The notes under the pieces were generated by a model. The model saw only the letters and a list, made by a program, of their open reading frames with translations, was not told the origin of the DNA and ran no database searches. A stretch of DNA of 64,000 nt, from contig JBAXGN010000002.1 in assembly GCA_037139415.1 (NCBI GenBank), positions 1 to 64,000 on the forward strand, given 5' to 3'. This DNA is from Verrucomicrobiota bacterium. Lineage in GTDB: Bacteria > Verrucomicrobiota > Verrucomicrobiia > Limisphaerales > Fontisphaeraceae. How positions within the stretch are numbered: the stretch's first letter is position 1; every line of letters begins with the position of its first letter. The translations under genes were made by a program, and so were the position numbers. Of the stretch, positions 1 through 64,000 are shown in pieces.

Positions 1-127
1 TACCTCAAACTCCAAATCGCCGCTTGAACAAAGTTACTCTCCGGTCACACACCCGCTCCATGGCTCCATGGTTAAAATTCTGGCTATGCTTTACAGTGCC
101 CGTGACGGGTGTTAGGTTTTGCGTGCT

Positions 128-1132
128 ATGTTTGCTTTAATTGAAATCACGCCTTGGCATTGGATGGGATTTTTGATGGCGGTGCTGGTTTATCTGGCGC
201 TGGACTTGGGGGTTTTCCACCGCCACGCGCATGTGGTGAAGTTCCGGGAGGCGTTGCTGTGGTCGGGCATCGGGGTGTTGCTGGCCGGAGGATTTGCCTG
301 GTGGATTTACCAGGCGCGCGGCCAGGAGGAAAGCGTACTGTTTGTCACCGGCTATATCATTGAACTCTCGTTGTCCATGGATAACGTGTTCGTGATCGCT
401 CTGGTGTTTTCCTATTTCCGGGTCGCCTCGGAATTGCAGCATCGCGTGCTCTTCTGGGGTATTCTCGGCGCGCTGGTCATGCGCGGCTTGATGATTGGCG
501 GGGGGGCGGCGTTGGTGACGAAATTCCATTGGGTGCTCTATTTCATGGGCGCGTTCCTGATTTATACCGGTGGAAAAATGGTATTGGCGGATGACGAGGA
601 TGGGGTGCAGCCCGAGAAAAACCCGGTCGTCAAGCTGGCGCGCAGGCTCTATCCCGTCAGCGGTTTTTATGACGGGCAGAAGTTTTTGACCGTGGTGGGC
701 GGACGCCGGGCGTTGACGCCGCTGGCGCTGGTGCTGATCGTGGTGGAGACCACTGATTTAGTGTTTGCCATTGATTCCATCCCGGCCATCTTTTCCATCA
801 CCACCAAACCGTTTATTGTGTTCACCTCGAATGTATTCGCCATCCTGGGCCTGCGTTCCATGTATTTTCTGCTGGCCAATGCCATCCGCTATTTCCGGTT
901 TTTGAAGGTGGGGTTGTCGCTGGTGTTGATCTTTGTGGGGCTCAAGATGCTGCTGCCGCTAGCGCAAGCCAAACTTGGATTGCTGAAAGAGTTGCAGGTC
1001 AGCGCGGGAGTTTCCCTCGGGATCGTGGCGGGTATCCTGATGGTTTCCGTGGTTTTCTCCTTATTCGCCGGACGCCGGGAAACACGATTGCTTGCCAGAA
1101 AAGCGAAGGACGCGGGCGACCATTCTTCATGA
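128..1132 (+). CDS. TerC family integral membrane protein
   Basis: Polytopic inner-membrane protein of the TerC/Alx family, whose members are linked to tellurite resistance and metal (Mn) export. Counting from ATG 128 (334 aa) there are about eight hydrophobic segments. The family's acidic membrane residues are visible: D85 in the SLSMDN motif and D210 and D216 in ETTDLVFAID. A TTG nine bases upstream (119) is in frame, but the ATG is the more natural start. The substrate cannot be read from the sequence. TerC genes often follow a Mn-sensing yybP-ykoY riboswitch; only 127 bases of upstream sequence are present and I could not recognise that fold. The next gene starts 13 bases after the stop, so the two are probably co-transcribed. 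Confidence 0.9.
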   Translation: MFALIEITPWHWMGFLMAVLVYLALDLGVFHRHAHVVKFREALLWSGIGVLLAGGFAWWIYQARGQEESVLFVTGYIIELSLSMDNVFVIALVFSYFRVASELQHRVLFWGILGALVMRGLMIGGGAALVTKFHWVLYFMGAFLIYTGGKMVLADDEDGVQPEKNPVVKLARRLYPVSGFYDGQKFLTVVGGRRALTPLALVLIVVETTDLVFAIDSIPAIFSITTKPFIVFTSNVFAILGLRSMYFLLANAIRYFRFLKVGLSLVLIFVGLKMLLPLAQAKLGLLKELQVSAGVSLGIVAGILMVSVVFSLFAGRRETRLLARKAKDAGDHSS

Positions 1133-1145
1133 AAGCCTTCGATTC

Positions 1146-1832
1146 ATGAGTGAGGCGCCGCAACCAGTTCCAGCACCGCTCGCGCCGCCGCAACCGCTTT
1201 CGCAGCGTTTGGAAGCACTGCTGGCCAATCACTCCGGGCAGGCGAACCTGACCTTGAACATGCTGCTGCAGCGGACGGAAGGGCGGGGTGTTTTCCTGCT
1301 CATCATTCTGCTGTGTCTGCCGTTTGTCGCCCCGGCCTCCGTGCCAGGCATGAGCCCGCCGCTGGGGACCGCCATTGCGATCATGGCCTTGGGCCTGATC
1401 CGGCGCGGCCAAGTGCGCTTGCCCCGGCGGGTGGGGGATCGGGTGCTGACCGAGCGCGTCCGCAAGGTCATCTTGAACGGGGGACTGAAAGTACTGCGCA
1501 TCCTGGAAAAAGTGGTCAAACCGCGCAAATCCGAATGGCTGCGGTGGCCGGCGGTCCATGTGCTGAATGTTTTGCTGATTGTGTTGGCGGCTTTATTATT
1601 GGCGCTGCCGCTGCCGCCGGTTCCTCCATTAACCAACTTTTTTCCCAGCTACACCATTATTTTTCTGGCCGCCAGCATGATGGAGGAGGATGGGGTGATG
1701 ATCTGGGTGGGCTATGTGCTTTCCTTGTGGACCACCCTCTACATCGGTTGGTGTTTTACCGTGTATTGGAGTGCCTCGCATCAAGTCTTCCACTGGTTGG
1801 ATACGCTCTTGCGAAAGTGGGGCGTGCTATGA
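1146..1832 (+). CDS. ExoD family membrane protein
   Basis: Resembles the ExoD family (first described in exopolysaccharide synthesis of rhizobia). The 228-aa product has an N-terminal helical part (LSQRLEALL, then a GRGVFLLI segment), a hydrophobic stretch with the family-typical CLPFVAPASVPGMSPPLG core (about residues 60-80), and three further hydrophobic segments to the C-terminus. ATG 1146 was chosen because it lies just after the TerC stop; an upstream in-frame start at 1092 would overlap terC. The biochemical role of ExoD proteins is not settled. Probably an inner-membrane protein cotranscribed with terC. Confidence 0.8.
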   Translation: MSEAPQPVPAPLAPPQPLSQRLEALLANHSGQANLTLNMLLQRTEGRGVFLLIILLCLPFVAPASVPGMSPPLGTAIAIMALGLIRRGQVRLPRRVGDRVLTERVRKVILNGGLKVLRILEKVVKPRKSEWLRWPAVHVLNVLLIVLAALLLALPLPPVPPLTNFFPSYTIIFLAASMMEEDGVMIWVGYVLSLWTTLYIGWCFTVYWSASHQVFHWLDTLLRKWGVL

Positions 1833-1860
1833 TTTTAACTCCGCTAAGTTTTTCTCAAAC

Positions 1861-3597
1861 ATGAAATATCGTTGGTCCATCGCCCAAGCGCAACCGTTGC
1901 TCGCGGATTCACTCGCCAAGCAGCTCGCCTGCTCGCCACTGCTTGCCCAATGCCTGATTAATCGGAATTTGAGTGATCCCGGGAACGCCCGCCAGTTCAT
2001 CTCGCCCCGCTTGAAATCGCTGGCAGATCCATTTCTGTTGCCCAATATGGATTTGGCGGTGGAACGTTTATTGCGCGCCCGCGCAGAACAAACGCCGCTG
2101 GTGATTTTCGGCGATTACGATGTGGATGGCGTCACCTCCACCGCGTTGTTATACGAATTTCTAACCGGCCAGGGATGGCAGGCGCACCACTATTTGCCGC
2201 ATCGCATGGACGAGGGCTACGGGCTGAGCCGGGACGGGGTGGAAAATTGCCTGCGTAAATATCCCGTCAACCTGCTGCTGGCGGTGGATTGCGGTTCCAC
2301 CACGGTGGCCACCATTGCCTGGCTGCGCGAGCAGGGAGTGGATGTGATTGTGCTGGATCATCACCAGGTGTCGAATCCGGCACCGGTCGCCACGGCGCTG
2401 GTAAACCCGCAGTTATTACTCGAACGTGGCGTCAAATATGGCCAGGAGGATTTCACGGAACTCTGTTCCGCTGGTCTCGCCTTCAAATTGGTGCATGCCT
2501 TGGTCAAACGCGGACGGGAACAGGGGCTGCCCGGTTTTGCGGCGTATGATCTGCGGCCTTTGCTGGACCTGGTTGCGCTCGGTACCATTGCGGATATTGT
2601 GCCGCTGACGGGTGAGAACCGCATTCTGACCACGGTCGGCCTGGAACGATTGAATTCCACGCGTCGTCCTGGCTTGCAGATGTTGAAAGAGGTAAGCCAG
2701 ACGACGAAATTTGTCGGGGTGCATGAAGTGGGGTTTCAACTTGCGCCGCGCCTCAATGCGGCGGGACGGATGGAAACCGCCAATGCGGCGTTGGAGTTAT
2801 TGCTGGCCAAAGATGTGACGACCGCCATGCCTTTGGCACAGGCATTGGATGTCACCAACCGCGAGCGCCAGGAAACCGGGAATACCACCGTTGAACAAAT
2901 TCTGGCTGACTTGCGACCGCGGTTTGATGCCAGCCGGGATTGGGTCATCGTCGAGGGGCAGCCTGCCTGGCATCTTGGGGTGGTGGGCATTGTGGCCTCG
3001 CGGGTGCTGCATGAATTTTATCGTCCCACCATTATTCTCGGGGGCGATGGCGACCATTGGCGCGGGTCTGGTCGCAGTATTGAAGGATTTGACCTGGCTG
3101 CGGCGTTGCGTGAGTGCGATGATTTGCTGGTGAAACATGGCGGCCATGCCATGGCGGCGGGTGTCTCCATCCGTCCGGAAAACCTGCCCGCCTTGCGCGC
3201 GCGCCTGAATGAATTGGTGCAAAAGGCGCTGCCCCTGGAGCAATTCCAACCCGCCTTGCGGTTGGATGCGGAAGTGGCGCTGGGTGATTTGACGTTGGAA
3301 CGCATCAAAGAACTGGAACAACTGCGTCCCTTCGGACAGCAAAACCCGTCCCCCCAATTGTTCGCCCGGCGGTTGAACAGCACGCGCGCACCGTTGCGCA
3401 TGGGTGCCAATAAGCAGCATGTGAAACTGTGGGTGACGGATACGAGTTGCCGCATTGTGGAAGCGGTCTGGTGGGGGGCGGGCGAGGCGATCTGGCCGAC
3501 CGGTAATTTCGATCTGGCGTTTGCGCCCCAGGTAAATTCATACAACGGGGCCACCACCGTACAGTTAAAGGTGCTGGATTGGCGTCCGGCGGAGTAG
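1861..3597 (+). CDS. recJ: Single-stranded-DNA-specific 5'-3' exonuclease RecJ
   Basis: RecJ degrades single-stranded DNA 5'->3' in recombination, mismatch and base-excision repair. The 578-aa product fits the family. DHH-phosphoesterase motifs that bind two metal ions are present: DYDVDG at residues 85-90, VDCG around 142 and DHH at 166-168. The DHHA1 motif GGHAMAAG is near residue 427, followed by a C-terminal OB-like domain. ATG 1861 was chosen because it begins the conserved MKYRW start and clears the preceding gene; the open frame runs further upstream. It is followed by elbB and an 8-oxoguanine glycosylase, making a loose DNA-repair grouping. Confidence 0.95.
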   Translation: MKYRWSIAQAQPLLADSLAKQLACSPLLAQCLINRNLSDPGNARQFISPRLKSLADPFLLPNMDLAVERLLRARAEQTPLVIFGDYDVDGVTSTALLYEFLTGQGWQAHHYLPHRMDEGYGLSRDGVENCLRKYPVNLLLAVDCGSTTVATIAWLREQGVDVIVLDHHQVSNPAPVATALVNPQLLLERGVKYGQEDFTELCSAGLAFKLVHALVKRGREQGLPGFAAYDLRPLLDLVALGTIADIVPLTGENRILTTVGLERLNSTRRPGLQMLKEVSQTTKFVGVHEVGFQLAPRLNAAGRMETANAALELLLAKDVTTAMPLAQALDVTNRERQETGNTTVEQILADLRPRFDASRDWVIVEGQPAWHLGVVGIVASRVLHEFYRPTIILGGDGDHWRGSGRSIEGFDLAAALRECDDLLVKHGGHAMAAGVSIRPENLPALRARLNELVQKALPLEQFQPALRLDAEVALGDLTLERIKELEQLRPFGQQNPSPQLFARRLNSTRAPLRMGANKQHVKLWVTDTSCRIVEAVWWGAGEAIWPTGNFDLAFAPQVNSYNGATTVQLKVLDWRPAE

Positions 3598-3708
3598 GGG
3601 GCATTTGCGGCGGAGTTGAATCGCATCGGGCCTGATGCCAGACGCGGATACCCAGCCACTGTCTTCATTCGCCTTGCAAAATTTCACCCAACGGCTATGC
3701 TGACACAT

Positions 3709-4365
3709 ATGAAAAAAGTCGCCGTGATTCTTTCCGGTTGCGGGGTGTTCGATGGAGCCGAAATTCATGAATCGGTGCTCACGTTGCTCGCCTTGGATCG
3801 TGCCAATGCGCAAGTCATTTGTGCTGCTCCGGATATCCCCCAACATCATGTCATCAACCATTTCACCCAGCAGCCGGTGCCGGGGGAAACCCGCAATGTG
3901 CTGGTGGAATCCGCCCGCATCGCCCGTGGCAATATCATTCCGCTCAGTCGTCTCCAGGTGAGCGAGGTGGATGCCGTAATTATCCCTGGCGGATTTGGCG
4001 CGGCCAAGAATCTGTGCAATTTCGCGCTGGCCGGGGAAAAGTTTGTCGTTCAGGAGCAGGTAGCCGCCGTTTTGCAGGCGGCCCATAAAGCGGGCAAGCC
4101 CATCGGATTCGCCTGCATTGCCCCAGCCATCGCCGCGCGGCTGTTTGGCGCTGAACAAGTTGAATTCACCATTGGTACCGATGAGGGGACTGCGCGGGCG
4201 TTGCAAACCGCTGGTGGGAAACATGTCTCCTGCAAGGTTTTTAATGTCGTGGTGGATCGCCGTCTCAAAATTGTGACCACCCCCGCGTACATGCTGGCTG
4301 CTCGCATTACCGAGGCGGAAGCCGGGATCAACAAGCTGGTGCAGGCCGTACTGGAGCTGGCGTAA
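3709..4365 (+). CDS. elbB: ElbB/ES1 family glyoxalase-like protein
   Basis: The 218-aa product matches the length and sequence style of the ElbB/ES1 branch of the DJ-1/PfpI (class I glutamine amidotransferase-like) superfamily. It begins with KKVAVILSGCGVFDGAEIHE and contains the nucleophile-elbow region GFACIAPAI with a Cys at the elbow. E. coli ElbB (also called YhbL/GlxIII-like) has glyoxalase activity in vitro and has been linked to isoprenoid production; the in vivo role is uncertain. Two starts are possible (ATG 3697 and 3709); 3709 gives the canonical N-terminus. It stands about 110 bases after recJ and may have its own promoter. Confidence 0.92.
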   Translation: MKKVAVILSGCGVFDGAEIHESVLTLLALDRANAQVICAAPDIPQHHVINHFTQQPVPGETRNVLVESARIARGNIIPLSRLQVSEVDAVIIPGGFGAAKNLCNFALAGEKFVVQEQVAAVLQAAHKAGKPIGFACIAPAIAARLFGAEQVEFTIGTDEGTARALQTAGGKHVSCKVFNVVVDRRLKIVTTPAYMLAARITEAEAGINKLVQAVLELA

Positions 4366-4471
4366 ACGCCGTTGTTGATTCCGAAAGGGCCAGGTGATCA
4401 CTCGGCAGTTGGAATAACCGTGAGATGAATTGAATCGCGCGACCACAATTGCCGGTGATACTCGCAATGAA

Positions 4472-5326
4472 ATGTTGCCGAACCGGCACGTCAAATTCCC
4501 GGTCGCCGATTATGATCTGGCGGCCACCTTGGATAGCGGGCAGGCATTTCGCTGGCGACTGCTGGAGGGGGCTTGGGAAGGGGTGGTTGGCGACCGCTGG
4601 GTGCGTTTGCGCCAGGGGCCGGATAGTATTGAGGCGGAAACGGCTGAACCGGTCGCCACGTGGGCTTGGCTGACTGAGTACCTGCAATTGGACGTCCACC
4701 TTTCGGAGGTTTTGGAAACATTTCCCAAAGATACACCCATGCAAGCGGCGGTAAGGGAGTGTCGTGGTCTTCGACTGCTTCGGCAGGAACCTTGGGAATG
4801 CCTCGCCTCTTTTATCTGTTCTTCGACCAAACAAATCGTCCAAATCAAGCAGATCGTGGAACTGCTTTGCCAACGGTATGGTGCCACGCTACATGTTCCC
4901 GACGGACATGCACCCGTCCATGCATTTCCCACCCCTGAGCGGCTGGCATCATTGAGCGAACCGGAATTGCGCGCCTGCAAGATGGGGTTTCGAGCGCCGT
5001 ACCTGCTGGCCTGCGCCCGGGCGGTGGCCGGGGGGCGTTTGAATTTGCAATCGCTGCACACCATGGATGTGCAGCAAGCCCGTGCCACGGTGATGACTCA
5101 ACCCGGGGTTGGCCCCAAGATCGCCAATTGTGTGCTGCTGTTTGCTTTTGGTTTTCCCACGGCCTTTCCGGTGGATGTCTGGATACACAAGGCCATCCAG
5201 CAACTTTATTTCCCAAAGCGCGCGCCCACGCGCTCGCGCATGGACCGGTTTGTTCACTCTCATTTTGGCCCCCAGGCTGGCTACGCCCAGCAATACCTTT
5301 TCCATTACATGAGAAAGCTTGGATAA
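4472..5326 (+). CDS. ogg: 8-oxoguanine DNA glycosylase (OGG1 type)
   Basis: Bifunctional base-excision-repair glycosylase/lyase acting on 8-oxo-G:C pairs. The 284-aa product has an N-terminal OGG domain (DSGQAFRW motif) and a C-terminal HhH-GPD domain. The hairpin PGVGPKIAN carries the catalytic Lys at residue 216, and the conserved Asp in FPVDVWIH is residue 235; the 19-residue spacing equals that of K249 and D268 in human OGG1. The start is uncertain: ATG 4472 is preferred, but TTG 4430 is in frame. The FPVDVWIH form (rather than VDVH) resembles other bacterial OGG1 homologues. Bacteria more often use MutM/Fpg; whether one exists elsewhere cannot be seen. Confidence 0.9.
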   Translation: MLPNRHVKFPVADYDLAATLDSGQAFRWRLLEGAWEGVVGDRWVRLRQGPDSIEAETAEPVATWAWLTEYLQLDVHLSEVLETFPKDTPMQAAVRECRGLRLLRQEPWECLASFICSSTKQIVQIKQIVELLCQRYGATLHVPDGHAPVHAFPTPERLASLSEPELRACKMGFRAPYLLACARAVAGGRLNLQSLHTMDVQQARATVMTQPGVGPKIANCVLLFAFGFPTAFPVDVWIHKAIQQLYFPKRAPTRSRMDRFVHSHFGPQAGYAQQYLFHYMRKLG

Positions 5327-5358
5327 ACTACGGACTTGATCAAAGATCACTCCCGCGA

Positions 5359-6126
5359 ATGAGCAATATGGCAACTGACATCACGGTATTATTTACGCCG
5401 GCGGATTTTGAAGAACTGCGCAAACGGGACCTCAGCCAGACCGGCTGTGTGGTTTTTGATGTATTGCGCGCCACCACGTCTATGTTGACGGCGCTGGCCA
5501 ACGGCGCACAGGCGGTCGCGCCCGTGGCGGAAATTTCCGAGGCACTGGCATTGAAGGCCAAAATTCCGGACCTATTGCTGGCGGGCGAACGCAATGGCGT
5601 GCGCATCCGCAAAGCGCAGACGGGCAGCGTGGATTTCGACTTCGGCAATTCGCCGCGTGAATTTACGCCCGACCGGGTCGCTGGCAAAACCATCGCCACA
5701 ACGACCACCAACGGCACGCGCGCGTTGCGTGCCTGCGCCAGAGCCCAATGGACCTTGGTCGGCGGGTTTGTGAATCTTTCCGCCGTGGCGGAACACGTGG
5801 TGCGGCTGGCACCTGGGGAGTTGGTGGTGGTCTGCAGCGGCACTTTTGAGCAGGCGGCATTGGAAGACGTGCTGGCTGCCGGGGCGTTGCTGGAGGCGCT
5901 GGAAGGCCGGCTTGCCGTTGGGCAAAATTCCGATACGGCGCTGATGGCCCAGCAACTCTATCAAATGCACCGGGCGGATCTGATGGCCGCCATGCGCCTG
6001 GCCCGCAATGGGCGGAAGCTGCTTTCCATCCCGGACCTCTGCGACGATGTGCGGGTCTGTGTGCAGCGTGATACCGTGCCGTTTGCGGCGCGCTTGGAAG
6101 TGGACGGATTGGTGCGAAAGGTCTGA
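5359..6126 (+). CDS. comB: ComB-like 2-phosphosulfolactate phosphatase family protein
   Basis: The 255-aa product has the ComB family pattern (VVFDVLRATTSM near residue 30, a GERNG segment near 80, then ATTTTNGTRAL near 120). Archaeal ComB is a Mg-dependent phosphatase in coenzyme M synthesis. Many bacteria without coenzyme M carry homologues of unproven substrate, and no comA or comC is seen here, so the function should be read as a family assignment only. ATG 5359 was chosen because the preceding open frame overlaps the glycosylase gene; ATG 5368 is an alternative. Confidence 0.82.
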   Translation: MSNMATDITVLFTPADFEELRKRDLSQTGCVVFDVLRATTSMLTALANGAQAVAPVAEISEALALKAKIPDLLLAGERNGVRIRKAQTGSVDFDFGNSPREFTPDRVAGKTIATTTTNGTRALRACARAQWTLVGGFVNLSAVAEHVVRLAPGELVVVCSGTFEQAALEDVLAAGALLEALEGRLAVGQNSDTALMAQQLYQMHRADLMAAMRLARNGRKLLSIPDLCDDVRVCVQRDTVPFAARLEVDGLVRKV

Positions 6127-6232
6127 ATCGCAGGTGATCCTGGCAAAGCCGTTCAGGATAATCAGTTGCCAGCCTAAAGCCGTCAGTGGCAAACTGCCGT
6201 CGCGCACGCAAAACCGCGTCGCACATTGCATC

Positions 6233-7264
6233 ATGAATAAAGTCAAAGTTGCAGTTCTAGGTACCGGCTCCTTGGGAAAGGAGCATGCCCGGATTTATGC
6301 CACGCTGGCGGCCGCCGGCCAGGTGGAATTTACCGGCTTGTACGATGCCCACGCGGAGACCGCGCGCACCATCGCCCAAAAGCATGGGGTGCCCGTGTTC
6401 AAATCGGTGGCCGAGGCGATCCAGGCCAGCGACGCATTGAGTATTGTCACCCCAACCGTCACCCATTTCGACTTGGCGCAGCAAGTCCTGAAGGCGCGTC
6501 GCCATTGTTTGGTGGAAAAGCCGATGACCGAGGCAACGGAACAGGCCGCCGAGTTGGTGCGCTTGGCCCGGCAAAATGCCTGCGTGCTTCAGGTGGGGCA
6601 TGTGGAGCGGTTCAACCCGGTGTTCCGGTATTTGCAGCAGGTGGCTACTGAACCGCGCTTCATTGAGACCCATCGGCTCTCGCCGTTTCCGGCCCGCAGC
6701 ACGGATATTGGGGTTGTGCTCGACCTCATGATTCACGACCTCGACGTGGTGCTTGCGTTTGTAAAGTCGCCCGTGGTCAGTGTGGATGCCGTGGGCATTC
6801 CCGTGCTTAGCAAATCCGAGGACATTGCGAATGTGCGCTTGCGCTTTGCCAACGGCTGTATTGCCAATCTCACCGCTAGCCGTATCAGTCCGGAACGGAT
6901 GCGGAAGATTCGCGTGTTCAGCGGCGGACAGACGACGAGCTATGTGTCCTTGGATTATCGCGCCCAGGAAGGCTACATCTATCGCATTGCCCGGGATGAC
7001 GAACCGGAAAGTTCCATCTTCAAGAAGCTGCTTGCCTCCAAGGATACGACGGTCGTCAGCGCATTTGCCGGCAAGCGCATTGTGCGCGAACCGGTGCCGA
7101 TTGAAAAAGGCGAACCGCTGCTGCTGGAGTTGCAGAGTTTCATCCAATGTGTCGCGGCGCATCAGACGCCGGAGGTCAGCGGCGAATCCGCCAAACTCGC
7201 GCTGGATTTGGCGTTGGAAATCACCCGGCAAATCCGCGAGGCGGGTGTGAAGCCGTCCGTTTAA
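6233..7264 (+). CDS. Gfo/Idh/MocA family oxidoreductase upstream of lpxB
   Basis: NAD(P)-dependent sugar oxidoreductase of 343 aa. The N-terminal Rossmann nucleotide-binding motif is GTGSLGKEHA (residues about 10-19), the VEKPMTE motif with the conserved Lys of the EKP signature lies near residue 100, and GHVERFNPVF begins the second domain. The stop is 7 bases before lpxB, so the two are almost certainly one transcript. Gfo/Idh genes next to lpx genes are known in several lineages; GnnA, which oxidises UDP-GlcNAc for 3-amino lipid A, is one such protein. No GnnB-like aminotransferase is visible here, so a GnnA role is only an inference. Confidence 0.85.
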   Translation: MNKVKVAVLGTGSLGKEHARIYATLAAAGQVEFTGLYDAHAETARTIAQKHGVPVFKSVAEAIQASDALSIVTPTVTHFDLAQQVLKARRHCLVEKPMTEATEQAAELVRLARQNACVLQVGHVERFNPVFRYLQQVATEPRFIETHRLSPFPARSTDIGVVLDLMIHDLDVVLAFVKSPVVSVDAVGIPVLSKSEDIANVRLRFANGCIANLTASRISPERMRKIRVFSGGQTTSYVSLDYRAQEGYIYRIARDDEPESSIFKKLLASKDTTVVSAFAGKRIVREPVPIEKGEPLLLELQSFIQCVAAHQTPEVSGESAKLALDLALEITRQIREAGVKPSV

Positions 7265-7271
7265 GCAACCC

Positions 7272-8462
7272 GTGCGGCACAAATCTTTCATGGTGATTGC
7301 GGGTGAGGCCAGTGGCGATTTACTGGCGTCCGAACTCACACGCGCTCTGCGCGCCCGAGCGCCCGGCGGGATGCAGCCAGTATTCTTCGGTGCGGGTGGA
7401 CCCCACATGGCCAAAGTAGGTGTGGACTTGGCGTTTGATCTCACCGCCCATGCCGTGGTGGGCATCTGGGAAGTCGTCCGCCAATATTGGAAGTTTCGCC
7501 GCTTCTTCCATCAACTTTTGGCCATGGCAGAGGAACGCCGGCCCGACGTGATTATTGGCGTGGATTACTCTGGTTTCAACCGGCGCTTTGCCCAAGCCGC
7601 CAAGCGCCGCGCCCAAGCCATGGTGGGTTCCGATTGGAATCCGCATCTGGTCCAGTTCGTGTCGCCGCAAGTCTGGGCGTCCCGTTCCGGGCGTGCGCAG
7701 GCCATGGCCCGGGATTACGCAATGGTGTTGAGCATCTTCCCGTTCGAGAAGGATTGGTATGCCAGCCATGCGCCGGGGTTGCGGGTGGAATTTGTGGGGC
7801 ACCCGATCTTTGACCGTTATCCGCCGAAGGTGGTGACCGGCCAGTCTGCCGCCGCTGAGCCGTATGTGGTGTTCCTTCCCGGCAGTCGGGTGGCCGAATT
7901 AAAACGACATCTGCCGCCGTTATTGGGCGCGTGGGCCATTTTACGCACAACGTTGCCGGGATTACGCGCCCGAATGGTATTGCCGAACAACGAGTTGATG
8001 GCGTTGACTCGGAGCTTCAATCCGCCACCGGAAATCGTGCTGCAAGTGGGCGGTTTGGCGGACGCCTTGCGCGGCGCGACCATCGCTCTGGCTAGCACGG
8101 GAACCGTCACTGTGGAATGCGCCTATTTCGGCGTGCCCACGGTGGCGCTGTACAAGACCTCCTGGCTGACGTTTGAAATCGCGCGTCGCTTGGTGAAGGT
8201 GCAACATCTGGCCATGCCCAATCTGCTGGCCAATGAACGCCTGTTTCCCGAATTCATTCAGACGGAAGCCACAGCAGAGAACCTGGCACGCGCGGCGCTG
8301 GCGCTGTTGCAAGATGACTTGCAGCGCGCGCAGATCAAGCGACGCCTGGGCAAAGTGATGGCCACCCTGGGGCAGCCCGGCGCGGCTGACCGCGCCGCCC
8401 AGCGCGTATGGGAATTGCTGGACAGCCCCACGCCCCATGCCGGAGAAATTATTGCGGGATGA
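7272..8462 (+). CDS. lpxB: Lipid-A-disaccharide synthase
   Basis: LpxB (GT19) joins UDP-2,3-diacylglucosamine and lipid X to make the lipid A disaccharide at the inner face of the cytoplasmic membrane. The 396-aa product shows the signatures GEASGDLLASEL near the N-terminus, GAGGPHM and the FLPGSR motif (about residue 200), and the STGTVTVE region near 275. GTG 7272 follows the upstream stop by 7 bases; ATG 7290 is an in-frame alternative that starts directly at the conserved MVIAGEASGD. It shows that the organism makes lipid A and is therefore diderm. Confidence 0.95.
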   Translation: MRHKSFMVIAGEASGDLLASELTRALRARAPGGMQPVFFGAGGPHMAKVGVDLAFDLTAHAVVGIWEVVRQYWKFRRFFHQLLAMAEERRPDVIIGVDYSGFNRRFAQAAKRRAQAMVGSDWNPHLVQFVSPQVWASRSGRAQAMARDYAMVLSIFPFEKDWYASHAPGLRVEFVGHPIFDRYPPKVVTGQSAAAEPYVVFLPGSRVAELKRHLPPLLGAWAILRTTLPGLRARMVLPNNELMALTRSFNPPPEIVLQVGGLADALRGATIALASTGTVTVECAYFGVPTVALYKTSWLTFEIARRLVKVQHLAMPNLLANERLFPEFIQTEATAENLARAALALLQDDLQRAQIKRRLGKVMATLGQPGAADRAAQRVWELLDSPTPHAGEIIAG

Positions 8463-8597
8463 ACACCCCATCTTGGGGGCGCTCACGCTGTGAGATGCAA
8501 GCGCGCGTTGAGTGTGTCATTGCGCGCCTAAAAAGCTGGACAAAGCCGGCGCTGATTATTTAGAGTGGCCCCTCGAACACGAAAAACTAATATAAAT

Positions 8598-9455
8598 ATG
8601 ATCCATACAACACGTCGTCAGTTTGTCAAAGGATCGGTGCTTACCGCCGCTGCCTTGGGCATGAAACCTTATTTAAGCGCCTTTGGCGCCGGTCAAACCA
8701 TGAAAATTTCCGTGCAGCTTTATTCGGTGCGCACGGATTGCGCCAAGAATTTTGACGCCGTGCTGGCGCAACTGGCGAAAATGGGGTTTGAAGGGGTGGA
8801 GTTCGCCGGGTATCACTCTTATGGCGGCAAGGCCGCTGAATTGCGTAAAAAGCTGGATGAACTGAATTTGAAGGCGGCGGGCACACACATCGGCACCGGC
8901 AGTTTCCGTGGCGATGCCTTGCAGAAGACCATCGAGTTTCACCAGACCATCGGCTGCAAATATCTCATCGTGCCTGGTGACAAGGATTTTACCGATCCGG
9001 AGAAAAGCAAAGCGCTGGCGGAAACCTTCAACAAAACCGCCGAAGTGCTCAAGCCATTGGGCCTGTACTGCGGTTATCATAATCACACCGGCGAGTTCAA
9101 GAAGAACGGGGACAAGACCTATTATGATCTGTTCGCGGAACGCACCAGCAAGGACGTCGTGTTGCAACAGGACTGCGGATGGACGGCGGCCGCCGGTTTG
9201 AACCCCGTGGATTTGATGAAGCGTTATCAAGGCCGCATGAAGATTACGCATTTCAAGCCAACCGTCGTTGGCGACGACAAGACCAAAAAAGCCATCTTAG
9301 GTCAGGATTCCGTGGACTGGTCCGCCGTGATTGCCGCCTGCCGCGAATTTGGCGGGACGGAATGGATCACCGTGGAACAGGAACGATATCCCGATGGCAA
9401 GTCGCCCATGGAATGCACCGAGATGTCTCTGGCCGGCTTGAAGAAGTTGTTATAA
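8598..9455 (+). CDS. Tat-exported sugar phosphate isomerase/epimerase (TIM barrel)
   Basis: The 285-aa product starts with a twin-arginine signal (TTRRQFVKG at residues 4-12, then a hydrophobic segment with A-rich cleavage region near residue 35), so it is probably exported folded by Tat; tatA and tatC lie later in this window. The mature part is an AP-endonuclease-2-like TIM barrel: SVQLYSVR beta-1, GFEGVEFAGY, CGYHNHTGEF (metal-ligand region), LQQDCGW, THFKP and ITVEQER near the C-terminus. This family acts on sugars and inositols; the substrate cannot be stated. The start ATG 8598 is chosen for the Tat motif. Confidence 0.88.
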   Translation: MIHTTRRQFVKGSVLTAAALGMKPYLSAFGAGQTMKISVQLYSVRTDCAKNFDAVLAQLAKMGFEGVEFAGYHSYGGKAAELRKKLDELNLKAAGTHIGTGSFRGDALQKTIEFHQTIGCKYLIVPGDKDFTDPEKSKALAETFNKTAEVLKPLGLYCGYHNHTGEFKKNGDKTYYDLFAERTSKDVVLQQDCGWTAAAGLNPVDLMKRYQGRMKITHFKPTVVGDDKTKKAILGQDSVDWSAVIAACREFGGTEWITVEQERYPDGKSPMECTEMSLAGLKKLL

Positions 9456-9490
9456 AAAGCAACTCACAACTCACCGTCGCGCCAGTCGCA

Positions 9491-9802
9491 ATGCTTTTCG
9501 CGCTCGCCGGTTTCATCACCGGCTGCGCGGGTGGCGGGCATGTGATCCGCGTCGTGGATGCGTCCTCCGGCAAGCCCGTTGCCGGAGCGACGGTGAGTTT
9601 GGTTTACCCTTCTGTTACCAGTACCCCGTACCTGACCGATGAACGCGGCCTGGCGCATATTGATGAGCGCGGGTTTGGCAAGCCGGGTGACGCCCTGACA
9701 GTTCAGGTATTCAAACCCGGCTATGCGTCAAACGCATTTGGCATGTGGGGTGTGGTGAAGCATCGTTTGGAAGTCCGATTGCAGCCCGCTGCCACGCCAT
9801 AA
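9491..9802 (+). CDS. Small lipoprotein with carboxypeptidase-regulatory-like fold
   Basis: A 103-aa product with a short hydrophobic N-terminus and a lipobox-like ITGC at residues 9-12, followed by a beta-rich domain starting VIRVVDASSGKPVAGATV, which is the typical opening of the CarboxypepD_reg-like/Ig-like fold. Likely an outer-membrane or periplasmic lipoprotein. The n-region lacks a basic residue if ATG 9491 is the start; no better start codon is visible upstream. It begins 35 bases after the sugar isomerase and may be translated from the same message. Function unknown. Confidence 0.6.
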   Translation: MLFALAGFITGCAGGGHVIRVVDASSGKPVAGATVSLVYPSVTSTPYLTDERGLAHIDERGFGKPGDALTVQVFKPGYASNAFGMWGVVKHRLEVRLQPAATP

Positions 9803-9850
9803 TGGCGCGGTGGCACTGGGTGGTGGAAATTCGCACGCTTGAAACGCGGA

Positions 9851-10180
9851 TCAACGTAGTGGCGTGGTTTGGACGCCCCCAGCCTCTTCAAAACGGATAA
9901 CGGTTTCTCCCGGTTTGGCGTAGCCCAGTTTTTCGCGGGCCAGCCGTTCTACTGAACGCGGATCCTTGCTCATGGATTCGATGGCGTACCCAAACTGCTT
10001 TTCCAAGGCCCGTTCCTGTTGAATTTGTGTATCCAAATGATACACCACCTGGCGCATCCGCTCGTTTTGCTTGAGCAATGGATAATACATGGTGACGATG
10101 GCCACCATGGCCGCCGCAACCAGCAACACCAGGATCGCACGGGTCAACTTACCCCAAATGCCAAGATCCACATCGTTCAT
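9851..10180 (-). CDS. Septum formation initiator family protein (FtsB/DivIC-like)
   Basis: A 109-aa bitopic membrane protein: short cytoplasmic N-terminus, one transmembrane segment (about residues 12-33), then a coiled coil with heptad pattern (about 35-65) and the conserved FtsB/DivIC tail with SVERLAREKLGYAKPGE. Proteins of this family form the FtsQLB-type complex that activates septal peptidoglycan synthesis. The LAREKLGY-KPGE motif and size make the family assignment good; whether it acts as FtsB or DivIC is not resolvable from the sequence. It is convergent with the small lipoprotein gene. Confidence 0.85.
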   Translation of the reverse strand: MNDVDLGIWGKLTRAILVLLVAAAMVAIVTMYYPLLKQNERMRQVVYHLDTQIQQERALEKQFGYAIESMSKDPRSVERLAREKLGYAKPGETVIRFEEAGGVQTTPLR

Positions 10181-10369
10181 TATTTCTGCCCTTATAGCAC
10201 CCTCTTTGCAAAACGGAAGTAGTTTTTTGATATTTTTTTAGATCCGATAAGGGCAGGGGGGTACCCACTCTAAAATTGCGCATATCTTGAACAATCCCTT
10301 TGCGCAAATACACCACCCCAAATCCAACCCCATTGGACTGCGAGGGAAAAGAGACAGACAGAATTCGCC

Positions 10370-13363
10370 TCAGGTGTTCGTGCGATAAGGGGGTGGCTCT
10401 TCGTGGAGGAAATAAGCGTGCGCGGCGTCTGCGGCGGCTTGATCGGCATTGGGGACTTGCTGCGCCAAGAGTGGCGGAACGGGCGGAACATCAGCCGCTT
10501 TCTTTTTGCGGCGGGCGGTATGTTTTGGCTTGGCAGTTGGGGCCAACGGAGCGGTGATTTGTTCGTAAAGCTGGAAAAGAAATTCCACCCGCTGACGGTC
10601 GGACACGAATGGTTTTTTGCGATAACAACGATCCACTGCGCGATCCAGTTCCTGGTGCGCTTTGAGCAGCGGCGCAGGCATGGCCAATGGGTCATAGAGA
10701 TCGGCAAGGGACGCCGGGACAATGCCTGTTTTTCTGGTGGGCAGAAATCCATGCCGTCCATCGCCGTATTCAACGCGCAGTTCCAAGACACGACGTGCAC
10801 AGGTGATTACGGTGTTTCGCTGTGTATCCGTCGGGGTTTCCGGCCAGGGATAGTTGTTATAAACAAGCCGATTTGAATAGCGGTAATCACTTTTTAACCG
10901 CCCTGCCACCAATCGCACCCAAGCCATGTGCATTACCGAGGACAATACCCCAAAGTGATACGGCGTTGCCTCGGGAATGACTTGCAGGAGATCACTGCTG
11001 AGGATGTCCGGTTTGATAAAGCCAATGGGAATGTAGGGGCGACGTTCCGAACTGACCTTGGGCACCACCAGATACGCGCGCTCAGGAAAATTCTCCACAT
11101 GGAACCGGGTGGGGGTTGCCGCCAGTTTCTTGGTGGGCGCACTTTTGCTCGCCAGACGAAACTTGCGGACGGCTTCCACGCGGGCAAGAGCCAAAGGCAT
11201 GCTCCGCAACTGGGCTGGAGGGCACTCTCCCAACCATAAACACCAACGTTCGATCCCATTGATAAACTCCTCGGAACCAATCCAACGCCGAAACAATGGC
11301 TCTGCCGCCGGTTCCATCTTTATAAAAGCGGCTTTTTCTTCAGGAGTGAATAAATAATTACCACCATCAATGGGCTTATTGCCGATGCCCATGGGCGGCA
11401 CCGGGCAAATCGGGGTGGTGCGGCTGATGATAACGCGATCCGCTCCTTCCACGAGGTAAGGGCTGATATTTCCCGCCGTGCTGATGGTAGGATGCTCCGG
11501 GTCGGACTCGTAATCGTAAATGCGCTTCACCGGTGCATTACCCGCGCCAAACCCAAGGATGACAACATGCACGTGTGCTTTGCCACGGGCTTCACTTTCC
11601 CATGGAAAAGTGCGGTGGACAAAATGTATTTTTACGCCGAAATGTTGAAAAAGCGCATGCCAAAGTACGCCCGCTTGCTCGCCTTGCGTAATGGAATTGG
11701 TGGAAACAAGCGCAGTTATTATCTGAGTGTCGCGCATGTATTCCGCTGCCTTGAAATACCAGCCGGTCACCAAATCCAAAAGCCCGGCATTCTCCACACC
11801 TTCCGCCACAATATCCATGTCCGCACGTTGTTCCGCCGTTTGGTATTTGCTCCCCACGAACGGCGGATTCCCCAGGATGAACGAACATTGCTTCGGCGGC
11901 AGCACGGTACGCCACTCAGTGCGCAGCGCGTTGGCAACCATGATATGTGGCGAGGAATGCAGCGGCAACCGCAGCACCAGTTGGGAAAACGCCTGGGATA
12001 GGGCGATATTGGCTTGATGGTCCGTGAGCCACAGTGCCACTTCGGCAATCCGAGCGGGGAATTCCTCAATCTCGATACCGTAAAATTGGTGGACGTTGAG
12101 CTTGGAAAGTTTATTAACGTAATCCAGCGCCATTTCATGCTGGCGACCGTGCAATTCCAGCAGCACTTCCAATTCCAGCTTGCGCAGTTCGCGGTAGGTG
12201 ATGACCAGAAAGTTGCCGCACCCGCAGGCGGGATCGAAGAACGTCAGCTTGGCCAGTTTCTCATGGAATTCCTCCAGCCGGGCGGTGCGGCGGGTGGAAC
12301 GGTTGGTCTTGATGCTTTCAAACTCTGCCCGCAGTTCATCCAGAAACAGTGAACGAATGAGCTTCAGAATGTTCTTTTCCGCCGTGTAATGCGCGCCCAC
12401 CTGGCGGCGTTCCTTGCTGTCCATGACGGCTTGGAAGAGCGACCCGAAGACGGCGGGGGAAATAGTCTCCCAATGGAACCGGCAACAGGCCAGCAGGCCA
12501 TTGCGCATGTCGGCATTGAAATCCGCAAACTCCAGCTTCTCGGAAAAGAGTTCGCCGTTCACATACGGGAACTGGCTCAGGTCCTCATCCAGGTTCTTTT
12601 GGCGTTGCGTGGTATCCGTGTTGAGAATGCGAAACAGATGTGCCAAACGGAGACCGAGATCGGAGCCATCCTCGGCGGTACGATCGCGGATTAACAATTC
12701 AAAACCTTTGGTCGGGAAAAGGCCGGTGTCTTCAGCGAAAAGACAAAAGAGGATGCGGACCAGGAACCGTTTGAGTTCGTGCCCAGTGTAGCCGCCATGC
12801 TCCAAGGCATCGTGCAGGTTGCACATGAGCTGGGTGGCTTCGAGGTTTGCGGGGCTTTCCGGGTCCAGCCGATGCTGGGTATATCCGGCGACGAACGCAA
12901 AATGGCGGATATGCTTGTGAAACTCTGCGAGCGGAAACTCAATGCTGGGCGGCAACCGTTGCAACAGCGGGGCATCCGGGTCTTGTTCCGGCTCCAAATC
13001 ATGCAACGCAACGCGCGTGAAATCAGAGACGAGCAGCCAACGGGGAATTTCCGCATCGCGCCCGGAGTTCTTCAAGCCGCGAATGTAATCCATGCCTTGC
13101 GCGTGGGCTTTGCCGAGGTCCGCCCCGGCGGTCTTGTGCTCGACGAGCAGTTTGCCGGGCCAGAACAGGTCAATGAAGCCCCAATCCCCTGAGAGTTTCT
13201 TGACCGGCTCCTCGAACGTGGCCACGGTGCGGCGGCGGATGCCGAACACATGGAAGAACTCATTCCAGAACGTTTGGCGCTCGGCAGCCTCGCGGGTTTC
13301 GCCTTGCCACTCGTTGGCAAAGGCGATGGCGCGGTGTCGAATCTCATTCCACGAAAGTGGCAT
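10370..13363 (-). CDS. MmeI-like (type IIL/IIG) restriction-modification fusion enzyme
   Basis: A 997-aa single-chain restriction-modification protein. The N-terminal nuclease site is D65-x9-E75-x-K77 (IDLFWPG then VEHK), the same spacing as the D-x9-ExK site of MmeI. A helical linker leads to a gamma-class N6-adenine methyltransferase: HYTAEKNILK near 325, motif I DPACGCGNF at 377-385, and motif IV NPPF at 499-502. The rest should hold the target-recognition domain. No separate restriction or specificity gene lies beside it, which fits the MmeI type, where one polypeptide recognises, methylates one strand and cuts about 20 nt away. The C-terminus has a basic stretch (KHTARRKKK). The catalytic residues look intact, so it is probably active. 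Confidence 0.9.
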   Translation of the reverse strand: MPLSWNEIRHRAIAFANEWQGETREAAERQTFWNEFFHVFGIRRRTVATFEEPVKKLSGDWGFIDLFWPGKLLVEHKTAGADLGKAHAQGMDYIRGLKNSGRDAEIPRWLLVSDFTRVALHDLEPEQDPDAPLLQRLPPSIEFPLAEFHKHIRHFAFVAGYTQHRLDPESPANLEATQLMCNLHDALEHGGYTGHELKRFLVRILFCLFAEDTGLFPTKGFELLIRDRTAEDGSDLGLRLAHLFRILNTDTTQRQKNLDEDLSQFPYVNGELFSEKLEFADFNADMRNGLLACCRFHWETISPAVFGSLFQAVMDSKERRQVGAHYTAEKNILKLIRSLFLDELRAEFESIKTNRSTRRTARLEEFHEKLAKLTFFDPACGCGNFLVITYRELRKLELEVLLELHGRQHEMALDYVNKLSKLNVHQFYGIEIEEFPARIAEVALWLTDHQANIALSQAFSQLVLRLPLHSSPHIMVANALRTEWRTVLPPKQCSFILGNPPFVGSKYQTAEQRADMDIVAEGVENAGLLDLVTGWYFKAAEYMRDTQIITALVSTNSITQGEQAGVLWHALFQHFGVKIHFVHRTFPWESEARGKAHVHVVILGFGAGNAPVKRIYDYESDPEHPTISTAGNISPYLVEGADRVIISRTTPICPVPPMGIGNKPIDGGNYLFTPEEKAAFIKMEPAAEPLFRRWIGSEEFINGIERWCLWLGECPPAQLRSMPLALARVEAVRKFRLASKSAPTKKLAATPTRFHVENFPERAYLVVPKVSSERRPYIPIGFIKPDILSSDLLQVIPEATPYHFGVLSSVMHMAWVRLVAGRLKSDYRYSNRLVYNNYPWPETPTDTQRNTVITCARRVLELRVEYGDGRHGFLPTRKTGIVPASLADLYDPLAMPAPLLKAHQELDRAVDRCYRKKPFVSDRQRVEFLFQLYEQITAPLAPTAKPKHTARRKKKAADVPPVPPLLAQQVPNADQAAADAAHAYFLHEEPPPYRTNT

Positions 13364-13427
13364 GGGCGAAGGATAGCAAACGCGGCGGAGCGGTCAATGG
13401 GAACGTGAACGTTGACGAGCAATGGCG

Positions 13428-16259
13428 TCAGTATTTCAGCAGATAGTACGGGGTTTTGTCCCGTGCGCCATCAATAGTGCAGGTGCCATTCACCACCGGC
13501 AGCGTGCGATCCGTCAACCGGCCATCGTGATCCAGCAGGTATATTTTCGGCGCGCCCGGCTTGCGGAGGGAGATTCGCGCTTTGACCGGTTCCATCAGGA
13601 TGGGCGCGGCACCGGGGGCCAGGAGGCGGTCGCCGTTCGGGGAGAATTTCATGCCGGTATTGCGTGCGCGCGCCGTGGCTACGAGGATGAGTTCGTGCGA
13701 GGTTTCGATGCTTTGGTCCCGTTCCCGGGCGGTGAGGTAGATGGCGGCGAAGTTACCCTGCGCTTCAATGGTCACGCAGCCGAGGTCGTGCTTGCGGCCA
13801 CTGGCGAAGCCCACAACGGCCTTGGTGCCGGGAGTGTCCATGGTGAACCAGCCGCCGCCGTCGCCAGCAGCCTCGTGCCAGCGCAATTGTTTGGTGTCGG
13901 AAACGAGCAATCCGTCCTGGCGATATGGTTTGAGGTCAAAAGCCGGCGTGTCGGTGAAGGTTTTGGTGAAGTCCACAACGCTGCGCGCCACCGCCAGGGT
14001 TTGGGCTGGCACTTTGCTGCTGTCCAGTTCCTTGTCGTCGTAGCCTTGTGCGACCTTGTCGTCGAAGCTGAGCCGGCCTTCAAAGAGGGATGGGACATGC
14101 ACGTGGCGTACGATGGTGAGGTCCGATTGCTTCACGTCGCCGCGATGGATCTGGCGCGCAACGGCGGGGAAAATGCCCAGCACCTGGGGGGCGGTGACTT
14201 CCCAACGGTCGCCGCCGAGTTTGGCGGCGAAGTTGCCGGTGTCGCGATTTTGGAACATGAATGAGACGTCCCAGCCTTGCAACCCCATCCCGTAAGCGCC
14301 GAGAATAGCCGGGCCTTCGACGCCGAATTCGCTGGGGACAACGTGAATCCATTCGGAAAGCATGAACGGGCGGTCGGCCACTTGTTGCATGCCGCTGCTG
14401 AGCATGCCCGAACCCGCGTGCGCCAGCATGGAGGCGTTGGCGGTCTTGCCGCCGAAATAGTTATGGCGGTCAATGGTGCCCACGCGATAATCCGCATGGA
14501 GATTGGCAAAATGGCTGTAGGCGCGCCCGGCCTGCCAGTTGGAGCTGAGGATTTCCCCTTGATACCCCGCCTCACGCAGGGCCTTGACGTAGCGATCATA
14601 GAATTCGCATTCCAAGGTGTAGAGAAACTCCAGCGTGTCCAGCAGTCGCCGCTTGCGGCTAGCCTGGGAGCCGCTCAATTGCTCCGGATCCCAATACCAC
14701 GGGTTGCCCAGCGGCAGGATGTTGTTCTTGTCGAGGTGTTCGCCGGCGGGCTTGAAACCATCTGCGGCAAAACTATCGAATGAGCCTTGTCCCCACGCCT
14801 GCGCCAGCTTGTCGTGGGAGCCATATTTCTGGCGCAGCCATTGGCAGAAGCGTTCGCCGACCTGTTTGCGCAAAGTGGCGCTGGCCTTGAGCGGTGTCAT
14901 CGAAGTAAAAAACAGGATGCTTTGCTCGTTGATGATCTCGATGAACGCCACCGCCGGATCCTCGGCGTAGGTCAGGCCGGTGTGGGGATTCTTGTGCTTG
15001 AGCAGGTTCACCATCTGGAGGATCTGCACGCGCTGCAAGTCCGGCGAATAATGCACGCCGCTGTGGGGTGTCTCGATGCGTCCGCCCTTGGCGTCGCCGA
15101 ACTCCTCCATGAACGGCACGTATTGTCGGTCCGCCGGCCCGAGCTTGAGCGATCCGAAGTGCGCGGAGAGCTTCACGTAAATGCCGGCGGCCTTGAACTT
15201 CGCCACCTGGTAATCCATCAAGTCCAACCCCTGCGGATCATACTCCACGCAACTCGCCTTGGACTGGATGCCGGACCAGCCAGCACCATCGGCGAACTTG
15301 TGCAGCCGCACCGCGTTAATGCCGTACTTGCGATAAAACGCGGCCCGCTTGTCAGCCATCGCCTTTTCCGGCGCGCACGCGCCGTAGCAAAGGTTGATGC
15401 CCCAGAGCTTGATGGGCTGCCCGTGATAAAGCAGCGAGTCGTCCTGGCGCGTGATGCGCCCGTGTTTGCCCGCCGGTTGCTCCAGCCAATCCTGCATGCC
15501 GAGAATGCTGTCGCCCGGGTCGCCCGTGGCCAGCCACGGGTACCACGCGGCCATGCCCGGCTCCTCGGGCATTTCGGCGAGGCTGGCGTACCAATCCGTC
15601 GCGCCGGGCAGCTCCACCGTCAATTTCAACGACTTGCTGACGCCGGCTTTCACGGCGTCTTGGGCGAGGATGATGCGGGCGGAATTATCGGCGGCAACCT
15701 CGCAGGGTGGCTCAAACCGGATCACCGTGGTGCTGCCGCTGGCCTCGGTCAACCGCAAGGCGCTGACCTGGGTGTCGATGGGGCGGCGGCCAAAGGGGTA
15801 CGGAACCCGGGTGGTTTTGCCTTGGGCCTCCACGATGACTTCGCGGCCCTCGAAACACTTGCCGGGCGCCAGATCCACGGCGGCCAGCGTAATTTCCATG
15901 CCTGCTTCCGCCTTTAATTCATAACTCAATTGCAGTTGGTTCGGGGCAATCCGGGCGGCCTTGAAGCTCAGGCGCAGCGGCGTGCCAGCCCCTTTGATTT
16001 TGGCGCTCAAATCCCCGGTGGTGATCCCCGTCTCGCTGGCGTTCTTGCCGGTGAAACTGGAGTACGCCCACTTGGGTCCCCACACCGCCGTGCCGATCCT
16101 CAGGAAATCCCCTCCTGCCTGGCTGATAATCACGTCGGCCTTGCCCGCCGAGAACGCCGTGAATGGCAGCGGTGCCGCCGCGGTCTGGCTGCCGAACACA
16201 GCGAACATGGCCACGGCCAGCCCGAAAAGCTGGAGACTGTTCAGCGATAACTTGCGCAT
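13428..16259 (-). CDS. Large exported glycoside hydrolase (clan GH-A type)
   Basis: A 943-aa protein with a Sec signal peptide (basic start MRKLS, hydrophobic core, AAA near residue 30). A beta-sandwich N-terminal part is followed by a (beta/alpha)8 barrel beginning near residue 270 (KLWGINLCYG, GINAVRLH). Two candidate catalytic Glu residues fit clan GH-A: the acid/base in EIINEQ (about residue 442) and the nucleophile in MLSEW (about 636). The C-terminal part looks like another beta domain. The substrate is unknown; such large multi-domain enzymes are common in polysaccharide-degrading Verrucomicrobiota. The frame extends upstream to 16280, but ATG 16259 gives the normal signal peptide. Confidence 0.82.
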   Translation of the reverse strand: MRKLSLNSLQLFGLAVAMFAVFGSQTAAAPLPFTAFSAGKADVIISQAGGDFLRIGTAVWGPKWAYSSFTGKNASETGITTGDLSAKIKGAGTPLRLSFKAARIAPNQLQLSYELKAEAGMEITLAAVDLAPGKCFEGREVIVEAQGKTTRVPYPFGRRPIDTQVSALRLTEASGSTTVIRFEPPCEVAADNSARIILAQDAVKAGVSKSLKLTVELPGATDWYASLAEMPEEPGMAAWYPWLATGDPGDSILGMQDWLEQPAGKHGRITRQDDSLLYHGQPIKLWGINLCYGACAPEKAMADKRAAFYRKYGINAVRLHKFADGAGWSGIQSKASCVEYDPQGLDLMDYQVAKFKAAGIYVKLSAHFGSLKLGPADRQYVPFMEEFGDAKGGRIETPHSGVHYSPDLQRVQILQMVNLLKHKNPHTGLTYAEDPAVAFIEIINEQSILFFTSMTPLKASATLRKQVGERFCQWLRQKYGSHDKLAQAWGQGSFDSFAADGFKPAGEHLDKNNILPLGNPWYWDPEQLSGSQASRKRRLLDTLEFLYTLECEFYDRYVKALREAGYQGEILSSNWQAGRAYSHFANLHADYRVGTIDRHNYFGGKTANASMLAHAGSGMLSSGMQQVADRPFMLSEWIHVVPSEFGVEGPAILGAYGMGLQGWDVSFMFQNRDTGNFAAKLGGDRWEVTAPQVLGIFPAVARQIHRGDVKQSDLTIVRHVHVPSLFEGRLSFDDKVAQGYDDKELDSSKVPAQTLAVARSVVDFTKTFTDTPAFDLKPYRQDGLLVSDTKQLRWHEAAGDGGGWFTMDTPGTKAVVGFASGRKHDLGCVTIEAQGNFAAIYLTARERDQSIETSHELILVATARARNTGMKFSPNGDRLLAPGAAPILMEPVKARISLRKPGAPKIYLLDHDGRLTDRTLPVVNGTCTIDGARDKTPYYLLKY

Positions 16260-16357
16260 AGTATTTATTGTTCCATTCATAACGCATTAAGTCAGGGACG
16301 GGCCGACTATGCCCGATCTGTATGCATTCGTCCATCCCTACGAACGGATTTGGTTTG

Positions 16358-16494
16358 GCCACTATTTCAGGCGGAAGCCGCCTTTGCACACCACTTCGAT
16401 CAGGACAGTCAGCAGGAAGACGCAACTGATGACGGCGTTCAGGCGGAAGAAGGAGTTCTGCACCCAGTTTAACCCGCGCCGGCGCGCCAGCCAA
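16358..16494 (-). pseudogene. Duplicated 3' end of ubiA (137-bp direct repeat, copy 1)
   Basis: This 137-bp stretch matches 30230-30366 with only three mismatches by eye (A/C, G/A and C/T). It corresponds to the last 44 codons or so of UbiA plus four bases beyond its stop; the rest of ubiA is absent here. Both copies lie in the same orientation and bracket the whole RHS/LamG block. Similarity stops sharply on both sides. The intergenic stretch 16260-16788 otherwise holds only an RHS leader scar (16684-16755) and no gene that I can support. Confidence 0.9.
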
Positions 16495-16683
16495 ACCGTT
16501 CGTGCAGGCGCGTCGCGCCATTGGTTTCATAGCAGGGAACTCGTTGGTGACAGCAACCGGAACTCCCGAGGTTGACCTGGACAGCACTGGATGTGGGTGG
16601 CCCTTGTGTTGGGACGTTCGGATGAATGTATAAGAGGGAGCACCTGCATTTTTGCAAGGCCTCGAACTTTAAAAAGCTGACTT

Positions 16684-16755
16684 TCATGCACCTTATTTGG
16701 CGGTTTTTTCGTCACGCAAATAGTTGGCATTTCGCCTGCTATTGGTTGCCATCTG
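16684..16755 (-). repeat. RHS cassette leader repeat, copy A (scar without a cassette)
   Basis: Positions 16716-16755 are identical over 40 bases to 18588-18627, and weaker similarity continues to 16684. In the other copies this leader runs into an orphan RHS coding start, but here it ends without one. It sits 33 bases beyond the stop of the immunity gene at 16789, where the next cassette of the array would be expected. I read it as the remains of a third cassette that was deleted or never completed. Confidence 0.8.
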
Positions 16756-16788
16756 CAGTGCTATGGTTGGCGTGTAAAAGTTCAAATC

Positions 16789-17145
16789 TTACCGCTGCTG
16801 GAAAATATCGTGAAGCAACGGCCCGCTTGGGGCATTCAACAACACTAGTTGTTCAGCCTTCACATAGTGCAGTTCGAGAGTTCCCCTGTCTGAGCCGTCT
16901 TCAATAACACGCACGCCATCAAGAACAGCGAGAAAACCAAAGACCGCCTGATGGGCCGCAAGAGAGACAGTTTCTCGAACACGTTGTCGGTCGGTTTCGG
17001 ATAACGTGTTGAACCACTGCGATAACGCTACCAGCGCAGGTGCAGGCTTTTTACCCGGTGGGTGCTGAAGCAGCGCTATTGTCTCCTCAGCTGCTGAGTC
17101 TTGGACTTCGGACCGAAGTGCAGCAACAAATTCAGAAGCATTCAT
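16789..17145 (-). CDS. Putative immunity protein of orphan RHS cassette 1
   Basis: A 118-aa soluble, acidic, mostly helical protein of a family I do not recognise. Its ATG overlaps the stop of the orphan RHS toxin (ATGA, 17142-17145), the usual translational coupling of toxin and immunity genes. By position it should bind and neutralise the nuclease-like C-terminus of the protein encoded at 17142-18497. It has no signal peptide, so it acts in the cytoplasm. No other copy is present in the window. Confidence 0.6.
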   Translation of the reverse strand: MNASEFVAALRSEVQDSAAEETIALLQHPPGKKPAPALVALSQWFNTLSETDRQRVRETVSLAAHQAVFGFLAVLDGVRVIEDGSDRGTLELHYVKAEQLVLLNAPSGPLLHDIFQQR

Positions 17146-18497
17146 TTTTGTAAAGCGTTGGGATATTTTTGTTTATTTAGGTCGATTAGCTCGCGCAATG
17201 AACTGTTAGGCGCATCTGTGTAATTCCTCAAATCTCGGATATCTTTGGCGAGTTGGTCCCTTGCAGTTGCCGTGCATTGCCCACGAACCGTTGGAATGGT
17301 TGTGTGCTGTGCGCGGGGAACAGCTATTGCCGGGGCCGAACCTCGATTGTAGTCAGAGATTATTTGTTCAAATGGATGGGCTTGGCCGACGTGATGAATG
17401 TCAAGCTTATCGTTTTTAACAGACCTGGCCAACAAATCATCGGCAGTTCCAACCTCAAACGCCCTAACTGGCCCCTTCGCGGCTACGGTTGATGGCGGAC
17501 CATTGACCCGCATCGTGCTCATCTCGGAAGCCAAAGGCTGAATCCCAGGTGCAAAAAACAAGGCTACGCCCAAACTGGTATTGATATCCTTAAGCAAATA
17601 CGGTGAATTCTCCCAACTGGGATTTTGGGCAAAGCGGTAAGTGTTTTCTCCGCCAATATGAGGGATTGCCGCAACAAACTGCATGGTGCCATTTCCAACA
17701 TCCATCATAGTATTGAGCAGCGTCGCGCCGAGCGCACCAAAATCTGTCGTAATTGACTGATTCACCGTCGCCTTGCAACCGTCCACACGTGTCTGCCAAT
17801 TCGCCGCCCCCTGATCAAAATTCGGCGCGTCGAATAGTCCCAGCGGGTCAATTGAATCCATTGGGCGGTTATGCACAAATCCATATAAATTCACCCCACC
17901 ATATTCCCCAACCGGATCTGCATTTCTCCACCTATGAAGGCTGGGAGTGTATTCACGAAAATGGTAATGGTAATCGCCCGTTTTTGAATCCCACTCCTTG
18001 CTCGAAAACCGGTACGTATTGGCATCCGCCAAGGAGCCATTGATAAACAGAATGTTTCCATACGGATCATACTGATAACGCGCCACTACATTCTGAAGGG
18101 CGTCCACCATCATGGTGATATTGCCATTACCGTCAGCATGATAAAACGCGGAGGCCTGCAAGGCGCTGGAACCCACTCGCCGCATCAAGGCGTTATCTGT
18201 CCGGGCCAGTAACCCACCTATGCCCCCAGCACTTTGGAATCCACCACTTAAGTCAAGCCCCCGAGAATACGTCACACATGGGATATTGTTGCTGTCCCGT
18301 TCCTGCACTACCAAACTACCATCATAAACATACCGGACTTCATTGGTGAGAAGCCAGGAGCTAGTGCGAGCAAATGAGCCATCGGCATAAACAGCAGCCA
18401 TCCGAGGAACAGCCGCGTCCAAGCGCGGCTGATACGCCAAAGCGAGTTGCACAACACATAGCAACCCGGCGAATAACATGTAACAGAACCGGCTCAC
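17142..18497 (-). CDS. Orphan RHS tip cassette 1 with HNH-like nuclease C-terminus
   Basis: A 451-aa protein. Residues 1-21 are a Sec signal peptide (MSRFCYMLF.., cleavage after ALA), then a short joint (AVYADGSFART), RHS core repeats with the DPVG-x19-DPLG pair ending near residue 215, and a unique C-terminus of about 235 residues. The tip has DIHHVGQAHPFEQ near 365 and PAIAVPRAQHTTIP near 390, a pattern seen in HNH/Endo VII-fold RHS toxins; this is an inference. Compared with cassette 2, 94 residues are missing in frame after FART. The start is GTG 18497 (gives an Arg-containing n-region); ATG 18479 is an alternative. The stop overlaps the immunity ATG. Confidence 0.82.
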   Translation of the reverse strand: MSRFCYMLFAGLLCVVQLALAYQPRLDAAVPRMAAVYADGSFARTSSWLLTNEVRYVYDGSLVVQERDSNNIPCVTYSRGLDLSGGFQSAGGIGGLLARTDNALMRRVGSSALQASAFYHADGNGNITMMVDALQNVVARYQYDPYGNILFINGSLADANTYRFSSKEWDSKTGDYHYHFREYTPSLHRWRNADPVGEYGGVNLYGFVHNRPMDSIDPLGLFDAPNFDQGAANWQTRVDGCKATVNQSITTDFGALGATLLNTMMDVGNGTMQFVAAIPHIGGENTYRFAQNPSWENSPYLLKDINTSLGVALFFAPGIQPLASEMSTMRVNGPPSTVAAKGPVRAFEVGTADDLLARSVKNDKLDIHHVGQAHPFEQIISDYNRGSAPAIAVPRAQHTTIPTVRGQCTATARDQLAKDIRDLRNYTDAPNSSLRELIDLNKQKYPNALQK

Positions 18498-18627
18498 GCA
18501 ATGACTTTACCAAGGCTCATCAGGAAAACAAGGACACAGAACTGCACTATCGTTGTTTATGCATTTTTTCGGCGTTTTTTGCGCCATGCAAATAGTTGGC
18601 ATTTCGCCTGCTATTGGTTGCCATCTG
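18498..18627 (-). repeat. RHS cassette leader repeat, copy B
   Basis: Leader of orphan cassette 1. The 18498-18550 part matches the leader of cassette 2 (20686-20740) closely, including the shared ATCAGGAAAACAAGGACACA stretch. The distal 40 bases (18588-18627) are identical to copy A. The distal end overlaps the last codons of the immunity gene at 18611-19099, so that gene's terminal DGNQ residues and stop are written in repeat sequence. A promoter for the cassette would be expected here, but I cannot point to convincing -35/-10 boxes. Confidence 0.85.
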
Positions 18628-19099
18628 TTGGTAGTAAGGAATTGATGTTTAGGAAGCGCCGTGCCTGAATGGTTGTTCGATTTCGAAGCGATTCGTTCTT
18701 AGAAAGCTGCCAAGTGATTGTCCTAAGCGTCGATAGCGCTTCAAGCCACTGTGATCCCTTTCCGATTATCTCAAGTATGTGTTGGCGTCGTTCATCATCT
18801 GTTAATGTTCGGTTTTCGAGATCGAACACCTTGTGGACTGTCTCTCGGTCACCGGCAACGCGGTCGAGACGAATATTAATATGGCAATGTTCTTCACGGG
18901 GATATTCCTGCCGATTCAACTCACGAATGGAAACTGCCAAATTCACGTAATATTGACCACCATAATCCGACTTTTGCAGGTCCAAGACAAGCACAGTTTC
19001 TGGATAATGCCGATACCATGCAGACCGTCGTTTGATGAAGCCGAAAGGCTTCAGAACGCCATCAATTATCTCTTCCAGTTTTTTTTGGTTCGTGATCAT
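18611..19099 (-). CDS. DUF4304-like immunity protein of orphan RHS cassette 2
   Basis: A 162-aa protein resembling the DUF4304 family (KPFGFIKRRSAWYRHYPETV, then VLDLQKSDYGGQYYVNLAV). DUF4304-type proteins are found beside polymorphic toxins, which fits this place. The ATG overlaps the RHS stop (ATGA at 19096-19099). It should neutralise the PD-(D/E)xK-like toxin tip encoded at 19096-20685. The last four residues (DGNQ) and stop lie inside the leader repeat of the next cassette, a sign that the gene end was set by recombination at that repeat. Confidence 0.75.
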   Translation of the reverse strand: MITNQKKLEEIIDGVLKPFGFIKRRSAWYRHYPETVLVLDLQKSDYGGQYYVNLAVSIRELNRQEYPREEHCHINIRLDRVAGDRETVHKVFDLENRTLTDDERRQHILEIIGKGSQWLEALSTLRTITWQLSKNESLRNRTTIQARRFLNINSLLPTDGNQ

Positions 19100-20685
19100 C
19101 GGTTATAGGTGTCCACACTGCCTTTCCAATTACCACCGAAAACTTCTTCTAGTTCTTGAAGATACCCTTCCAATTGGCGTTCGCCACGTTGTATCGCACG
19201 CGGATTGTTCGGTTTAAGCTCGCGAACAATTTTAGCGTCGAAGTCAACAGCATCCGGCTTTTTGCCGCTTGGCAATCTCACCTTCAGGTCATAGCTCGGG
19301 CCTGGGTTGTAGAGCTTGTGAGCATCGCGTCCGGCTTTGGTGAATGCAGTTTCTCCCGACTTTGCAGAACAAGTCCCTTTTGTAAATAAGCTTTTCGCCT
19401 TCTGCCACAATCCCGTTTTGCGCGCAGCATCAGCAATGATAACAGCACCACTGGTGGCCGCAGCTGCGGTTTTAACTTCTGGAACCGGGCCATTCAAATA
19501 ACCCTCTGTGAGGTCAGTTGCATTGCGCGCTGTGGCTTGAAGCGCACTCCATCTTTCTTTTGTTAATTGCTGATCAGTACTAAAGCCGGTGGGGTCATTG
19601 TTTTGATTTAGTTGGTCCTGTAGGTTTTGGCAACTGGAATAGCCTTTTGAACGAGCCCATGCGTCCAGACGATTTTGACCTTGGAGTTCTGCCGCAGAAG
19701 GCCATAAGTATGTTAAGGGATTATACCAATCACCAATTTCCAGCCCGAACGAATCCAGCCAATTCTGAGGATCATTCCCAACGAACCCATATAGGTTAAG
19801 TCCTCCGTATTCCCCAATCGGGTCCGCATTGATCCACCGTTGCAGGCCCGGATTATAGTATCTGCGCCCATAGTAAGGCAGACCGCTTGGCACATGGAAT
19901 TCCTTACTCGAAAACCGGTACGTATTGGCATCCGCCAATGAACCGCTGATGCCAAGCGGATTGCCATAGGGATCATACTGATAACGAGCCACTATATTCT
20001 GAATGGCGTCCACCATCATGGTGATATTGCCATTACCGTCAGCATGATAAAACGCGGAGGCCTGCAAGGCGCTGGAACCCACTCGCCGCATCAAGGCGTT
20101 ATCTGTCCGGGCCAGTAACCCACCTATGCCCCCAGCACTTTGGAATCCACCACTTAAGTCAAGCCCCCGAGAATACGTCACACATGGGATATTGTTGCTG
20201 TCCCGTTCCTGCACTACCAAACTACCATCATAAACATACCGGACTTCATTGGTGAGAAGCCAGGAGCTAGAAGCTGGGAGATAGGAGAAATCACGGACGA
20301 TGCGCCGCCGCATGAGACCATCATAAACGAACTCTGATTTCCACTGATTCGTGGCGGTGATGCGAATGAGTTGGTTATCATCATCGTAATCGAATACTCT
20401 GATTCCATCGCCAACCATGTTTCCATTCAGGTCATAACTGAACGTCGAGGAAGCAGGCACGTTGAGCGTAATAATATTGGTCGCCCTGACTCCATTGGTA
20501 TCCTGAGCAATGGCGGTAAACGTGTTGCTGCCAGTGGACAGGGTTAGATTCGTGCGAGCAAAGGTGCCATCGGCATACACAGCAGCCATCCGAGGAACAG
20601 CCGCGTCCAATCGCGGCTGATACGCCAAAGCGAGTTGTGCCGCGCATAGCAATCCGGCGAATAACATGTAGCAGAACCGGCCCAC
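19096..20685 (-). CDS. Orphan RHS tip cassette 2 with PD-(D/E)xK-like nuclease C-terminus
   Basis: A 529-aa protein with the same Sec signal as cassette 1 (MGRFCYMLF.., ALA cleavage), the joint AVYADGTFART, and about 290 residues of RHS core that are nearly identical in DNA to cassette 1 where both are present. The core-end motif pair is DPIG-x19-DSFG: the second DPxG has changed to DSFG. The unique tip (about residues 311-529) contains KPDAVDFDAKIVRELKPNN near 475-495, which reads as the D...ExK site of a restriction-endonuclease-fold toxin, followed by a QLEGYLQEL helix. The start is GTG 20685. Followed by its DUF4304-like immunity gene with a 4-bp overlap. Confidence 0.85.
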   Translation of the reverse strand: MGRFCYMLFAGLLCAAQLALAYQPRLDAAVPRMAAVYADGTFARTNLTLSTGSNTFTAIAQDTNGVRATNIITLNVPASSTFSYDLNGNMVGDGIRVFDYDDDNQLIRITATNQWKSEFVYDGLMRRRIVRDFSYLPASSSWLLTNEVRYVYDGSLVVQERDSNNIPCVTYSRGLDLSGGFQSAGGIGGLLARTDNALMRRVGSSALQASAFYHADGNGNITMMVDAIQNIVARYQYDPYGNPLGISGSLADANTYRFSSKEFHVPSGLPYYGRRYYNPGLQRWINADPIGEYGGLNLYGFVGNDPQNWLDSFGLEIGDWYNPLTYLWPSAAELQGQNRLDAWARSKGYSSCQNLQDQLNQNNDPTGFSTDQQLTKERWSALQATARNATDLTEGYLNGPVPEVKTAAAATSGAVIIADAARKTGLWQKAKSLFTKGTCSAKSGETAFTKAGRDAHKLYNPGPSYDLKVRLPSGKKPDAVDFDAKIVRELKPNNPRAIQRGERQLEGYLQELEEVFGGNWKGSVDTYNR

Positions 20686-20790
20686 GCAATGACTTTAACA
20701 AAACTCATCAGGAAAACAAGGACACAGAACCGTACTGTTTTTGTTCATGCACTTTTACGGCGCTTTTCACCTGCTATTGGTTGCCGTCTG
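20686..20790 (-). repeat. RHS cassette leader repeat, copy C
   Basis: Leader of orphan cassette 2, between the SUKH-like immunity gene and the cassette start. Its proximal half matches copy B closely; the distal end (20768-20790) matches the 40-base element of copies A and B with two mismatches but lacks the middle part containing ATAGTTGGCA. On the minus strand the distal end again reads DGNQ-stop (from an upstream non-genic frame), although here the immunity gene stops 18 bases earlier. Confidence 0.75.
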
Positions 20791-20807
20791 GTTTCAAGAA
20801 GAGATTT

Positions 20808-21608
20808 TTATTCTTCCAATATTTTGGGTATAAGTTTCCTAAACTCCCAATAGTAATCACGATCTTCCGGCTTTGGATCTGGGAGTGCGAACAACTCGGC
20901 CTCTTGAGGCGAGACAAGATCTTTATAACAGTTTGTGTGCAGTACTGCTCTCTGACCTGGACCAACATGGTGGACGTTCAGGCGGACAGCTCCGTTTAGC
21001 CGCCCATCCTTGGAGCGAACTCCCACCGTTAGTGCTGCCAGTGTATATTGGCTCGCATTAATGATCTCAAATATGTGATTTCCATCGGTGTCAACACCCA
21101 GCACCAGCCAATGCATCATGCGTCTCGCCTCAATAATCTCCGTTTCTTGCGCGGTGAAAGGCTTTGGTCCACGCAATATCTCCTCCCATTTCTTTCTTCC
21201 ATACGCGTTCCGGGCGCTGGCAGAGCTTTCTACTACCCACTCTTCAAAGCTATCCGCCACCTTCGTTTCCGAACCTTCCTCAAATTCAAAAACAGGAAAC
21301 TCAGCCGAATTAACTACAGGCTTCACGTACACAGTCGCACCATCGTGCCATCCAATATGGTAGATTGATGCTCCGTTATCAATCGTCGCCTGTCTTGGTC
21401 CGGCAAATATGCCTATTCGATAGCCAATTCGGCTCCTTCGATATAGTTTTGCGGTTCCGAACTTCAGGGTAAACTCTTTATACGCCGAAGGTAGGGCGAG
21501 GATTGATCCAATCACGGCCTCTCGCAGTTTCACATCCGCAGGACCCTCTACCGAATGAAATTGGGGTGTCTTAATCGCCGATATTTCCTGTTCAAGCCAC
21601 TCAAACAT
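20808..21608 (-). CDS. SUKH (SMI1/KNR4)-like immunity protein
   Basis: A 266-aa protein. The N-terminal half looks like the SUKH superfamily: FEWLEQEI, ILALPSAYKEFTLKFG near residue 40, a beta-rich stretch, and ADSFEEWV near 125. SUKH proteins are widespread immunity proteins of nuclease toxins. The C-terminal half (about 170-266) is beta-rich and not recognised, making the protein longer than the usual 130-200 aa. It starts 20 bases after the stop of the full-length RHS gene and should protect against that toxin tip. Confidence 0.68.
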   Translation of the reverse strand: MFEWLEQEISAIKTPQFHSVEGPADVKLREAVIGSILALPSAYKEFTLKFGTAKLYRRSRIGYRIGIFAGPRQATIDNGASIYHIGWHDGATVYVKPVVNSAEFPVFEFEEGSETKVADSFEEWVVESSASARNAYGRKKWEEILRGPKPFTAQETEIIEARRMMHWLVLGVDTDGNHIFEIINASQYTLAALTVGVRSKDGRLNGAVRLNVHHVGPGQRAVLHTNCYKDLVSPQEAELFALPDPKPEDRDYYWEFRKLIPKILEE

Positions 21609-21628
21609 ACAGATCGTTTCCTTCCGAC

Positions 21629-24600
21629 TTATTTATTAGCTTCCCGTGCCGGGGTTCCCAACGCGCCCCACCGCTGATAATCGGTTAACCCGTCTGGTCC
21701 AGGAATATTGTGCGGATCGGGTGCACCGGGGTCTCGTGGAGTAACTGTCATCGGATCACCACCTTCTTTTAATGGTGGGGTGTGTTCCGCTGGCCACGGT
21801 CTGCCATTCGCATCCTCCGGCCACTGTCGTCCCGTCCGCTCTTCCCAGGCATTTCGCGCGGCGTCCTTGCGGTTCTTAAAGAAATTTCTGGCCTGTGCAT
21901 TCTCTTTGGTGGTTCGTTGCGCTGTCTTCAACTCCCCTACGACCTTGCACGGCTTGCTCGCCTTGCTGAGCTTGCCCACTTGTCCCTCTGGAACCACCCA
22001 CTGAACAGCCATTAAGAACGTGCCAGCCACCCTAATGAACGGGCTTCCCGATTCCCTCATGCACTGCACAGTATCATCAACTGGCTTAAGTATTCTGCCC
22101 AAGCCATCTAACACCTGCCCGATAGGTGAGCTTTCGAGCGGGCCATGCAGGCCAATCCCATAACTCTGTCCAAACTGTTGATCCGCATATTGCACCGTGG
22201 CATCTCTGCCGTTGAGATTGAAACTCAGCCTGACCGGTTGCGGGGCCAGGCCATCCGGGTCGATATATGAGAGCGGGCCGTTGTAAACAAAACGGTAGGG
22301 GTTCGAGTCGAAGAGAACCCCAAGTGGGTCGGGCGAAGTCCACCGTTGCAGACTCGGATTATAGTATCTGCGCCCATAGTAAGGCAGGCCGCTTGGCACA
22401 TGGAATTCCTTACTCGAAGATCGGTACGTGTTGACATCCGCTAAGGAGCCATTGATAAACAAGGTATTTCCGTAAGGATCATACTGATAACGGGCCGCTA
22501 CATTTTGAATGGCATCTGCCAACATCGTCATATTACCATTACCGTCCGCATGATAAAACGCTGAGGCTTGCAAGGCACTGGAACCAACTCGCCGCATTAC
22601 GGCGTTATCTGTGCGAGCAAGCAACCCACCAATACCCCCAGCACTTTGGAATCCACCGCTTAAATCAAGTCCACGGGAATACGTCACACATGGCACATTA
22701 TTACTATCCCGTTCCTGCACTACCAAACTGCCATCATAAACATAGCGAACTTCATTAGTAAGCAACCAGGCACTATTGGTCCATGTGAATTCCTTTCCAA
22801 TGCGTCGCCGCATTAGTCCATCGTACAGAAACTCGCTCTTCCATTGATTGGTGGCAATGATGCGAACTAGTTGATTTTCATCATCATAATCAAATCCGCG
22901 CTGACCGTCGCTGGTAAGGTTTCCGTTCAGATCATACGCAAAACTGGGGGAAGCAGGCACGTGCAGGGTAATAATGTTAGTCGCTTTGACTCCGTTGGTA
23001 TCCTGGGCAATGGCGGTAAAGGTGTTGGTGCCGGTTGATAGGGTTAGGTTAGTGCGTGCGAAAGAGCCATCCCCATAAATAACAGCCAACTGATTATTGA
23101 CGGTAATGTTGGTGGGAGAACCGCTAACCACGCCTGCTACTGTCAACGTGCCGCTCCGGCTACCTGTGGTCAACTGATTAAGGCCATCTGCATTGAAGGT
23201 CTGTAGCAAGGCATTGTTGGTACGATAATTCAGGTTTCCAGCGAGGTCATAAGCGTAGCCGAATTTCTCATGCAGCCTGACGGTATTATCGGCTTCTTTT
23301 CCAATCGCCGTCTTAAGCTGCCCAATCGCGTCATACGTGAAATCTACCCGGCGACCATCTGCACGAACAGTGCTCTTGCGTTGACTAGCGTCGTCGTACT
23401 CGTACCCATGAGCATTGAGAATACCGACACTGCCAATCAACGCGGTATTGGTCAACCTGGCCAGGTAATCGAAAGCGTTAGTGACATAGGCTCCGTTGGG
23501 CAATGACAACTGCCGTACCAGAGCCGAAGGGGAATTGGGCGCGCCGTAGCCATAGTTGAAGCTGCCTGACGGGTTGGAGATCGTTTGCAACCGTCGCATA
23601 GAGTCCCAAGTGTAGGTTTGTGTCCAGGCTGACGCATTGGGTTGCTGGAGAGATAGGGTTTGCCGCTGACGATTGGCATAGCCTAACGTAACGGTGTCAT
23701 TGTCCCAAGGGCCGTCTTCAGAGGTTAACCGGCCCATTGAGTCATACGCAAACTGTGAAGTCCCCACGGCATCGGTCATGGATTGCATCCGGTTAAGTGC
23801 ATCGTACGAGTAGCTGAATGAGGTGCTGGATGGATGGGCGACCGTCAACAGGTTACCACCCGCATCACGCGCATAGGTGGTTAATCCTTTGGCCGGAGTC
23901 CATCTAGCAGTTAACTGTCCATTGGCATTAAAAGCATTGGTGACTATGACTGTGCCGCTGTCGTTGGTCTTGGCCAGCACTTGCCCATAAATATCATAAT
24001 GCCACGAGGTCTTCTGGTTCTTTGCATCGGTAAGCGTCTGCAAATCACCAGCCGGAGAGTAATCAAAGCGAGTGACTTCGAGATTGGCGTTAGTGGTAGC
24101 CCATAAACGGCCGGCAACATCGCGTCCAAAGCGAGTGATTTGGTTCAATGGGTCAGTATAGCTGATCAGCCCACTCGGGGAATATTCAAAGCTCTCAGGA
24201 TTCGTTCCTTGAGCCGTGCGGGAAGTGAGACGATGGAGTTCATCATACGTCATCCGAACACTAACCCCATTGGCATTGACGACGTTAGTCGCACGGTCCA
24301 AACAATCATATTCAACCAGGAACAGTCGGCCAAAGGAATTTGAAGCGGTTATCGGCAATCCTTGAAGATTGTTGTAGTTCGTGATGCTACCCGTGCCATC
24401 ACTTACGATTCGCACACGGCCAAGAGCGTCGAATCGGTTAATCGTGCTGGTGTTATCCGGCAAGACCACTTGGGTTAGTCGCCCAACTAGATCATTGGAA
24501 TAATGGATTGCGTCACCAATTGCATTAATGATGGATTCGAGCGAACCACAATTACAATAGGAATAGCCGGTCACTTGGTTCAAAGCATTGGTCTCAGCAA

Positions 24601-27568
24601 TCCGTTGGCGCACCGGATTATACAAATACCGTGTCCAATGATCGAGGCGATCCTTGGCTCCAACCACATCCAGCCAATGATAAACGTTGGTGGTATAGGT
24701 GCCATCGGGATAAGTTACGGAAACCAGACGTTCAAGGTTGTCGTAAGCCAAGTTGACAGTTAGGCCCCGTGGATCAGTGACAGTTTTAGGGAGTCCATGA
24801 TCAAAGGTGAAACGATTGGTGCGATTGATTTCCAAATCAACGACCGCTGTGGGATATCCGGTGTTGTTATCGTACTGGTACTGGGTAGTGAGTCCCGATG
24901 GGATCTGTCGTTGAATAAGCTGATGGGTATTAGTGTTGTACTGGTAGGAGGTAAGTTGCCCCTTTGCATCAATGGTATAAGTCACCTGATGGTGTTCATT
25001 ATAGCCAAAATCCATGTCGCTCCAGGTGCGGGATTGGAAAAACTGTAACAAATCAATCCCGTTAGCGGCATACACATACCGGTTGGTGCGTAATTGGGTA
25101 GTGCCACTGGAATCCGACCAGGTTTCAATCTCTTTCAAAGGCAAACCATAGTCGTTGCGTTCAGTGCGTTTATACCAAGTACGACCATCCGGCAGTACAA
25201 ACGCCGTCATGAGCGGCAGGATTTGCGTGCCTTGAATGCTCGCCGTGGGTTTTCCTTCGTGATCATACCACGTGATTTGCCCCAGGGTTTGGCCATCGGG
25301 ACTGGCTGTGCGTTCCATCGCCAAGGTCTGGCTTACGAAATTAGTTTCTGGATGCTGCAACCAATGGCTCAGCTTGGCTTTCAGATAATCATTCGAGACC
25401 AGGTTGAAGACATTGGTAGTGGAAAGTGTGGGACATTGTCGGGCGTTCCAGTGAAACGTGTTGCGAACATTCAGGTTGGTCGTCTCAAAATAGGTGGGGA
25501 AACCAGTAATGGCCGGCACCAAACTGTAACTGGCGGGCACTGGGTCCGGACCACCATCCCTGCGCAAATACAAATGCTGGCTTTGATCAGGCCGGGTGAC
25601 GAGGATGGCTTTTACCGTTTCGGTGGGATGGTTGGGATCGGTGCCGCTAGGATATTCGAACCGAGTCATTCCATACGGTGTTGACAGGGATGCAATCTGC
25701 CCGCTGCTACTATAGCCTATTCCACTCGTGATTTGCACCACGTCCGTAATATTGGTCAACCGCCCCTGATTATCATAGGCAAACCAAGCAGTACGGCCAT
25801 AGGGATCGGCGATATGGTCAATCAAGTTGGTGCCAGAGGCATAGGTGATGACATTGGTGAGACCATCGCCGTCAATCACGTAGCGCAAAAGCACTGCTGA
25901 ATTGTTGGTGTATTGAAAAGTAATAGCCCTGCCTTGCGGATCCTGTTGTTTGGTCAGATAAGTTTGCCCGTTGGCGCTGAAGGCATATACGAGCTTGCTA
26001 CCATCTCCAAACTGGACTTCATACCAGGCATTACTTTGGGCATCCGTCACCTGGTCAAGTCGCGCATTCAATTCATAGTTCCAGCGGCCCGTACACATGA
26101 GCACATTGGCACCGCTGGGCAGATAAACTTGGTTGGTCGGTCCGGTTCCTTGCATGAATGACAGCCAGGAAGAGGCCCAACCAGTACCCAAGCTAAAGAC
26201 ACCGGGGCTGCTGCCGGTTGTGCCATCCCCTTGCTGATAGTGAATCGTTAGTTCAACCCGCGGCCCTTTGCTGGGATTGTAAGCAAACGGGGTGTCGTTG
26301 AGCCATAAGTTGATTTGTGGTTCCGAAACCGACCAATCCATCATCCCGTGACAATTATCACAGGGGGGTAGATCAGTGTTGGGATCTGAGGCTACCGGAA
26401 TGGGTGTTGTGTGCGTATCTAAGATAGGTTGGGCGACCATCAACCAACTGCCAGTCCACCAGTATCTCTCTAGCCAATCGTGTCCATATATCGGTGGACA
26501 ATCGTCTTCAATGGTCAGCGGGGCAGTAACATTGCCAAATACCTGCGAAATAAAATTACTGTGGGTACTGAAATTAGTCAGGCAATGCCATTTGTGGTCG
26601 TTTGTAACCGGGAATGAAGGTTGTCCGTTATAGTTTGTTACATAGACATAGTCATCCGGAGCATCGTTTGGCGCGATTAAATATAGATATGCGGTATTGG
26701 TGAATCCTGTTGGATCTATCGCAAAACGCCCACGTGTAGCCCCCATCCTTCCATAATAGTTGGTGGAATCAGTATACACGTTATAGCTCAAGTCATAAAA
26801 AACATCCAAACCATAAGCATAGTCTCCCCATCGTTGAAGGTAAGGTATCCACGCATCGTTGGCCAACTGTTCGTCAAAAGCATTGCGCAAACTGGTTTTA
26901 AAGGAGTCACAAGCACCGAAGCCGAAGTCTGCTGAGGCCTCCGCAAAAATATACTCCGGGTTTGAATGATCATCATCAATGCCAATAAAACTGGCCCAAT
27001 AATAAACCGATACATATTTTAGTCGCGAAATGTCATTTGAAATCATGTTAAAATAGACAGGCCAATTTGATGCGTTTACGTCGCTGAAATTCAGATTCGA
27101 AATGAACCCCACTTCACTGCTATTCGTGGTCTGGTACTGCGGTAGTAGAGGAAGCCAAGAATAATCATCTGCTGCAATGGATGCCCCTTCAATATTATTG
27201 GTGCCGTTGGTCGTGGCAACAAAATTAGAGTACACGCCGCTGCTGAAATAATTAGCGACCAGATTTTGAACCAACAGTGTCATATTGTCATCCGAACGGT
27301 TCGTATAATAACCGGTGGCAGGAAAAACCGGCGCATTACTGTAAACACCCGTGCATGAAGGCCACGAAATGTAGGTGCCATTAATATAATAATATCTGGC
27401 TTGGAATTCACGCTGCAACGACTCGATGTCGTAGTAATCCGCCCGCAATTGTTTAGCGAATGGAAATAGCACAGCAGCCAGCAGCAATAGTGTAACCATG
27501 CTTTGCCAACGCTGTCTTAACCAGCCACCGTTTTGCTCCTGTCCCGTCCCTTGATGTTCAGTATTCAT
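21629..27568 (-). CDS. Full-length RHS/YD-repeat protein with polymorphic toxin tip
   Basis: A 1979-aa protein. It begins with a signal or signal-anchor (hydrophobic VTLLLLAAVLF near residue 30), followed by a unique N-terminal region with a CDNCHGMMDW segment, then many YD repeats (for example YDNLERLV, YDALNRMQS, YDAIGQLK) that form the hollow RHS shell. The core closes with DPLG-x19-DPDG near residue 1770, the self-cleavage type motif. The last 200 residues are variable; WPAEHTPPLKEGGDP near 1925 suggests an HNH-like nuclease, with low certainty. ATG 27568 has AAGGA seven to eleven bases upstream; an earlier ATG at 27598 overlaps the LamG gene. There is no PAAR or VgrG domain, so delivery is not through a known T6SS spike. 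GC content is visibly lower than in flanking genes. Confidence 0.9.
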   Translation of the reverse strand: MNTEHQGTGQEQNGGWLRQRWQSMVTLLLLAAVLFPFAKQLRADYYDIESLQREFQARYYYINGTYISWPSCTGVYSNAPVFPATGYYTNRSDDNMTLLVQNLVANYFSSGVYSNFVATTNGTNNIEGASIAADDYSWLPLLPQYQTTNSSEVGFISNLNFSDVNASNWPVYFNMISNDISRLKYVSVYYWASFIGIDDDHSNPEYIFAEASADFGFGACDSFKTSLRNAFDEQLANDAWIPYLQRWGDYAYGLDVFYDLSYNVYTDSTNYYGRMGATRGRFAIDPTGFTNTAYLYLIAPNDAPDDYVYVTNYNGQPSFPVTNDHKWHCLTNFSTHSNFISQVFGNVTAPLTIEDDCPPIYGHDWLERYWWTGSWLMVAQPILDTHTTPIPVASDPNTDLPPCDNCHGMMDWSVSEPQINLWLNDTPFAYNPSKGPRVELTIHYQQGDGTTGSSPGVFSLGTGWASSWLSFMQGTGPTNQVYLPSGANVLMCTGRWNYELNARLDQVTDAQSNAWYEVQFGDGSKLVYAFSANGQTYLTKQQDPQGRAITFQYTNNSAVLLRYVIDGDGLTNVITYASGTNLIDHIADPYGRTAWFAYDNQGRLTNITDVVQITSGIGYSSSGQIASLSTPYGMTRFEYPSGTDPNHPTETVKAILVTRPDQSQHLYLRRDGGPDPVPASYSLVPAITGFPTYFETTNLNVRNTFHWNARQCPTLSTTNVFNLVSNDYLKAKLSHWLQHPETNFVSQTLAMERTASPDGQTLGQITWYDHEGKPTASIQGTQILPLMTAFVLPDGRTWYKRTERNDYGLPLKEIETWSDSSGTTQLRTNRYVYAANGIDLLQFFQSRTWSDMDFGYNEHHQVTYTIDAKGQLTSYQYNTNTHQLIQRQIPSGLTTQYQYDNNTGYPTAVVDLEINRTNRFTFDHGLPKTVTDPRGLTVNLAYDNLERLVSVTYPDGTYTTNVYHWLDVVGAKDRLDHWTRYLYNPVRQRIAETNALNQVTGYSYCNCGSLESIINAIGDAIHYSNDLVGRLTQVVLPDNTSTINRFDALGRVRIVSDGTGSITNYNNLQGLPITASNSFGRLFLVEYDCLDRATNVVNANGVSVRMTYDELHRLTSRTAQGTNPESFEYSPSGLISYTDPLNQITRFGRDVAGRLWATTNANLEVTRFDYSPAGDLQTLTDAKNQKTSWHYDIYGQVLAKTNDSGTVIVTNAFNANGQLTARWTPAKGLTTYARDAGGNLLTVAHPSSTSFSYSYDALNRMQSMTDAVGTSQFAYDSMGRLTSEDGPWDNDTVTLGYANRQRQTLSLQQPNASAWTQTYTWDSMRRLQTISNPSGSFNYGYGAPNSPSALVRQLSLPNGAYVTNAFDYLARLTNTALIGSVGILNAHGYEYDDASQRKSTVRADGRRVDFTYDAIGQLKTAIGKEADNTVRLHEKFGYAYDLAGNLNYRTNNALLQTFNADGLNQLTTGSRSGTLTVAGVVSGSPTNITVNNQLAVIYGDGSFARTNLTLSTGTNTFTAIAQDTNGVKATNIITLHVPASPSFAYDLNGNLTSDGQRGFDYDDENQLVRIIATNQWKSEFLYDGLMRRRIGKEFTWTNSAWLLTNEVRYVYDGSLVVQERDSNNVPCVTYSRGLDLSGGFQSAGGIGGLLARTDNAVMRRVGSSALQASAFYHADGNGNMTMLADAIQNVAARYQYDPYGNTLFINGSLADVNTYRSSSKEFHVPSGLPYYGRRYYNPSLQRWTSPDPLGVLFDSNPYRFVYNGPLSYIDPDGLAPQPVRLSFNLNGRDATVQYADQQFGQSYGIGLHGPLESSPIGQVLDGLGRILKPVDDTVQCMRESGSPFIRVAGTFLMAVQWVVPEGQVGKLSKASKPCKVVGELKTAQRTTKENAQARNFFKNRKDAARNAWEERTGRQWPEDANGRPWPAEHTPPLKEGGDPMTVTPRDPGAPDPHNIPGPDGLTDYQRWGALGTPAREANK

Positions 27569-27587
27569 GATGTGAGATCCTTGAAGA

Positions 27588-29831
27588 TTATGGCGCAAAG
27601 CTATTCGCGTTGGGGTAAGTAATGCGGATGGCCAACCCGGAATTGGTGACCACCGAATTGGTTAGCAGGTGTCCATAAGTCTGCCACTCCCACCAATCAG
27701 GTATCCCGTTATTGTTGCTATCAAACGCTGGGTTACGAAACAGGAAACTTACATAATCAGCGGCAATGGTCGTTTGATCCAGCGGGTAATTATAAAGCTC
27801 CAATTCATCCAGTAAGCCAGGCAAAGGACATTGACCAGTACGATCATTGCCAATAATCAAACCGGCAGCGCGTTGAGCAATCGTGGGAATATACGTGACA
27901 CCAATATTTGTGGCCACCAGTTGCGCGTCCACATAAATTTGGCTGGAGGTGCGATTATACGTCAAAACCAACTGATGCCAGATCGAGTTGGACCAGGCAA
28001 TAGCAGCCGAGATATTGGTTTGATTGGTGCCATTCTGCGAGGTGCCAAAGCAGAGGTTCGTGCCGTTGCCAGTGATGCCCAACTTCCAATCGTTGGAACC
28101 ATCGCCGGTCTGGAGCAATACCATATTGGAAAGCGTCCCGCTCCATTGGGGCTGAAACCAACAGCGAACAGTACCTTGTTGGCAATTTAGGTTCGCGGTG
28201 CCTTCCGGCTTGAGGTCCGCATACGCCACTCCATTGGAAAGGCCCGCCGCGATACGCAATGCGTTGGTGGAAGCACCATTGGTCAGGGTTACTCCACTAG
28301 CATAAGTTGGCAATTGCCCCTGTTCACCAACCCAATTCGTGGAGTCAAATCGCCAGGAAGCCGTCAATAGGTTCGAGACGCTGGCAGGATCAAATGGATT
28401 CGCCCCAGCCTGGTATTCCATCAGGTTCGATACCCCATCGCGATCCGGATCAGCATTCAGGGTCAAGGCGTTCAGCAATCCGTTGAACCAAGTGAACTCC
28501 CAAGCGTCCTCGACGCCATTGCTATTGGCATCGGAATTGCCATGGCTGACCAATTGTTCAAACGCATAGCTGAGCACATGGCCGTTGGTGGCATTGGTGC
28601 GCCCAACAATAAAGCATTCATAAGCCAAGCCGGCATCCGCCAGCATCAGGTTGGTTTCTCCCGGCGCGGTTCGTAATAACCAAGTCCAGGTGGCGCTGGC
28701 AGCATTGCTTGGCCCCAAAGTACTCGTTCCATACAGATCATATACCCCATTGGTTTCCCCGCCGGCAATAGTCAGGGCAATGCCATTGGTATCATAGGCG
28801 ATCTTGGAAAACCGCAAATAATTCGTGGGGAAAGACTCGATCCAGCTACTAAAGAAAAAACTGTCATTGGTGCTACTGCCACCGCTACCACTACCTGGGT
28901 CGGGTGGCGATGGTGCCCCATCCGCTTCCGCGCGTTGAGGCCCACGATGACGCCTCAAGGTTCGATATTGTGCTATGGATTCCTGAACGCTGATCGGTCC
29001 CATAGCCGCCAACAGGCTCTGCGATTGATAGTCCCACCCAAACTGTGCTTCCGTGCAGGCATACGGGAAGAAATAGATTTCATCTAGTTGCCCCTGGAGT
29101 TTCTCCAGTCCGCCCGCGTTCGCGCCCATGTAGCAAATCCAATTATCTAGGTCGGCGGGGTGTGCCAAGGCCGGCAGCCCTCGATTCGTGGCGATGGTCT
29201 TGCCGTCCAGAATCAGGGTCACGGCCTCTGGGCCATAGACCACCCCGAATTGATGAAAGACATCCTTTTCCAAGGCAACGGTAGCATGAACGATATCCAC
29301 CGCCTGACCAGCGTGATACGCGCTCAAGTACACGGTGTTGCCGTCGGGATCAAAGTACAGCGCAAACCCGGTCGGGGTTCTCGCATTCACCCTGGCGATT
29401 TCCAGCAAGCGGGCGTGGGTGCCCGGCCCTTGGCCACCCAAGGCCGTGCTGGACCACGCGGTAGAAAACCACAGCCGAATGCTGCCGGTGTTGGGCAAGA
29501 AGTTGGGGCGTTTGCGGGTTCCTTTGGCGGGGATCATGCAGTAGGAACGTGTCGCGCCGGTCATGAGCAGCGATTCGCCAGACCACGATTCCGCGAGTTG
29601 CACGCCCTTCAAATAGACCGTCCCTGAAACCGCCTCCGCCACCAAGTTCGTCTTCAGATCGTTGGCCCGGAATATCAGGGACTCCCCTTCCGGCAGGGCT
29701 GGACGGGCGGGACGCGAACGCGCCATCGCCGGCAAGATGGACAGACCAAGCAGCAATGCCAGAGTCACTACAAACTTTCCCGCTATGGACACTTGGTGCC
29801 CACCATCATTCACCGCCACATTCTTTTTCAT
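27588..29831 (-). CDS. Exported LamG-domain protein with calcium-binding-like repeats
   Basis: A 747-aa protein with a signal peptide (MKKN.., hydrophobic VVTLALLLGLSILPAMA, cleavage near residue 40). Two LamG/concanavalin-A-like domains are apparent: the first about residues 45-290 (GSIRLWFST, LDEIYFFPYA), the second about 500-690 (GTVRCWFQP, LLDELELYNYPL). Between and after them are D/N-rich loops like thrombospondin-3 or EF-type calcium sites (DANSNGVEDAWE, DPDRDGVSNLMEY, DSNNNGIPDWWEW). ATG 29831 was chosen because upstream in-frame starts lack a signal. The stop is 19 bases before the RHS ATG, so the two genes are probably one transcript and perhaps work together at the cell surface. Confidence 0.85.
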   Translation of the reverse strand: MKKNVAVNDGGHQVSIAGKFVVTLALLLGLSILPAMARSRPARPALPEGESLIFRANDLKTNLVAEAVSGTVYLKGVQLAESWSGESLLMTGATRSYCMIPAKGTRKRPNFLPNTGSIRLWFSTAWSSTALGGQGPGTHARLLEIARVNARTPTGFALYFDPDGNTVYLSAYHAGQAVDIVHATVALEKDVFHQFGVVYGPEAVTLILDGKTIATNRGLPALAHPADLDNWICYMGANAGGLEKLQGQLDEIYFFPYACTEAQFGWDYQSQSLLAAMGPISVQESIAQYRTLRRHRGPQRAEADGAPSPPDPGSGSGGSSTNDSFFFSSWIESFPTNYLRFSKIAYDTNGIALTIAGGETNGVYDLYGTSTLGPSNAASATWTWLLRTAPGETNLMLADAGLAYECFIVGRTNATNGHVLSYAFEQLVSHGNSDANSNGVEDAWEFTWFNGLLNALTLNADPDRDGVSNLMEYQAGANPFDPASVSNLLTASWRFDSTNWVGEQGQLPTYASGVTLTNGASTNALRIAAGLSNGVAYADLKPEGTANLNCQQGTVRCWFQPQWSGTLSNMVLLQTGDGSNDWKLGITGNGTNLCFGTSQNGTNQTNISAAIAWSNSIWHQLVLTYNRTSSQIYVDAQLVATNIGVTYIPTIAQRAAGLIIGNDRTGQCPLPGLLDELELYNYPLDQTTIAADYVSFLFRNPAFDSNNNGIPDWWEWQTYGHLLTNSVVTNSGLAIRITYPNANSFAP

Positions 29832-29941
29832 AATTTTAACCTGCCCGTTGTTTGTCACCCTCAGGCTATCAGACAAAAAGGCGCGACCCAACGCGCCGCT
29901 GCCAGAGGCACCGCGAAGCGCCTTCCCACAAATGACACGCC

Positions 29942-29967
29942 AAGCCGCGCCCGAGTGGGCGCGGCTT
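29942..29967. other. Perfect 11-bp stem hairpin between ubiA and the LamG gene
   Basis: AAGCCGCGCCC, a four-base loop GAGT, and the exact reverse complement. No T-run follows on either strand, so it is not a standard intrinsic terminator. It lies in the 403-bp gap 29832-30233, downstream of ubiA and in the leader of the LamG-RHS transcript (minus strand), so it could end the ubiA message or shape the LamG leader. I see no gene in that gap. Confidence 0.6.
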
Positions 29968-30229
29968 CGGTCGGTTTGTGGGGCTAAGGAAAATTCGCGG
30001 TTTTCTGGCAAGCCCGCAGCCGAAGCTACAAAGTTAATATTAAAGAACTACTGCTAGGAAAAGTTTTACTTTTCCATAAGGGACGCCTTGCAGATTACGC
30101 TAATGTAAGTTTTCGTCAATATGATTTCAAACATTTTTTAACGCCGTAAGAATGAGTTTATTGAGCGGATTCGTTTAGGCTGGCTGGTTTAGTCGTGTTT
30201 TTGCGTGAGCAAGGGAATTCGCTTGTGTC

Positions 30230-30366
30230 GCCACTATTTCAGGCGGAAGCCGCCTTTGCACACCACTTCGATCAGGACCGTCAGCAGGAAGACACAACTG
30301 ATGACGGCGTTCAGGCGGAAGAAGGAGTTCTGCACCCAGTTTAACCCGCGTCGGCGCGCCAGCCAA
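30230..30366. repeat. 137-bp direct repeat at the ubiA 3' end, copy 2
   Basis: The intact counterpart of 16358-16494. It starts four bases beyond the ubiA stop and covers the last 131 bases of the gene. Together the two copies bracket a 13.7-kb block. A repeat that includes the end of an intact conserved gene is how attachment sites of integrating elements often look, but no integrase lies between the copies. Confidence 0.88.
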
Positions 30367-31130
30367 TGTTCAAAAACCAGGCAGCTCAGGATGATCAGCA
30401 GTCCGAGCAGATACGCAAGGCGGAAGCGGCACAGCAGGCCAAAAAGGAACAACAAACCCCACATGAGCATGTGCGAGAGGAATGCGGCGGTTAGTGCGTT
30501 TTTCGGCCCCCATGCCACGACCAGGGAATGCAGGCCGTGCTGGCGATCAAATTCATAATCCTGGATGGCGTAGATGAGGTCGAACCCGATCAGCCAGAAA
30601 ATCACCACCACCGCCAGCACCGACATTTCCAACACTTCGATGCCGGTGACGTCCATGCCCCGGACGGCGAGCCAACCGCCTACTGGCGCGAGCGCCAGCG
30701 CCAGACCAAGGAAGACGTGTGTGTAATCGGTGAATCGTTTGGTCAGTGAGTAGAAACACACCACTACGATTGCGACGGGGGACAGGTAGAAGCAAAGCCG
30801 GTTGAGTAAGAAGCTGATCGCAATCAGTCCCAAGGCACTCAGGATGCAGAGCAGCCATGCATCGCTTAACTTGATTTTTCCGGCAGGCAAATGGCGCCCG
30901 GCGGTGCGCGGGTTCTGGGCGTCATATTCCCGGTCGGCGATCCGGTTGAAACTCATCGCGCAAGTGCGGGCGCAGACCATCGCACCCAGAATCAACCCGA
31001 ATTTGGTCCAGCCCGGCCAGCCATAATTATCCCGCGCCGCCACCGCCATGGCCGCCAGGGCAAACGGCAGGGCGAAAATCGTATGGGAGAATTTGACGAA
31101 CTCTCCCCATCTGCGCAGGGTGGCAAACAT
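30234..31130 (-). CDS. ubiA: UbiA family prenyltransferase (4-hydroxybenzoate type)
   Basis: A 298-aa polytopic membrane enzyme that attaches a polyprenyl chain to an aromatic acid in quinone synthesis. The two Asp-rich motifs are visible: NRIADREYD (near residue 70) and YAIQDYEFD (near 190), with about eight hydrophobic segments. The NPRTAGRHLPAG motif after the first site is typical of 4-hydroxybenzoate prenyltransferases; homologues called MqnP work in the futalosine menaquinone pathway, and this cannot be separated here. ATG 31130 was chosen over ATG 31181 because it begins the conserved MFATLRRW. It is the last gene of the Tol-Pal-Tat run. Confidence 0.9.
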   Translation of the reverse strand: MFATLRRWGEFVKFSHTIFALPFALAAMAVAARDNYGWPGWTKFGLILGAMVCARTCAMSFNRIADREYDAQNPRTAGRHLPAGKIKLSDAWLLCILSALGLIAISFLLNRLCFYLSPVAIVVVCFYSLTKRFTDYTHVFLGLALALAPVGGWLAVRGMDVTGIEVLEMSVLAVVVIFWLIGFDLIYAIQDYEFDRQHGLHSLVVAWGPKNALTAAFLSHMLMWGLLFLFGLLCRFRLAYLLGLLIILSCLVFEHWLARRRGLNWVQNSFFRLNAVISCVFLLTVLIEVVCKGGFRLK

Positions 31131-31199
31131 CACATTACAACGGGCATTCGGTTTTCGGGTTTGGCCCGCGACCGCCATCATCCCCGGCCAACCGTCACG

Positions 31200-32660
31200 T
31201 TAATCTTGCTTCGGGTTGGCGGCTTCGGCTTCCGCTTTTTTGCGGGCCTGACGTTCCCAGTACCAAGCGACCCAGATGCTCATTTCGTACATTAATTGCA
31301 GCGGAATGAACATCAGAAGCTGCGTCAGTACCTCGGGGGTGGTCAGCAACGCGCCCAGAATCAGGTTCACCACGATCATGTACCGGCGGAACCCGGCCAG
31401 TTTCTGATAATCCAGAATTCCGATCTTCACCAACGCCAGCAAAATGACCGGCATTTCAAAGCCCAGCCCCATGCCCAGCATGAATTTGCAGGTGAAACTG
31501 AAATACGTCTCCGCGCGCCATTGCGGCACTTCAATCCCCATCCATAACGCATATTGCTCCGCTGCGCGCAGGGCCAGCGGCATGATCGCGAAATAACAAA
31601 AGCTCACGCCGGTCAAGAAAAGAGCCAGCCCAATGAAGAAGGCGCGCACAAAGTACTTTTTCTCCTTCCAACGCAGCGCTGGCACGATGTATTGGCCGAG
31701 GAAATAGAACAGGAATGGGGCGGCCAGCAACAGGCCACCAAAGAAGGCGATGTGCAGCGAGGAAACAAACGGGGCGGCGGGGTCCAAGTACACCAGTTTG
31801 GGGCCAATGGAGACTTTGCTTTCCAACGGGGAGTTGGTTTCCACTTTCAAGGCGAGCATCGGCTGATCATTGATCATCACGGTGGTCATGCGCATTACCA
31901 CGGCCTGGTTGCTGCCCAGGTTCAATCCGGCAAACAGGTTGGTCTCCGTCTTGAACTGCCAGAGAATCTGGTCATTCACCGCCACGCCCACATGTTTGGT
32001 GTTGCTGGCGGAAATCAGGGCGGAAGTCATCTTCCCGGCGCGATGGAGTGGCCAAGTGAGGATTTCGACCACATAGTTCACGCCAAACAGGCAGACCATC
32101 ATGCCCAACAGCAGCGCAATGGCACATTTGACGAGCACCCAGCGCAAATCCTCGAGGTGTTCCAGAAAGGATTTAATCGGCCCGCCTTCATCCCCGCTAT
32201 CGTCCGAGGTGCTGGGCGGTTCGGTGCTGTCACCGCCGCCTTGTCCCGTATTACCGCTCTCACTTGCAGGGTTGGCTACCGCCGTGGTGGAACTACCGCT
32301 GTCGCTGGTACCACTGCCTTCCGGGTGCTCGCTGTGATAATCGTAATTGTATTCTCCGTAATCGGATTGACTGTTGTATTCCGAGTATTCGGAGGTGGTG
32401 GATGCCGTCTCAGAAGGTGCAACGGCGGAACTATCGCTGGCAGGTGGTACCGGAGCGGGTGTACCGTCCGCGTTTGCGGACGGCGTTTTCGCTTCAGCAG
32501 GAGCCGGGGCAGGGGCCGGATGCTCCGAACCGGTGGTGCCGGTTGGAGTGGGCGTGGTCACGGATTCAGCCGGTACAGTCCCTTCTGGAACCTTTGCTCC
32601 CGAATTTGGAGGTAATTGTGCCGGGCTATCCTGACCCGGTGCGCCGGGCTCGTTAGCCAT
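31200..32660 (-). CDS. tatC: Sec-independent protein translocase TatC with long N-terminal extension
   Basis: TatC is the receptor for twin-arginine signals. The core begins near residue 163 with SFLEHLEDLRW, the signature start, followed by six membrane segments including FFGGLLLAAPFLFYF and GLGFEMPVIL. The protein is 486 aa, about twice the usual 240-260. The extra part is a low-complexity cytoplasmic extension (residues 1-162) rich in Pro/Ala, then Tyr/Glu/Ser (EYSEYNSQSDYGEYNYDY), then Gly/Ser, and a long first periplasmic loop of about 100 residues. It directly follows tatA. Tat substrates are present in this window (8598-9455). Confidence 0.93.
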   Translation of the reverse strand: MANEPGAPGQDSPAQLPPNSGAKVPEGTVPAESVTTPTPTGTTGSEHPAPAPAPAEAKTPSANADGTPAPVPPASDSSAVAPSETASTTSEYSEYNSQSDYGEYNYDYHSEHPEGSGTSDSGSSTTAVANPASESGNTGQGGGDSTEPPSTSDDSGDEGGPIKSFLEHLEDLRWVLVKCAIALLLGMMVCLFGVNYVVEILTWPLHRAGKMTSALISASNTKHVGVAVNDQILWQFKTETNLFAGLNLGSNQAVVMRMTTVMINDQPMLALKVETNSPLESKVSIGPKLVYLDPAAPFVSSLHIAFFGGLLLAAPFLFYFLGQYIVPALRWKEKKYFVRAFFIGLALFLTGVSFCYFAIMPLALRAAEQYALWMGIEVPQWRAETYFSFTCKFMLGMGLGFEMPVILLALVKIGILDYQKLAGFRRYMIVVNLILGALLTTPEVLTQLLMFIPLQLMYEMSIWVAWYWERQARKKAEAEAANPKQD

Positions 32661-32681
32661 TGCCAGATGCCGCAGGTTTGA

Positions 32682-32963
32682 TTAAGAGACCTTAACCTGC
32701 GGAGTTTGGGGCGGTTGCGCTTGCGGAACCGGAGTCGGGGCCGGGGGGGCCACCTTTTTCGGCGGTGCTGATTCTTCAGTCATCGCGCGTTGCAATTCGC
32801 TATTGACCTCATTGGAGGCCTTCTTAAATTCCTTGATGCCCTGACCGAGACCTTTGGCAAATTCGGGAATTTTCTTGGCGCCGAATAAAACCAGAATGAC
32901 GACCAGCACGAGCACCAGCTCGCCGCCGCTCAGTCCCAAAACTGCCAACATTGCATTACTCAT
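32682..32963 (-). CDS. tatA: Sec-independent protein translocase subunit TatA
   Basis: A 93-aa protein with the TatA/E plan: a short periplasmic start, one transmembrane helix ([15 protein letters not shown]), the hinge FGAKKIPE, an amphipathic helix ([15 protein letters not shown]) and a Pro/Ala-rich charged tail. It polymerises around TatC to form the translocation pore. It lies 21 bases upstream of tatC in the same direction and downstream of the pal genes. Confidence 0.95.
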
Positions 32964-33065
32964 AATAGATTCGTTTCGTTGAAAAAAAATATACGCCTGC
33001 CGCTTTGGAAGTAAAGCGGCAAAACCATAAATTTGCGCCGCAATATCCGTCGGAGGCTGGATTTA

Positions 33066-33698
33066 TTAGGATTTAGGCTTGTACAACACGAACTCGCCGC
33101 GGCGGTTCTTGTTACGCGCGGCTTCATCATGGGCTTCCACCGCCGGACGGTCCTTGCCGTAGCTGATGGTGAACAGGCGTTTACCCTCAATGCCCAAGGT
33201 CATCAAATACTCGCGAATGGCCAGCGCGCGGCGCTCGCCCAAGGCGCGGTTATATTCGTCGGTGCCCATTTCGTCGCAGTGTCCTTCAATCTGGAGCTTG
33301 CTCTTGGGCTGATCTTTCAGCACCTTGGCCACCGCTTCGATGTGGGCGTGCTCATTCTTGCGCACTGCCGCGCGATCAAAGTCGAAATAGACCGTGTCAG
33401 CTTTGAAAGCATCCCGGTCGGCGGTCATGCCATCCAAGCCTTTGGGTTCCGGCATGTCTTGTGAATTGGCATTCGCCTTGGGGTCCAAGGGATTTCCTTT
33501 GATCGTGTTGGGGTCCACGGCAATCGGGGGCTGAAGCGGTTCGATTGGCGGGCGGCTGGCGTTATCCGTTACGGGAGGCTGCGAGTTACCCCCACCATTA
33601 GGCAGTTTGGTCCGGGCCTTGCTGCTGGTGTTGCAACCGGTGGTCAGCCATCCGGCTGCCAGACCGACTACTAAAATTGGAATCCAAGTATTTTTCAT
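33066..33698 (-). CDS. pal: Peptidoglycan-associated lipoprotein Pal (OmpA-like), copy 1
   Basis: A 210-aa outer-membrane lipoprotein. The signal ends in LTTGC (lipid-modified Cys at residue 22), a Pro/Asn-rich linker follows (to about residue 95), then the OmpA-like peptidoglycan-binding domain: VYFDFDRAAVR, IEGHCDEMGTDEYNRALGERRA and the RRGEFVL end. Pal binds peptidoglycan and TolB and helps outer-membrane constriction at division. It is the second of two tandem Pal-like genes in a tol operon. Confidence 0.92.
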   Translation of the reverse strand: MKNTWIPILVVGLAAGWLTTGCNTSSKARTKLPNGGGNSQPPVTDNASRPPIEPLQPPIAVDPNTIKGNPLDPKANANSQDMPEPKGLDGMTADRDAFKADTVYFDFDRAAVRKNEHAHIEAVAKVLKDQPKSKLQIEGHCDEMGTDEYNRALGERRALAIREYLMTLGIEGKRLFTISYGKDRPAVEAHDEAARNKNRRGEFVLYKPKS

Positions 33699-33733
33699 AG
33701 TTAATGTTCAGCGTTAATTTGCTGGTTATACCG

Positions 33734-34375
33734 TTATTGTTTTGGAGTTAAAAGCACAAATTCACCCCGGCGATTTTTTGCATAAGCCGCGTCATTGTGG
33801 CTTGGCACCGCCGGACGATCTTTACCGAAGGACACCGTAAACACCCGATCCGAAGCAATCCCCAGGTTGATGAGGTATTCCCGCACCGCCAAGGCGCGTC
33901 GTTCGCCCAGCGAACGATTATACTCCTCCGTCCCACGCTCATCGCAATGCCCCTCGATTTCCACACTGGCCTCGGGTTTTGCCTTGAGCGCGGCTGCCAC
34001 TTTTTCCGCTTTGCTGCGTTCGGACGCTTTGACCGCCGCCCGGTCAAAATCAAAATACAAAGTATAGGCTTTGAGTGCCTCGCGGTCTTCCGCAAGGTTC
34101 TCGCGTTTGCGGCGATCTGCCAGCGGAATGTTGACCGAGGTGCCTTCCTTGGGACCACCTGTCATCGGTCCCAAATCGGTGCCCTGCGCTTTCTCCCGTC
34201 CGGTATCCACCGGCATGGTGGGCTCCGCCGGGGTGCCGGTGAAGTCATTGGTGATGGCGCGGGTTTGCCCTGGGATATAGGTCAACGCCGGTTTCTTGTG
34301 CCGGCAGCCGGTCGAGAGCACGACGGTCAGCGCCAACCCAAGCACCATCACTGCGCAAAATTTAAAGCGAATCAT
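33734..34375 (-). CDS. Pal-like OmpA-family lipoprotein, copy 2
   Basis: A 213-aa paralogue of the next gene downstream, with the signal ending in LSTGC, a linker, and the same OmpA-like domain (LYFDFDRAAVK, IEGHCDERGTEEYNRSLGERRA, RRGEFVL). The EGHCDERGTEEYN form is closer to the classic Pal signature than copy 1. It lies directly after tolB, the usual place of pal, so either copy could be the functional Pal. The linkers differ, while the peptidoglycan-binding domains are alike, pointing to a local duplication. Confidence 0.92.
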   Translation of the reverse strand: MIRFKFCAVMVLGLALTVVLSTGCRHKKPALTYIPGQTRAITNDFTGTPAEPTMPVDTGREKAQGTDLGPMTGGPKEGTSVNIPLADRRKRENLAEDREALKAYTLYFDFDRAAVKASERSKAEKVAAALKAKPEASVEIEGHCDERGTEEYNRSLGERRALAVREYLINLGIASDRVFTVSFGKDRPAVPSHNDAAYAKNRRGEFVLLTPKQ

Positions 34376-34402
34376 GAGTATTCAGTCGTTTCGTAAAGTT
34401 AT

Positions 34403-35572
34403 TTACCGCGCCCAAGCAGGCTGGGAAGCACTTCCCGAAAGTGACGGCCAATCCTTGGTGCGTTTTGTTGGTACGTCAAGCAAAGAAAGTCGCCCGTTGC
34501 CTCGTTCCAGTCCTTTCACATACAATACGGTCCGGGAGTTGGGTGCCCACGAGGGGTCCTGGCCTTCGGTCAACACCTTCGCCTCGCCCCCGGCGGCCGG
34601 TATCACGCAAATTTGAAAGCTGCCCATCTGCGACGTGAAAACAATGTATTTGCCATCCGGCGACCAATCCGGCTCGGTGGCATTCAGCACGCCGGCGGTG
34701 CTGAGCCGCTGCATCTGGCCGCCGGCGGCGGGGATGGTGTACAGCGCGGCGCGCCCGCTGGAGCGCGAGACAAAGCATATCGTGCGGCCATCCGGCGACC
34801 AGCACGGGCAGGATTCACCCTCCCGCGTGTTGGTCAACTGCTTGAGGTTGCCGCCGCTCGCATCGGAGATATAGAGGTTCGGGCTGCCGCCTTTGCTGAG
34901 AATCATCGCCACGCGGCCATTGCTCGATACCGCCGGGGAAATGTTCGAGCCGCCAAAGCCGGCCACCATTGCGCGCTTTCCGGAACTCAGTTCCTGCGAA
35001 TAAATTGCCGGGTAGTTCTGCTTGTACGAGCAGTAAAAGATGCTGTGCTGCCCGGGCCCCCAAGTGGGCGCATTGGCGTTGGACTGGTCGTGCGTGATCT
35101 GCACCAGGTTATGCCCGTCATAATCGCCCATGAAGATTTCTCGCACGGGGCCACGCTCAAATTTGAACGCCATCCGGGTTTGGGCAATGCCTTTGATGTT
35201 GCGCAGCGCCTGGATGATGTCATCGGCGAAGGCATGGGCCTCGGTGCGCGGGGAGTTGCCGGAGTACGCTTTGCCAAAAATGCGCGACTTGCCTTTGGTG
35301 CTGTTCAGGAAACCTTCCAGCCGTCCGTTATAGGTGCCGGATACGGTGTACAGCGATTTCTGTTCATCCACCAACACGCACCCCATCACTTCCAGGTCGA
35401 ACTTGAGGGTGATATCCACCTCGCCAGAGAAACCCGAAACCGTGATGGGGATGATTGTGGAGGGATCCACGTTTTTACTAATCGTACCGCTTTCCTCCGT
35501 CTGCGCTTGCGCCACGGAAGCCAACGTCAGGAGGGTGAGGAATAAAATGGGGGTACGGATAAAATAATTCAT
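34403..35572 (-). CDS. tolB: Tol-Pal system beta-propeller protein TolB
   Basis: A 389-aa periplasmic protein with a signal peptide (cleavage AQA near residue 24), an N-terminal alpha/beta domain, and a six-bladed beta-propeller with WSPDG-type blades (PCWSPDGRTICFVS, PDWSPDGKYIVFTS). TolB bridges Pal and TolA. Its ATG overlaps the stop of the tolA-like gene (ATGA at 35569-35572). Some blades read NISPAVSSNGR and APTWGPG, which are weaker versions of the blade motif, but the fold appears complete. Confidence 0.93.
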   Translation of the reverse strand: MNYFIRTPILFLTLLTLASVAQAQTEESGTISKNVDPSTIIPITVSGFSGEVDITLKFDLEVMGCVLVDEQKSLYTVSGTYNGRLEGFLNSTKGKSRIFGKAYSGNSPRTEAHAFADDIIQALRNIKGIAQTRMAFKFERGPVREIFMGDYDGHNLVQITHDQSNANAPTWGPGQHSIFYCSYKQNYPAIYSQELSSGKRAMVAGFGGSNISPAVSSNGRVAMILSKGGSPNLYISDASGGNLKQLTNTREGESCPCWSPDGRTICFVSRSSGRAALYTIPAAGGQMQRLSTAGVLNATEPDWSPDGKYIVFTSQMGSFQICVIPAAGGEAKVLTEGQDPSWAPNSRTVLYVKGLERGNGRLSLLDVPTKRTKDWPSLSGSASQPAWAR

Positions 35573-36498
35573 GCCGATGCTCGCTTTGCCTTGAGGTTGA
35601 AATCAATTTTAAAGTTTTTCTCGATATCCTTGGAATTGGACGGGAAAGGTTTGATTTCCTGCACGGCCTCGATGGCCTGCTGCACGGAACGATCCATCAG
35701 CGTATTGCCCGAACGTTTGGTGATGGAGGCGGAGATTACCCGTCCAGAGCGCGCCACTTTCACGCGGACCGTGGCGATTAAATTATCATCGTCAATTTCG
35801 CTGGGCGGGTTCCACGCCTCATCATAAATGCCCAGCACTACTTGCAAGTAGTTCCCTCCGATGCCGCTGCCGGAGTCAAAGGTGAACGGCTCGCTGCTGC
35901 GCAATCCGCCAATGTTGTTCTTGAGATCACCAAGTACCCGGTTAAACGCATCTTTGCGATCATCCCGGGTATGTCCGGCATCCGCCACTTGGGTACGGGT
36001 GGTAGTTGGGGGGCCAGGCTTAGGCGGACGAGTGATCATGGTGGTATTGACCTTGGGGGTCTTATGGCCACTATCCGCAATATTGGTTCGATTGTTGGGC
36101 TTCAAAATGCCATCTGGACGCACTGGCACAACCGTTGCCGGTTCTCGCACTCGGGCCGTGGGGCGGGGCGGTTCCGGCTGAGGAGGGGTAGGGGTTCGCA
36201 CCACCGGGGCGGGTGTCGGGGGTCTGGGCGTTGGTGGAGTCGGCGTGGGAGCTGGTGGCGTTGCCACTGGTGTGGGTCTAGGTGCTGGCACCGGAACTGG
36301 GGCAGGGCCAGGAGAGGGAGACGAACCACTTTTCAGGACGCTTTCAATGTCAGCAGGATTGAGCATTGTGGTGGAAGTTGTCGTTTCCGGTGTCTCTTTG
36401 GACGACCAGGAAAATGCCGCCCCGACGAGCAGGCACAGCAGCAATAAGCCGTGGGCGGCGGCCGAAAACAGGAAACATTTTTTTTGGATTCGGTCCAT
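35569..36498 (-). CDS. tolA: TolA/TonB-like energy-transducing protein
   Basis: A 309-aa protein placed where tolA belongs. It has an N-terminal membrane anchor (HGLLLLCLLVGAAFSW), a Pro-rich periplasmic spacer (residues about 60-180, repeated PTP/PPTP and PRPTP), and a C-terminal TonB/TolA-like domain (VRVKVARSGRVISASITKRSG, then VQQAIEAVQEIKPFP). It would link the TolQR motor to TolB/Pal at the outer membrane. The spacer is Pro-rich rather than the Ala/Lys helix of E. coli TolA. ATG 36498 clears the stop of tolR by four bases. Confidence 0.88.
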   Translation of the reverse strand: MDRIQKKCFLFSAAAHGLLLLCLLVGAAFSWSSKETPETTTSTTMLNPADIESVLKSGSSPSPGPAPVPVPAPRPTPVATPPAPTPTPPTPRPPTPAPVVRTPTPPQPEPPRPTARVREPATVVPVRPDGILKPNNRTNIADSGHKTPKVNTTMITRPPKPGPPTTTRTQVADAGHTRDDRKDAFNRVLGDLKNNIGGLRSSEPFTFDSGSGIGGNYLQVVLGIYDEAWNPPSEIDDDNLIATVRVKVARSGRVISASITKRSGNTLMDRSVQQAIEAVQEIKPFPSNSKDIEKNFKIDFNLKAKRASA

Positions 36499-36502
36499 GC
36501 GT

Positions 36503-36946
36503 TCAATGCCGGTCCGGTTGGGTGCGCAGCGACAGGCGGGTGATTCCCCGCCGCTCGCACATGTCCAGGACGGAGGCCACGTGCTTGTACGGCCCATTCT
36601 CATCCGCGCGGATGTAGATGATTAAATTAGGATTTGCCCGGTACGCCTGGGCCAGTTCCGTCTCGATTTGCTGGAGCGGCATGGTTTGCCCACGCAGACG
36701 GTATTGGCCATTCGGCGCGATTTCCAGGGTGCGGATGTCGTTCTTCGTCGGTTTCTGCTGCTCGTTGCGGCCGCCCGCCGGCAGGTTGAGGCGAATGCTG
36801 CGCTCGAGCAGCGGCGTGGTGATGATGAAAATGATCAACAGCACAAACGCCAGATCCAACAGCGGCGTGATGTTGATCTCGCTGAGCGTCACCAAAAAGT
36901 TTTTTTGCGAAAAGCGGCGCATCGAATAAGTTTCCTCACCATCCAT
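36503..36946 (-). CDS. tolR: Biopolymer transport protein TolR/ExbD
   Basis: A 147-aa bitopic protein with the ExbD/TolR signature: SEINITPLLDLAFVLLIIFII, where the Asp in the membrane segment (PLLDL) is the proton-carrying residue, followed by a periplasmic domain (YIRADENGPYKHVASVLDM). It works with TolQ as a proton-driven motor. ATG 36946 was chosen for a normal N-terminus; the open frame continues upstream into the end of tolQ. ATG 36922 is another option. Confidence 0.92.
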   Translation of the reverse strand: MDGEETYSMRRFSQKNFLVTLSEINITPLLDLAFVLLIIFIITTPLLERSIRLNLPAGGRNEQQKPTKNDIRTLEIAPNGQYRLRGQTMPLQQIETELAQAYRANPNLIIYIRADENGPYKHVASVLDMCERRGITRLSLRTQPDRH

Positions 36947-36989
36947 CAAAACCGGCTCAAAGTCAAATTTTGTCCGACCTCCTGGCGGT

Positions 36990-37694
36990 TTACTTTTCCT
37001 CCAGGTATTCGTTCTCCATCCGGGACACCAGTTCCTGGGCGAAATTGTCCATTTGCACGGTGATGGTGCGCAAATTGTGTACCAGCCAGTTGTAACCAAA
37101 CATGGACGGGATGGCGACCAAGAGGCCGGCGACGGTAGTGATCAGCGCGGCGGCGACACCAGGGGCCATGGTGGCCAGGGTGGCTTCGCCTTTCATGGCA
37201 ATGTGCGTGAACGTGCTCATCACGCCCCAGACGGTGCCCAGCAATCCCAGGAACGGCGCGCCGCTGACCGCGATGGCCAGCAGGATCAGGCCCGACTCCA
37301 GTTTCAAGGATTCCTCGGCCACCTTGTTTTCGAGTGCCCGTTTCACATGCTCCATGGCCTTGAGCGAAATAAACTTTTTTCGCCCGGCTTCCGGCGTCTT
37401 TAATTGTGCGTCCAAACTCGTGCATCCACCATTATAGACGGAAAACATCGGACAACCCTCCGCCTGAACGCGCCGGTCGTAAATCATCATCACCGAGGTC
37501 TGCCGATTATACTCCGCCTCGAACAGGGTGTTGAGTTTCTTGGCGCGGCGCATTTGTAGCGCCTTCGCCGCCATCACCGACCACGCAGCGATGGAAAAGA
37601 TGGCCAAAAAAACGATGATGCACTTCGCTTCCAGCGTCGCCTGACGCCAGATGAAGAGCAATTCCATCTCCGCAAATAGACAAATGGGTATCAC
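36990..37694 (-). CDS. tolQ: MotA/TolQ/ExbB proton channel family protein
   Basis: A 234-aa protein with three membrane segments: residues about 20-42, and the pair beginning SGAPFLGLLGTVWGVM and MAPGVAAALITTVAGLLVAIP, the latter two carrying the conserved TolQ/ExbB Thr residues. It is the ring component of the Tol motor. The start is either GTG 37694 or ATG 37667; the latter has GGAG directly abutting it. It is the first gene of a nine-gene run that continues to ubiA. The 179 bases upstream (37695-37873) should hold the promoter; I see AT-rich sequence but no clear boxes. Confidence 0.92.
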   Translation of the reverse strand: MIPICLFAEMELLFIWRQATLEAKCIIVFLAIFSIAAWSVMAAKALQMRRAKKLNTLFEAEYNRQTSVMMIYDRRVQAEGCPMFSVYNGGCTSLDAQLKTPEAGRKKFISLKAMEHVKRALENKVAEESLKLESGLILLAIAVSGAPFLGLLGTVWGVMSTFTHIAMKGEATLATMAPGVAAALITTVAGLLVAIPSMFGYNWLVHNLRTITVQMDNFAQELVSRMENEYLEEK

Positions 37695-37898
37695 AGTCCG
37701 TAAAATATGTTTCCGGCCCTTGCTTATTCGGGAACGCTACGGAAGCCGCCGCGAATGAGTTCAAGCCTCGCTATTAAATTAAAGACGCCAAAGCATCTCG
37801 AACGTTCAAACTATTTCAACTAAAGTAAGTTTGCAAGCCTTTGGCTAAGAAAACCGCAGTTCCGAATTAGCCCTTGTTTACCCCGTGGGGCGCGTTGA

Positions 37899-37913
37899 CG
37901 CCCCGTAGGGGCG
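37899..37913. other. Short GC hairpin upstream of the transposase remnant
   Basis: CGCCCC, loop GTA, and GGGGCG form a compact hairpin just upstream of the transposase remnant. It may be part of the broken end of the insertion sequence or a chance feature; no T-run follows. Confidence 0.35.
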
Positions 37914-37920
37914 GTGGGGC

Positions 37921-38347
37921 ATCGAAGTGTTTCATCGCACGCTCAAGCGGCTGTCAGATCGAAACGCGCCAACTGGGACACGCCGACCGCATTGAAGCCT
38001 GTCTGGCGGTTGACTTGGTGGTGGCGTGGCGGATCTATCACCTGGCCAAGCTGGGGCGGGAAACGCCCGACGTACCCTGCACGGTGTATTTTGAAGAGCT
38101 CGAGTGGCAGGCGCTGGTGGGATTTATCCGCAAAGATCCGGTGCCGCCAGCGCAGCCGCCGACGCTGCGGGAGGCCCTGCGGATGGTGGCGGGACTGGGC
38201 GGCTTCCTGGGCCGCAAAGGCGATGGCGAGCCGGGGACTAAAACGCTGTGGCTGGGCCTGCAGCGCTTAGATGACATCGCTCAGGACTGGCAGGTCTTCT
38301 CGCAGATGTTCAAACCGGCGGCGTCCAGCAACAGGACTTATGGGTAA
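37921..38347 (+). pseudogene. Decayed IS4-family (Tn5-like) transposase, C-terminal fragment
   Basis: Only the C-terminal 140 residues or so of a DDE transposase remain. In one frame the sequence reads IEVFHRTLK; the continuation SGCQIETRQLGHADRIE is in the next frame, so there is a frameshift near 37948. The rest (VVAWRIYHLAKLGRE, PTLREALRMVAGLGGFLGRKGDGEPG, then LWLGLQRLDDI) resembles the C-terminus of Tn5/IS50-type transposases, including the Y-REK type glutamate helix before the break. The N-terminal two thirds with the first two catalytic Asp residues are absent. No terminal inverted repeats were recognised. Not functional. Confidence 0.8.
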
Positions 38348-38375
38348 TGATCAGCCTCAAGGGAGAGGGCTAGGA

Positions 38376-38397
38376 TGAGGGGGTACGGAACTACAGA
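38376..38397. repeat. Interspersed repeat element, copy 1
   Basis: The partner of 51598-51619, with one mismatch, preceded by GGGAGAGGGC. It lies between the transposase remnant and the epimerase gene. Two copies 13 kb apart suggest a family of short dispersed repeats in this genome. Confidence 0.6.
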
Positions 38398-38530
38398 TTT
38401 CCACCTGCCGCCAACTCGTTGGTATCGCTCCGGGCCGAACTGGGCCACCGGCGTTTTCCGGTGTTCAGCCCCCTCCCGAACGACCGGTTGCCGGGTCAGG
38501 CCTTAAACTGGCTCGCCTTTCGCTTCCGTG

Positions 38531-39376
38531 CTATTTCAGCACCTTCTTAAGGAACTTACAGCCTTTGGTGGCGATTTCCTCGCGGCTGGGCTCGATCTGG
38601 CGCCAGATGGCGGCGGCCTTGGCGATGATCTTGACATCCTTGGTGAAAGATTCAATAACCACGTCGCCATCGTATTTGACCGCCTTGAGGGCCTTGGCGA
38701 TGCAATCCCAGCAGATATGGTCGTTGCCCGGGGTGCCGCGGTCACTGCCGCAGGCGTGGATGTGGCCGAGGTGTTTGCCCGCCTTGCGGATGGCTTCGCC
38801 CTGGCATTTCTCCTCGATGTTCATGTGGAAGGTATCGAGGTGCAACTTGAGCGCCGGGCTGCCGACATCCTTCACCATCTGCAACGCCTGATCCACGGTG
38901 TTGATGAAGTCGGTCTCGAACCGGTTCAGCGGTTCCATGCAAATGACCTTGCCCTTTTTCTCAGCGTATTTGCAGATGGTCTTCAGGTTCTTCACCACCA
39001 GTTTCCATTGCTGCTTGTATTCGGCGGGTTCCGCGCCCCCGATGCGGCCCACGGCGGAATACACCGGCCCGATGAAGCGCGGGCAATCGAGCACGCCCAT
39101 GACGTCAATGCACTTCATCATGTATTCCAGGGAAATCTTCTGCTGCTCCGGCGTGCCGCGCAAATCGCGATCCGGGCCAAAACAGCCGCACAGCGTGCCG
39201 CACTTCAGCCCGGCTTTATCCAATTCCGCCTTGATCATCGCGAAGTCCAGGTTGGCCGGATCGTCCACCGCGATCTCCACGGTTTCAAAGCCCCACTTCT
39301 TAAAGGTCTTGAACCAGGAAACGCTTTCGTTGGTGAACGGAAACGTAAATAAAAAGGTATTAATGCCGATTCTCAT
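38531..39376 (-). CDS. D-tagatose/D-psicose 3-epimerase-like TIM-barrel protein
   Basis: A 281-aa cytosolic protein of the sugar isomerase/epimerase family. The metal-site residues expected for ketose 3-epimerases are visible: Glu in ICMEPLNRFETDF (about residue 148), Asp in HLDTFHMNIEE (about 181), His in GHIHACGSDRGTPG (about 207) and Glu in VVIESFT (about 242). It begins with MRIGINTFLFTFPF, without a signal peptide. The product specificity cannot be read. It stands alone between the transposase remnant and the endonuclease gene. Confidence 0.85.
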   Translation of the reverse strand: MRIGINTFLFTFPFTNESVSWFKTFKKWGFETVEIAVDDPANLDFAMIKAELDKAGLKCGTLCGCFGPDRDLRGTPEQQKISLEYMMKCIDVMGVLDCPRFIGPVYSAVGRIGGAEPAEYKQQWKLVVKNLKTICKYAEKKGKVICMEPLNRFETDFINTVDQALQMVKDVGSPALKLHLDTFHMNIEEKCQGEAIRKAGKHLGHIHACGSDRGTPGNDHICWDCIAKALKAVKYDGDVVIESFTKDVKIIAKAAAIWRQIEPSREEIATKGCKFLKKVLK

Positions 39377-39442
39377 AATTTGTATGTTGCGTTTTTGGGA
39401 AGGATAAGGATTTAGCCAAGGGAGTCAATCACGAATGAGCTG

Positions 39443-40372
39443 TCACCAAACATTTTTTGGCATCCGCTGTCGGAGCGATGTCTTCACCGGTTCGTCAAGC
39501 TGCCAGAAGAATTCCAGGCCGGTGGTCTGTTGCACCTGAGCCACACTGACGACGAACTGGGCGACGGGCTCCGTACCGGAGACTGTTTGCGGAACAATAA
39601 ACGCCTGTGCCTGCGGGCTGCCACCCGCCTCGTTCAGCATGATTTTATAGCAGGCCGTGGGTACGACCGGCCCGTTGCGCAGGCGGCGGGTTTCCGCGCC
39701 ATAAACAGGGCCGGTGACGATCCAGACATGATGAAAACGCAACAGGTACTGTTTGTACTCCAGCTCCTCCATCCGTTCCCAGACATGACGGTTCAACGCC
39801 GGGGTCTGGGGAACGATATTGGACATCAGGAAGGTTTCATTCTGGGCGGCCGCGCCATAGCAGACCGCGATGGCGTGGTTGGGGGCCATGTGTCCCCGGT
39901 CATAGCCGCTGCCGGAGTACATTTCCGGGAGCACGGTATCGCCGGTGCGCGGGTCGCTGAAAAAATGCGCCGGCCGGGGGTGCGCAGTGCCAGTGGTGAC
40001 TTGAAATAGGTGATAACAGACCCACGCGGGGTTTTTTCGCACGGAATCGTACCCGGACAGATAACCGATATTGGTGAGCACCGTGATGGCATTGGGATAG
40101 CCGACAGGGCGGGGAAGCCCCGCGTAATCCAGCCACTTTTCCACGGGAACGGTGGTTGGACTGGGTTGGGATTGGGATTGGCCCGGCAGTTTGGCGCTGA
40201 CCTGAATCGGAGTTGGCGGCTGGAGCCGGTTGCGATTATCCGCCCACCAGCAGCCGAAATAGACCGCCACGCCACCACAAACCAGCAGCAACACCACGAG
40301 CACAATGGTCGTGATGGAGACCCTGCCGGAGGGCGATGAGATATGTCGGGCCGGATGCATCAACGGATGCAA
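39443..40372 (-). CDS. Membrane-anchored DNA/RNA non-specific endonuclease
   Basis: A 309-aa protein of the beta-beta-alpha-metal NUC1/EndoG family. The catalytic motif is YDRGHMAPN (the His of DRGH is the general base) with the metal-binding Asn in MSNIVPQTPALNRHVWERME about 30 residues later. A transmembrane segment near residues 20-42 (ITTIVLVVLLLVCGGVAVYFG) anchors the enzyme with the catalytic part probably outside the cytoplasm. Likely role: degrading extracellular or periplasmic nucleic acid for nutrition. No inhibitor gene is adjacent, which fits an extracytoplasmic location. ATG 40360 is an alternative start. Confidence 0.87.
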   Translation of the reverse strand: MHPLMHPARHISSPSGRVSITTIVLVVLLLVCGGVAVYFGCWWADNRNRLQPPTPIQVSAKLPGQSQSQPSPTTVPVEKWLDYAGLPRPVGYPNAITVLTNIGYLSGYDSVRKNPAWVCYHLFQVTTGTAHPRPAHFFSDPRTGDTVLPEMYSGSGYDRGHMAPNHAIAVCYGAAAQNETFLMSNIVPQTPALNRHVWERMEELEYKQYLLRFHHVWIVTGPVYGAETRRLRNGPVVPTACYKIMLNEAGGSPQAQAFIVPQTVSGTEPVAQFVVSVAQVQQTTGLEFFWQLDEPVKTSLRQRMPKNVW

Positions 40373-40448
40373 TTCAACGGCAATTCACCGCAAAACACCA
40401 TGAAAAACTCATCACAAAATAACCCGGAACTCGGTTTAAGCGCTTGAC

Positions 40449-41483
40449 TTGCCGCTGAACTGGCAGCACACTGCGCGCGTGGCCTCGTTATTCACCATAC
40501 AAAGCGAGTTCCGCTACGAAATTGTCCGAAAAATTTTCGAAGGCGGGATGGGCATCGTCTATGAGGCGGAGCAGCATGGCGCACGCAGTTTTGTCAAACG
40601 CGTGGCCATCAAGGTTATTCGCCAGAATTACGCCAAGCAGAAGTCATTCATCGAGAATTTCGTGGGCGAGGCCAAACTGGTGGCGGACCTGATTCATACC
40701 AACATTGTTCAGACGTACCACTTGGGCGAGTCAGCGGGGGTGTATTTCATTGCCATGGAGTTGATCCGGGGCGTGAACCTGGAGCAATTCACCAACCAAT
40801 TGCGGGATAAGGAACGCAAGCTTCCGGTGGAACTGGCGGTGTTTATCGTCAGCCGGATCGCTCGCGGGTTGGCGTATGCGCACGCCAAAACGGACCGGGA
40901 GGGTCATCCGCTGGGATTGGTCCACCGTGATGTGAGTCTGAAGAATATTATGATCGCGTTTGAGGGCGACGTGAAACTAACGGATTTTGGCATCGCCAAA
41001 GCGCGTGGTTTTTTGGCGGATAACGAAGGTGAAGTCATTGCCGGCAAGGCGGATTACATGAGCCCGGAACAGGCTGATTTTCAAATCACGGATAAACGGT
41101 CCGATCTCTTTTCCGCCGGTGTCGTCCTCGCCAGCCTGCTGCTTGGCCACAACATTTTCAAGGCTGACTCCGCCGAAGAATCCCGCCAACGTATTCTGAC
41201 CATGCCGATCCCGGATTTTTGCACTTTGGACGCCCGGGTAGATGCCCGGCTGAATGAGATTTTGCAGAAATCCCTGGCGCGGGATTTGGCGCAGCGCTAT
41301 CCCACGGGCGATGAATTGTTGTTTAACTTGGAACACTATATCTACCATTCCGGGTATGGTCCAACCAATGAAACCTTGGGCCGTTATATTCGTGACTTGT
41401 TTGGCCAGCACGTGTCGCGCGAAGACGAAACCAAAGGCCACACGCTGGTCGTGGACCGTTTTGGTACTGATCAACTGGATTAA
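40449..41483 (+). CDS. Soluble Hanks-type serine/threonine protein kinase
   Basis: A 344-aa protein that is essentially only a kinase domain. Visible elements: Gly-rich loop FEGGMGIVYEA, the VAIK lysine, the HRD catalytic loop (VHRDVSLKNIMI), DFG (LTDFGIAKA), and the activation segment end YMSPEQAD, all intact. There is no transmembrane segment or sensor domain, unlike the PASTA-type kinases. The start is uncertain: TTG 40449 or GTG 40479. The downstream amidase gene starts five bases after the stop, so the kinase, amidase and GAF protein look like one operon. Confidence 0.88.
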   Translation: MPLNWQHTARVASLFTIQSEFRYEIVRKIFEGGMGIVYEAEQHGARSFVKRVAIKVIRQNYAKQKSFIENFVGEAKLVADLIHTNIVQTYHLGESAGVYFIAMELIRGVNLEQFTNQLRDKERKLPVELAVFIVSRIARGLAYAHAKTDREGHPLGLVHRDVSLKNIMIAFEGDVKLTDFGIAKARGFLADNEGEVIAGKADYMSPEQADFQITDKRSDLFSAGVVLASLLLGHNIFKADSAEESRQRILTMPIPDFCTLDARVDARLNEILQKSLARDLAQRYPTGDELLFNLEHYIYHSGYGPTNETLGRYIRDLFGQHVSREDETKGHTLVVDRFGTDQLD

Positions 41484-41488
41484 TATCC

Positions 41489-42379
41489 ATGAAACGTCGC
41501 GCTTCTGAAGTTACCTTGGGACTGCCGCAAACGGCTTGTTCCGCAGATCCACGGGAAAACCTGGCGAAAACCTTGGCGGCCGCTGAACGGGCTGCCAAAG
41601 CTGGCGCGCAAATCATCTGCACTCAGGAACTCTTCCGTTCCCAGTATTTCTGCCAGAGTGAGGATTACGCCCATTTCAAGCTGGCCGAACCCATCCCCGG
41701 TCCCAGCACGGAGGCGTTCCAGAAATTGGCGCGCCAGCGGCGGGTGGTGGTCATTGCCTCCCTGTTTGAAAAACGCGCACCGGGTGTCTATCATAACACG
41801 GCGGTGATTATTGACGCCGATGGTTCGCTGCTGGGCCGCTATCGCAAGATGCATATCCCGGATGATCCCTTATACTACGAAAAGTTTTATTTTGCGCCGG
41901 GCGATCTGGGTTTTCGCGCCTGGCCGACGCGCTATGGCAGGATTGGGGTGTTGATTTGTTGGGATCAGTGGTACCCAGAGGCCGCGCGCCTGACCGCCTT
42001 GCAGGGGGCGCAAATCTTGTTTTACCCCACGGCCATTGGCTGGCATCCGTCCGAAAAAGCGGCGGCGGGCGCGGCCCAGCACGATGCCTGGGAGACCATC
42101 CAACGCTCGCACGCGGTGGCCAACGGCTGTTATGTGGCCGCTGTCAACCGGGTGGGCCACGAGCAGCCCGCCGGCGGGGACGGCATCGAGTTTTGGGGCC
42201 AGAGCTTTGTCGCGGGAACCAGCGGCCAAATCCTGGCCAAAGCCAGCGCGGATCGGGAGGAAAATTTATTGGTCACGGTGGATCTTGCACAGGTCGAGTT
42301 GACCCGCACGCACTGGCCGTTTATGCGCGATCGGCGCATTGACGCCTATGAGCCGTTGACCCGCCGCTGGCTGGATTAG
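41489..42379 (+). CDS. aguB: N-carbamoylputrescine amidase (nitrilase superfamily)
   Basis: A 296-aa carbon-nitrogen hydrolase that converts N-carbamoylputrescine to putrescine, CO2 and ammonia in the agmatine route. The Glu-Lys-Cys triad is present: Glu in CTQELF (residue 47), Lys in RYRKMHIP (about 120) and Cys in LICWDQWYPEAAR (about 155). The DQWYPE context and the EYEPL-like end are typical of AguB rather than other nitrilases. AguA (agmatine deiminase), its usual partner, is not in this window. Placed in a probable operon after a protein kinase. Confidence 0.9.
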   Translation: MKRRASEVTLGLPQTACSADPRENLAKTLAAAERAAKAGAQIICTQELFRSQYFCQSEDYAHFKLAEPIPGPSTEAFQKLARQRRVVVIASLFEKRAPGVYHNTAVIIDADGSLLGRYRKMHIPDDPLYYEKFYFAPGDLGFRAWPTRYGRIGVLICWDQWYPEAARLTALQGAQILFYPTAIGWHPSEKAAAGAAQHDAWETIQRSHAVANGCYVAAVNRVGHEQPAGGDGIEFWGQSFVAGTSGQILAKASADREENLLVTVDLAQVELTRTHWPFMRDRRIDAYEPLTRRWLD

Positions 42380-42396
42380 CCGCTGCGCGCATAACC

Positions 42397-43449
42397 ATGC
42401 TACCACTTATGGAAAACAACGCTACACGGACAGTTGAGAGCCATGAGCCGCACGCCGCCATTCTGCTGGCCGGCAACTGCGACGAACACAAGCATGAACT
42501 CGCTGGGCAATTGCAGGCCGCCGGGTATCAAATACTTTTTCCACCCAATGTGGACGAGGCGGTCAAGGCAATCACAGTGGCTGATCTAATGATTCTCACG
42601 GTGGAGAGCGTCAACGACGCTGTGTTGGCCGTGTTGAATGGCATCTGGGATTCCGAGACCGCCTGGCAGGTCCCACTGATTGTCATTGTGGATAAGGCAG
42701 ATGCGACTGCGACTGCCCGCTGCGTGGAACTGGGCGCTGAGGATTGCCTGGTCTGGCCGATCAACCCGGAATGGCTGGGGGCGCGGGTGCAGGCCGGTAT
42801 TCAGCGCAAACAATTGTGGGACCAGAAAATAGCCGCTCACGAGTTGGTGTTGAAGGAGAAGCAGGAAGCCGAGTTGTTGGTCAGCAGTTTGATTCCCTTG
42901 GGGGTCCGGATGCTCTGCGAACCCAATCCGGGCAAGTTAATGGAAACCATCTTGGTGGAAAGCATGCGCCTGACCGATTGCGAAGGCGGCACGATCTACC
43001 TGCGCACGGACGATGACCAGTTGAAATTCCTGCTCGTGCGCAATGATATGATGGATCTCAACATGGGTGGCAGCACGGGCAAGCCCATCACGTTTGCCCC
43101 CTTGCGCCTGCGGGATGATGCCGGCAAGCCGAATCACCAATACGTGTCTTGCTACGCCGCTATTACTGGGCAGACCATTCATGTGGAGGATGCATACCAA
43201 ACCGGACGTTTTGATTTTTCCGGCACGCGCGCCTTTGACACGCAGACTGGCTACCACTCTCAATCATTTTTGACCATTCCGCTGAAAAACCAACGGCAAC
43301 AGGTCATTGGCGTCCTGCAACTCATCAATGCCCGCGAGGCACGCACTGGGCGCATCAAAGCCTTTGAGTCCAGTTTTCAGCCCACAATTGAGGCCTTTGC
43401 GGTGCTGGCGGCGGCCATTTTGGAAACGTACCGAACCCAATTGCGATGA
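42397..43449 (+). CDS. Pseudo-receiver plus GAF domain protein
   Basis: A 350-aa cytosolic protein. Residues about 15-135 have the layout of a response-regulator receiver (AAILLAGNCDEHKHEL, ADLMILTVES, VPLIVIVDKAD, LGAEDCLVWPI), but the position of the phospho-accepting Asp after beta-3 reads LTVES, so phosphorylation is unlikely. A helical linker leads to a GAF domain (about 165-345; CEGGTIYLRTDDDQLKFLL, LTIPLKNQRQQVIGVLQLIN). There is no output domain. It may sense a small ligand and act through a partner, plausibly the adjacent kinase. The start may be ATG 42397 or 42409. Confidence 0.8.
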   Translation: MLPLMENNATRTVESHEPHAAILLAGNCDEHKHELAGQLQAAGYQILFPPNVDEAVKAITVADLMILTVESVNDAVLAVLNGIWDSETAWQVPLIVIVDKADATATARCVELGAEDCLVWPINPEWLGARVQAGIQRKQLWDQKIAAHELVLKEKQEAELLVSSLIPLGVRMLCEPNPGKLMETILVESMRLTDCEGGTIYLRTDDDQLKFLLVRNDMMDLNMGGSTGKPITFAPLRLRDDAGKPNHQYVSCYAAITGQTIHVEDAYQTGRFDFSGTRAFDTQTGYHSQSFLTIPLKNQRQQVIGVLQLINAREARTGRIKAFESSFQPTIEAFAVLAAAILETYRTQLR

Positions 43450-43497
43450 CTCATTGCTTGCTTTACCCAAGCACTCTTTGCTAGAAAATATCCCGAC

Positions 43498-44457
43498 ATG
43501 CAACGTATCATTGGTATAATTGCTTTTACGCTGTTTTGCGTGGCGGCCATGGCTGCCACGGAAACCTTAACATTGAAAGACGGCAGCACCAAGACTGGTG
43601 AAGTCAGCAAATCCACCTTTGCCAAAGATGGTGTCATGCTCAAACAGGATGGAAGATTCACCGACCGGGTGAAATGGAAGGATCTGGACAAGGCCACGGT
43701 GAACCGGTTGGCGAACAATCCGGACGCCCGAAAATTCATCCCTGAGGAAATGATCGAAAGACCGGTGGAACAAATCCGAGAGGAAAAACGCCAGGCCAGA
43801 CAAATTACTGTCCGCCCGTTGGAGGTGCCACTGGACCGGGGTGAGAAACCAGCGGCCAAGACCGCAGCCCTGTTTGCCTCGCCGGTGACCCTGATCCTAC
43901 TGGGATTAATGTTTGGGCTGAATATTTATGCGGCGTATGAAATCGCGATTTTTAAAAACCGGCCAGCCTGGCTGGTATGCGGTTTCGCCGTAGTTGCCCC
44001 CATTCTGGGGAATTTAGCGTTTTACGCCATCCCGGCGGCGCGCATAAAAAGCCCTGAAGAACTGGATGCAGAGGCGGCCGCCGTCTTGGCAGCTCAACAG
44101 CCTGAGGAAATTGCGTCTGAACAGGTATATCACGAGGAAACCCCTGCGGAGGCGGAAGTGGTTGTGTCCGAATTTCCACCGACGATCAACTATACCAAGG
44201 GACAATTTATTTTTAACCGCCGTTTCTTTGAATCAAAACTGGCCGACTTCCTCAAGTTGGAACGGAGTGATCTGGAGAAAGATATGGTAATCATCATTCG
44301 TTCCGCGCGCGGTGAATACCAAGGCACCCGGTTATCCAAGGTGGAGGTCAATGAAATATTTCTGCAAGTGGAACAGGGTGAAGCCACGATGGATGTCAAT
44401 ATTCCCTATCTGGAAATCACCGAAGTAATCCTGAAACACAAAGACGCGCCGCTGTGA
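43498..44457 (+). CDS. Unknown membrane protein with SHD1-like N-terminus
   Basis: A 319-aa protein of unknown function. It has a signal peptide (residues 1-20), a small beta domain (TLTLKDGSTKTGEVSKSTF, like domains found before SLA1-type segments in Verrucomicrobiota), then two transmembrane segments (about 122-145 and 155-178), an acidic linker, and a C-terminal domain (about 235-319). Its stop overlaps the GTG of fmt (GTGA at 44454-44457), so translation of fmt is coupled to it. I cannot assign a role. Confidence 0.65.
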   Translation: MQRIIGIIAFTLFCVAAMAATETLTLKDGSTKTGEVSKSTFAKDGVMLKQDGRFTDRVKWKDLDKATVNRLANNPDARKFIPEEMIERPVEQIREEKRQARQITVRPLEVPLDRGEKPAAKTAALFASPVTLILLGLMFGLNIYAAYEIAIFKNRPAWLVCGFAVVAPILGNLAFYAIPAARIKSPEELDAEAAAVLAAQQPEEIASEQVYHEETPAEAEVVVSEFPPTINYTKGQFIFNRRFFESKLADFLKLERSDLEKDMVIIIRSARGEYQGTRLSKVEVNEIFLQVEQGEATMDVNIPYLEITEVILKHKDAPL

Positions 44458-45434
44458 GTTTGCCGTCCATCCCCCCACCGGAGGAGCATCCGTTGCGGAT
44501 TGTTTTCATGGGCACTGCCCCCTTGGCGGCAACCAGCCTGTGTGAGTTGACGAGGCATCCCCAGTTTAATCTGGCGGGGGTCGTCACTCAGCCAGATCGC
44601 CCCAAAGGTCGGGATTTGCGGCCACAACCTTCGGCGGTAAAAACTTTGGCGCGAGAACTTAACCTGCCCGTGTTGCAGCCGGAACGCGCCAGGAATGAGG
44701 CGTTCATCCAACAATTGCGGGAACTTACCCCGGACCTGATTGTGGTGGCTGCTTACGGCCAGATTTTGCCGCCCGCCATTTTGAATTTGCCCAAACATGG
44801 TTGCTTAAATGTTCACGCTTCCCTGTTACCCCGCTGGCGCGGGGCCGCCCCCATCCAATGGGCCATTCTAGCTGGCGACCCTGAGACGGGCGTGACCCTC
44901 ATGAAAATGGATGCGGGTTTGGATACCGGAGAGATGCTGGCCACCGAGCGAACTGGTATTGCCCCAGAGGATAACGCGCAAACATTGCATGATCGGTTGG
45001 CGCAAATCGGGGCTGGATTGTTAGTGCGTACGATTCCGGATTATGTCGCCGGCAACTTGGCTTTGAACCAACAACCGGTTGCAGGGGTGACCTACGCCCG
45101 AAAGATCACCAAGGAGGACGGCCGGATTGATTGGCAACAGCCCGCCCGGGATATTTGGAACCGACTCCGAGCCTTCACGCCTTGGCCAGGGCTTTACAGC
45201 ACTTTACCGGAGGAAGCGGGATCGAAATTGGTTAAAATCTGGGAAGTGGAGCTAGCGGAAGTTGGTGGTCCCATGCCTGGCCAGATCATCAGCGCAGATA
45301 AAACTGGTATCTTGGTTGCTTGTGGATCACAAAGCCTGCGGGTCAAGGTGCTTCAACGCGAGGGCGGACGGCGGCTTGGCGCGCAGGATTTTTTAGCTGG
45401 CCACCCTTTGAAATCGGGCGTCAATTTTGAATAA
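44454..45434 (+). CDS. fmt: Methionyl-tRNA formyltransferase
   Basis: A 326-aa enzyme that formylates initiator Met-tRNA. The N-terminal transferase domain shows LRIVFMGTAPLAATSL, the catalytic Asn/His in CLNVHASLLPRWRGAAPIQ, and the Asp in MDAGLDTGEM. A C-terminal OB-like tRNA-binding domain follows (about 215-326; AFTPWPGLYS near 237). The start is GTG 44454 with a four-base overlap with the previous gene; there are some 16 extra residues before the usual first strand. The next gene is convergent. Confidence 0.95.
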   Translation: MSLPSIPPPEEHPLRIVFMGTAPLAATSLCELTRHPQFNLAGVVTQPDRPKGRDLRPQPSAVKTLARELNLPVLQPERARNEAFIQQLRELTPDLIVVAAYGQILPPAILNLPKHGCLNVHASLLPRWRGAAPIQWAILAGDPETGVTLMKMDAGLDTGEMLATERTGIAPEDNAQTLHDRLAQIGAGLLVRTIPDYVAGNLALNQQPVAGVTYARKITKEDGRIDWQQPARDIWNRLRAFTPWPGLYSTLPEEAGSKLVKIWEVELAEVGGPMPGQIISADKTGILVACGSQSLRVKVLQREGGRRLGAQDFLAGHPLKSGVNFE

Positions 45435-45456
45435 CCCCGGGCGGTTCCACTGGGCA

Positions 45457-46743
45457 TTATGGCACAGTGTCTCCGGGAGCACGATCGGGAATGGCTCGTT
45501 TCTCTACCTGTCGCGTCAGCCAAATCCAAGTAATAATGCCGGTGACCAGACTCAGCAACGCGGCGGAAACATAGGGAAGCGCAGTGTGTTTTTGAAACAT
45601 CAATCCTGCCAGTATCGGGCCGATGATTCGCGCCAGGCTGCCCATGCTTTGCGCGACACCCAAGGTGGCGCCTTGTTCGTTCGCCGGCGTCAAAATGGAG
45701 AGTAACCCAAATAGCGGTGGGCGTGTCATGCCCGCGCCAATCGCCAGGAGGCCAAGCAGCAACAACAGCATCCACCAACTGAATCCGTTACCACTAAACA
45801 AGGTCTTCATGGTCAGCATGGAGTTACCTGTGACAAACGGCAAGGGAGCCATGCTCAGGGTGACCAGCAGCAAACTGAACGCAATCACCCGGGGTTCGCC
45901 AAACCGTTTTACCATCCGGCCAATGGTCCCCCCCTGCACCAAGGCTCCGATAAATCCGCTGTACGCGAATAAAATGGCGATGGTTTGGGCGTATTCCGCC
46001 GTCTCAACATCAAGATGAAAGTTTTTACCCACCAGCAACCCGAGCGTGGTCTCGTAGCACGTGAATGCAAAATTAGCCATGAAAAATACCGCAATCAGCA
46101 GACCGATTTGCGGGTGACGCATCGTATGCAACCATTGGGCGACACGCGGCCGCTGGGGCGCATTTTCATGGGACGGCTTCAAACTTTCCGGCAGAATGAA
46201 CCAGGCCATGATAAAGTTCAGGGCGCAAAGGCAGCACGCCACCCAACCCGGTCCGGCGTGATCCAGATATTTTAAACTCACCGCCCCAATGGCGGGCCCG
46301 AAAATAAAACCCAGACCAAACGCCATGCCAATCATGCCCATTTTTTTTGAGCGATCCTCAGGCGTGCTGATATCCGCAATGTAAGCTTGGGCGACTGAAA
46401 TGTTCGCGCCGCATATTCCCGCCAGCGAACGGGAGGCCAGCAACAACCCCAATGCCAACGACCCGGTCATCTCTGAACCCAGCCCAAAAATTGCGTAGGA
46501 GACGCTGGCCACCGCCGTACTGGCCAGGAGCACTGGCCGACGCCCGATCCGATCCGAAAGTCGACCCCAGAGGGGGGCGAAGATGAATTGCATCAGCGAA
46601 TAGCTGGCCATGATCAGGCCAATCATCAGGCCGTTGGCGCCGAACTTGCTGCCGTAAACCGGCAACAGCGGCACCACCATGCCAAACCCCACCAGGTCAA
46701 TAAAGACCGTGAAAAATATGACCGTTAAACTCGGCTGTTTCAT
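45457..46743 (-). CDS. MFS exporter, TetA/Bcr-like
   Basis: A 428-aa major facilitator with twelve hydrophobic segments. The drug:H+ antiporter motif A is GRLSDRIGRRPVLL between helices 2 and 3, and the first helix carries the DLVGFGMVVPLLP motif of TetA-like exporters. The SRSLAGICGANISVAQAYIADI segment corresponds to motif C-like region. The substrate is not predictable; resistance to tetracycline should not be assumed. It converges with fmt (22 bases apart) and has no regulator next to it. Confidence 0.85.
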   Translation of the reverse strand: MKQPSLTVIFFTVFIDLVGFGMVVPLLPVYGSKFGANGLMIGLIMASYSLMQFIFAPLWGRLSDRIGRRPVLLASTAVASVSYAIFGLGSEMTGSLALGLLLASRSLAGICGANISVAQAYIADISTPEDRSKKMGMIGMAFGLGFIFGPAIGAVSLKYLDHAGPGWVACCLCALNFIMAWFILPESLKPSHENAPQRPRVAQWLHTMRHPQIGLLIAVFFMANFAFTCYETTLGLLVGKNFHLDVETAEYAQTIAILFAYSGFIGALVQGGTIGRMVKRFGEPRVIAFSLLLVTLSMAPLPFVTGNSMLTMKTLFSGNGFSWWMLLLLLGLLAIGAGMTRPPLFGLLSILTPANEQGATLGVAQSMGSLARIIGPILAGLMFQKHTALPYVSAALLSLVTGIITWIWLTRQVEKRAIPDRAPGDTVP

Positions 46744-46823
46744 TTAAACCGTGCTATTGAGAGGGCCAGCGGGGAGATTGGCAAGACAATCGTGCAAAAT
46801 TCACTGCAATTCGCGTGGTAAAG

Positions 46824-48224
46824 TCAATACGCCGAGGGAGGGGGGCGAAACATCTGCCAAGTGGTCCGCAAAACAATGTTCAAATCCATGGCCAGCGACC
46901 AATTTTCCAGGTAGTCAATATCAGATAGTATTCGTCGGCGGATTTGTTCCTCCGTTTTGGTTTCGCCGCGGAACCCGCGTACCTGCGCCAGTCCGGTGAT
47001 GCCCGGTTTAATAAACGCGCGAATATGATAATTGCTCAAGGCGCTGGCAAACTGTTCGTTGTGTTCCGGCAAATGCGGGCGCGGCCCCACGACACTCATG
47101 GAGCCATCTATCGCATTGAGAAACTGGGGCAATTCATCCACACTGAATTTGCGCAACCAACGGCCTGAGGGAAACACCCGCGCATCGCCTGCGCTTGCCT
47201 GCCTGCCCTCACTGGGATTATCCACATGCATCGTGCGGAATTTCCAGATGCTGAAGGTGTGATTCATCAACCCGGCGCGGGTTTGCCGGTAAAACAACGG
47301 ACCGGGTGAATGCAACCGGTGCAGGAACCAGACCAAAACACAGACTGGCGGCAGCACCAGCACCACCACTGGCAATGCCATCGCCAGATCAAATGCACGC
47401 TTTAACACCCGGTTTAATGGATTTTCCAAAACTTCATCACGCACCCCCAACAACGCCACCCCATCGTCATTCTTGTAGATGATTGGGTGATGAAATTTTT
47501 CCTCCAGATCGCTCACTACCACCAGTCGGATTCCCAAGTTTTCACATAAGCCCATAATCGTGCGTAGTGCCTCGGTCATCGCGGGAAATTCGAGCAGGAT
47601 CAACTGGGTGACTTTATGTTTCCGAACCACTTGCTCCAAATCCTCCGGTTTGCCGAGCACCGGTACCAGCGATGCCTGGGAATCCAATTGAGTGGTGAGT
47701 AAACCAACGGGATTGATCCCCAAAGTGCGCTTTAGTTCCAACCATGAATGGAGGGCCTCCAACCGGCGCGGCGAACCCATCAACAAGGTGTTTTCCTGCG
47801 CGGATTTCCGAAACGCCCAACGTGCCAGCAAAGGCGGTATGAAAACGCAAGCCCATACTTGGACGACATACACTAACACGACGTATGTGGACAGGAACAA
47901 ACGGGAGATGGCGAATTCCTTTTTGGCGACCAGAAAGATGATCCCCAATGCCCCTACCGTGATGGCCTGACGAATGGCGATGCGATGTGCCTGTGCGAAC
48001 GCCAGGTGGAGGATGCGCGTTTCATTAAAATACCGCAGTAGGGCCTCCATCAGCAAACCACCCATCGCCAGTATAAAATACCCGGTATAGCGATCCGGCA
48101 ACGGTATATCGCGATAAAACTCACTGATCACCCAGTAATGCAGCCAAAAAAGAGTCCCCGCCAATCCCACCTGAAAGATGGTGAATAGGCTGAACAATCC
48201 ACGCATTCGTTGTGTCACTAACAT
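46824..48224 (-). CDS. Polyprenyl-phosphate sugar-1-phosphate transferase (WbaP-like)
   Basis: A 466-aa membrane enzyme that starts exopolysaccharide or O-antigen units by moving a sugar-1-phosphate to undecaprenyl phosphate. Four or five N-terminal membrane segments are followed by a nucleotide-binding-like domain (about 150-260) and the C-terminal catalytic domain: KRAFDLAMALPVV, PLFYRQTRAGLMN, FSIWKFRTMH, ELPQFLNAIDGSMSVVGPRP and KPGITGLAQVRG. The Asp-Glu catalytic dyad position (DE in SVDELPQ) is present. No other polysaccharide genes are adjacent. Confidence 0.92.
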   Translation of the reverse strand: MLVTQRMRGLFSLFTIFQVGLAGTLFWLHYWVISEFYRDIPLPDRYTGYFILAMGGLLMEALLRYFNETRILHLAFAQAHRIAIRQAITVGALGIIFLVAKKEFAISRLFLSTYVVLVYVVQVWACVFIPPLLARWAFRKSAQENTLLMGSPRRLEALHSWLELKRTLGINPVGLLTTQLDSQASLVPVLGKPEDLEQVVRKHKVTQLILLEFPAMTEALRTIMGLCENLGIRLVVVSDLEEKFHHPIIYKNDDGVALLGVRDEVLENPLNRVLKRAFDLAMALPVVVLVLPPVCVLVWFLHRLHSPGPLFYRQTRAGLMNHTFSIWKFRTMHVDNPSEGRQASAGDARVFPSGRWLRKFSVDELPQFLNAIDGSMSVVGPRPHLPEHNEQFASALSNYHIRAFIKPGITGLAQVRGFRGETKTEEQIRRRILSDIDYLENWSLAMDLNIVLRTTWQMFRPPPSAY

Positions 48225-48275
48225 CGTTTTTTAATTTCCGTCTTCGTAAAAGTTGTTTGGGCCGAACAACGTTTG

Positions 48276-48301
48276 ATGCAATACCGTTATCTCTATTGCA
48301 T
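48276..48301. promoter_or_regulatory. Inverted repeat in the divergent sugar-transferase / lactate-permease gap
   Basis: ATGCAATA, ten-base spacer, TATTGCAT: a perfect 8-bp inverted repeat centred between two divergent genes (275-bp gap 48225-48499). Both the arm length and the spacing suit a dimeric regulator operator; a hairpin in RNA is the other option. No regulator gene is adjacent. Otherwise the gap shows no gene. Confidence 0.5.
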
Positions 48302-48499
48302 GACGCTCGCTTTACCATATCCCTCCTGAGCTATCCTGACAAGAAAAAACTGATATTGCGATGCGCCCACTAGGGCTCACCGCCAGTTGGAGATGGATGC
48401 CAGAACAGAGGTTGGAATGCCCAAGCCGTAAATTAACGGCATTGCGAAAGATTTGGTTTGTCATGGGGCACGTTTGCCGGTTTTATGACGCCAGCCATT

Positions 48500-50209
48500 A
48501 TGATTTGGACCCAAAATTACGACCCGGCGGGGAATGTGATCATTTCCACGCTTATCGCCGCGCTGCCGATTGTGATTTTGCTGGGGGCGATCGCATTGCT
48601 GAAAATCCGCATTCATTTTGCGGCGGGCGTGGGTTTGGCGGTGGCGCTGTTCATTGCGCTTGGCGTGTATCACATGCCGGTCAGCGCGGCAGCGGCAGCC
48701 ACGGTTTATGGCGGGGCATTCGGCCTGTTTCCGATCGGCTGGATCATCCTCAATGTGATCTTTCTCTATCAACTGACGGTCAAGCGCGGGCTGTTCGATG
48801 TGCTGCGGGACAGTCTGGCGACGGTGGCGCCCGATCCGCGCATCCAAGTGATCTTGATCGCGTATTCTTTTGGGGCGTTTCTGGAGGGCATGGCGGGGTT
48901 CGGCGCACCGGTGGCGATCACCGGGGCAATTCTGATTCAGCTCGGGTTCAAGCCGCTGCACGCCTCGGGGTTGGCGCTGATCGCTAATACGGCACCGGTG
49001 GCCTTTGGCTCAATGGGGATTCCGATCACGACGTTGGAAGCAGTCACGGGCATGGATGCTCGGCTGATTTCGCAGATGGTGGCCCGACAATTGCCAATCT
49101 TCTCATTAATGATTCCGTTCTGGGTGGTCGCCGCCTTTGTGGGTTGGCGCGGGATGCTGGGGGTGTGGCCGGCGGCACTGACCGCTGGGCTGGCGTACGC
49201 GGTGCCGCAATTTCTGGTGGCCAACTTTCACGGCCCATGGCTGGTGGGCATCGTCTCCGGCGCCTGCTCGATTGCGGCGATGGTGGTGCTGCTGCGGTTT
49301 TGGGAGCCGAAGACGCTGTGGCGATTCAATAATGGCACGGCTGAACCACTGCCAGCGGATCTGGCAGCGGGTGCTCACGCTGGGCAAACAGGTGAGGCAT
49401 TGGCGGGCGCGGCCCGGGGTCCCGACCGGAAAAAGATCATTCAAGCCTGGCTGCCTTGGGGTATTCTCACTGGGTGCATCCTTTGCTGGAGTCTGCCACA
49501 GGTAAAAGCGGGGCTGGATAAAATTCTATCGCCAAAGATACCCGCGCCTTACCTGCACAACGCCGTGGTTCGCACCTATCCGGTCGTGCCCAAGCCGACG
49601 CCGGAGAAACCGACCAAACCGGAAGCTGCCGAGTTCAAGCTCAACGTGTTTTCCGCCACCGGCACGGGCATTCTGTTGGCGGCTGTGATCGCCGGGTTGA
49701 CGATGGGCTATTCGGTGCGCGAGTTGGGCCGCGTTTACCTGGAGACACTCTGGCGGGTTCGCTACTCGTTGCTAACCATTACCGCGATGCTGGCGCTGGG
49801 CAACGTGACCAAATACTCCGGCACGGACGCCACGCTGGGCCTGGCCCTGGCGCGAACGGGGGCGTGGTATCCGTTTTTCGGGACGTTGCTCGGTTGGCTG
49901 GGAGTGGCCTTGACTGGCTCGGATACCTCGTCGAACGTTCTCTTCGGCAGTCTTCAGAAAATTACCGCCGAACAGACTGGTCTTAGCCCAATCCTCATGG
50001 GAGCGGCCAACAGTGTGGGCGGTGTTATGGGCAAGATGGTGGACGCCCAAAGCATCGTCGTCGCCAGTACGGCGACCAATTGGTACGGCCATGAAGACAG
50101 CATCTTGCGTTACGTGTTTTTCCATAGCATCGCCTTGGCGGTACTCATGGGAATACTGGTTTCCCTTCAGGCCTATGTGGCGCCATTCACCGCGATGGTG
50201 GTGAAGTAA
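48500..50209 (+). CDS. lctP: L-lactate permease
   Basis: A 569-aa polytopic lactate:proton symporter of the LctP/LldP family. Starting at ATG 48500 the N-terminus reads MIWTQNYDPAGN, which is the canonical opening of the family; an in-frame TTG at 48458 lies further upstream. Signatures include SFGAFLEGMAGFGAPVAI, NTAPVAFGSMGIPI, GVALTGSDTSSNVLFG and VDAQSIVVAST. A hydrophilic central loop of about 50 residues separates the halves. No lactate dehydrogenase gene is linked here. Confidence 0.94.
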   Translation: MIWTQNYDPAGNVIISTLIAALPIVILLGAIALLKIRIHFAAGVGLAVALFIALGVYHMPVSAAAAATVYGGAFGLFPIGWIILNVIFLYQLTVKRGLFDVLRDSLATVAPDPRIQVILIAYSFGAFLEGMAGFGAPVAITGAILIQLGFKPLHASGLALIANTAPVAFGSMGIPITTLEAVTGMDARLISQMVARQLPIFSLMIPFWVVAAFVGWRGMLGVWPAALTAGLAYAVPQFLVANFHGPWLVGIVSGACSIAAMVVLLRFWEPKTLWRFNNGTAEPLPADLAAGAHAGQTGEALAGAARGPDRKKIIQAWLPWGILTGCILCWSLPQVKAGLDKILSPKIPAPYLHNAVVRTYPVVPKPTPEKPTKPEAAEFKLNVFSATGTGILLAAVIAGLTMGYSVRELGRVYLETLWRVRYSLLTITAMLALGNVTKYSGTDATLGLALARTGAWYPFFGTLLGWLGVALTGSDTSSNVLFGSLQKITAEQTGLSPILMGAANSVGGVMGKMVDAQSIVVASTATNWYGHEDSILRYVFFHSIALAVLMGILVSLQAYVAPFTAMVVK

Positions 50210-50320
50210 CCCCATCACTGGCACGCCTTGGGACAGCGAGGTGAAGCGGGGATTCATCGTTGGGCTGCCCATACCACGCCCCGGCGAATTTGCAATCAAT
50301 GGTGCGGGGAAAAAGCCGGG

Positions 50321-51334
50321 CTATTTCAACGGCGCGCCGCGAATATCCAGGCGCTGAATGCCGTGTCCCATGGGGAAAGTCAGACCGGCAGGGGCGCGCC
50401 AACGGACCCGGTGATCCGGCCCGAATTCCACGAAGGGAACTTTGCCGCCCGCATTGCACACAAAGATGCCGCCGTCTGGCAGTTGTTGCATCCCGGCAAA
50501 CCAGCGCACCCCGATCTCGGGAATGTCCTGAGCCTGAATCTTCCATTGGACCAGGCCGTCCGGGTCCATTTCCAGAATGGCGGTTTTGCCGCAAATCAAG
50601 GTGTTGCCATTAGGCTGGCGGATTGCCGAATAGACGGGAAATTCCACCGTTTTTTCCCAGACAATCTTGCTCTCCAGGTCGTATTCCCGCACGGTTTTAG
50701 CGCCCTCTTCCGCCACCAGAAAGTGTCCGTTGGCCAATGCCCGGGCGTTGCGAATGCAACTGTGCCCCCCCGGGCTCTTCAGCCGGATTTCCCGGGTGAC
50801 CGTTCCCGTGGGGTTGACGATCAGCAGTTTGCCTTGGCTGGCGGCGCCAACCAGCGTCTGGCCATCCGCCATCCGTTGGCAGGACCAAACCTGGCCGGTG
50901 GATTTGAAGTGGAAAATCACCGCTTTGGCTACGGTTACCTCCAGCACGCCGCTGGGGTTGTTGTTCGACTTGGAGTTGTATTGGTCATTATAGCAAAACA
51001 ACACATTCCCATTGGGTAACTGCCAGACATCGCGGGCCATCTCCGCCGGGTATTCCCAGACGACCTTCCCTTGGGCATCGCACTGGAGGATTTTTTTGGC
51101 CTGCTCGGTGGCATAGACGATTGGGCGGAACGCCTCCGCCGCCGCTTCGCCCGCCTGGGTATCCGGTTGGATGGCGGCGATGCACAGGAGTAGATGGGCG
51201 GCGAAGCGACCCAGGCAGTTTGGTGAAGGGACCGGGAGAAAGCCGAATACCGAAACCGTTTTTGATTGCGGATTTACCCGGGCGCATCCTTGCGGATTAG
51301 CCTGGCACTGCGTAAATATAACAGGGTTCATCAT
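50321..51334 (-). CDS. Exported beta-propeller (PQQ/NHL-like) protein
   Basis: A 337-aa protein (from ATG 51334) with a hydrophobic segment near residue 50 (FAAHLLLCIAAI), which looks like a signal peptide that begins too far in, so the true start may be an unseen downstream start. The rest is a six- or seven-bladed propeller: repeats such as LQCDAQGKVVWEYPAE, VRDVWQLPNGNVL, IVNPTGTVTREI, and EFGPDHRVRWRAP, with the Trp-containing blade turn of PQQ-like domains. Cofactor binding and function are unknown. Confidence 0.65.
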   Translation of the reverse strand: MMNPVIFTQCQANPQGCARVNPQSKTVSVFGFLPVPSPNCLGRFAAHLLLCIAAIQPDTQAGEAAAEAFRPIVYATEQAKKILQCDAQGKVVWEYPAEMARDVWQLPNGNVLFCYNDQYNSKSNNNPSGVLEVTVAKAVIFHFKSTGQVWSCQRMADGQTLVGAASQGKLLIVNPTGTVTREIRLKSPGGHSCIRNARALANGHFLVAEEGAKTVREYDLESKIVWEKTVEFPVYSAIRQPNGNTLICGKTAILEMDPDGLVQWKIQAQDIPEIGVRWFAGMQQLPDGGIFVCNAGGKVPFVEFGPDHRVRWRAPAGLTFPMGHGIQRLDIRGAPLK

Positions 51335-51597
51335 TCGGTTTGGATATAGCGGGTTATTCCCGGCAAGCAAGCCAAACCTGACGGGTTTACGTTCATCCGA
51401 ATTGCAAACCGAACCGCGAATGCAAGCCGGTTTGGGCCGCCACTCTCAGGGCTGCCTCAAGCTCGGTTTGGTTCAAGCTGGAAGCGGCGGTTCGGGGGTT
51501 CCCATGGCTGCGGAATTACCCGCAAGCAAGTGAAGCGATTCAGCCGATTCCCTCAGCCGGATAATGAAAATCCTCTCCCCGAGGGAGAGGAAACAGG

Positions 51598-51619
51598 TGA
51601 GGGGGTACGGAACCACAGA
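51598..51619. repeat. Interspersed repeat element, copy 2
   Basis: TGAGGGGGTACGGAACCACA and two further bases, matching 38376-38397 with one mismatch. In both places it follows a CTCTCCC/GGGAGAGG-type sequence (a hairpin at 51574-51590 here). It lies in the 471-bp gap 51335-51805 between divergent genes, in which I see no coding region. It looks like a dispersed non-coding repeat. Confidence 0.6.
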
Positions 51620-51805
51620 CCCTGCCCACCTCGTAGTATTCGTAACGCACCAACGCGCTTGATGCAGCCCTGCGCCACTCTGCTTCCGGCTGCTTTGCGC
51701 TGCTTTGCGCTTGCGACCCGGCGCAAATATTGCGAAGGTCCCGCGCCGATATGGAATGCCATTCGCACACAGTGCAAGCGCGCTTGACTTACTAAAGGTT
51801 CCCGG

Positions 51806-53374
51806 ATGTCGCAGATGCTAAAATCCTCGGGCGCCTTGGGCGCGGCCACGCTCACCAGCCGGATTCTCGGCATGGTGCGTGAGATAGCCTATGCCCGGTT
51901 CATGGGCGATGGCTGGGTGGCGGGGGCCTTCACGCTGGCCTTCACCATCCCCAACCTCTTCCGCCGGCTGCTGGGGGAAGGGGCGCTGACCGCCGCGTTC
52001 ATCCCCATCTTCAAAGAAAAGGAGAAAACCGAGGGAGAAAAGGAAATGTGGCGCGCCGCCAACGCAGTAATTTCCGGACTGCTGGTGTCCGCGTTTGTAA
52101 TCGTCGGATTGGTGCTACTGGGGATCACCGTGGCGCTGCACGGGTTCCATTTCAACGCGGAGACGCGCCTGATGCTGGAGCTGCTGCGAGTGATCTTCCC
52201 GTATATGTTGCTGGTCTGCCTGGCGGCGGTGTATATCGGCATGTTAAATTCACGCGGCCATTTCTTTATCCCCGCCATGGGGGCCACCACGCTGAATGTG
52301 GTGATGATCGCCTCGGTATTCTGGGTGGCACCGCGGTTCGGGGATAAGTTGGAGACGCAGATTTTCGGGCTGGCGGTGGGCGTATTGGTGGCTGGAGTAG
52401 CGCAGGCGCTGTTCCAATGGCCCACGCTGCGCCGGGAGGGCTACGCTTTTGAGTGGGTCTCACCGTGGCGAAACCCGACGGTGAAAAAAGTGGTGACGCA
52501 GATGGTGCCGGGGATGCTGGGGGTGGCCGCGTTCCAGATCAACATCCTGCTGACGCAGGCGCTTTCCTTCTGCGTGGACCCGATGATTGTGGCTTCGTAC
52601 AATTATGCGGTGCGCCTGATGGAATTGCCGCAGGGGGTCTTCGGCATTTCGCTCGCCACGTATTTGCTGCCCACGCTTTCCGGGCTGGCGGCGGAGAAAA
52701 AGTATCCGGAGTTCAAGGCGACACTGCGGCAAGGGGTAAATCACCTGGTGTATATCAATTTGCTGGCCTCGGTATTGCTGCTGGTACTGGCGGAACCTAT
52801 CGTCCGCCTCTTGTTTGAGCGCGGGCAATTCGGCCCGCTGGCCACGCAACGCGCCGCGTTCGCCCTGGCTTGCCTGGCACCGGGGTTGGTGGCCTTCTCG
52901 CTGGTCAATATTCTGGCGCGCGCGTTCTACGCCTTGGGCGATACCCGGACTCCCATGCTCATCAGCGTCGTCTGCCTGATGCTGAATCTCGTTTTTGCCG
53001 GGGCGCTGGTGATTCCGTTGGGGCAGGGTGGCCTCGGCATTGCGAACACGTTCAGCGCCACGTGCAATGTGGCCCTGTTATTTTTCGCCCTGCGCAAAAA
53101 ACTGAAGGAATTTGAGATCGTCGAGTTGGAGCGCCAATTTGCCTGGTTGCTGGTGCTGGCGGTGCTGGCGGGGGGCGTGGCGTGGCTGTCCGCTTGGTTC
53201 TGGGAAGCGCATTGGGGACACCTCAGCCTTTTGAAACGGCTTGGGTTAGTGTTTGTGCCGGCCAGCCTGGCGGCGGGCGCTTACTTTGGACTCTCCGCCT
53301 GGCTGAAGCTCGGTTCGACCCGGGAGATATTCGGTCTGGCCTTGAATAAGTTGCGGCGGGAACCCAGTCGGTAA
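51806..53374 (+). CDS. murJ: Lipid II flippase MurJ
   Basis: A 522-aa MATE-like (MOP superfamily) membrane protein with about fourteen hydrophobic segments that moves lipid II across the inner membrane for peptidoglycan synthesis. The N-terminus shows the family signatures SRILGMVREIAYARFMG and FTIPNLFRRLLGEGALTAAF, including the Arg residues of the central cavity. The C-terminal segments are well preserved. It is followed 94 bases later by ligA in the same direction. Confidence 0.95.
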   Translation: MSQMLKSSGALGAATLTSRILGMVREIAYARFMGDGWVAGAFTLAFTIPNLFRRLLGEGALTAAFIPIFKEKEKTEGEKEMWRAANAVISGLLVSAFVIVGLVLLGITVALHGFHFNAETRLMLELLRVIFPYMLLVCLAAVYIGMLNSRGHFFIPAMGATTLNVVMIASVFWVAPRFGDKLETQIFGLAVGVLVAGVAQALFQWPTLRREGYAFEWVSPWRNPTVKKVVTQMVPGMLGVAAFQINILLTQALSFCVDPMIVASYNYAVRLMELPQGVFGISLATYLLPTLSGLAAEKKYPEFKATLRQGVNHLVYINLLASVLLLVLAEPIVRLLFERGQFGPLATQRAAFALACLAPGLVAFSLVNILARAFYALGDTRTPMLISVVCLMLNLVFAGALVIPLGQGGLGIANTFSATCNVALLFFALRKKLKEFEIVELERQFAWLLVLAVLAGGVAWLSAWFWEAHWGHLSLLKRLGLVFVPASLAAGAYFGLSAWLKLGSTREIFGLALNKLRREPSR

Positions 53375-53458
53375 GCCGGCAAGCACCCTCGGCAAAGCAG
53401 CGCCTCGCGAAGCGCGCGATTGTTTTTGCCCCTTCCCAAACGCCGTTGGCGACGCTAA

Positions 53459-55564
<2,106 letters not shown>

Positions 55565-55663
55565 AAACGGTACGCCGTCCGTTCGATCGTGAGCCGCCAT
55601 GTTTGCCTTGAGTTTTACCGTTCTACCCGGCAGGCTTCGCCCGGTTTTCATGACGTGTTTATT

Positions 55664-58558
55664 ATGAAATATAAATTGGCGATTGTTATTTTGCTCGTCG
55701 CTCTGGGGTTGAATGTCCCGGCGGCTTTGGTGCCCGTTCAATTGCGGTGCGAATACCGCGCCAACCCGCTGGGACTAGACGAGCCCCTGCCGCGATTCAG
55801 TTGGGCCGCCACCGCCAAGGAACGCGCCCAGAAGCAATCCGCCTATCAGGTGTTGGTGGCGTCCTCCCTCGCCTTGCTAAAACAGAATCAGGGGGATCTT
55901 TGGGACTCGGGCAAAGTCACCGGCGATCAAAGCACGCAGGTAACCTACGCCGGCAAGCCGTTGGCAGCGCGCCAGAAATATCATTGGAAGGTGATGCTCT
56001 GGGATCGCGCGGATAAGGCTTCCGAGTGGAGTGCGCCGGCCTTTTGGACCATGGGTTTGTTGCAGCCGGCCGATTGGTCGGCGGAATTCATTTCGGTGCG
56101 CGACAATTCGCCGGTGCATGCCGACCGGCAGAATCTGCTGTTGCCGCCCGCCCGTCAGTATCGCAAGGAGTTTAATGCCGCGAAACCGGTGCGGCGCGCC
56201 ACCATTTATGCGACGGCTCTTGGTATCTATGAACTGCAATTGAACGGGCAGAGGGTAGGGGAGGCGTTCTTCGCTCCCGGCTGGACGGATTACCGCCAGC
56301 GCGTTTATTACCAGGCTTACGATGTGACCGCGCTGGTGCAAAACGGCCCCAATGCCGTGGGCGCCATCGTGGCCGATGGCTGGTACGCCGGGTATGTCGG
56401 GTACGGATTGCTCGTCGGTTACGGACCCAACCAGACGGGCCGCAATATCTACGGTAAGACGCCCGCGCTGCTCGCCCAGCTTGAAGTCGAGTACGCCGAT
56501 GGCACGCTGGAAACCGTGGCCACCGATCCGACGTGGAAAGTCACCAGCGAGGGCCCCTTCCGCGAGGCCGATCTGCTGATGGGCGAGCGTTATGATGCCC
56601 GCCAGGAAATGCCCGGCTGGTCCAAGCCCGGCTTTGACGATCATCAATGGGTGCCCGCCATCCGCGCCGGTGACAACGGCAGCGTGAAGGCCACCTTTTA
56701 CGAATCCGCTGATTCGGGCAAAGCGAAGCGCCAGCGCGAGGTCGAGTTGGGTTTCATTAAGCCCGCCAAGGTTGAGGCGTATCCCACCGATCCGGTGCGC
56801 CTCATCGAGGAGATCAAGCCACTCACCGTGACCGCTCGCACCAACGGCGTGTACATCTTCAACCTCGGCCAGAACTTTGCGGGCACCGTGCGCTTGAAGG
56901 TCAAAGGCAAGACCGGCACGGAGATCAAGCTGCGCTACGGCGAAATGGTGCATCCGGATGGCCGGTTGATGACCGAGAATCTCCGCAAGGCGCGGGCCAC
57001 GGATTATTATATTCTCAAGGGCGATTCCAAGGGCGAAGTCTATATGCCGCGCTTCACGTCGCACGGATTCCAATACGTCGAGGTCACCGGTTACCCCGGC
57101 AAACCGAAGCTGGACGCCATCACCGGCCTTGTCCTGCACAGCGACACTCCGCTGACCAGCCAGTTCGAGTGCAGCGATCCCATGGCCAATCGCCTGTTCA
57201 AAAACATCGTGTGGACCCAGCGCGCCAATTTCGTCGAGTTGCCCACCGATTGCCCGCAGCGGGATGAGCGCGAGGGCTGGATGGGCGACGCCCAAATCTA
57301 CGTCCGCGCCGCCACCTACAACGCGGATGTCGCCGCCTTCTACAGCAAGTGGCTGCGCGAAGTGCGCGAGGCGCAACTGCCCAGCGGCGCTTACCCGGAT
57401 TATTGCCCCTGGCCGTTCCAGCACGGCAAAGCCTACGCCGCGGCCTGGACCGATGCCGGCATCATCGTGCCGTACACCCTCTGGAAAGTGTATGGCGACA
57501 AACGCATCATCGAGCGCCAATGGGATTCCATGGTCAAGTTCATGGATTGGCGGCAGCGGGTCTCGCCGGACCGCAAGGGTTACCAGCAACCGGACGCCAA
57601 CACCTGGGGCGACTGGCTTAACTTAAATGAAAAGACGCCCATCGAATTCATTGACGCCGCCTACTTCAAGTGGGATGCCGACCTCATGGCCCAAATGGCG
57701 CAGGCCCTCGGCAAACAAAAGGAATACGACGACTACTACCGCCTGCAAGTGGAAGTCGCCGCCCAATTCAGCCGCGATTACCACGATTACAACGTCCCCG
57801 GCGGGATGAAGATCAACACCCAGACCGCCTATGCCCTCGCCATCATGTTTGGCCTGCGCCCCAGCATGTCCTATGAAGCCGCCGCGCGGCTCCTCGCCGA
57901 ACGGGTCGCCCAGAACGGCCACCGCATGGCCACCGGCTTCCTCGGCACCAAGCCGCTGTTGCCCGCCCTCAGCGCCCACGGCCAGCACGACCTTGCCGTG
58001 CGCCTTTTCCAAAGCCGCAAATATCCCTCGTGGGGCTACGAAGTCGAGAACGGCGCCACCAGCATCTGGGAACGCTGGGACAGCTTCACCAAAGAGCACG
58101 GCTTCAACGGCGCAGGCGGCAACCAGAACGCCGCCATGAACTCCTTCTCCCACTACTCCTTCGGCGCGGTCTGCGAATGGATGTTCCAATCCCTGGCAGG
58201 CATTGACACCGACGGCGTGGGCTTCCGCAAAATCCTCATCCGCCCCCTGCCGCCCACGCCCGGCAGCAACCCGGACCAGACGCCCATCAACTGGGTGCGC
58301 GCCCACTACGACAGCCAGCACGGGCGCATCGCCACCGATTGGAAAAACACCAGGGAACAATTTGAACTGCGCGTGACCATCCCGGTGAACACCACCGCCA
58401 CCGTCCATATCCCCGCCGCCAGCGCGGCCGACGTCACCGAAAGCCGCCAGCCTCTGGACAAGGCCGAAGGCGTCCAAGTGCGCGGCCAGGAAGGCAACGT
58501 CGTGCTGCTCGAAATCGGTTCCGGCACCTACAACTTCGTGGCCAAGGGCAAACGGTAG
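55664..58558 (+). CDS. Exported alpha-L-rhamnosidase (GH78)
   Basis: A 964-aa glycoside hydrolase releasing terminal alpha-L-rhamnose from plant or bacterial glycans. It has a signal peptide (residues 1-22). The N-terminal beta-sandwich domains carry LRCEYRANPLGLDEPLPRF, the usual GH78 opening. The (alpha/alpha)6 catalytic domain includes DCPQRDEREGWMGDAQIY, where the Glu/Asp residues form the catalytic acid site. A C-terminal beta domain follows. ATG 55664 replaces an earlier in-frame start that would lack the signal peptide. Confidence 0.93.
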   Translation: MKYKLAIVILLVALGLNVPAALVPVQLRCEYRANPLGLDEPLPRFSWAATAKERAQKQSAYQVLVASSLALLKQNQGDLWDSGKVTGDQSTQVTYAGKPLAARQKYHWKVMLWDRADKASEWSAPAFWTMGLLQPADWSAEFISVRDNSPVHADRQNLLLPPARQYRKEFNAAKPVRRATIYATALGIYELQLNGQRVGEAFFAPGWTDYRQRVYYQAYDVTALVQNGPNAVGAIVADGWYAGYVGYGLLVGYGPNQTGRNIYGKTPALLAQLEVEYADGTLETVATDPTWKVTSEGPFREADLLMGERYDARQEMPGWSKPGFDDHQWVPAIRAGDNGSVKATFYESADSGKAKRQREVELGFIKPAKVEAYPTDPVRLIEEIKPLTVTARTNGVYIFNLGQNFAGTVRLKVKGKTGTEIKLRYGEMVHPDGRLMTENLRKARATDYYILKGDSKGEVYMPRFTSHGFQYVEVTGYPGKPKLDAITGLVLHSDTPLTSQFECSDPMANRLFKNIVWTQRANFVELPTDCPQRDEREGWMGDAQIYVRAATYNADVAAFYSKWLREVREAQLPSGAYPDYCPWPFQHGKAYAAAWTDAGIIVPYTLWKVYGDKRIIERQWDSMVKFMDWRQRVSPDRKGYQQPDANTWGDWLNLNEKTPIEFIDAAYFKWDADLMAQMAQALGKQKEYDDYYRLQVEVAAQFSRDYHDYNVPGGMKINTQTAYALAIMFGLRPSMSYEAAARLLAERVAQNGHRMATGFLGTKPLLPALSAHGQHDLAVRLFQSRKYPSWGYEVENGATSIWERWDSFTKEHGFNGAGGNQNAAMNSFSHYSFGAVCEWMFQSLAGIDTDGVGFRKILIRPLPPTPGSNPDQTPINWVRAHYDSQHGRIATDWKNTREQFELRVTIPVNTTATVHIPAASAADVTESRQPLDKAEGVQVRGQEGNVVLLEIGSGTYNFVAKGKR

Positions 58559-58609
58559 GCGCAGCCCCCACTCATCCCATCTTTCTCTCCCGTTGGGGAG
58601 AAGGTGCCC

Positions 58610-61501
58610 TCAGGGCATCGGTCTGGAATCCAGTTCCTCCGCCACGCGGCGAATACCTTTGGCGACATCGGTCCAAGCGGTGTCGCGGTCTTCCCATTTC
58701 TTCACTGGGCGGCCATCTTTGGGTAGTGCCTGCAATTTACTGAACGGCGCGCAGTGCCAGTCGCAATCGCGGAGGATGACCGGGATGACCACGGCTTCCT
58801 TTTTCTCGTGGCGCTCCATGGCCCGTTTCATTTCAAGGTCGTAGCAATAATCAGAGGCGATGAAATCGGCGCTGACCAGCAACAGGATGATGTCGGCCTG
58901 ATTTAGGTGATCATCTATCTGCTTGGCCCATTCTGTGCCAGCCGTAATGCGCCGGTCATGCCAATCGGAGATTTTGCCTTCCCGCTTGAGTAGTTTGAGG
59001 TGCGTTTCCAATTTGTCGCGCAAGGTTTCGTCTTTGTGCGAATAGCTGTAGAAGAGTTTGGGTGCTTTCATGGTTTCTTCCTTGGTTTTGGTTGTTTTGC
59101 GTACATTGGGCAAATCCACGCCGCTGAGCAATTCAACAACGCTCACAATGATCACATCATCGCCCACCACCTCCGGGAAATCTTTGATGCCTCTGCGTTC
59201 AAACGAAACCAGCTTATCATAATCAATCACCACTTCAGGATGTTTAGGCAGCGGCACCTTGGTCTTGACCTCCAAGCGCGGAATGCCAGCGTGGATGCGC
59301 TCAAAGTCCATTCGGATGACGGCCAGCAGTCGCCGCCGGCTCTCCGAGCCATCGTCGCGCACGCGCACGACCACCCGCCGGGTGCCAGCCTCGGCCTTGA
59401 CCATGGCGCGGCAGTTCTCCCAGCGCAAGACCACACCAGTACGCCAGCGGGGCTGCCCTTGGCTGTGGATATGGGAACGGACGATGAACTGCGGCAGCAG
59501 CCCTTCCGGCAGAATGTCATAATGATATTCAAAGTTCAGGCATTGTTCCGGCGCGAATTCTTTTTTCAAGTCCGGTTCCTCCTTACCCAGCAGTTCGGGC
59601 ACCAAGTAGCGGTGCTGATTATCGGGGAAGGCAAAGCAGAGGTGGAATTTGCGCATCAATTCCAACAGGAACTCATGTTTTTCCGGAGGGTATTCCTCGC
59701 TGAGGAGAAAGCGTGACAAGTCATGGAGGATCAGCTCGCCCTGCTGTTTGGCCAGCGCGCTGGCGTTGAGGAGACGGTAAATGCCTTCGGTCACCCACCG
59801 GGGTTTGAGCACGCTGGTATCGCGCAGGCGGGGATCATCCTTGTAATTGAGCGCGACGCCCAGACAATGCAGAAAACCAGCCAGCTCTTCCTGGGATTTG
59901 GAATCCCCTTCGCCCAATCGGGCGCAGGTGGCGCGGAACTGGTCAAAACTGAGGTAATTCACTTTCATTCCCGCCAGTTCATCCTTGATCGCAAACCAGG
60001 CCTTCGGAAAGCTGGCGCGCACATTGGTCATCTCGCCCAGCGTCTGCTTAATGCGCGATTCCAATTCCGCAAACCCGGTCGGCGTTCGGCAATCGGTCTT
60101 CACATAGCCGCGGATTTGGGGATACTTGGCCTGCAAACCACGGTAATTCAGGTCAAACGAATGCTGGTCAATCTTGTTCTGGACAATGATAACCGGGGAA
60201 TCGCCGCCAAAGCTCGCAATCAGCTTGAGCCAATATTCCGCATCCAAATCCTCCCCCCCTTCGCGTCCGTTGAGGACCAGTAGGTAGAGGCTGCGATCCG
60301 TGAGAAAGAATTGGTGGGTGGCGTGCATGATTTCCTGGCCACCAAAATCCCAGATATTCATCCGCACTTGGTCTTGGCCCACATTGACCTGCCAATCCGA
60401 AATCGCAATGCCTTCAGTCTTGTCGGTGGGTTCAAAAATGTTTTTGACGAGGCGATTCACCAGACACGTCTTGCCCACTTCGCCCCGGCCCACCAGAATC
60501 AGCTTGGCTTCGTTGAGCGGGCGTTTGCCGCCGCGCAAGCGGAAATAATAATCCAGGATGCTGGCGGGGTTGGCGGGTTTATTCTTTTCGTCGGCATCTC
60601 CCCAAGTTGGCCCAAGGATCTCCGGGGGGATACCGAGTTTGGGATTGTCATGCAGGTAAAGCCCTTTAAGTGACTTGAGGTTGCGCAGGCTCTCCGGCAA
60701 GATGGGTAGTTGATTGTTGCTAAGTTCGAGTGTCCGGAGCTGGGTTAGTTGGCTGAGGGCTTCCGGCAAGGCAGTCAGGCGGTTGTTGGAGAGGTCGAGC
60801 TCTTCAAGTTGGGTGAGTTGGCCGAGGGCTTCAGGTACGGCGGTTAGTTGGTTATTTTCGAGGTCGAGGTACGTGAGTTTGGTCAGGTGGCCAAGGGTTT
60901 CTGGTAAGGTGATTAAGCGGTTGTTGCGAAGGCTGAGGCGCTGGAGTTGGGCGAGTTGGCCGAGAGTTTCCGGTAGGGCGGTCAGTTGGTTACCGGAGAG
61001 GTTAAGGCGCTGGAGTTGGGCGAGTTGGCCGAGGAACTCCGGCAACATGGTTAGTTGGTTTTCATTGATATGGAGTTCCTCAAGTTGAGTGAGTTGGCCG
61101 AGGGTTTCTGGGAAGGTGGTCAGGTTGTTGCCATCTAGGTGTAGAATCCGTAGTTGGGTTAGATGGCTAAGGACTTCCGGCAGGTCCGTCAGGTTATTGC
61201 CGGCAAGGTCGAGACGCTGGAGCTGAGTGAACTGGCCGAGGGCTGCTGGTAAGACGGCTAGTTGGTTGCTGGAGAGGTTGAGGTTCGTGAGTTGGACGAG
61301 TTGGCCGAGGGGTTCCGGCAAGGCCGTCAGTTCGTTGCCGAAGAGGATGAGTTCCTGAACTTGGGAAAGTTGGGTAATCGAAGCGGGCAGTTCGGTCAGC
61401 CCTAGTAGCGAAAGGTTCAGTTCGCGCGCGCCGGATTTCCTGGCCAGCTCGATTTTTGCCTCGGCGATTTCCAAGGGGCTTATAAAGTTATCTTTTTCCA
61501 T
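58610..61501 (-). CDS. Roco protein with C-terminal TIR domain (LRR-Roc-COR-TIR)
   Basis: A 963-aa cytosolic protein. Order: about twelve 23-residue leucine-rich repeats (residues 20-300, LPETLGQLTQLQRL type), a Roc GTPase with P-loop GRGEVGKTC (about 336-344), switch II DFGGQE (about 385) and NKID (about 441), a COR dimerisation region (about 480-790), and a TIR domain (about 810-960) starting APKLFYSYSHKDE with a candidate catalytic Glu in CYDLEMKRAMERH (about 889). TIR domains of this type can hydrolyse NAD or sense it. The likely role is ligand-triggered signalling or antiphage defence, inferred. An internal ATG with strong SD exists before the TIR part. Confidence 0.9.
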   Translation of the reverse strand: MEKDNFISPLEIAEAKIELARKSGARELNLSLLGLTELPASITQLSQVQELILFGNELTALPEPLGQLVQLTNLNLSSNQLAVLPAALGQFTQLQRLDLAGNNLTDLPEVLSHLTQLRILHLDGNNLTTFPETLGQLTQLEELHINENQLTMLPEFLGQLAQLQRLNLSGNQLTALPETLGQLAQLQRLSLRNNRLITLPETLGHLTKLTYLDLENNQLTAVPEALGQLTQLEELDLSNNRLTALPEALSQLTQLRTLELSNNQLPILPESLRNLKSLKGLYLHDNPKLGIPPEILGPTWGDADEKNKPANPASILDYYFRLRGGKRPLNEAKLILVGRGEVGKTCLVNRLVKNIFEPTDKTEGIAISDWQVNVGQDQVRMNIWDFGGQEIMHATHQFFLTDRSLYLLVLNGREGGEDLDAEYWLKLIASFGGDSPVIIVQNKIDQHSFDLNYRGLQAKYPQIRGYVKTDCRTPTGFAELESRIKQTLGEMTNVRASFPKAWFAIKDELAGMKVNYLSFDQFRATCARLGEGDSKSQEELAGFLHCLGVALNYKDDPRLRDTSVLKPRWVTEGIYRLLNASALAKQQGELILHDLSRFLLSEEYPPEKHEFLLELMRKFHLCFAFPDNQHRYLVPELLGKEEPDLKKEFAPEQCLNFEYHYDILPEGLLPQFIVRSHIHSQGQPRWRTGVVLRWENCRAMVKAEAGTRRVVVRVRDDGSESRRRLLAVIRMDFERIHAGIPRLEVKTKVPLPKHPEVVIDYDKLVSFERRGIKDFPEVVGDDVIIVSVVELLSGVDLPNVRKTTKTKEETMKAPKLFYSYSHKDETLRDKLETHLKLLKREGKISDWHDRRITAGTEWAKQIDDHLNQADIILLLVSADFIASDYCYDLEMKRAMERHEKKEAVVIPVILRDCDWHCAPFSKLQALPKDGRPVKKWEDRDTAWTDVAKGIRRVAEELDSRPMP

Positions 61502-61860
61502 AGCTTCTTTCTCCTGCTTTCGGTCAGCGGTGGTTCGGTGGGGAATTTAGGGTTTTTGCCCGTGCCAGCCAACTGAAAAGTGGTTCCCAACGACAAAAAA
61601 CTCGTTTGGAAGGGGGAAAAGGTCGTTAATAAAGAGTTTTTTATGGATCGCGACCTCCTTTTTGGCCAATGCGTTTGCCGGACGCTTTGGCGGGGTGGTC
61701 TTTTTCCGTGGACGACCGGGGAAGCGTTGGTTGAGTTTGTTGTACCGGCTATAGCCGTTCCATGACCACGAAATGCCCATTCCCGAAATTTTGGTCGGCA
61801 AAAGAAGCGTTTTTTGATGATCCGCGTGGGCTGAGTTATCTCCAAAATCGGTAAATACGC

Positions 61861-62120
61861 ATGTTATTTTTTGGCGAGCATGTAAAATCGTGATAAATGT
61901 TCATGTACAAAATCAAACATAGGCAAAAATCATGATTTTTGGTCATGTACGATTTTAGACTATAACGAATACCTTCATATACGATTATGTATAATAATGT
62001 ACATCACAGAAAATCAATATTTTCGTAAGTGTACAATTTTATACATGGCTAAAAACCGTGATGTTTAATGATGTACAATATTGGCTTATGGCAAATACGA
62101 CGGTAAACATGGATATATAA
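61861..62120. promoter_or_regulatory. AT-rich region with degenerate 42-bp repeats and phased TGTACA sites
   Basis: TGTACA or a one-base variant occurs at 61904, 61946 (TGTACG), 61998, 62030 and 62072. The spacings 42, 52, 32 and 42 are close to whole numbers of helical turns (4, 5, 3, 4 at 10.5 bp). Around the sites run degenerate units of the type GGCAAAAATCATGAT...ATGTAC (compare 61922-61951 and 62048-62077). The region is far more AT-rich than its surroundings. It lies in the 774-bp gap 61502-62275 between the divergent Roco-TIR gene and an unknown gene; no coding region is supported in that gap. Confidence 0.65.
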
Positions 62121-62275
62121 AATTGGACTGCCACGTTTCCGCATTTGACAGGTCGGTTTGGGTTTGGCAGATTGGCTTCCAAGACTTAATTAACGGCAGT
62201 AACTTTTCCGGTCATGGCTGCGTGACAGTAGTTTGCCCGGTTGGCGGTTGGTGATGGGCGGCCAATTGACCGGAT

Positions 62276-62959
62276 ATGACATGGATGTTTATGAAAGACT
62301 TGTCCCGTTTGTTTGAAGTGCCATTCGACGATCCGCACCTCGGTTTGGGCCATTTGTTGGCCTTTGCCACGGATCATTTGCAGCGGATGATTGCCAATAA
62401 CCCGGCCTCAGCGCTGGATGCGCGCATCGCAGCCACCCAAGACGCGTTGGCGCAAGTGAACACGTTCTTCAGCGAAGACAACACCAGCCTTGGCCTCCGC
62501 AAGGGGCAAAAAATGGCCAAGCGGAAGTTCCGCGCCGGTCTGCGGGCCAAAATCGCCAAACTTGCCGGGGCCGTGATGGCTCGGTACGGCCTGCGCACCG
62601 CGCTTTACCTGGAATGCTTTCCGCATGGCCGGCGAAACTTCAACAGGTGTACGGATGACCAATTGGGAACCCATCTGCTGGTGCTTCGGGACCGCATCGC
62701 GGCGCACGGAACGGACCTCGGCGCGACGGCGGTGGCGGAGTCGGCGGCGCTGGTCGAGGGCTGGGCGTCCATCCATGCCGCCAGCGAAAGCGCCACGGGT
62801 GCGAAGACCGCGACGCAGGAGGCGAAAAAACTGGCCCGCGAACATCTCCAACTGATGCTTTACCTGAACCTGGTGAAGCTGATGGAGCTGTTCCCCCGCC
62901 AACCGGAGCGCTGCGGGCTCTACTTGCAACAAAGCTTGCTGCATCCGCGCCGATTATAG
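62276..62959 (+). CDS. Unknown helical protein
   Basis: A 227-aa soluble, mostly helical protein with no family that I recognise. It has an amphipathic N-terminal helix (DLSRLFEVPFDDPHLGLGHLL), a basic middle (KGQKMAKRKFRAGLRAK), and an Ala/Glu-rich C-terminal half. Starts at ATG 62276, 62285 and 62291 are all in frame. Its TAG stop directly abuts the stop of the convergent gene at 62960 with no base in between. Its 5' end faces the phased TGTACA region, so it may be controlled by it. Confidence 0.55.
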   Translation: MTWMFMKDLSRLFEVPFDDPHLGLGHLLAFATDHLQRMIANNPASALDARIAATQDALAQVNTFFSEDNTSLGLRKGQKMAKRKFRAGLRAKIAKLAGAVMARYGLRTALYLECFPHGRRNFNRCTDDQLGTHLLVLRDRIAAHGTDLGATAVAESAALVEGWASIHAASESATGAKTATQEAKKLAREHLQLMLYLNLVKLMELFPRQPERCGLYLQQSLLHPRRL

Positions 62960-64000
62960 CTACGGGCCGTCGTCTTGTTCCTCGTCTGATTCGTTGGGCG
63001 GCAAGCCGATGATGGTTTGGCCGGCGGCGTTGTTGATGAGGATTTTTCCACCGGTGTGCGAGGCCTGGGCGAGGACGCCCTCGGTGCCGCCCCAGCGGAG
63101 GAGCAACGTGCCGCCGTCATCGGCGGAGCCCATCAGGGCACGGGCCACGCCGAGGTCGTTGAAGAGGGCGAGTTGCCCGCCGTTTTGGGTGGCGGAGAGG
63201 GCGGCGCGGCGCGCGCCATCGGTGCCATGAACCATGACGAGCCCGCCATCGGGCTGGCTGCAAATGGTGACGGCGGCCTTGTCTTCTTCAACGCGCTGGA
63301 GGTGGATGGAGGAGTTCTTATCATTGCACTCCAGCATCACGCCTTGCTGGGTCTGCGTATTGAGAATGGCAAAGTTGGCGGAGTTGGGCTCGACATTGAG
63401 CATGGCCTGGGACTGTTTGGAGGCCTGGATGATGAGGGAAGGATGCTCTTGGAACATGAGAACGATGCGCTCATCTTCCCCCTTACCCGCGAGGGAGAGA
63501 ATGGTCCCTTTGCCGTGATTCGTGAGCATGAAGCTCTGGCGACCTTCCGAGTCGCAGAGGTTTATTGACGCGCCATCCACTCTGGCTCCCAGGTCAATAT
63601 CCGTTTTGCCGCAGGACAACGATACATGCGCGCTGGTTTTTTCGGCGCTCAGGAAGACGGATTTTTTGCCATCCTCGTCAAACAGGGTGATGGCGCTGCT
63701 TTTCGCAGTGGTTATCAGGCCGGCCATGGTTTCGCTGGTGCTATTGAGCAGGACGGCGCCGCCATCTTCGGTTGCGGCGAGGGTGCCAGTCACGCTGCCA
63801 TCCGCGCGGTGCACGCTCACCATCCCACCGTGCTCGCCTTTGGCGGTGAGTTTCACCGCCAACTGCTGTTTCGCCGTGATGAGCATGAGTTCGCCGCCGT
63901 TTTGGGCGCCGTAAAGGGTACCCACGGTTTTGCCATCGTCTTGCACTACGCTGATGGCGCTGGCTTCGGGCAACGCCTTCATGATGGCACGGGGTTTGTC
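62960..64000 (-). CDS. Unknown beta-repeat protein (5' end beyond window)
   Basis: At least 340 residues of a repetitive beta-rich protein; repeats of about 20-25 residues follow the pattern of GG-x-L/V-hydrophobic-x-x-x, for example TLYGAQNGGELMLI, LAATEDGGAVLLNS, SATQNGGQLALFND, and GSADDGGTLLLRW. This looks like a beta-solenoid or propeller. ATG 63982 could be a start, but the frame stays open to the window edge (codons DKPRAI before it), so the gene is probably cut. No signal peptide is visible in the part present. Function unknown. Confidence 0.55.
   Translation of the reverse strand, partial: DKPRAIMKALPEASAISVVQDDGKTVGTLYGAQNGGELMLITAKQQLAVKLTAKGEHGGMVSVHRADGSVTGTLAATEDGGAVLLNSTSETMAGLITTAKSSAITLFDEDGKKSVFLSAEKTSAHVSLSCGKTDIDLGARVDGASINLCDSEGRQSFMLTNHGKGTILSLAGKGEDERIVLMFQEHPSLIIQASKQSQAMLNVEPNSANFAILNTQTQQGVMLECNDKNSSIHLQRVEEDKAAVTICSQPDGGLVMVHGTDGARRAALSATQNGGQLALFNDLGVARALMGSADDGGTLLLRWGGTEGVLAQASHTGGKILINNAAGQTIIGLPPNESDEEQDDGP

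Follow-up and report, generated by a model that had tools for sequence, protein, structure and literature searches.

A TatC of Limisphaerales with a long N-terminal arm, predicted to be disordered, whose acidic Tyr/His patch appears constrained in relatives

The sole TatC of a Verrucomicrobiota bacterium of the order Limisphaerales (assembly GCA_037139415.1) carries ahead of its core an arm of 157 residues, in which tyrosine and histidine are gathered into one short acidic patch. The arm is almost certainly translated, and codon comparisons give us high confidence that such patches are under amino-acid constraint in related TatCs. Disorder in the cell, a binding partner and a function of the arm are inferred, and our confidence in the function is moderate to low; we tentatively suggest that the arm captures twin-arginine signal peptides before they reach the TatC site. 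The window referred to below is the whole stretch of DNA analysed, 64,000 nucleotides of contig JBAXGN010000002.1. The features discussed are the following.

31200..32660, minus strand: tatC, 486 aa, ATG start, sole TatC of the genome (PF00902, E 5.4e-51)
32190..32660, minus strand: N-terminal cytoplasmic arm, residues 1-157, Ser/Pro/Ala/Thr/Gly-rich, predicted disordered, without family match
32325..32390, minus strand: acidic Tyr(/His) patch, residues 91-112, EYSEYNSQSDYGEYNYDYHSEH, with 6 Tyr and 2 His
31302..32162, minus strand: TatC core (Pfam match, residues 167-453), with twin-arginine-site equivalents H168, D171, Y325, R330 and E333
31797..32054, minus strand: first periplasmic interval, residues 203-288, enlarged to 86 residues (12 in E. 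coli)
32682..32963, minus strand: tatA, 93 aa, only TatA/B/E match in the genome, stop 21 nt before tatC
30234..31181, minus strand: UbiA-family prenyltransferase, next gene downstream of tatC

The open reading frame, strand and coordinates given for tatC in the original prediction proved exact, and the canonical core that it described was confirmed. The product passes both PF00902 (173.8 bits, cut-off 25.1) and TIGR00945 (141.1 bits, cut-off 132.7), and most residues of the putative twin-arginine site are kept. In E. coli TatC the twin-arginine contacts are H12, E15, F94, Y100 and E103 (PMC13323110, in the part available). When the protein was aligned with HMMER to the E. coli TatC chain 9dzz, with residues named as in that paper, H168, D171, Y325 and E333 were identical or conservative, and the Y100 position was occupied by R330. 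The first periplasmic loop had been predicted to be about 60 residues longer than in E. coli. It is indeed enlarged, by 74 residues, but not special: the interval spans at least 77 residues in 90 of 92 members of the order, where an enlarged loop is ordinary. At the position of E. coli D211, a conserved aspartate said to energise TatC movement in the accessible part of a 2026 review, the protein has a glutamate, E443 (31332..31334); a pattern search for this position matched 39 of 92 loci (30 Glu, 9 Asp), with 53 unmatched.

A genome-wide search of the 7.9-Mb genome found one TatC copy. The neighbouring tatA, adjoining on the same strand as expected for a TatC neighbourhood, encodes a product that passes the TatA/E model TIGR01411 (67.1 bits, cut-off 53.9). 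No distinct TatB was found over cut-off in the genome, the TatA product itself scoring 32.9 bits against TIGR01410 (cut-off 56.5), and the single TatA/B/E count applies to an assembly that is 98% complete. Upstream of tatA-tatC lie an OmpA-family gene and a gene which we take to be TolB-like. Two-component TatAC systems are known (available part of PMC13186574).

Elsewhere in the window, a MmeI-type restriction-modification enzyme with five MmeI domains is encoded at 10370..13363 (minus strand), and a 963-aa protein with leucine-rich repeats, a Roc-COR GTPase and a TIR domain at 58610..61501 (minus strand). Two open reading frames with similar starts occupy 17142..21608 (minus strand), one of them (19096..20685) with an RHS repeat and a Tox-REase-9 domain; the DUF4304 protein between them (18611..19099) could be an immunity protein. 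At 8565..9455 (plus strand) a xylose-isomerase-like TIM-barrel protein is encoded, its start containing TTRRQFVKGSVLTAAALG, a likely Tat signal peptide.

TatC has an N-in topology, which places the arm in the cytoplasm. The original prediction had described a low-complexity N-terminal extension with a Tyr-rich acidic stretch, sitting in the region where signal peptides dock, and this description stood up to analysis. About 157 residues precede the core, and their charge-hydropathy value (0.392, boundary 0.460) falls on the disordered side. Profile searches with Pfam and NCBIfam gave no family match in the arm, the only Pfam matches in the protein being to TatC. All 6 Tyr of the arm, and 2 of its 3 His, fall within residues 91-112. 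An AlphaFold model built on a two-row alignment (pLDDT 46, pTM 0.31) was unusable. The arm runs into the beginning of TM helix 1, whose E. coli counterpart supplies H12 and E15; in (TatBC)3 trimers the N-terminus of TatC helix 1 lies beside the TatB amphipathic helices (both from the part of PMC13323110 available).

Could the arm be an artefact of start-codon choice? Ahead of the core the tatC frame offers just two starts of the ATG, GTG or TTG kind, the ATG itself (codon 1) and a GTG (codon 34); the following one is a TTG already within the first helix. A start at codon 34 would still leave an arm of at least 124 residues, and a true start near the core is not tenable, since no start codon follows codon 34 until the core is reached. 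Across the first 52 loci analysed from the order, armed loci have 410-684 nt separating the tatA stop and the TatC core, most short forms about 60-90 nt, and the extra DNA was open in the tatC frame. The first residues of the arm resemble those of short-form TatCs (MAxEPx). Short and armed forms mostly have the same beginning (MAxEPE or similar) and rejoin at an acidic EEGGPVK stretch, so that the arm can be read as sequence inserted into an N-terminal tail which is otherwise conserved. No clear Shine-Dalgarno sequence was found upstream of the tatC ATG, and third-codon-position GC drops from 0.75 in the core to 0.55 in the arm; despite this, translation is supported by conservation in relatives. 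We conclude from the start-codon layout, the tatA spacing, and the same insertion and its conservation in relatives that a start-codon artefact is ruled out, and that the arm is almost certainly translated.

Clustering of the patch was scored by comparing the densest 30-residue window of His plus Tyr with 2000 shuffles of the same arm, for 45 arms. For the present arm, none of the 2000 shuffles was as dense. The same was true of 37 of the 45 arms, three more were equalled by 4-16 shuffles, and five failed (L030, 281 shuffles; L091, 2000; L100, 1462; L112, 1719; L114, 1044). By type, 35 patches are His-rich, with at least 6 His in 30 residues together with Asp or Glu, and six arms are Tyr-rich, namely that of the window (L001) and those of L011, L012, L013, L030 and L066; the remaining four (L091, L100, L112, L114) have no patch. 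Unlike the 35, the window arm lacks a dense His stretch, with 3 His in its 155 scored residues. Where present, the densest stretch ends 16-56 residues ahead of the core, and in the window protein about 56 residues separate the patch from H168, further on in the twin-arginine site. Pooled over all 45 arms, those four without a patch included, the densest stretches contain 373 His, 192 Tyr, 366 Asp or Glu, 13 Lys or Arg, 9 Phe or Trp and no Cys. Judged by these compositions, acid plus a planar ring appears to be the common factor, His and Tyr interchanging while acidity persists; patch type (His-rich, Tyr-rich or none) changes 6 times on the tree described below. The spacers change greatly, with Lys-rich repeats in L095, L104 and L109, while the patch persists. 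In L095, L104, L105 and L109 these repeats, within the arm spacer, are histone-H1-like (KKKAAKKK), and the His/Tyr patch is retained. When 24 genomes were searched with a DNA pattern, the motif turned up in tatC; those 11 further matches that were translated lie, by eye, in short or antisense-looking frames.

Such a composition invites other readings of the patch. Folded metalloproteins are exported by Tat, and the His/Asp/Tyr patch might buffer or sense Zn, Ni, Cu or Fe at the entrance to the translocase, and so assist in loading or checking the metallocofactors of folded substrates before export. The 35 His-rich patches do resemble the His-rich tails of metallochaperones (HypB, UreE, Hpn type). 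We nevertheless consider metal binding unlikely: the window patch has only 2 His, L011 and L012 have none although their patch is strictly conserved, His-poor types occur at several places on the tree, and Cys is absent from the pooled stretches. A bacterial tyrosine kinase modifying the Tyr cluster, and thereby gating export, would suit the acidic and disordered context of that cluster, but it hardly fits a patch dominated by His in most relatives, and we give this phosphotyrosine switch very little credence.

Selection on the patch was assessed in close pairs of armed TatCs. Amino-acid identity favoured the patch over the spacer in every one of the 12 pairs, a gap that is inflated by the intrinsically lower exchangeability of His, Tyr and Asp compared to Ala, Ser, Thr and Pro. 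This bias is only partly corrected by NG86 dN/dS, which was lower in the patch (0.02-0.25) than in the spacer (0.27-0.42) in all 8 pairs where both values were finite. These pairs overlap and are not all independent, and three come from one genus. L011 and L012 share a 29-residue Tyr-rich block in which all 10 codon differences are synonymous and none is nonsynonymous (P 4e-7 if neutral). Left out of the pair count, as too distant or without a patch, were L001-L011, L001-L012 and L112-L091. For L112-L091 the stretch chosen is no true patch. For L001 against L011 and L012, identities of 38-40% in the patch, 28-35% in the spacer and 45-47% in the core favour patch constraint weakly at best. In some pairs (f26, L088/L097) the linker after the patch is conserved as much as the patch itself. 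For the patch of the window protein itself there is no close orthologue to compare, the nearest core found reaching no more than 62% identity.

The alternative to constraint is neutral growth, in which a tolerated spacer expanded by repeat slippage and the window patch is a decaying, His-poor remnant. Arm length does vary, from about 120 to 206 residues, overt repeats are seen in L068 ((DPHH)n) and Lys-rich ones in f2, four arms have no patch, and the arms are scattered on the tree. The low dN/dS of the patch in the eight finite pairs, and the purely synonymous differences in the L011/L012 block, argue against it, codon evidence that comes from relatives and not from the window's own copy; neutral growth seems to us improbable. 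We hold with high confidence, on this codon evidence, that the patch is under amino-acid constraint in the relatives. Cutting TatC annotations back to the core would then throw away a constrained element.

How widespread is the arm? A one-per-family sample of the order (58 genomes, that of the window included) contained 14 armed and 38 short TatCs, one intermediate form of about 60 residues (G053), and 5 that could not be called (G029, G032, G045, G049 and G056, which were partial, contig-cut or gave no match). In the full set 46 of 92 loci are armed, which is not a frequency, 40 loci having been added mostly for their long open frames. L087 and L123, scored short there solely on account of a cut contig or a missing start, and L105, whose start is ambiguous, are all labelled armed on the tree. 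Most relatives in the order have an N-terminus of about 10-25 residues, so that Tat export as such does not require the arm. In the family of L014, L084, L118 and L119, a short N-terminus goes with a long open frame past the core, which in L014 is a charged, low-complexity C-terminal extension. We considered whether the arm was a feature of the whole phylum, but none of the 14 loci inspected outside the order shows one (L042, L043, L051, L125-L135; picked mostly for long TatC open frames, and not a census); by eye, their long frames were upstream stretches open seemingly by chance, or else short tails at the N-terminus or tails at the C-terminus.

A quick TatC-core tree of 92 rows from the order and 5 others, with many weak branches, requires 10 changes of the armed state, at least 4 of them forced by well-supported branches. 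A single vertical gain was rejected on this tree (one armed clade, p-AU 0.0002); the changes may be gains or losses. Among TatC cores, that of the window comes closest to short forms (62% identity to G016) and reaches only 45% with its family mates G001 and G002 (L011 and L012), whereas the LigA encoded in the window (53468..55564) scores best with G001 and G002 (72%), several other genomes giving 69-74%. The history of tatC thus probably differs from that of the genome, suggesting that members of the order have exchanged tatC, and the Tyr-rich arm encoded in the window need not be orthologous to those of G001 and G002. A plasmid-record search with the whole protein gave, among the matches listed, matches to the core only, at less than 60% identity. 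Recombination of the arm apart from the core was also considered, on account of a hexamer, PEGTVP (residues 25-30), common to the window and L012 (1 of 1000 shuffles). This was dropped, as the corresponding test with L011 gave 161 of 1000 shuffles and a match of 6-8 is also reached in 4 out of the 855 cross-family pairs.

The reading that we prefer, tentatively and with somewhat less than even confidence, is that of a disordered arm with one selected acidic Tyr/His element that would pre-capture twin-arginine signal peptides. In a TatC trimer, three arms at the cytoplasmic rim would engage the Arg-rich n-regions of Tat signal peptides through weak, multivalent contacts, namely salt bridges with Asp and Glu and stacking on Tyr and His. 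The precursor concentration at the receptor would thus rise before handover to the TatC site. We favour pre-capture because the chemistry of the patch, acid plus ring, is that of the twin-arginine site in multivalent, disordered form: residues E15, E103, F94, Y100 and H12 of the E. coli site are of the same kinds as those of the patch (PMC13323110, part available). Against it, 4 of 45 arms have no patch, the patch of L030 is not significantly clustered, and most relatives in the order do without an arm.

The original prediction suggested that the arm might alter how substrates are recognised or else tether TatA, and both stay hypotheses. On the second view the arm might tether TatA or TatC itself, its Tyr, His and acidic stickers binding the Lys-rich amphipathic helix of TatA or neighbouring arms and clustering TatA or translocons in a condensate-like manner. 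The sticker-and-spacer composition of the arm, the basic residues that follow the TM helix of TatA, and the single TatA of a genome with no TatB over cut-off would all suit such a role. By eye, however, TatA tails are alike in armed and short sets, with nothing obvious pairing with the arm, and a single TatA/B/E was found in 11 of 14 armed genomes compared to 24 of 39 not armed (38 short and G053; Fisher p 0.33). We regard tethering as quite unlikely. Compensation by the arm for a missing TatB or second TatA was rejected on the same absence of association with TatA/B gene number.

To our knowledge, the route by which bacterial Tat precursors reach the receptor before the twin-arginine site is poorly understood. 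Conservation of the patch suggests an unrecognised extra step in the capture of cargo or partners, and a group of related TatCs with or without a detachable arm, on which a conserved patch sits, constitutes a natural experiment. We found no description of a TatC arm of this kind among the open-licence papers listed, and the available part of PMC3827258 does not mention the term n-terminal extension.

A precedent for pre-capture is known from chloroplasts, where disordered regions of STT1 and STT2 bind Tat signals, a binding that needs the RR residues and an acidic WEEPD motif, before the substrate is passed to cpTatC-Hcf106 (review PMC8740050, in the part available). The likeness lies in disordered acidic and aromatic regions serving the Tat receptor, and the job that we propose is analogous, by analogy only: STT1 and STT2 are separate ankyrin-repeat proteins, while the arm belongs to TatC and by Pfam lacks ankyrin repeats. 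An extended version, in which TatC has a built-in disordered antenna whose acidic Tyr/His patch concentrates precursors in cis, as STT1/2 condensates do, and which has been gained, lost or swapped several times in one order, is in our view doubtful. With the His-rich tails of metallochaperones, most armed relatives share a His- and acid-rich disordered stretch, but the window patch is His-poor and has no chaperone domain. Solved complexes already show large periplasmic inserts in TatC, and such inserts are found in the TatCs of Nitratifractor salsuginis and Myxococcus xanthus (available part of PMC13323110). These resemble the present protein in having extra sequence in a periplasmic loop; their additions are periplasmic while the arm is cytoplasmic, and the same part of that paper names no cytoplasmic arm for them. 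Finally, the protein shares with TatC of the E. coli and Aquifex aeolicus type the PF00902/TIGR00945 core, a mostly kept set of His, acidic, aromatic and Glu residues at the putative twin-arginine site, and a position adjoining tatA. It differs from that of E. coli in a first periplasmic interval longer by the 74 residues noted above and in R330 and E443 at the positions of Y100 and D211, and from both in its 157-residue N-terminal arm with a putatively selected patch.

Follow-up and report, generated by a model that had tools for sequence, protein, structure and literature searches.

A phased 42-bp tandem array upstream of a small gene, one of a set of Verrucomicrobia arrays that keep their pitch while their sequence changes

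Arrays of repressor or activator sites at promoters consist of phased, dyad-symmetric sites upstream of a promoter; the sequence of the site is conserved, and the spacing may drift. The iterons of theta plasmids such as RK2, P1, and R6K are direct repeats, usually of 17–22 bp, that lie on one face of the helix and are bound cooperatively. Moving an iteron pair apart by half a turn abolishes that cooperativity (PMC4980987). Type III toxin–antitoxin systems (ToxIN, CptIN, and TenpIN) possess a tandem array upstream of a small gene, and the repeat sequence differs between systems (PMC5086642).

Here, we describe an array that occupies the AT-rich gap at 61861–62120 of the window, the whole stretch of 64,000 nucleotides that was analysed. 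The array belongs to a set of tandem arrays that have a 41–42 bp pitch, often 2 × 20.5–21 bp, adjoin small genes, and nearly always lie upstream of them. Across this set, the pitch and the linkage between array and gene are kept, and the unit sequence changes widely and concertedly. The features of the locus are the following.

61794..61861, no strand assigned: left flank of a duplicated segment; 61794–61854 shares 97% identity with the copy on contig C157, whose match begins here.
61862..62113, no strand assigned: array of six contiguous 42-bp units in strict register, every unit beginning TGT, defined by DNA alignment, autocorrelation, and two paralogous arrays; the units start at 61862 (TGTTAT), 61904 (TGTACA), 61946 (TGTACG), 61988 (TGTATA), 62030 (TGTACA), and 62072 (TGTACA).
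61904..61909, no strand assigned: TGTACA, start of unit 2.
61946..61951, no strand assigned: TGTACG, start of unit 3.
61998..62003, no strand assigned: TGTACA within unit 4, out of register by 10 bp.
62030..62035, no strand assigned: TGTACA, start of unit 5.
62072..62077, no strand assigned: TGTACA, start of unit 6.
62145..62150, plus strand: TTGACA, a possible −35 hexamer immediately 3' of the array that the paralog on contig C33 retains.
62276..62959, plus strand: gene owning the array, encoding a 227-aa protein with a conserved core from the Met at 62291 and an all-helical model.

A first-pass annotation of this DNA had described five helically phased sites with centre spacings of 42, 52, 32, and 42 bases within degenerate 42-bp units. 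The five sites are present, four as exact TGTACA (61904, 61998, 62030, and 62072) and one as TGTACG (61946). The period is confirmed and the units are indeed degenerate, but the lattice itself consists of six strict units, and the spacings of 52 and 32 arise because the TGTACA at 61998 sits outside their register. Specifically, autocorrelation of the array peaks at shifts of 42, 84, and 126 (z 7.6, 6.7, and 7.9), values matched by 0 of 500 shuffles. A 42-base pitch corresponds to four DNA turns per unit, in support of the proposed helical phasing. At a score of 60, TRF makes no call on the window array, as its units are degenerate. TGTACA is also in excess: 4 copies are found in the 281 bp at 61855–62135 versus 0.28 expected, and none of 2000 dinucleotide shuffles yields at least 4. 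The enrichment is local, since the whole window contains 9 copies versus 6.4 expected.

Searched against its own genome, the array region has, besides itself, only two other matches at E < 1e-3, the copies on contigs C157 and C33. The window array and the C157 copy are 71.7% identical over 272 bp with zero gaps, that is, they differ by 28% substitutions and no indels, versus flanks that are 96.7% and 93.8% identical. The C157 and C33 arrays share 94.9% identity. The 42-bp period persists in both, and TGTACA is absent from both. When changes between the window and C157 arrays fall at the same unit phase, the new base is shared in 41 of 76 pairs versus 18 expected, an excess that stems in part from both arrays being periodic. 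After the C33 array comes an intact gene, and its product shares 97% identity with the window protein; on C157, the array is accompanied by only the first 16–20 codons of the gene. The first-pass annotation had envisioned a dimeric regulator binding TGTACA cooperatively. Dyad symmetry is supported, and cooperative binding by an oligomeric protein survives as the best inference. TGTACA as the recognized, conserved operator does not, given that it is missing from the paralogous arrays and that most of the remaining arrays have different sequences.

The array belongs to the 227-aa gene at 62276 and not to the divergent Roco-TIR gene at 61501. The product of the gene at 62276 has no family match in Pfam or PADLOC, none below E 0.02 in NCBIfam, and none below E 0.2 in PHROGs. 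By sequence, its best match in the PDB has an E of 0.02, and the matches are weak, partial ones to designed and other helical proteins. An AlphaFold2 model built from an alignment of 37 relatives (pLDDT 93, pTM 0.75) is all-helical, with two helices of ~57 residues and several short ones; a Foldseek search of the model against the PDB and viral structure libraries returned nothing at E ≤ 0.001. We also considered, and rejected, a HEPN ribonuclease (R-X4-6-H). Many members possess R-X6-H near residue 121, the R or the H is replaced in others, and the window protein has T in place of the R. There is weak evidence for a promoter at the TTGACA at 62145: in about 8 of 43 relatives, TTGAC[A/T] or TTGTCA lies 128–146 bp ahead of the conserved Met, and a promoter scan of the window locus found the hexamer without a partner −10. 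We note that the 3' end of the gene (62940–62959) is shorter than that of the C33 paralog, with PRRL in place of a proline-rich tail, and that seven relatives (L057, L059, L071, L073, L055, L078, and L079) carry long serine-rich, low-complexity C-terminal tails.

Relatives of the window gene, identified by profile search, occur in 9 of 384 genomes of the class and in 25 of 240 genomes of one order; named carriers are a Spartobacteria MAG and a groundwater Verrucomicrobia MAG. When periods of 15–74 bp are scanned, a period of 41 or 42 bp is the strongest one upstream of 39 of 42 relatives, a phylogenetically clustered set from fragmentary assemblies, versus 72 of 1208 background tiles (6%) drawn from two genomes and the window. 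TRF calls a 40–43 bp array upstream of the gene at 32 of 43 loci and downstream at none of the 43. In 400 kb of genome G739, the sole TRF array with a period of 38–45 bp is the one at the relative. Copy number varies between loci, as does the gap between array and gene, and the unit consensus sequences differ widely. A single motif common to all arrays was rejected, as sharing is only partial and occurs among relatives of the window gene. Specifically, CTTCC/GGAAG is present in 20 of the 35 arrays of those relatives versus 4.5 expected, a sharing due partly to common descent. The composition of the set also bears on the suggestion that the array silences AT-rich foreign DNA: most comparable arrays are GC-rich or of mixed composition, and we abandon that suggestion.

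When 400 kb from the window's genome and 142 kb from G764 were scanned, further arrays were found beside other small genes. The second family, the L122 type, was first met via an array and has relatives in 21 of 142 genomes and a weak fn3-like tail. With the relatives picked irrespective of arrays, 20 of 30 L122-type loci have a 41–43 bp array upstream. Other domains are found in genes whose similarity to the L122 type is confined to about the first 55 residues. Of a third family, the window's genome has three paralogs; two of them have the array 3' of the gene, and a G018 relative has it upstream. The 21/42-bp arrays of L180 and L183, both of this family, are located 82–381 and 122–358 bp beyond the 3' end of the gene, and these two arrays fit a simple operator poorly. 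Elsewhere, a different 42-bp repeat, present in two copies at 9624–9705 of L105 (G000 C3), overlaps a 264-aa open frame and so may be coding, and L126 280–700 (G764 C6) consists of a 42-bp array and then a tagged frame of just 48 aa.

The tag in question is an N-terminal peptide of many array-linked proteins with a loose W/F-D/N-x-G pattern, which was chosen after the sequences had been seen and has 0 matches in 5019 control stretches. The strict form, FDSGVR[FWY]D, is found only at window-family genes; the window protein and its C33 paralog are without the N-terminal W/F-D-x-G peptide. Tagged genes of further classes, DUF4469 excepted, have 21/42/63-bp arrays in 13 of 13 cases, versus an upstream array in 0 of 5 members of the tagged DUF4469 class (L193, L194, L196, L201, and L170). 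In L193, PF14734 scores above its cut-off. The part ahead of DUF4469 may be an HU-like domain, although Pfam gave no HU match.

The units are symmetric. Across 59 arrays, 25% of bases lie in dyads, as detected under one scoring scheme, versus 10.6% when unit columns are permuted. The symmetry carries no RNA strand signature, that is, no one-strand G-U pairing, because G-T and A-C mismatches in dyad arms stand at 47:37 versus a composition ratio of 1.09. A protein-coding repeat was set aside, because 41 bp, the period of 17 of the 59 arrays, is not divisible by three. The open frames listed for the window likewise do not run through its array. A-tract curvature as a common rule was also rejected, since several arrays, judged by eye, have no A-tracts.

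We propose that the array is a lattice of double-stranded DNA, in which dyad-symmetric sites would be displayed on one helix face at four turns per unit, with a two- or four-turn pitch across the set. The lattice would be placed near the promoter of the linked gene, and a putative oligomeric DNA-binding protein would fill its sites cooperatively. The notion is that such a binder, perhaps specific to each locus and perhaps reading symmetry and spacing more than sequence, would set the expression, or the chromosomal organization, of the array–gene module. In the window, the array would act on the gene at 62276 and not mainly on Roco-TIR. We give this reading, in which both the binding protein and the function are inferred, roughly an even chance. 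Against it, the linked proteins are unlike DNA-binding proteins: most of their cores are net acidic, and the window model has no significant match in the PDB or viral structure libraries. The window protein, with a net charge of +9, is an uncertain candidate for the array binder. The tagged DUF4469 protein was a candidate trans factor and was rejected as a general array binder; of 22 genomes searched, only 5 contain a protein that scores above the family cut-off, and the search did not detect one in the window's genome, G000. A protein of fixed specificity does not explain the wide differences in unit sequence, though relatives of the window gene share some words.

An unlikely alternative, one of two main ones, is that the array and the start of the gene form a mobile or recombinational header, which would move or exchange domains as a unit and whose repeats would be binding or exchange sites for a recombinase acting in trans. 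The neighbourhoods are suggestive in this respect, as loci almost never have neighbours in common: only two pairs among the 43 loci have any flanking ORF in common. Partial copies exist as well, namely the gene start with its array on C157 and the 48-aa tagged frame of G764, and similar N-terminal peptides precede different domains. However, we identified neither terminal repeats nor target duplications, the left flank is present at only two places in the genome (the window and C157), and searches of viral, phage, and plasmid collections revealed no relatives (the tblastn search against plasmids used two proteins). Moreover, patchy inheritance with duplication and loss yields the same pattern.

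Doubtful, too, is a role at the RNA level, in which the array is transcribed as a string of hairpins, either a small RNA or a 5' leader, and the transcript, in the manner of a type III antitoxin RNA, controls the linked protein or binds it. A tandem array upstream of a small gene, with unit length kept as the sequence diverges, would suit such a role, and antitoxins of the ToxIN family are 34–36-nt repeats upstream of the toxin gene (PMC5086642). Consensus units also fold somewhat better than shuffles. They do so to a similar degree in both orientations, however (mean z −1.5 sense and −1.3 antisense), and the gene strand folds more stably in 17 of 37 arrays, which, with the mismatch counts above, argues that neither strand is preferred. 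Several unrelated protein families have such arrays, the distance between array and gene varies between about 30 and about 500 bp, two arrays are located 3' of their genes, and Rfam gave no match near a gathering score.

Far less probable is a functionless satellite, produced by slippage or unequal exchange as a tandem duplication in a gene-poor gap. Tandem arrays do diverge fast and homogenize themselves, and copy number here is variable, but neutral drift sits poorly with a pitch fixed at 41–42 (or 21) bp across very different sequences beside the same kinds of gene, with enriched dyad symmetry, or with paralogs that differ by more than a quarter of their bases and not in length. Regulation of the divergent Roco-TIR gene is very improbable: the array begins 361 bp upstream of its start, yet the C157 and C33 copies have the array and the gene, or the gene start, with no Roco gene beside them in the sequence read, and arrays elsewhere have unrelated neighbours.

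The Roco-TIR gene itself (58610–61501, minus strand) encodes a leucine-rich-repeat Roc-COR protein with a C-terminal TIR (PADLOC ThsB, E 1.4e-69) and is a defence candidate. Its LRR part corresponds to a 69-bp tandem repeat at 60737–61034. A weak match to plasmid DNA (32 bp, 61671–61702 of the window) falls within a conjugal transfer gene and not within the array, and we attribute it to chance.

Returning to the duplex-DNA lattice, we consider it possible, at slightly less than an even chance, that these loci represent a new kind of array–gene module in Verrucomicrobia, in which a two- or four-turn pitch is conserved, sequence is free, and the products are often W/F-D-x-G-tagged. It is the association that would be new; the mechanism may prove ordinary. 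We found no description of the association in the open-access literature searched. If the proposal is true, spacing and symmetry are recognized more than sequence, or every locus has a recognition factor of its own. Recognition can be tested on the paralogous arrays of the window's genome, and the association provides a first handle on a group of small Verrucomicrobia proteins with no assigned function.

Each of the readings as a type III toxin–antitoxin, plasmid iteron, REP, CRISPR, or HEPN system breaks down at a defining feature that we tested. In a CRISPR array, unique spacers separate the repeats; here, the whole unit repeats and there is no unique spacer. Like REP and BIME elements, the arrays comprise short intergenic palindromes, sometimes in tandem. 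Unlike them, they are local, with locus-specific sequence and a fixed pitch rather than a single sequence dispersed through the genome, and the window array region, with its two other genomic matches, was rejected as such an element. The likeness to type III toxin–antitoxin systems resides in a tandem array upstream of a small gene, with a sequence that varies between loci. The differences are that the window model is all-helical with no match to a known toxin family (a ToxN/CptN/TenpN-type endoribonuclease; Pfam, NCBIfam, PADLOC, and PDB), that there is no RNA strand signature, that several unrelated proteins are involved, and that arrays can be distant or 3'. In addition, a scan of the window locus (62114–62276) found no Rho-independent terminator between array and gene; the same scan, in the window only, gave one weak terminator-like stem inside the array. 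Like iterons, the arrays are set at integral helical turns (42 bp in the window and 41–42 bp in relatives). Unlike iterons, they have a 41–42 bp pitch and widely differing sequence, several unrelated gene families adjoin them, and no Rep or winged-helix protein was found. The idea, raised in the first-pass annotation, that the sites are iterons of a plasmid origin fell for this reason: no match to Rep or winged-helix proteins was obtained for the linked protein, and tblastn searches with two proteins revealed no relatives in the plasmid collection. Finally, the arrays resemble those of repressor and activator sites in having phased, dyad-symmetric sites upstream. In usual regulatory DNA, however, the sequence of the site is kept and the spacing drifts; here, in dozens of loci, the reverse is the case, with spacing conserved and sequence drifting, a pattern suggesting either that pitch and symmetry are recognized or that the arrays have specific, rapidly co-evolving partners.
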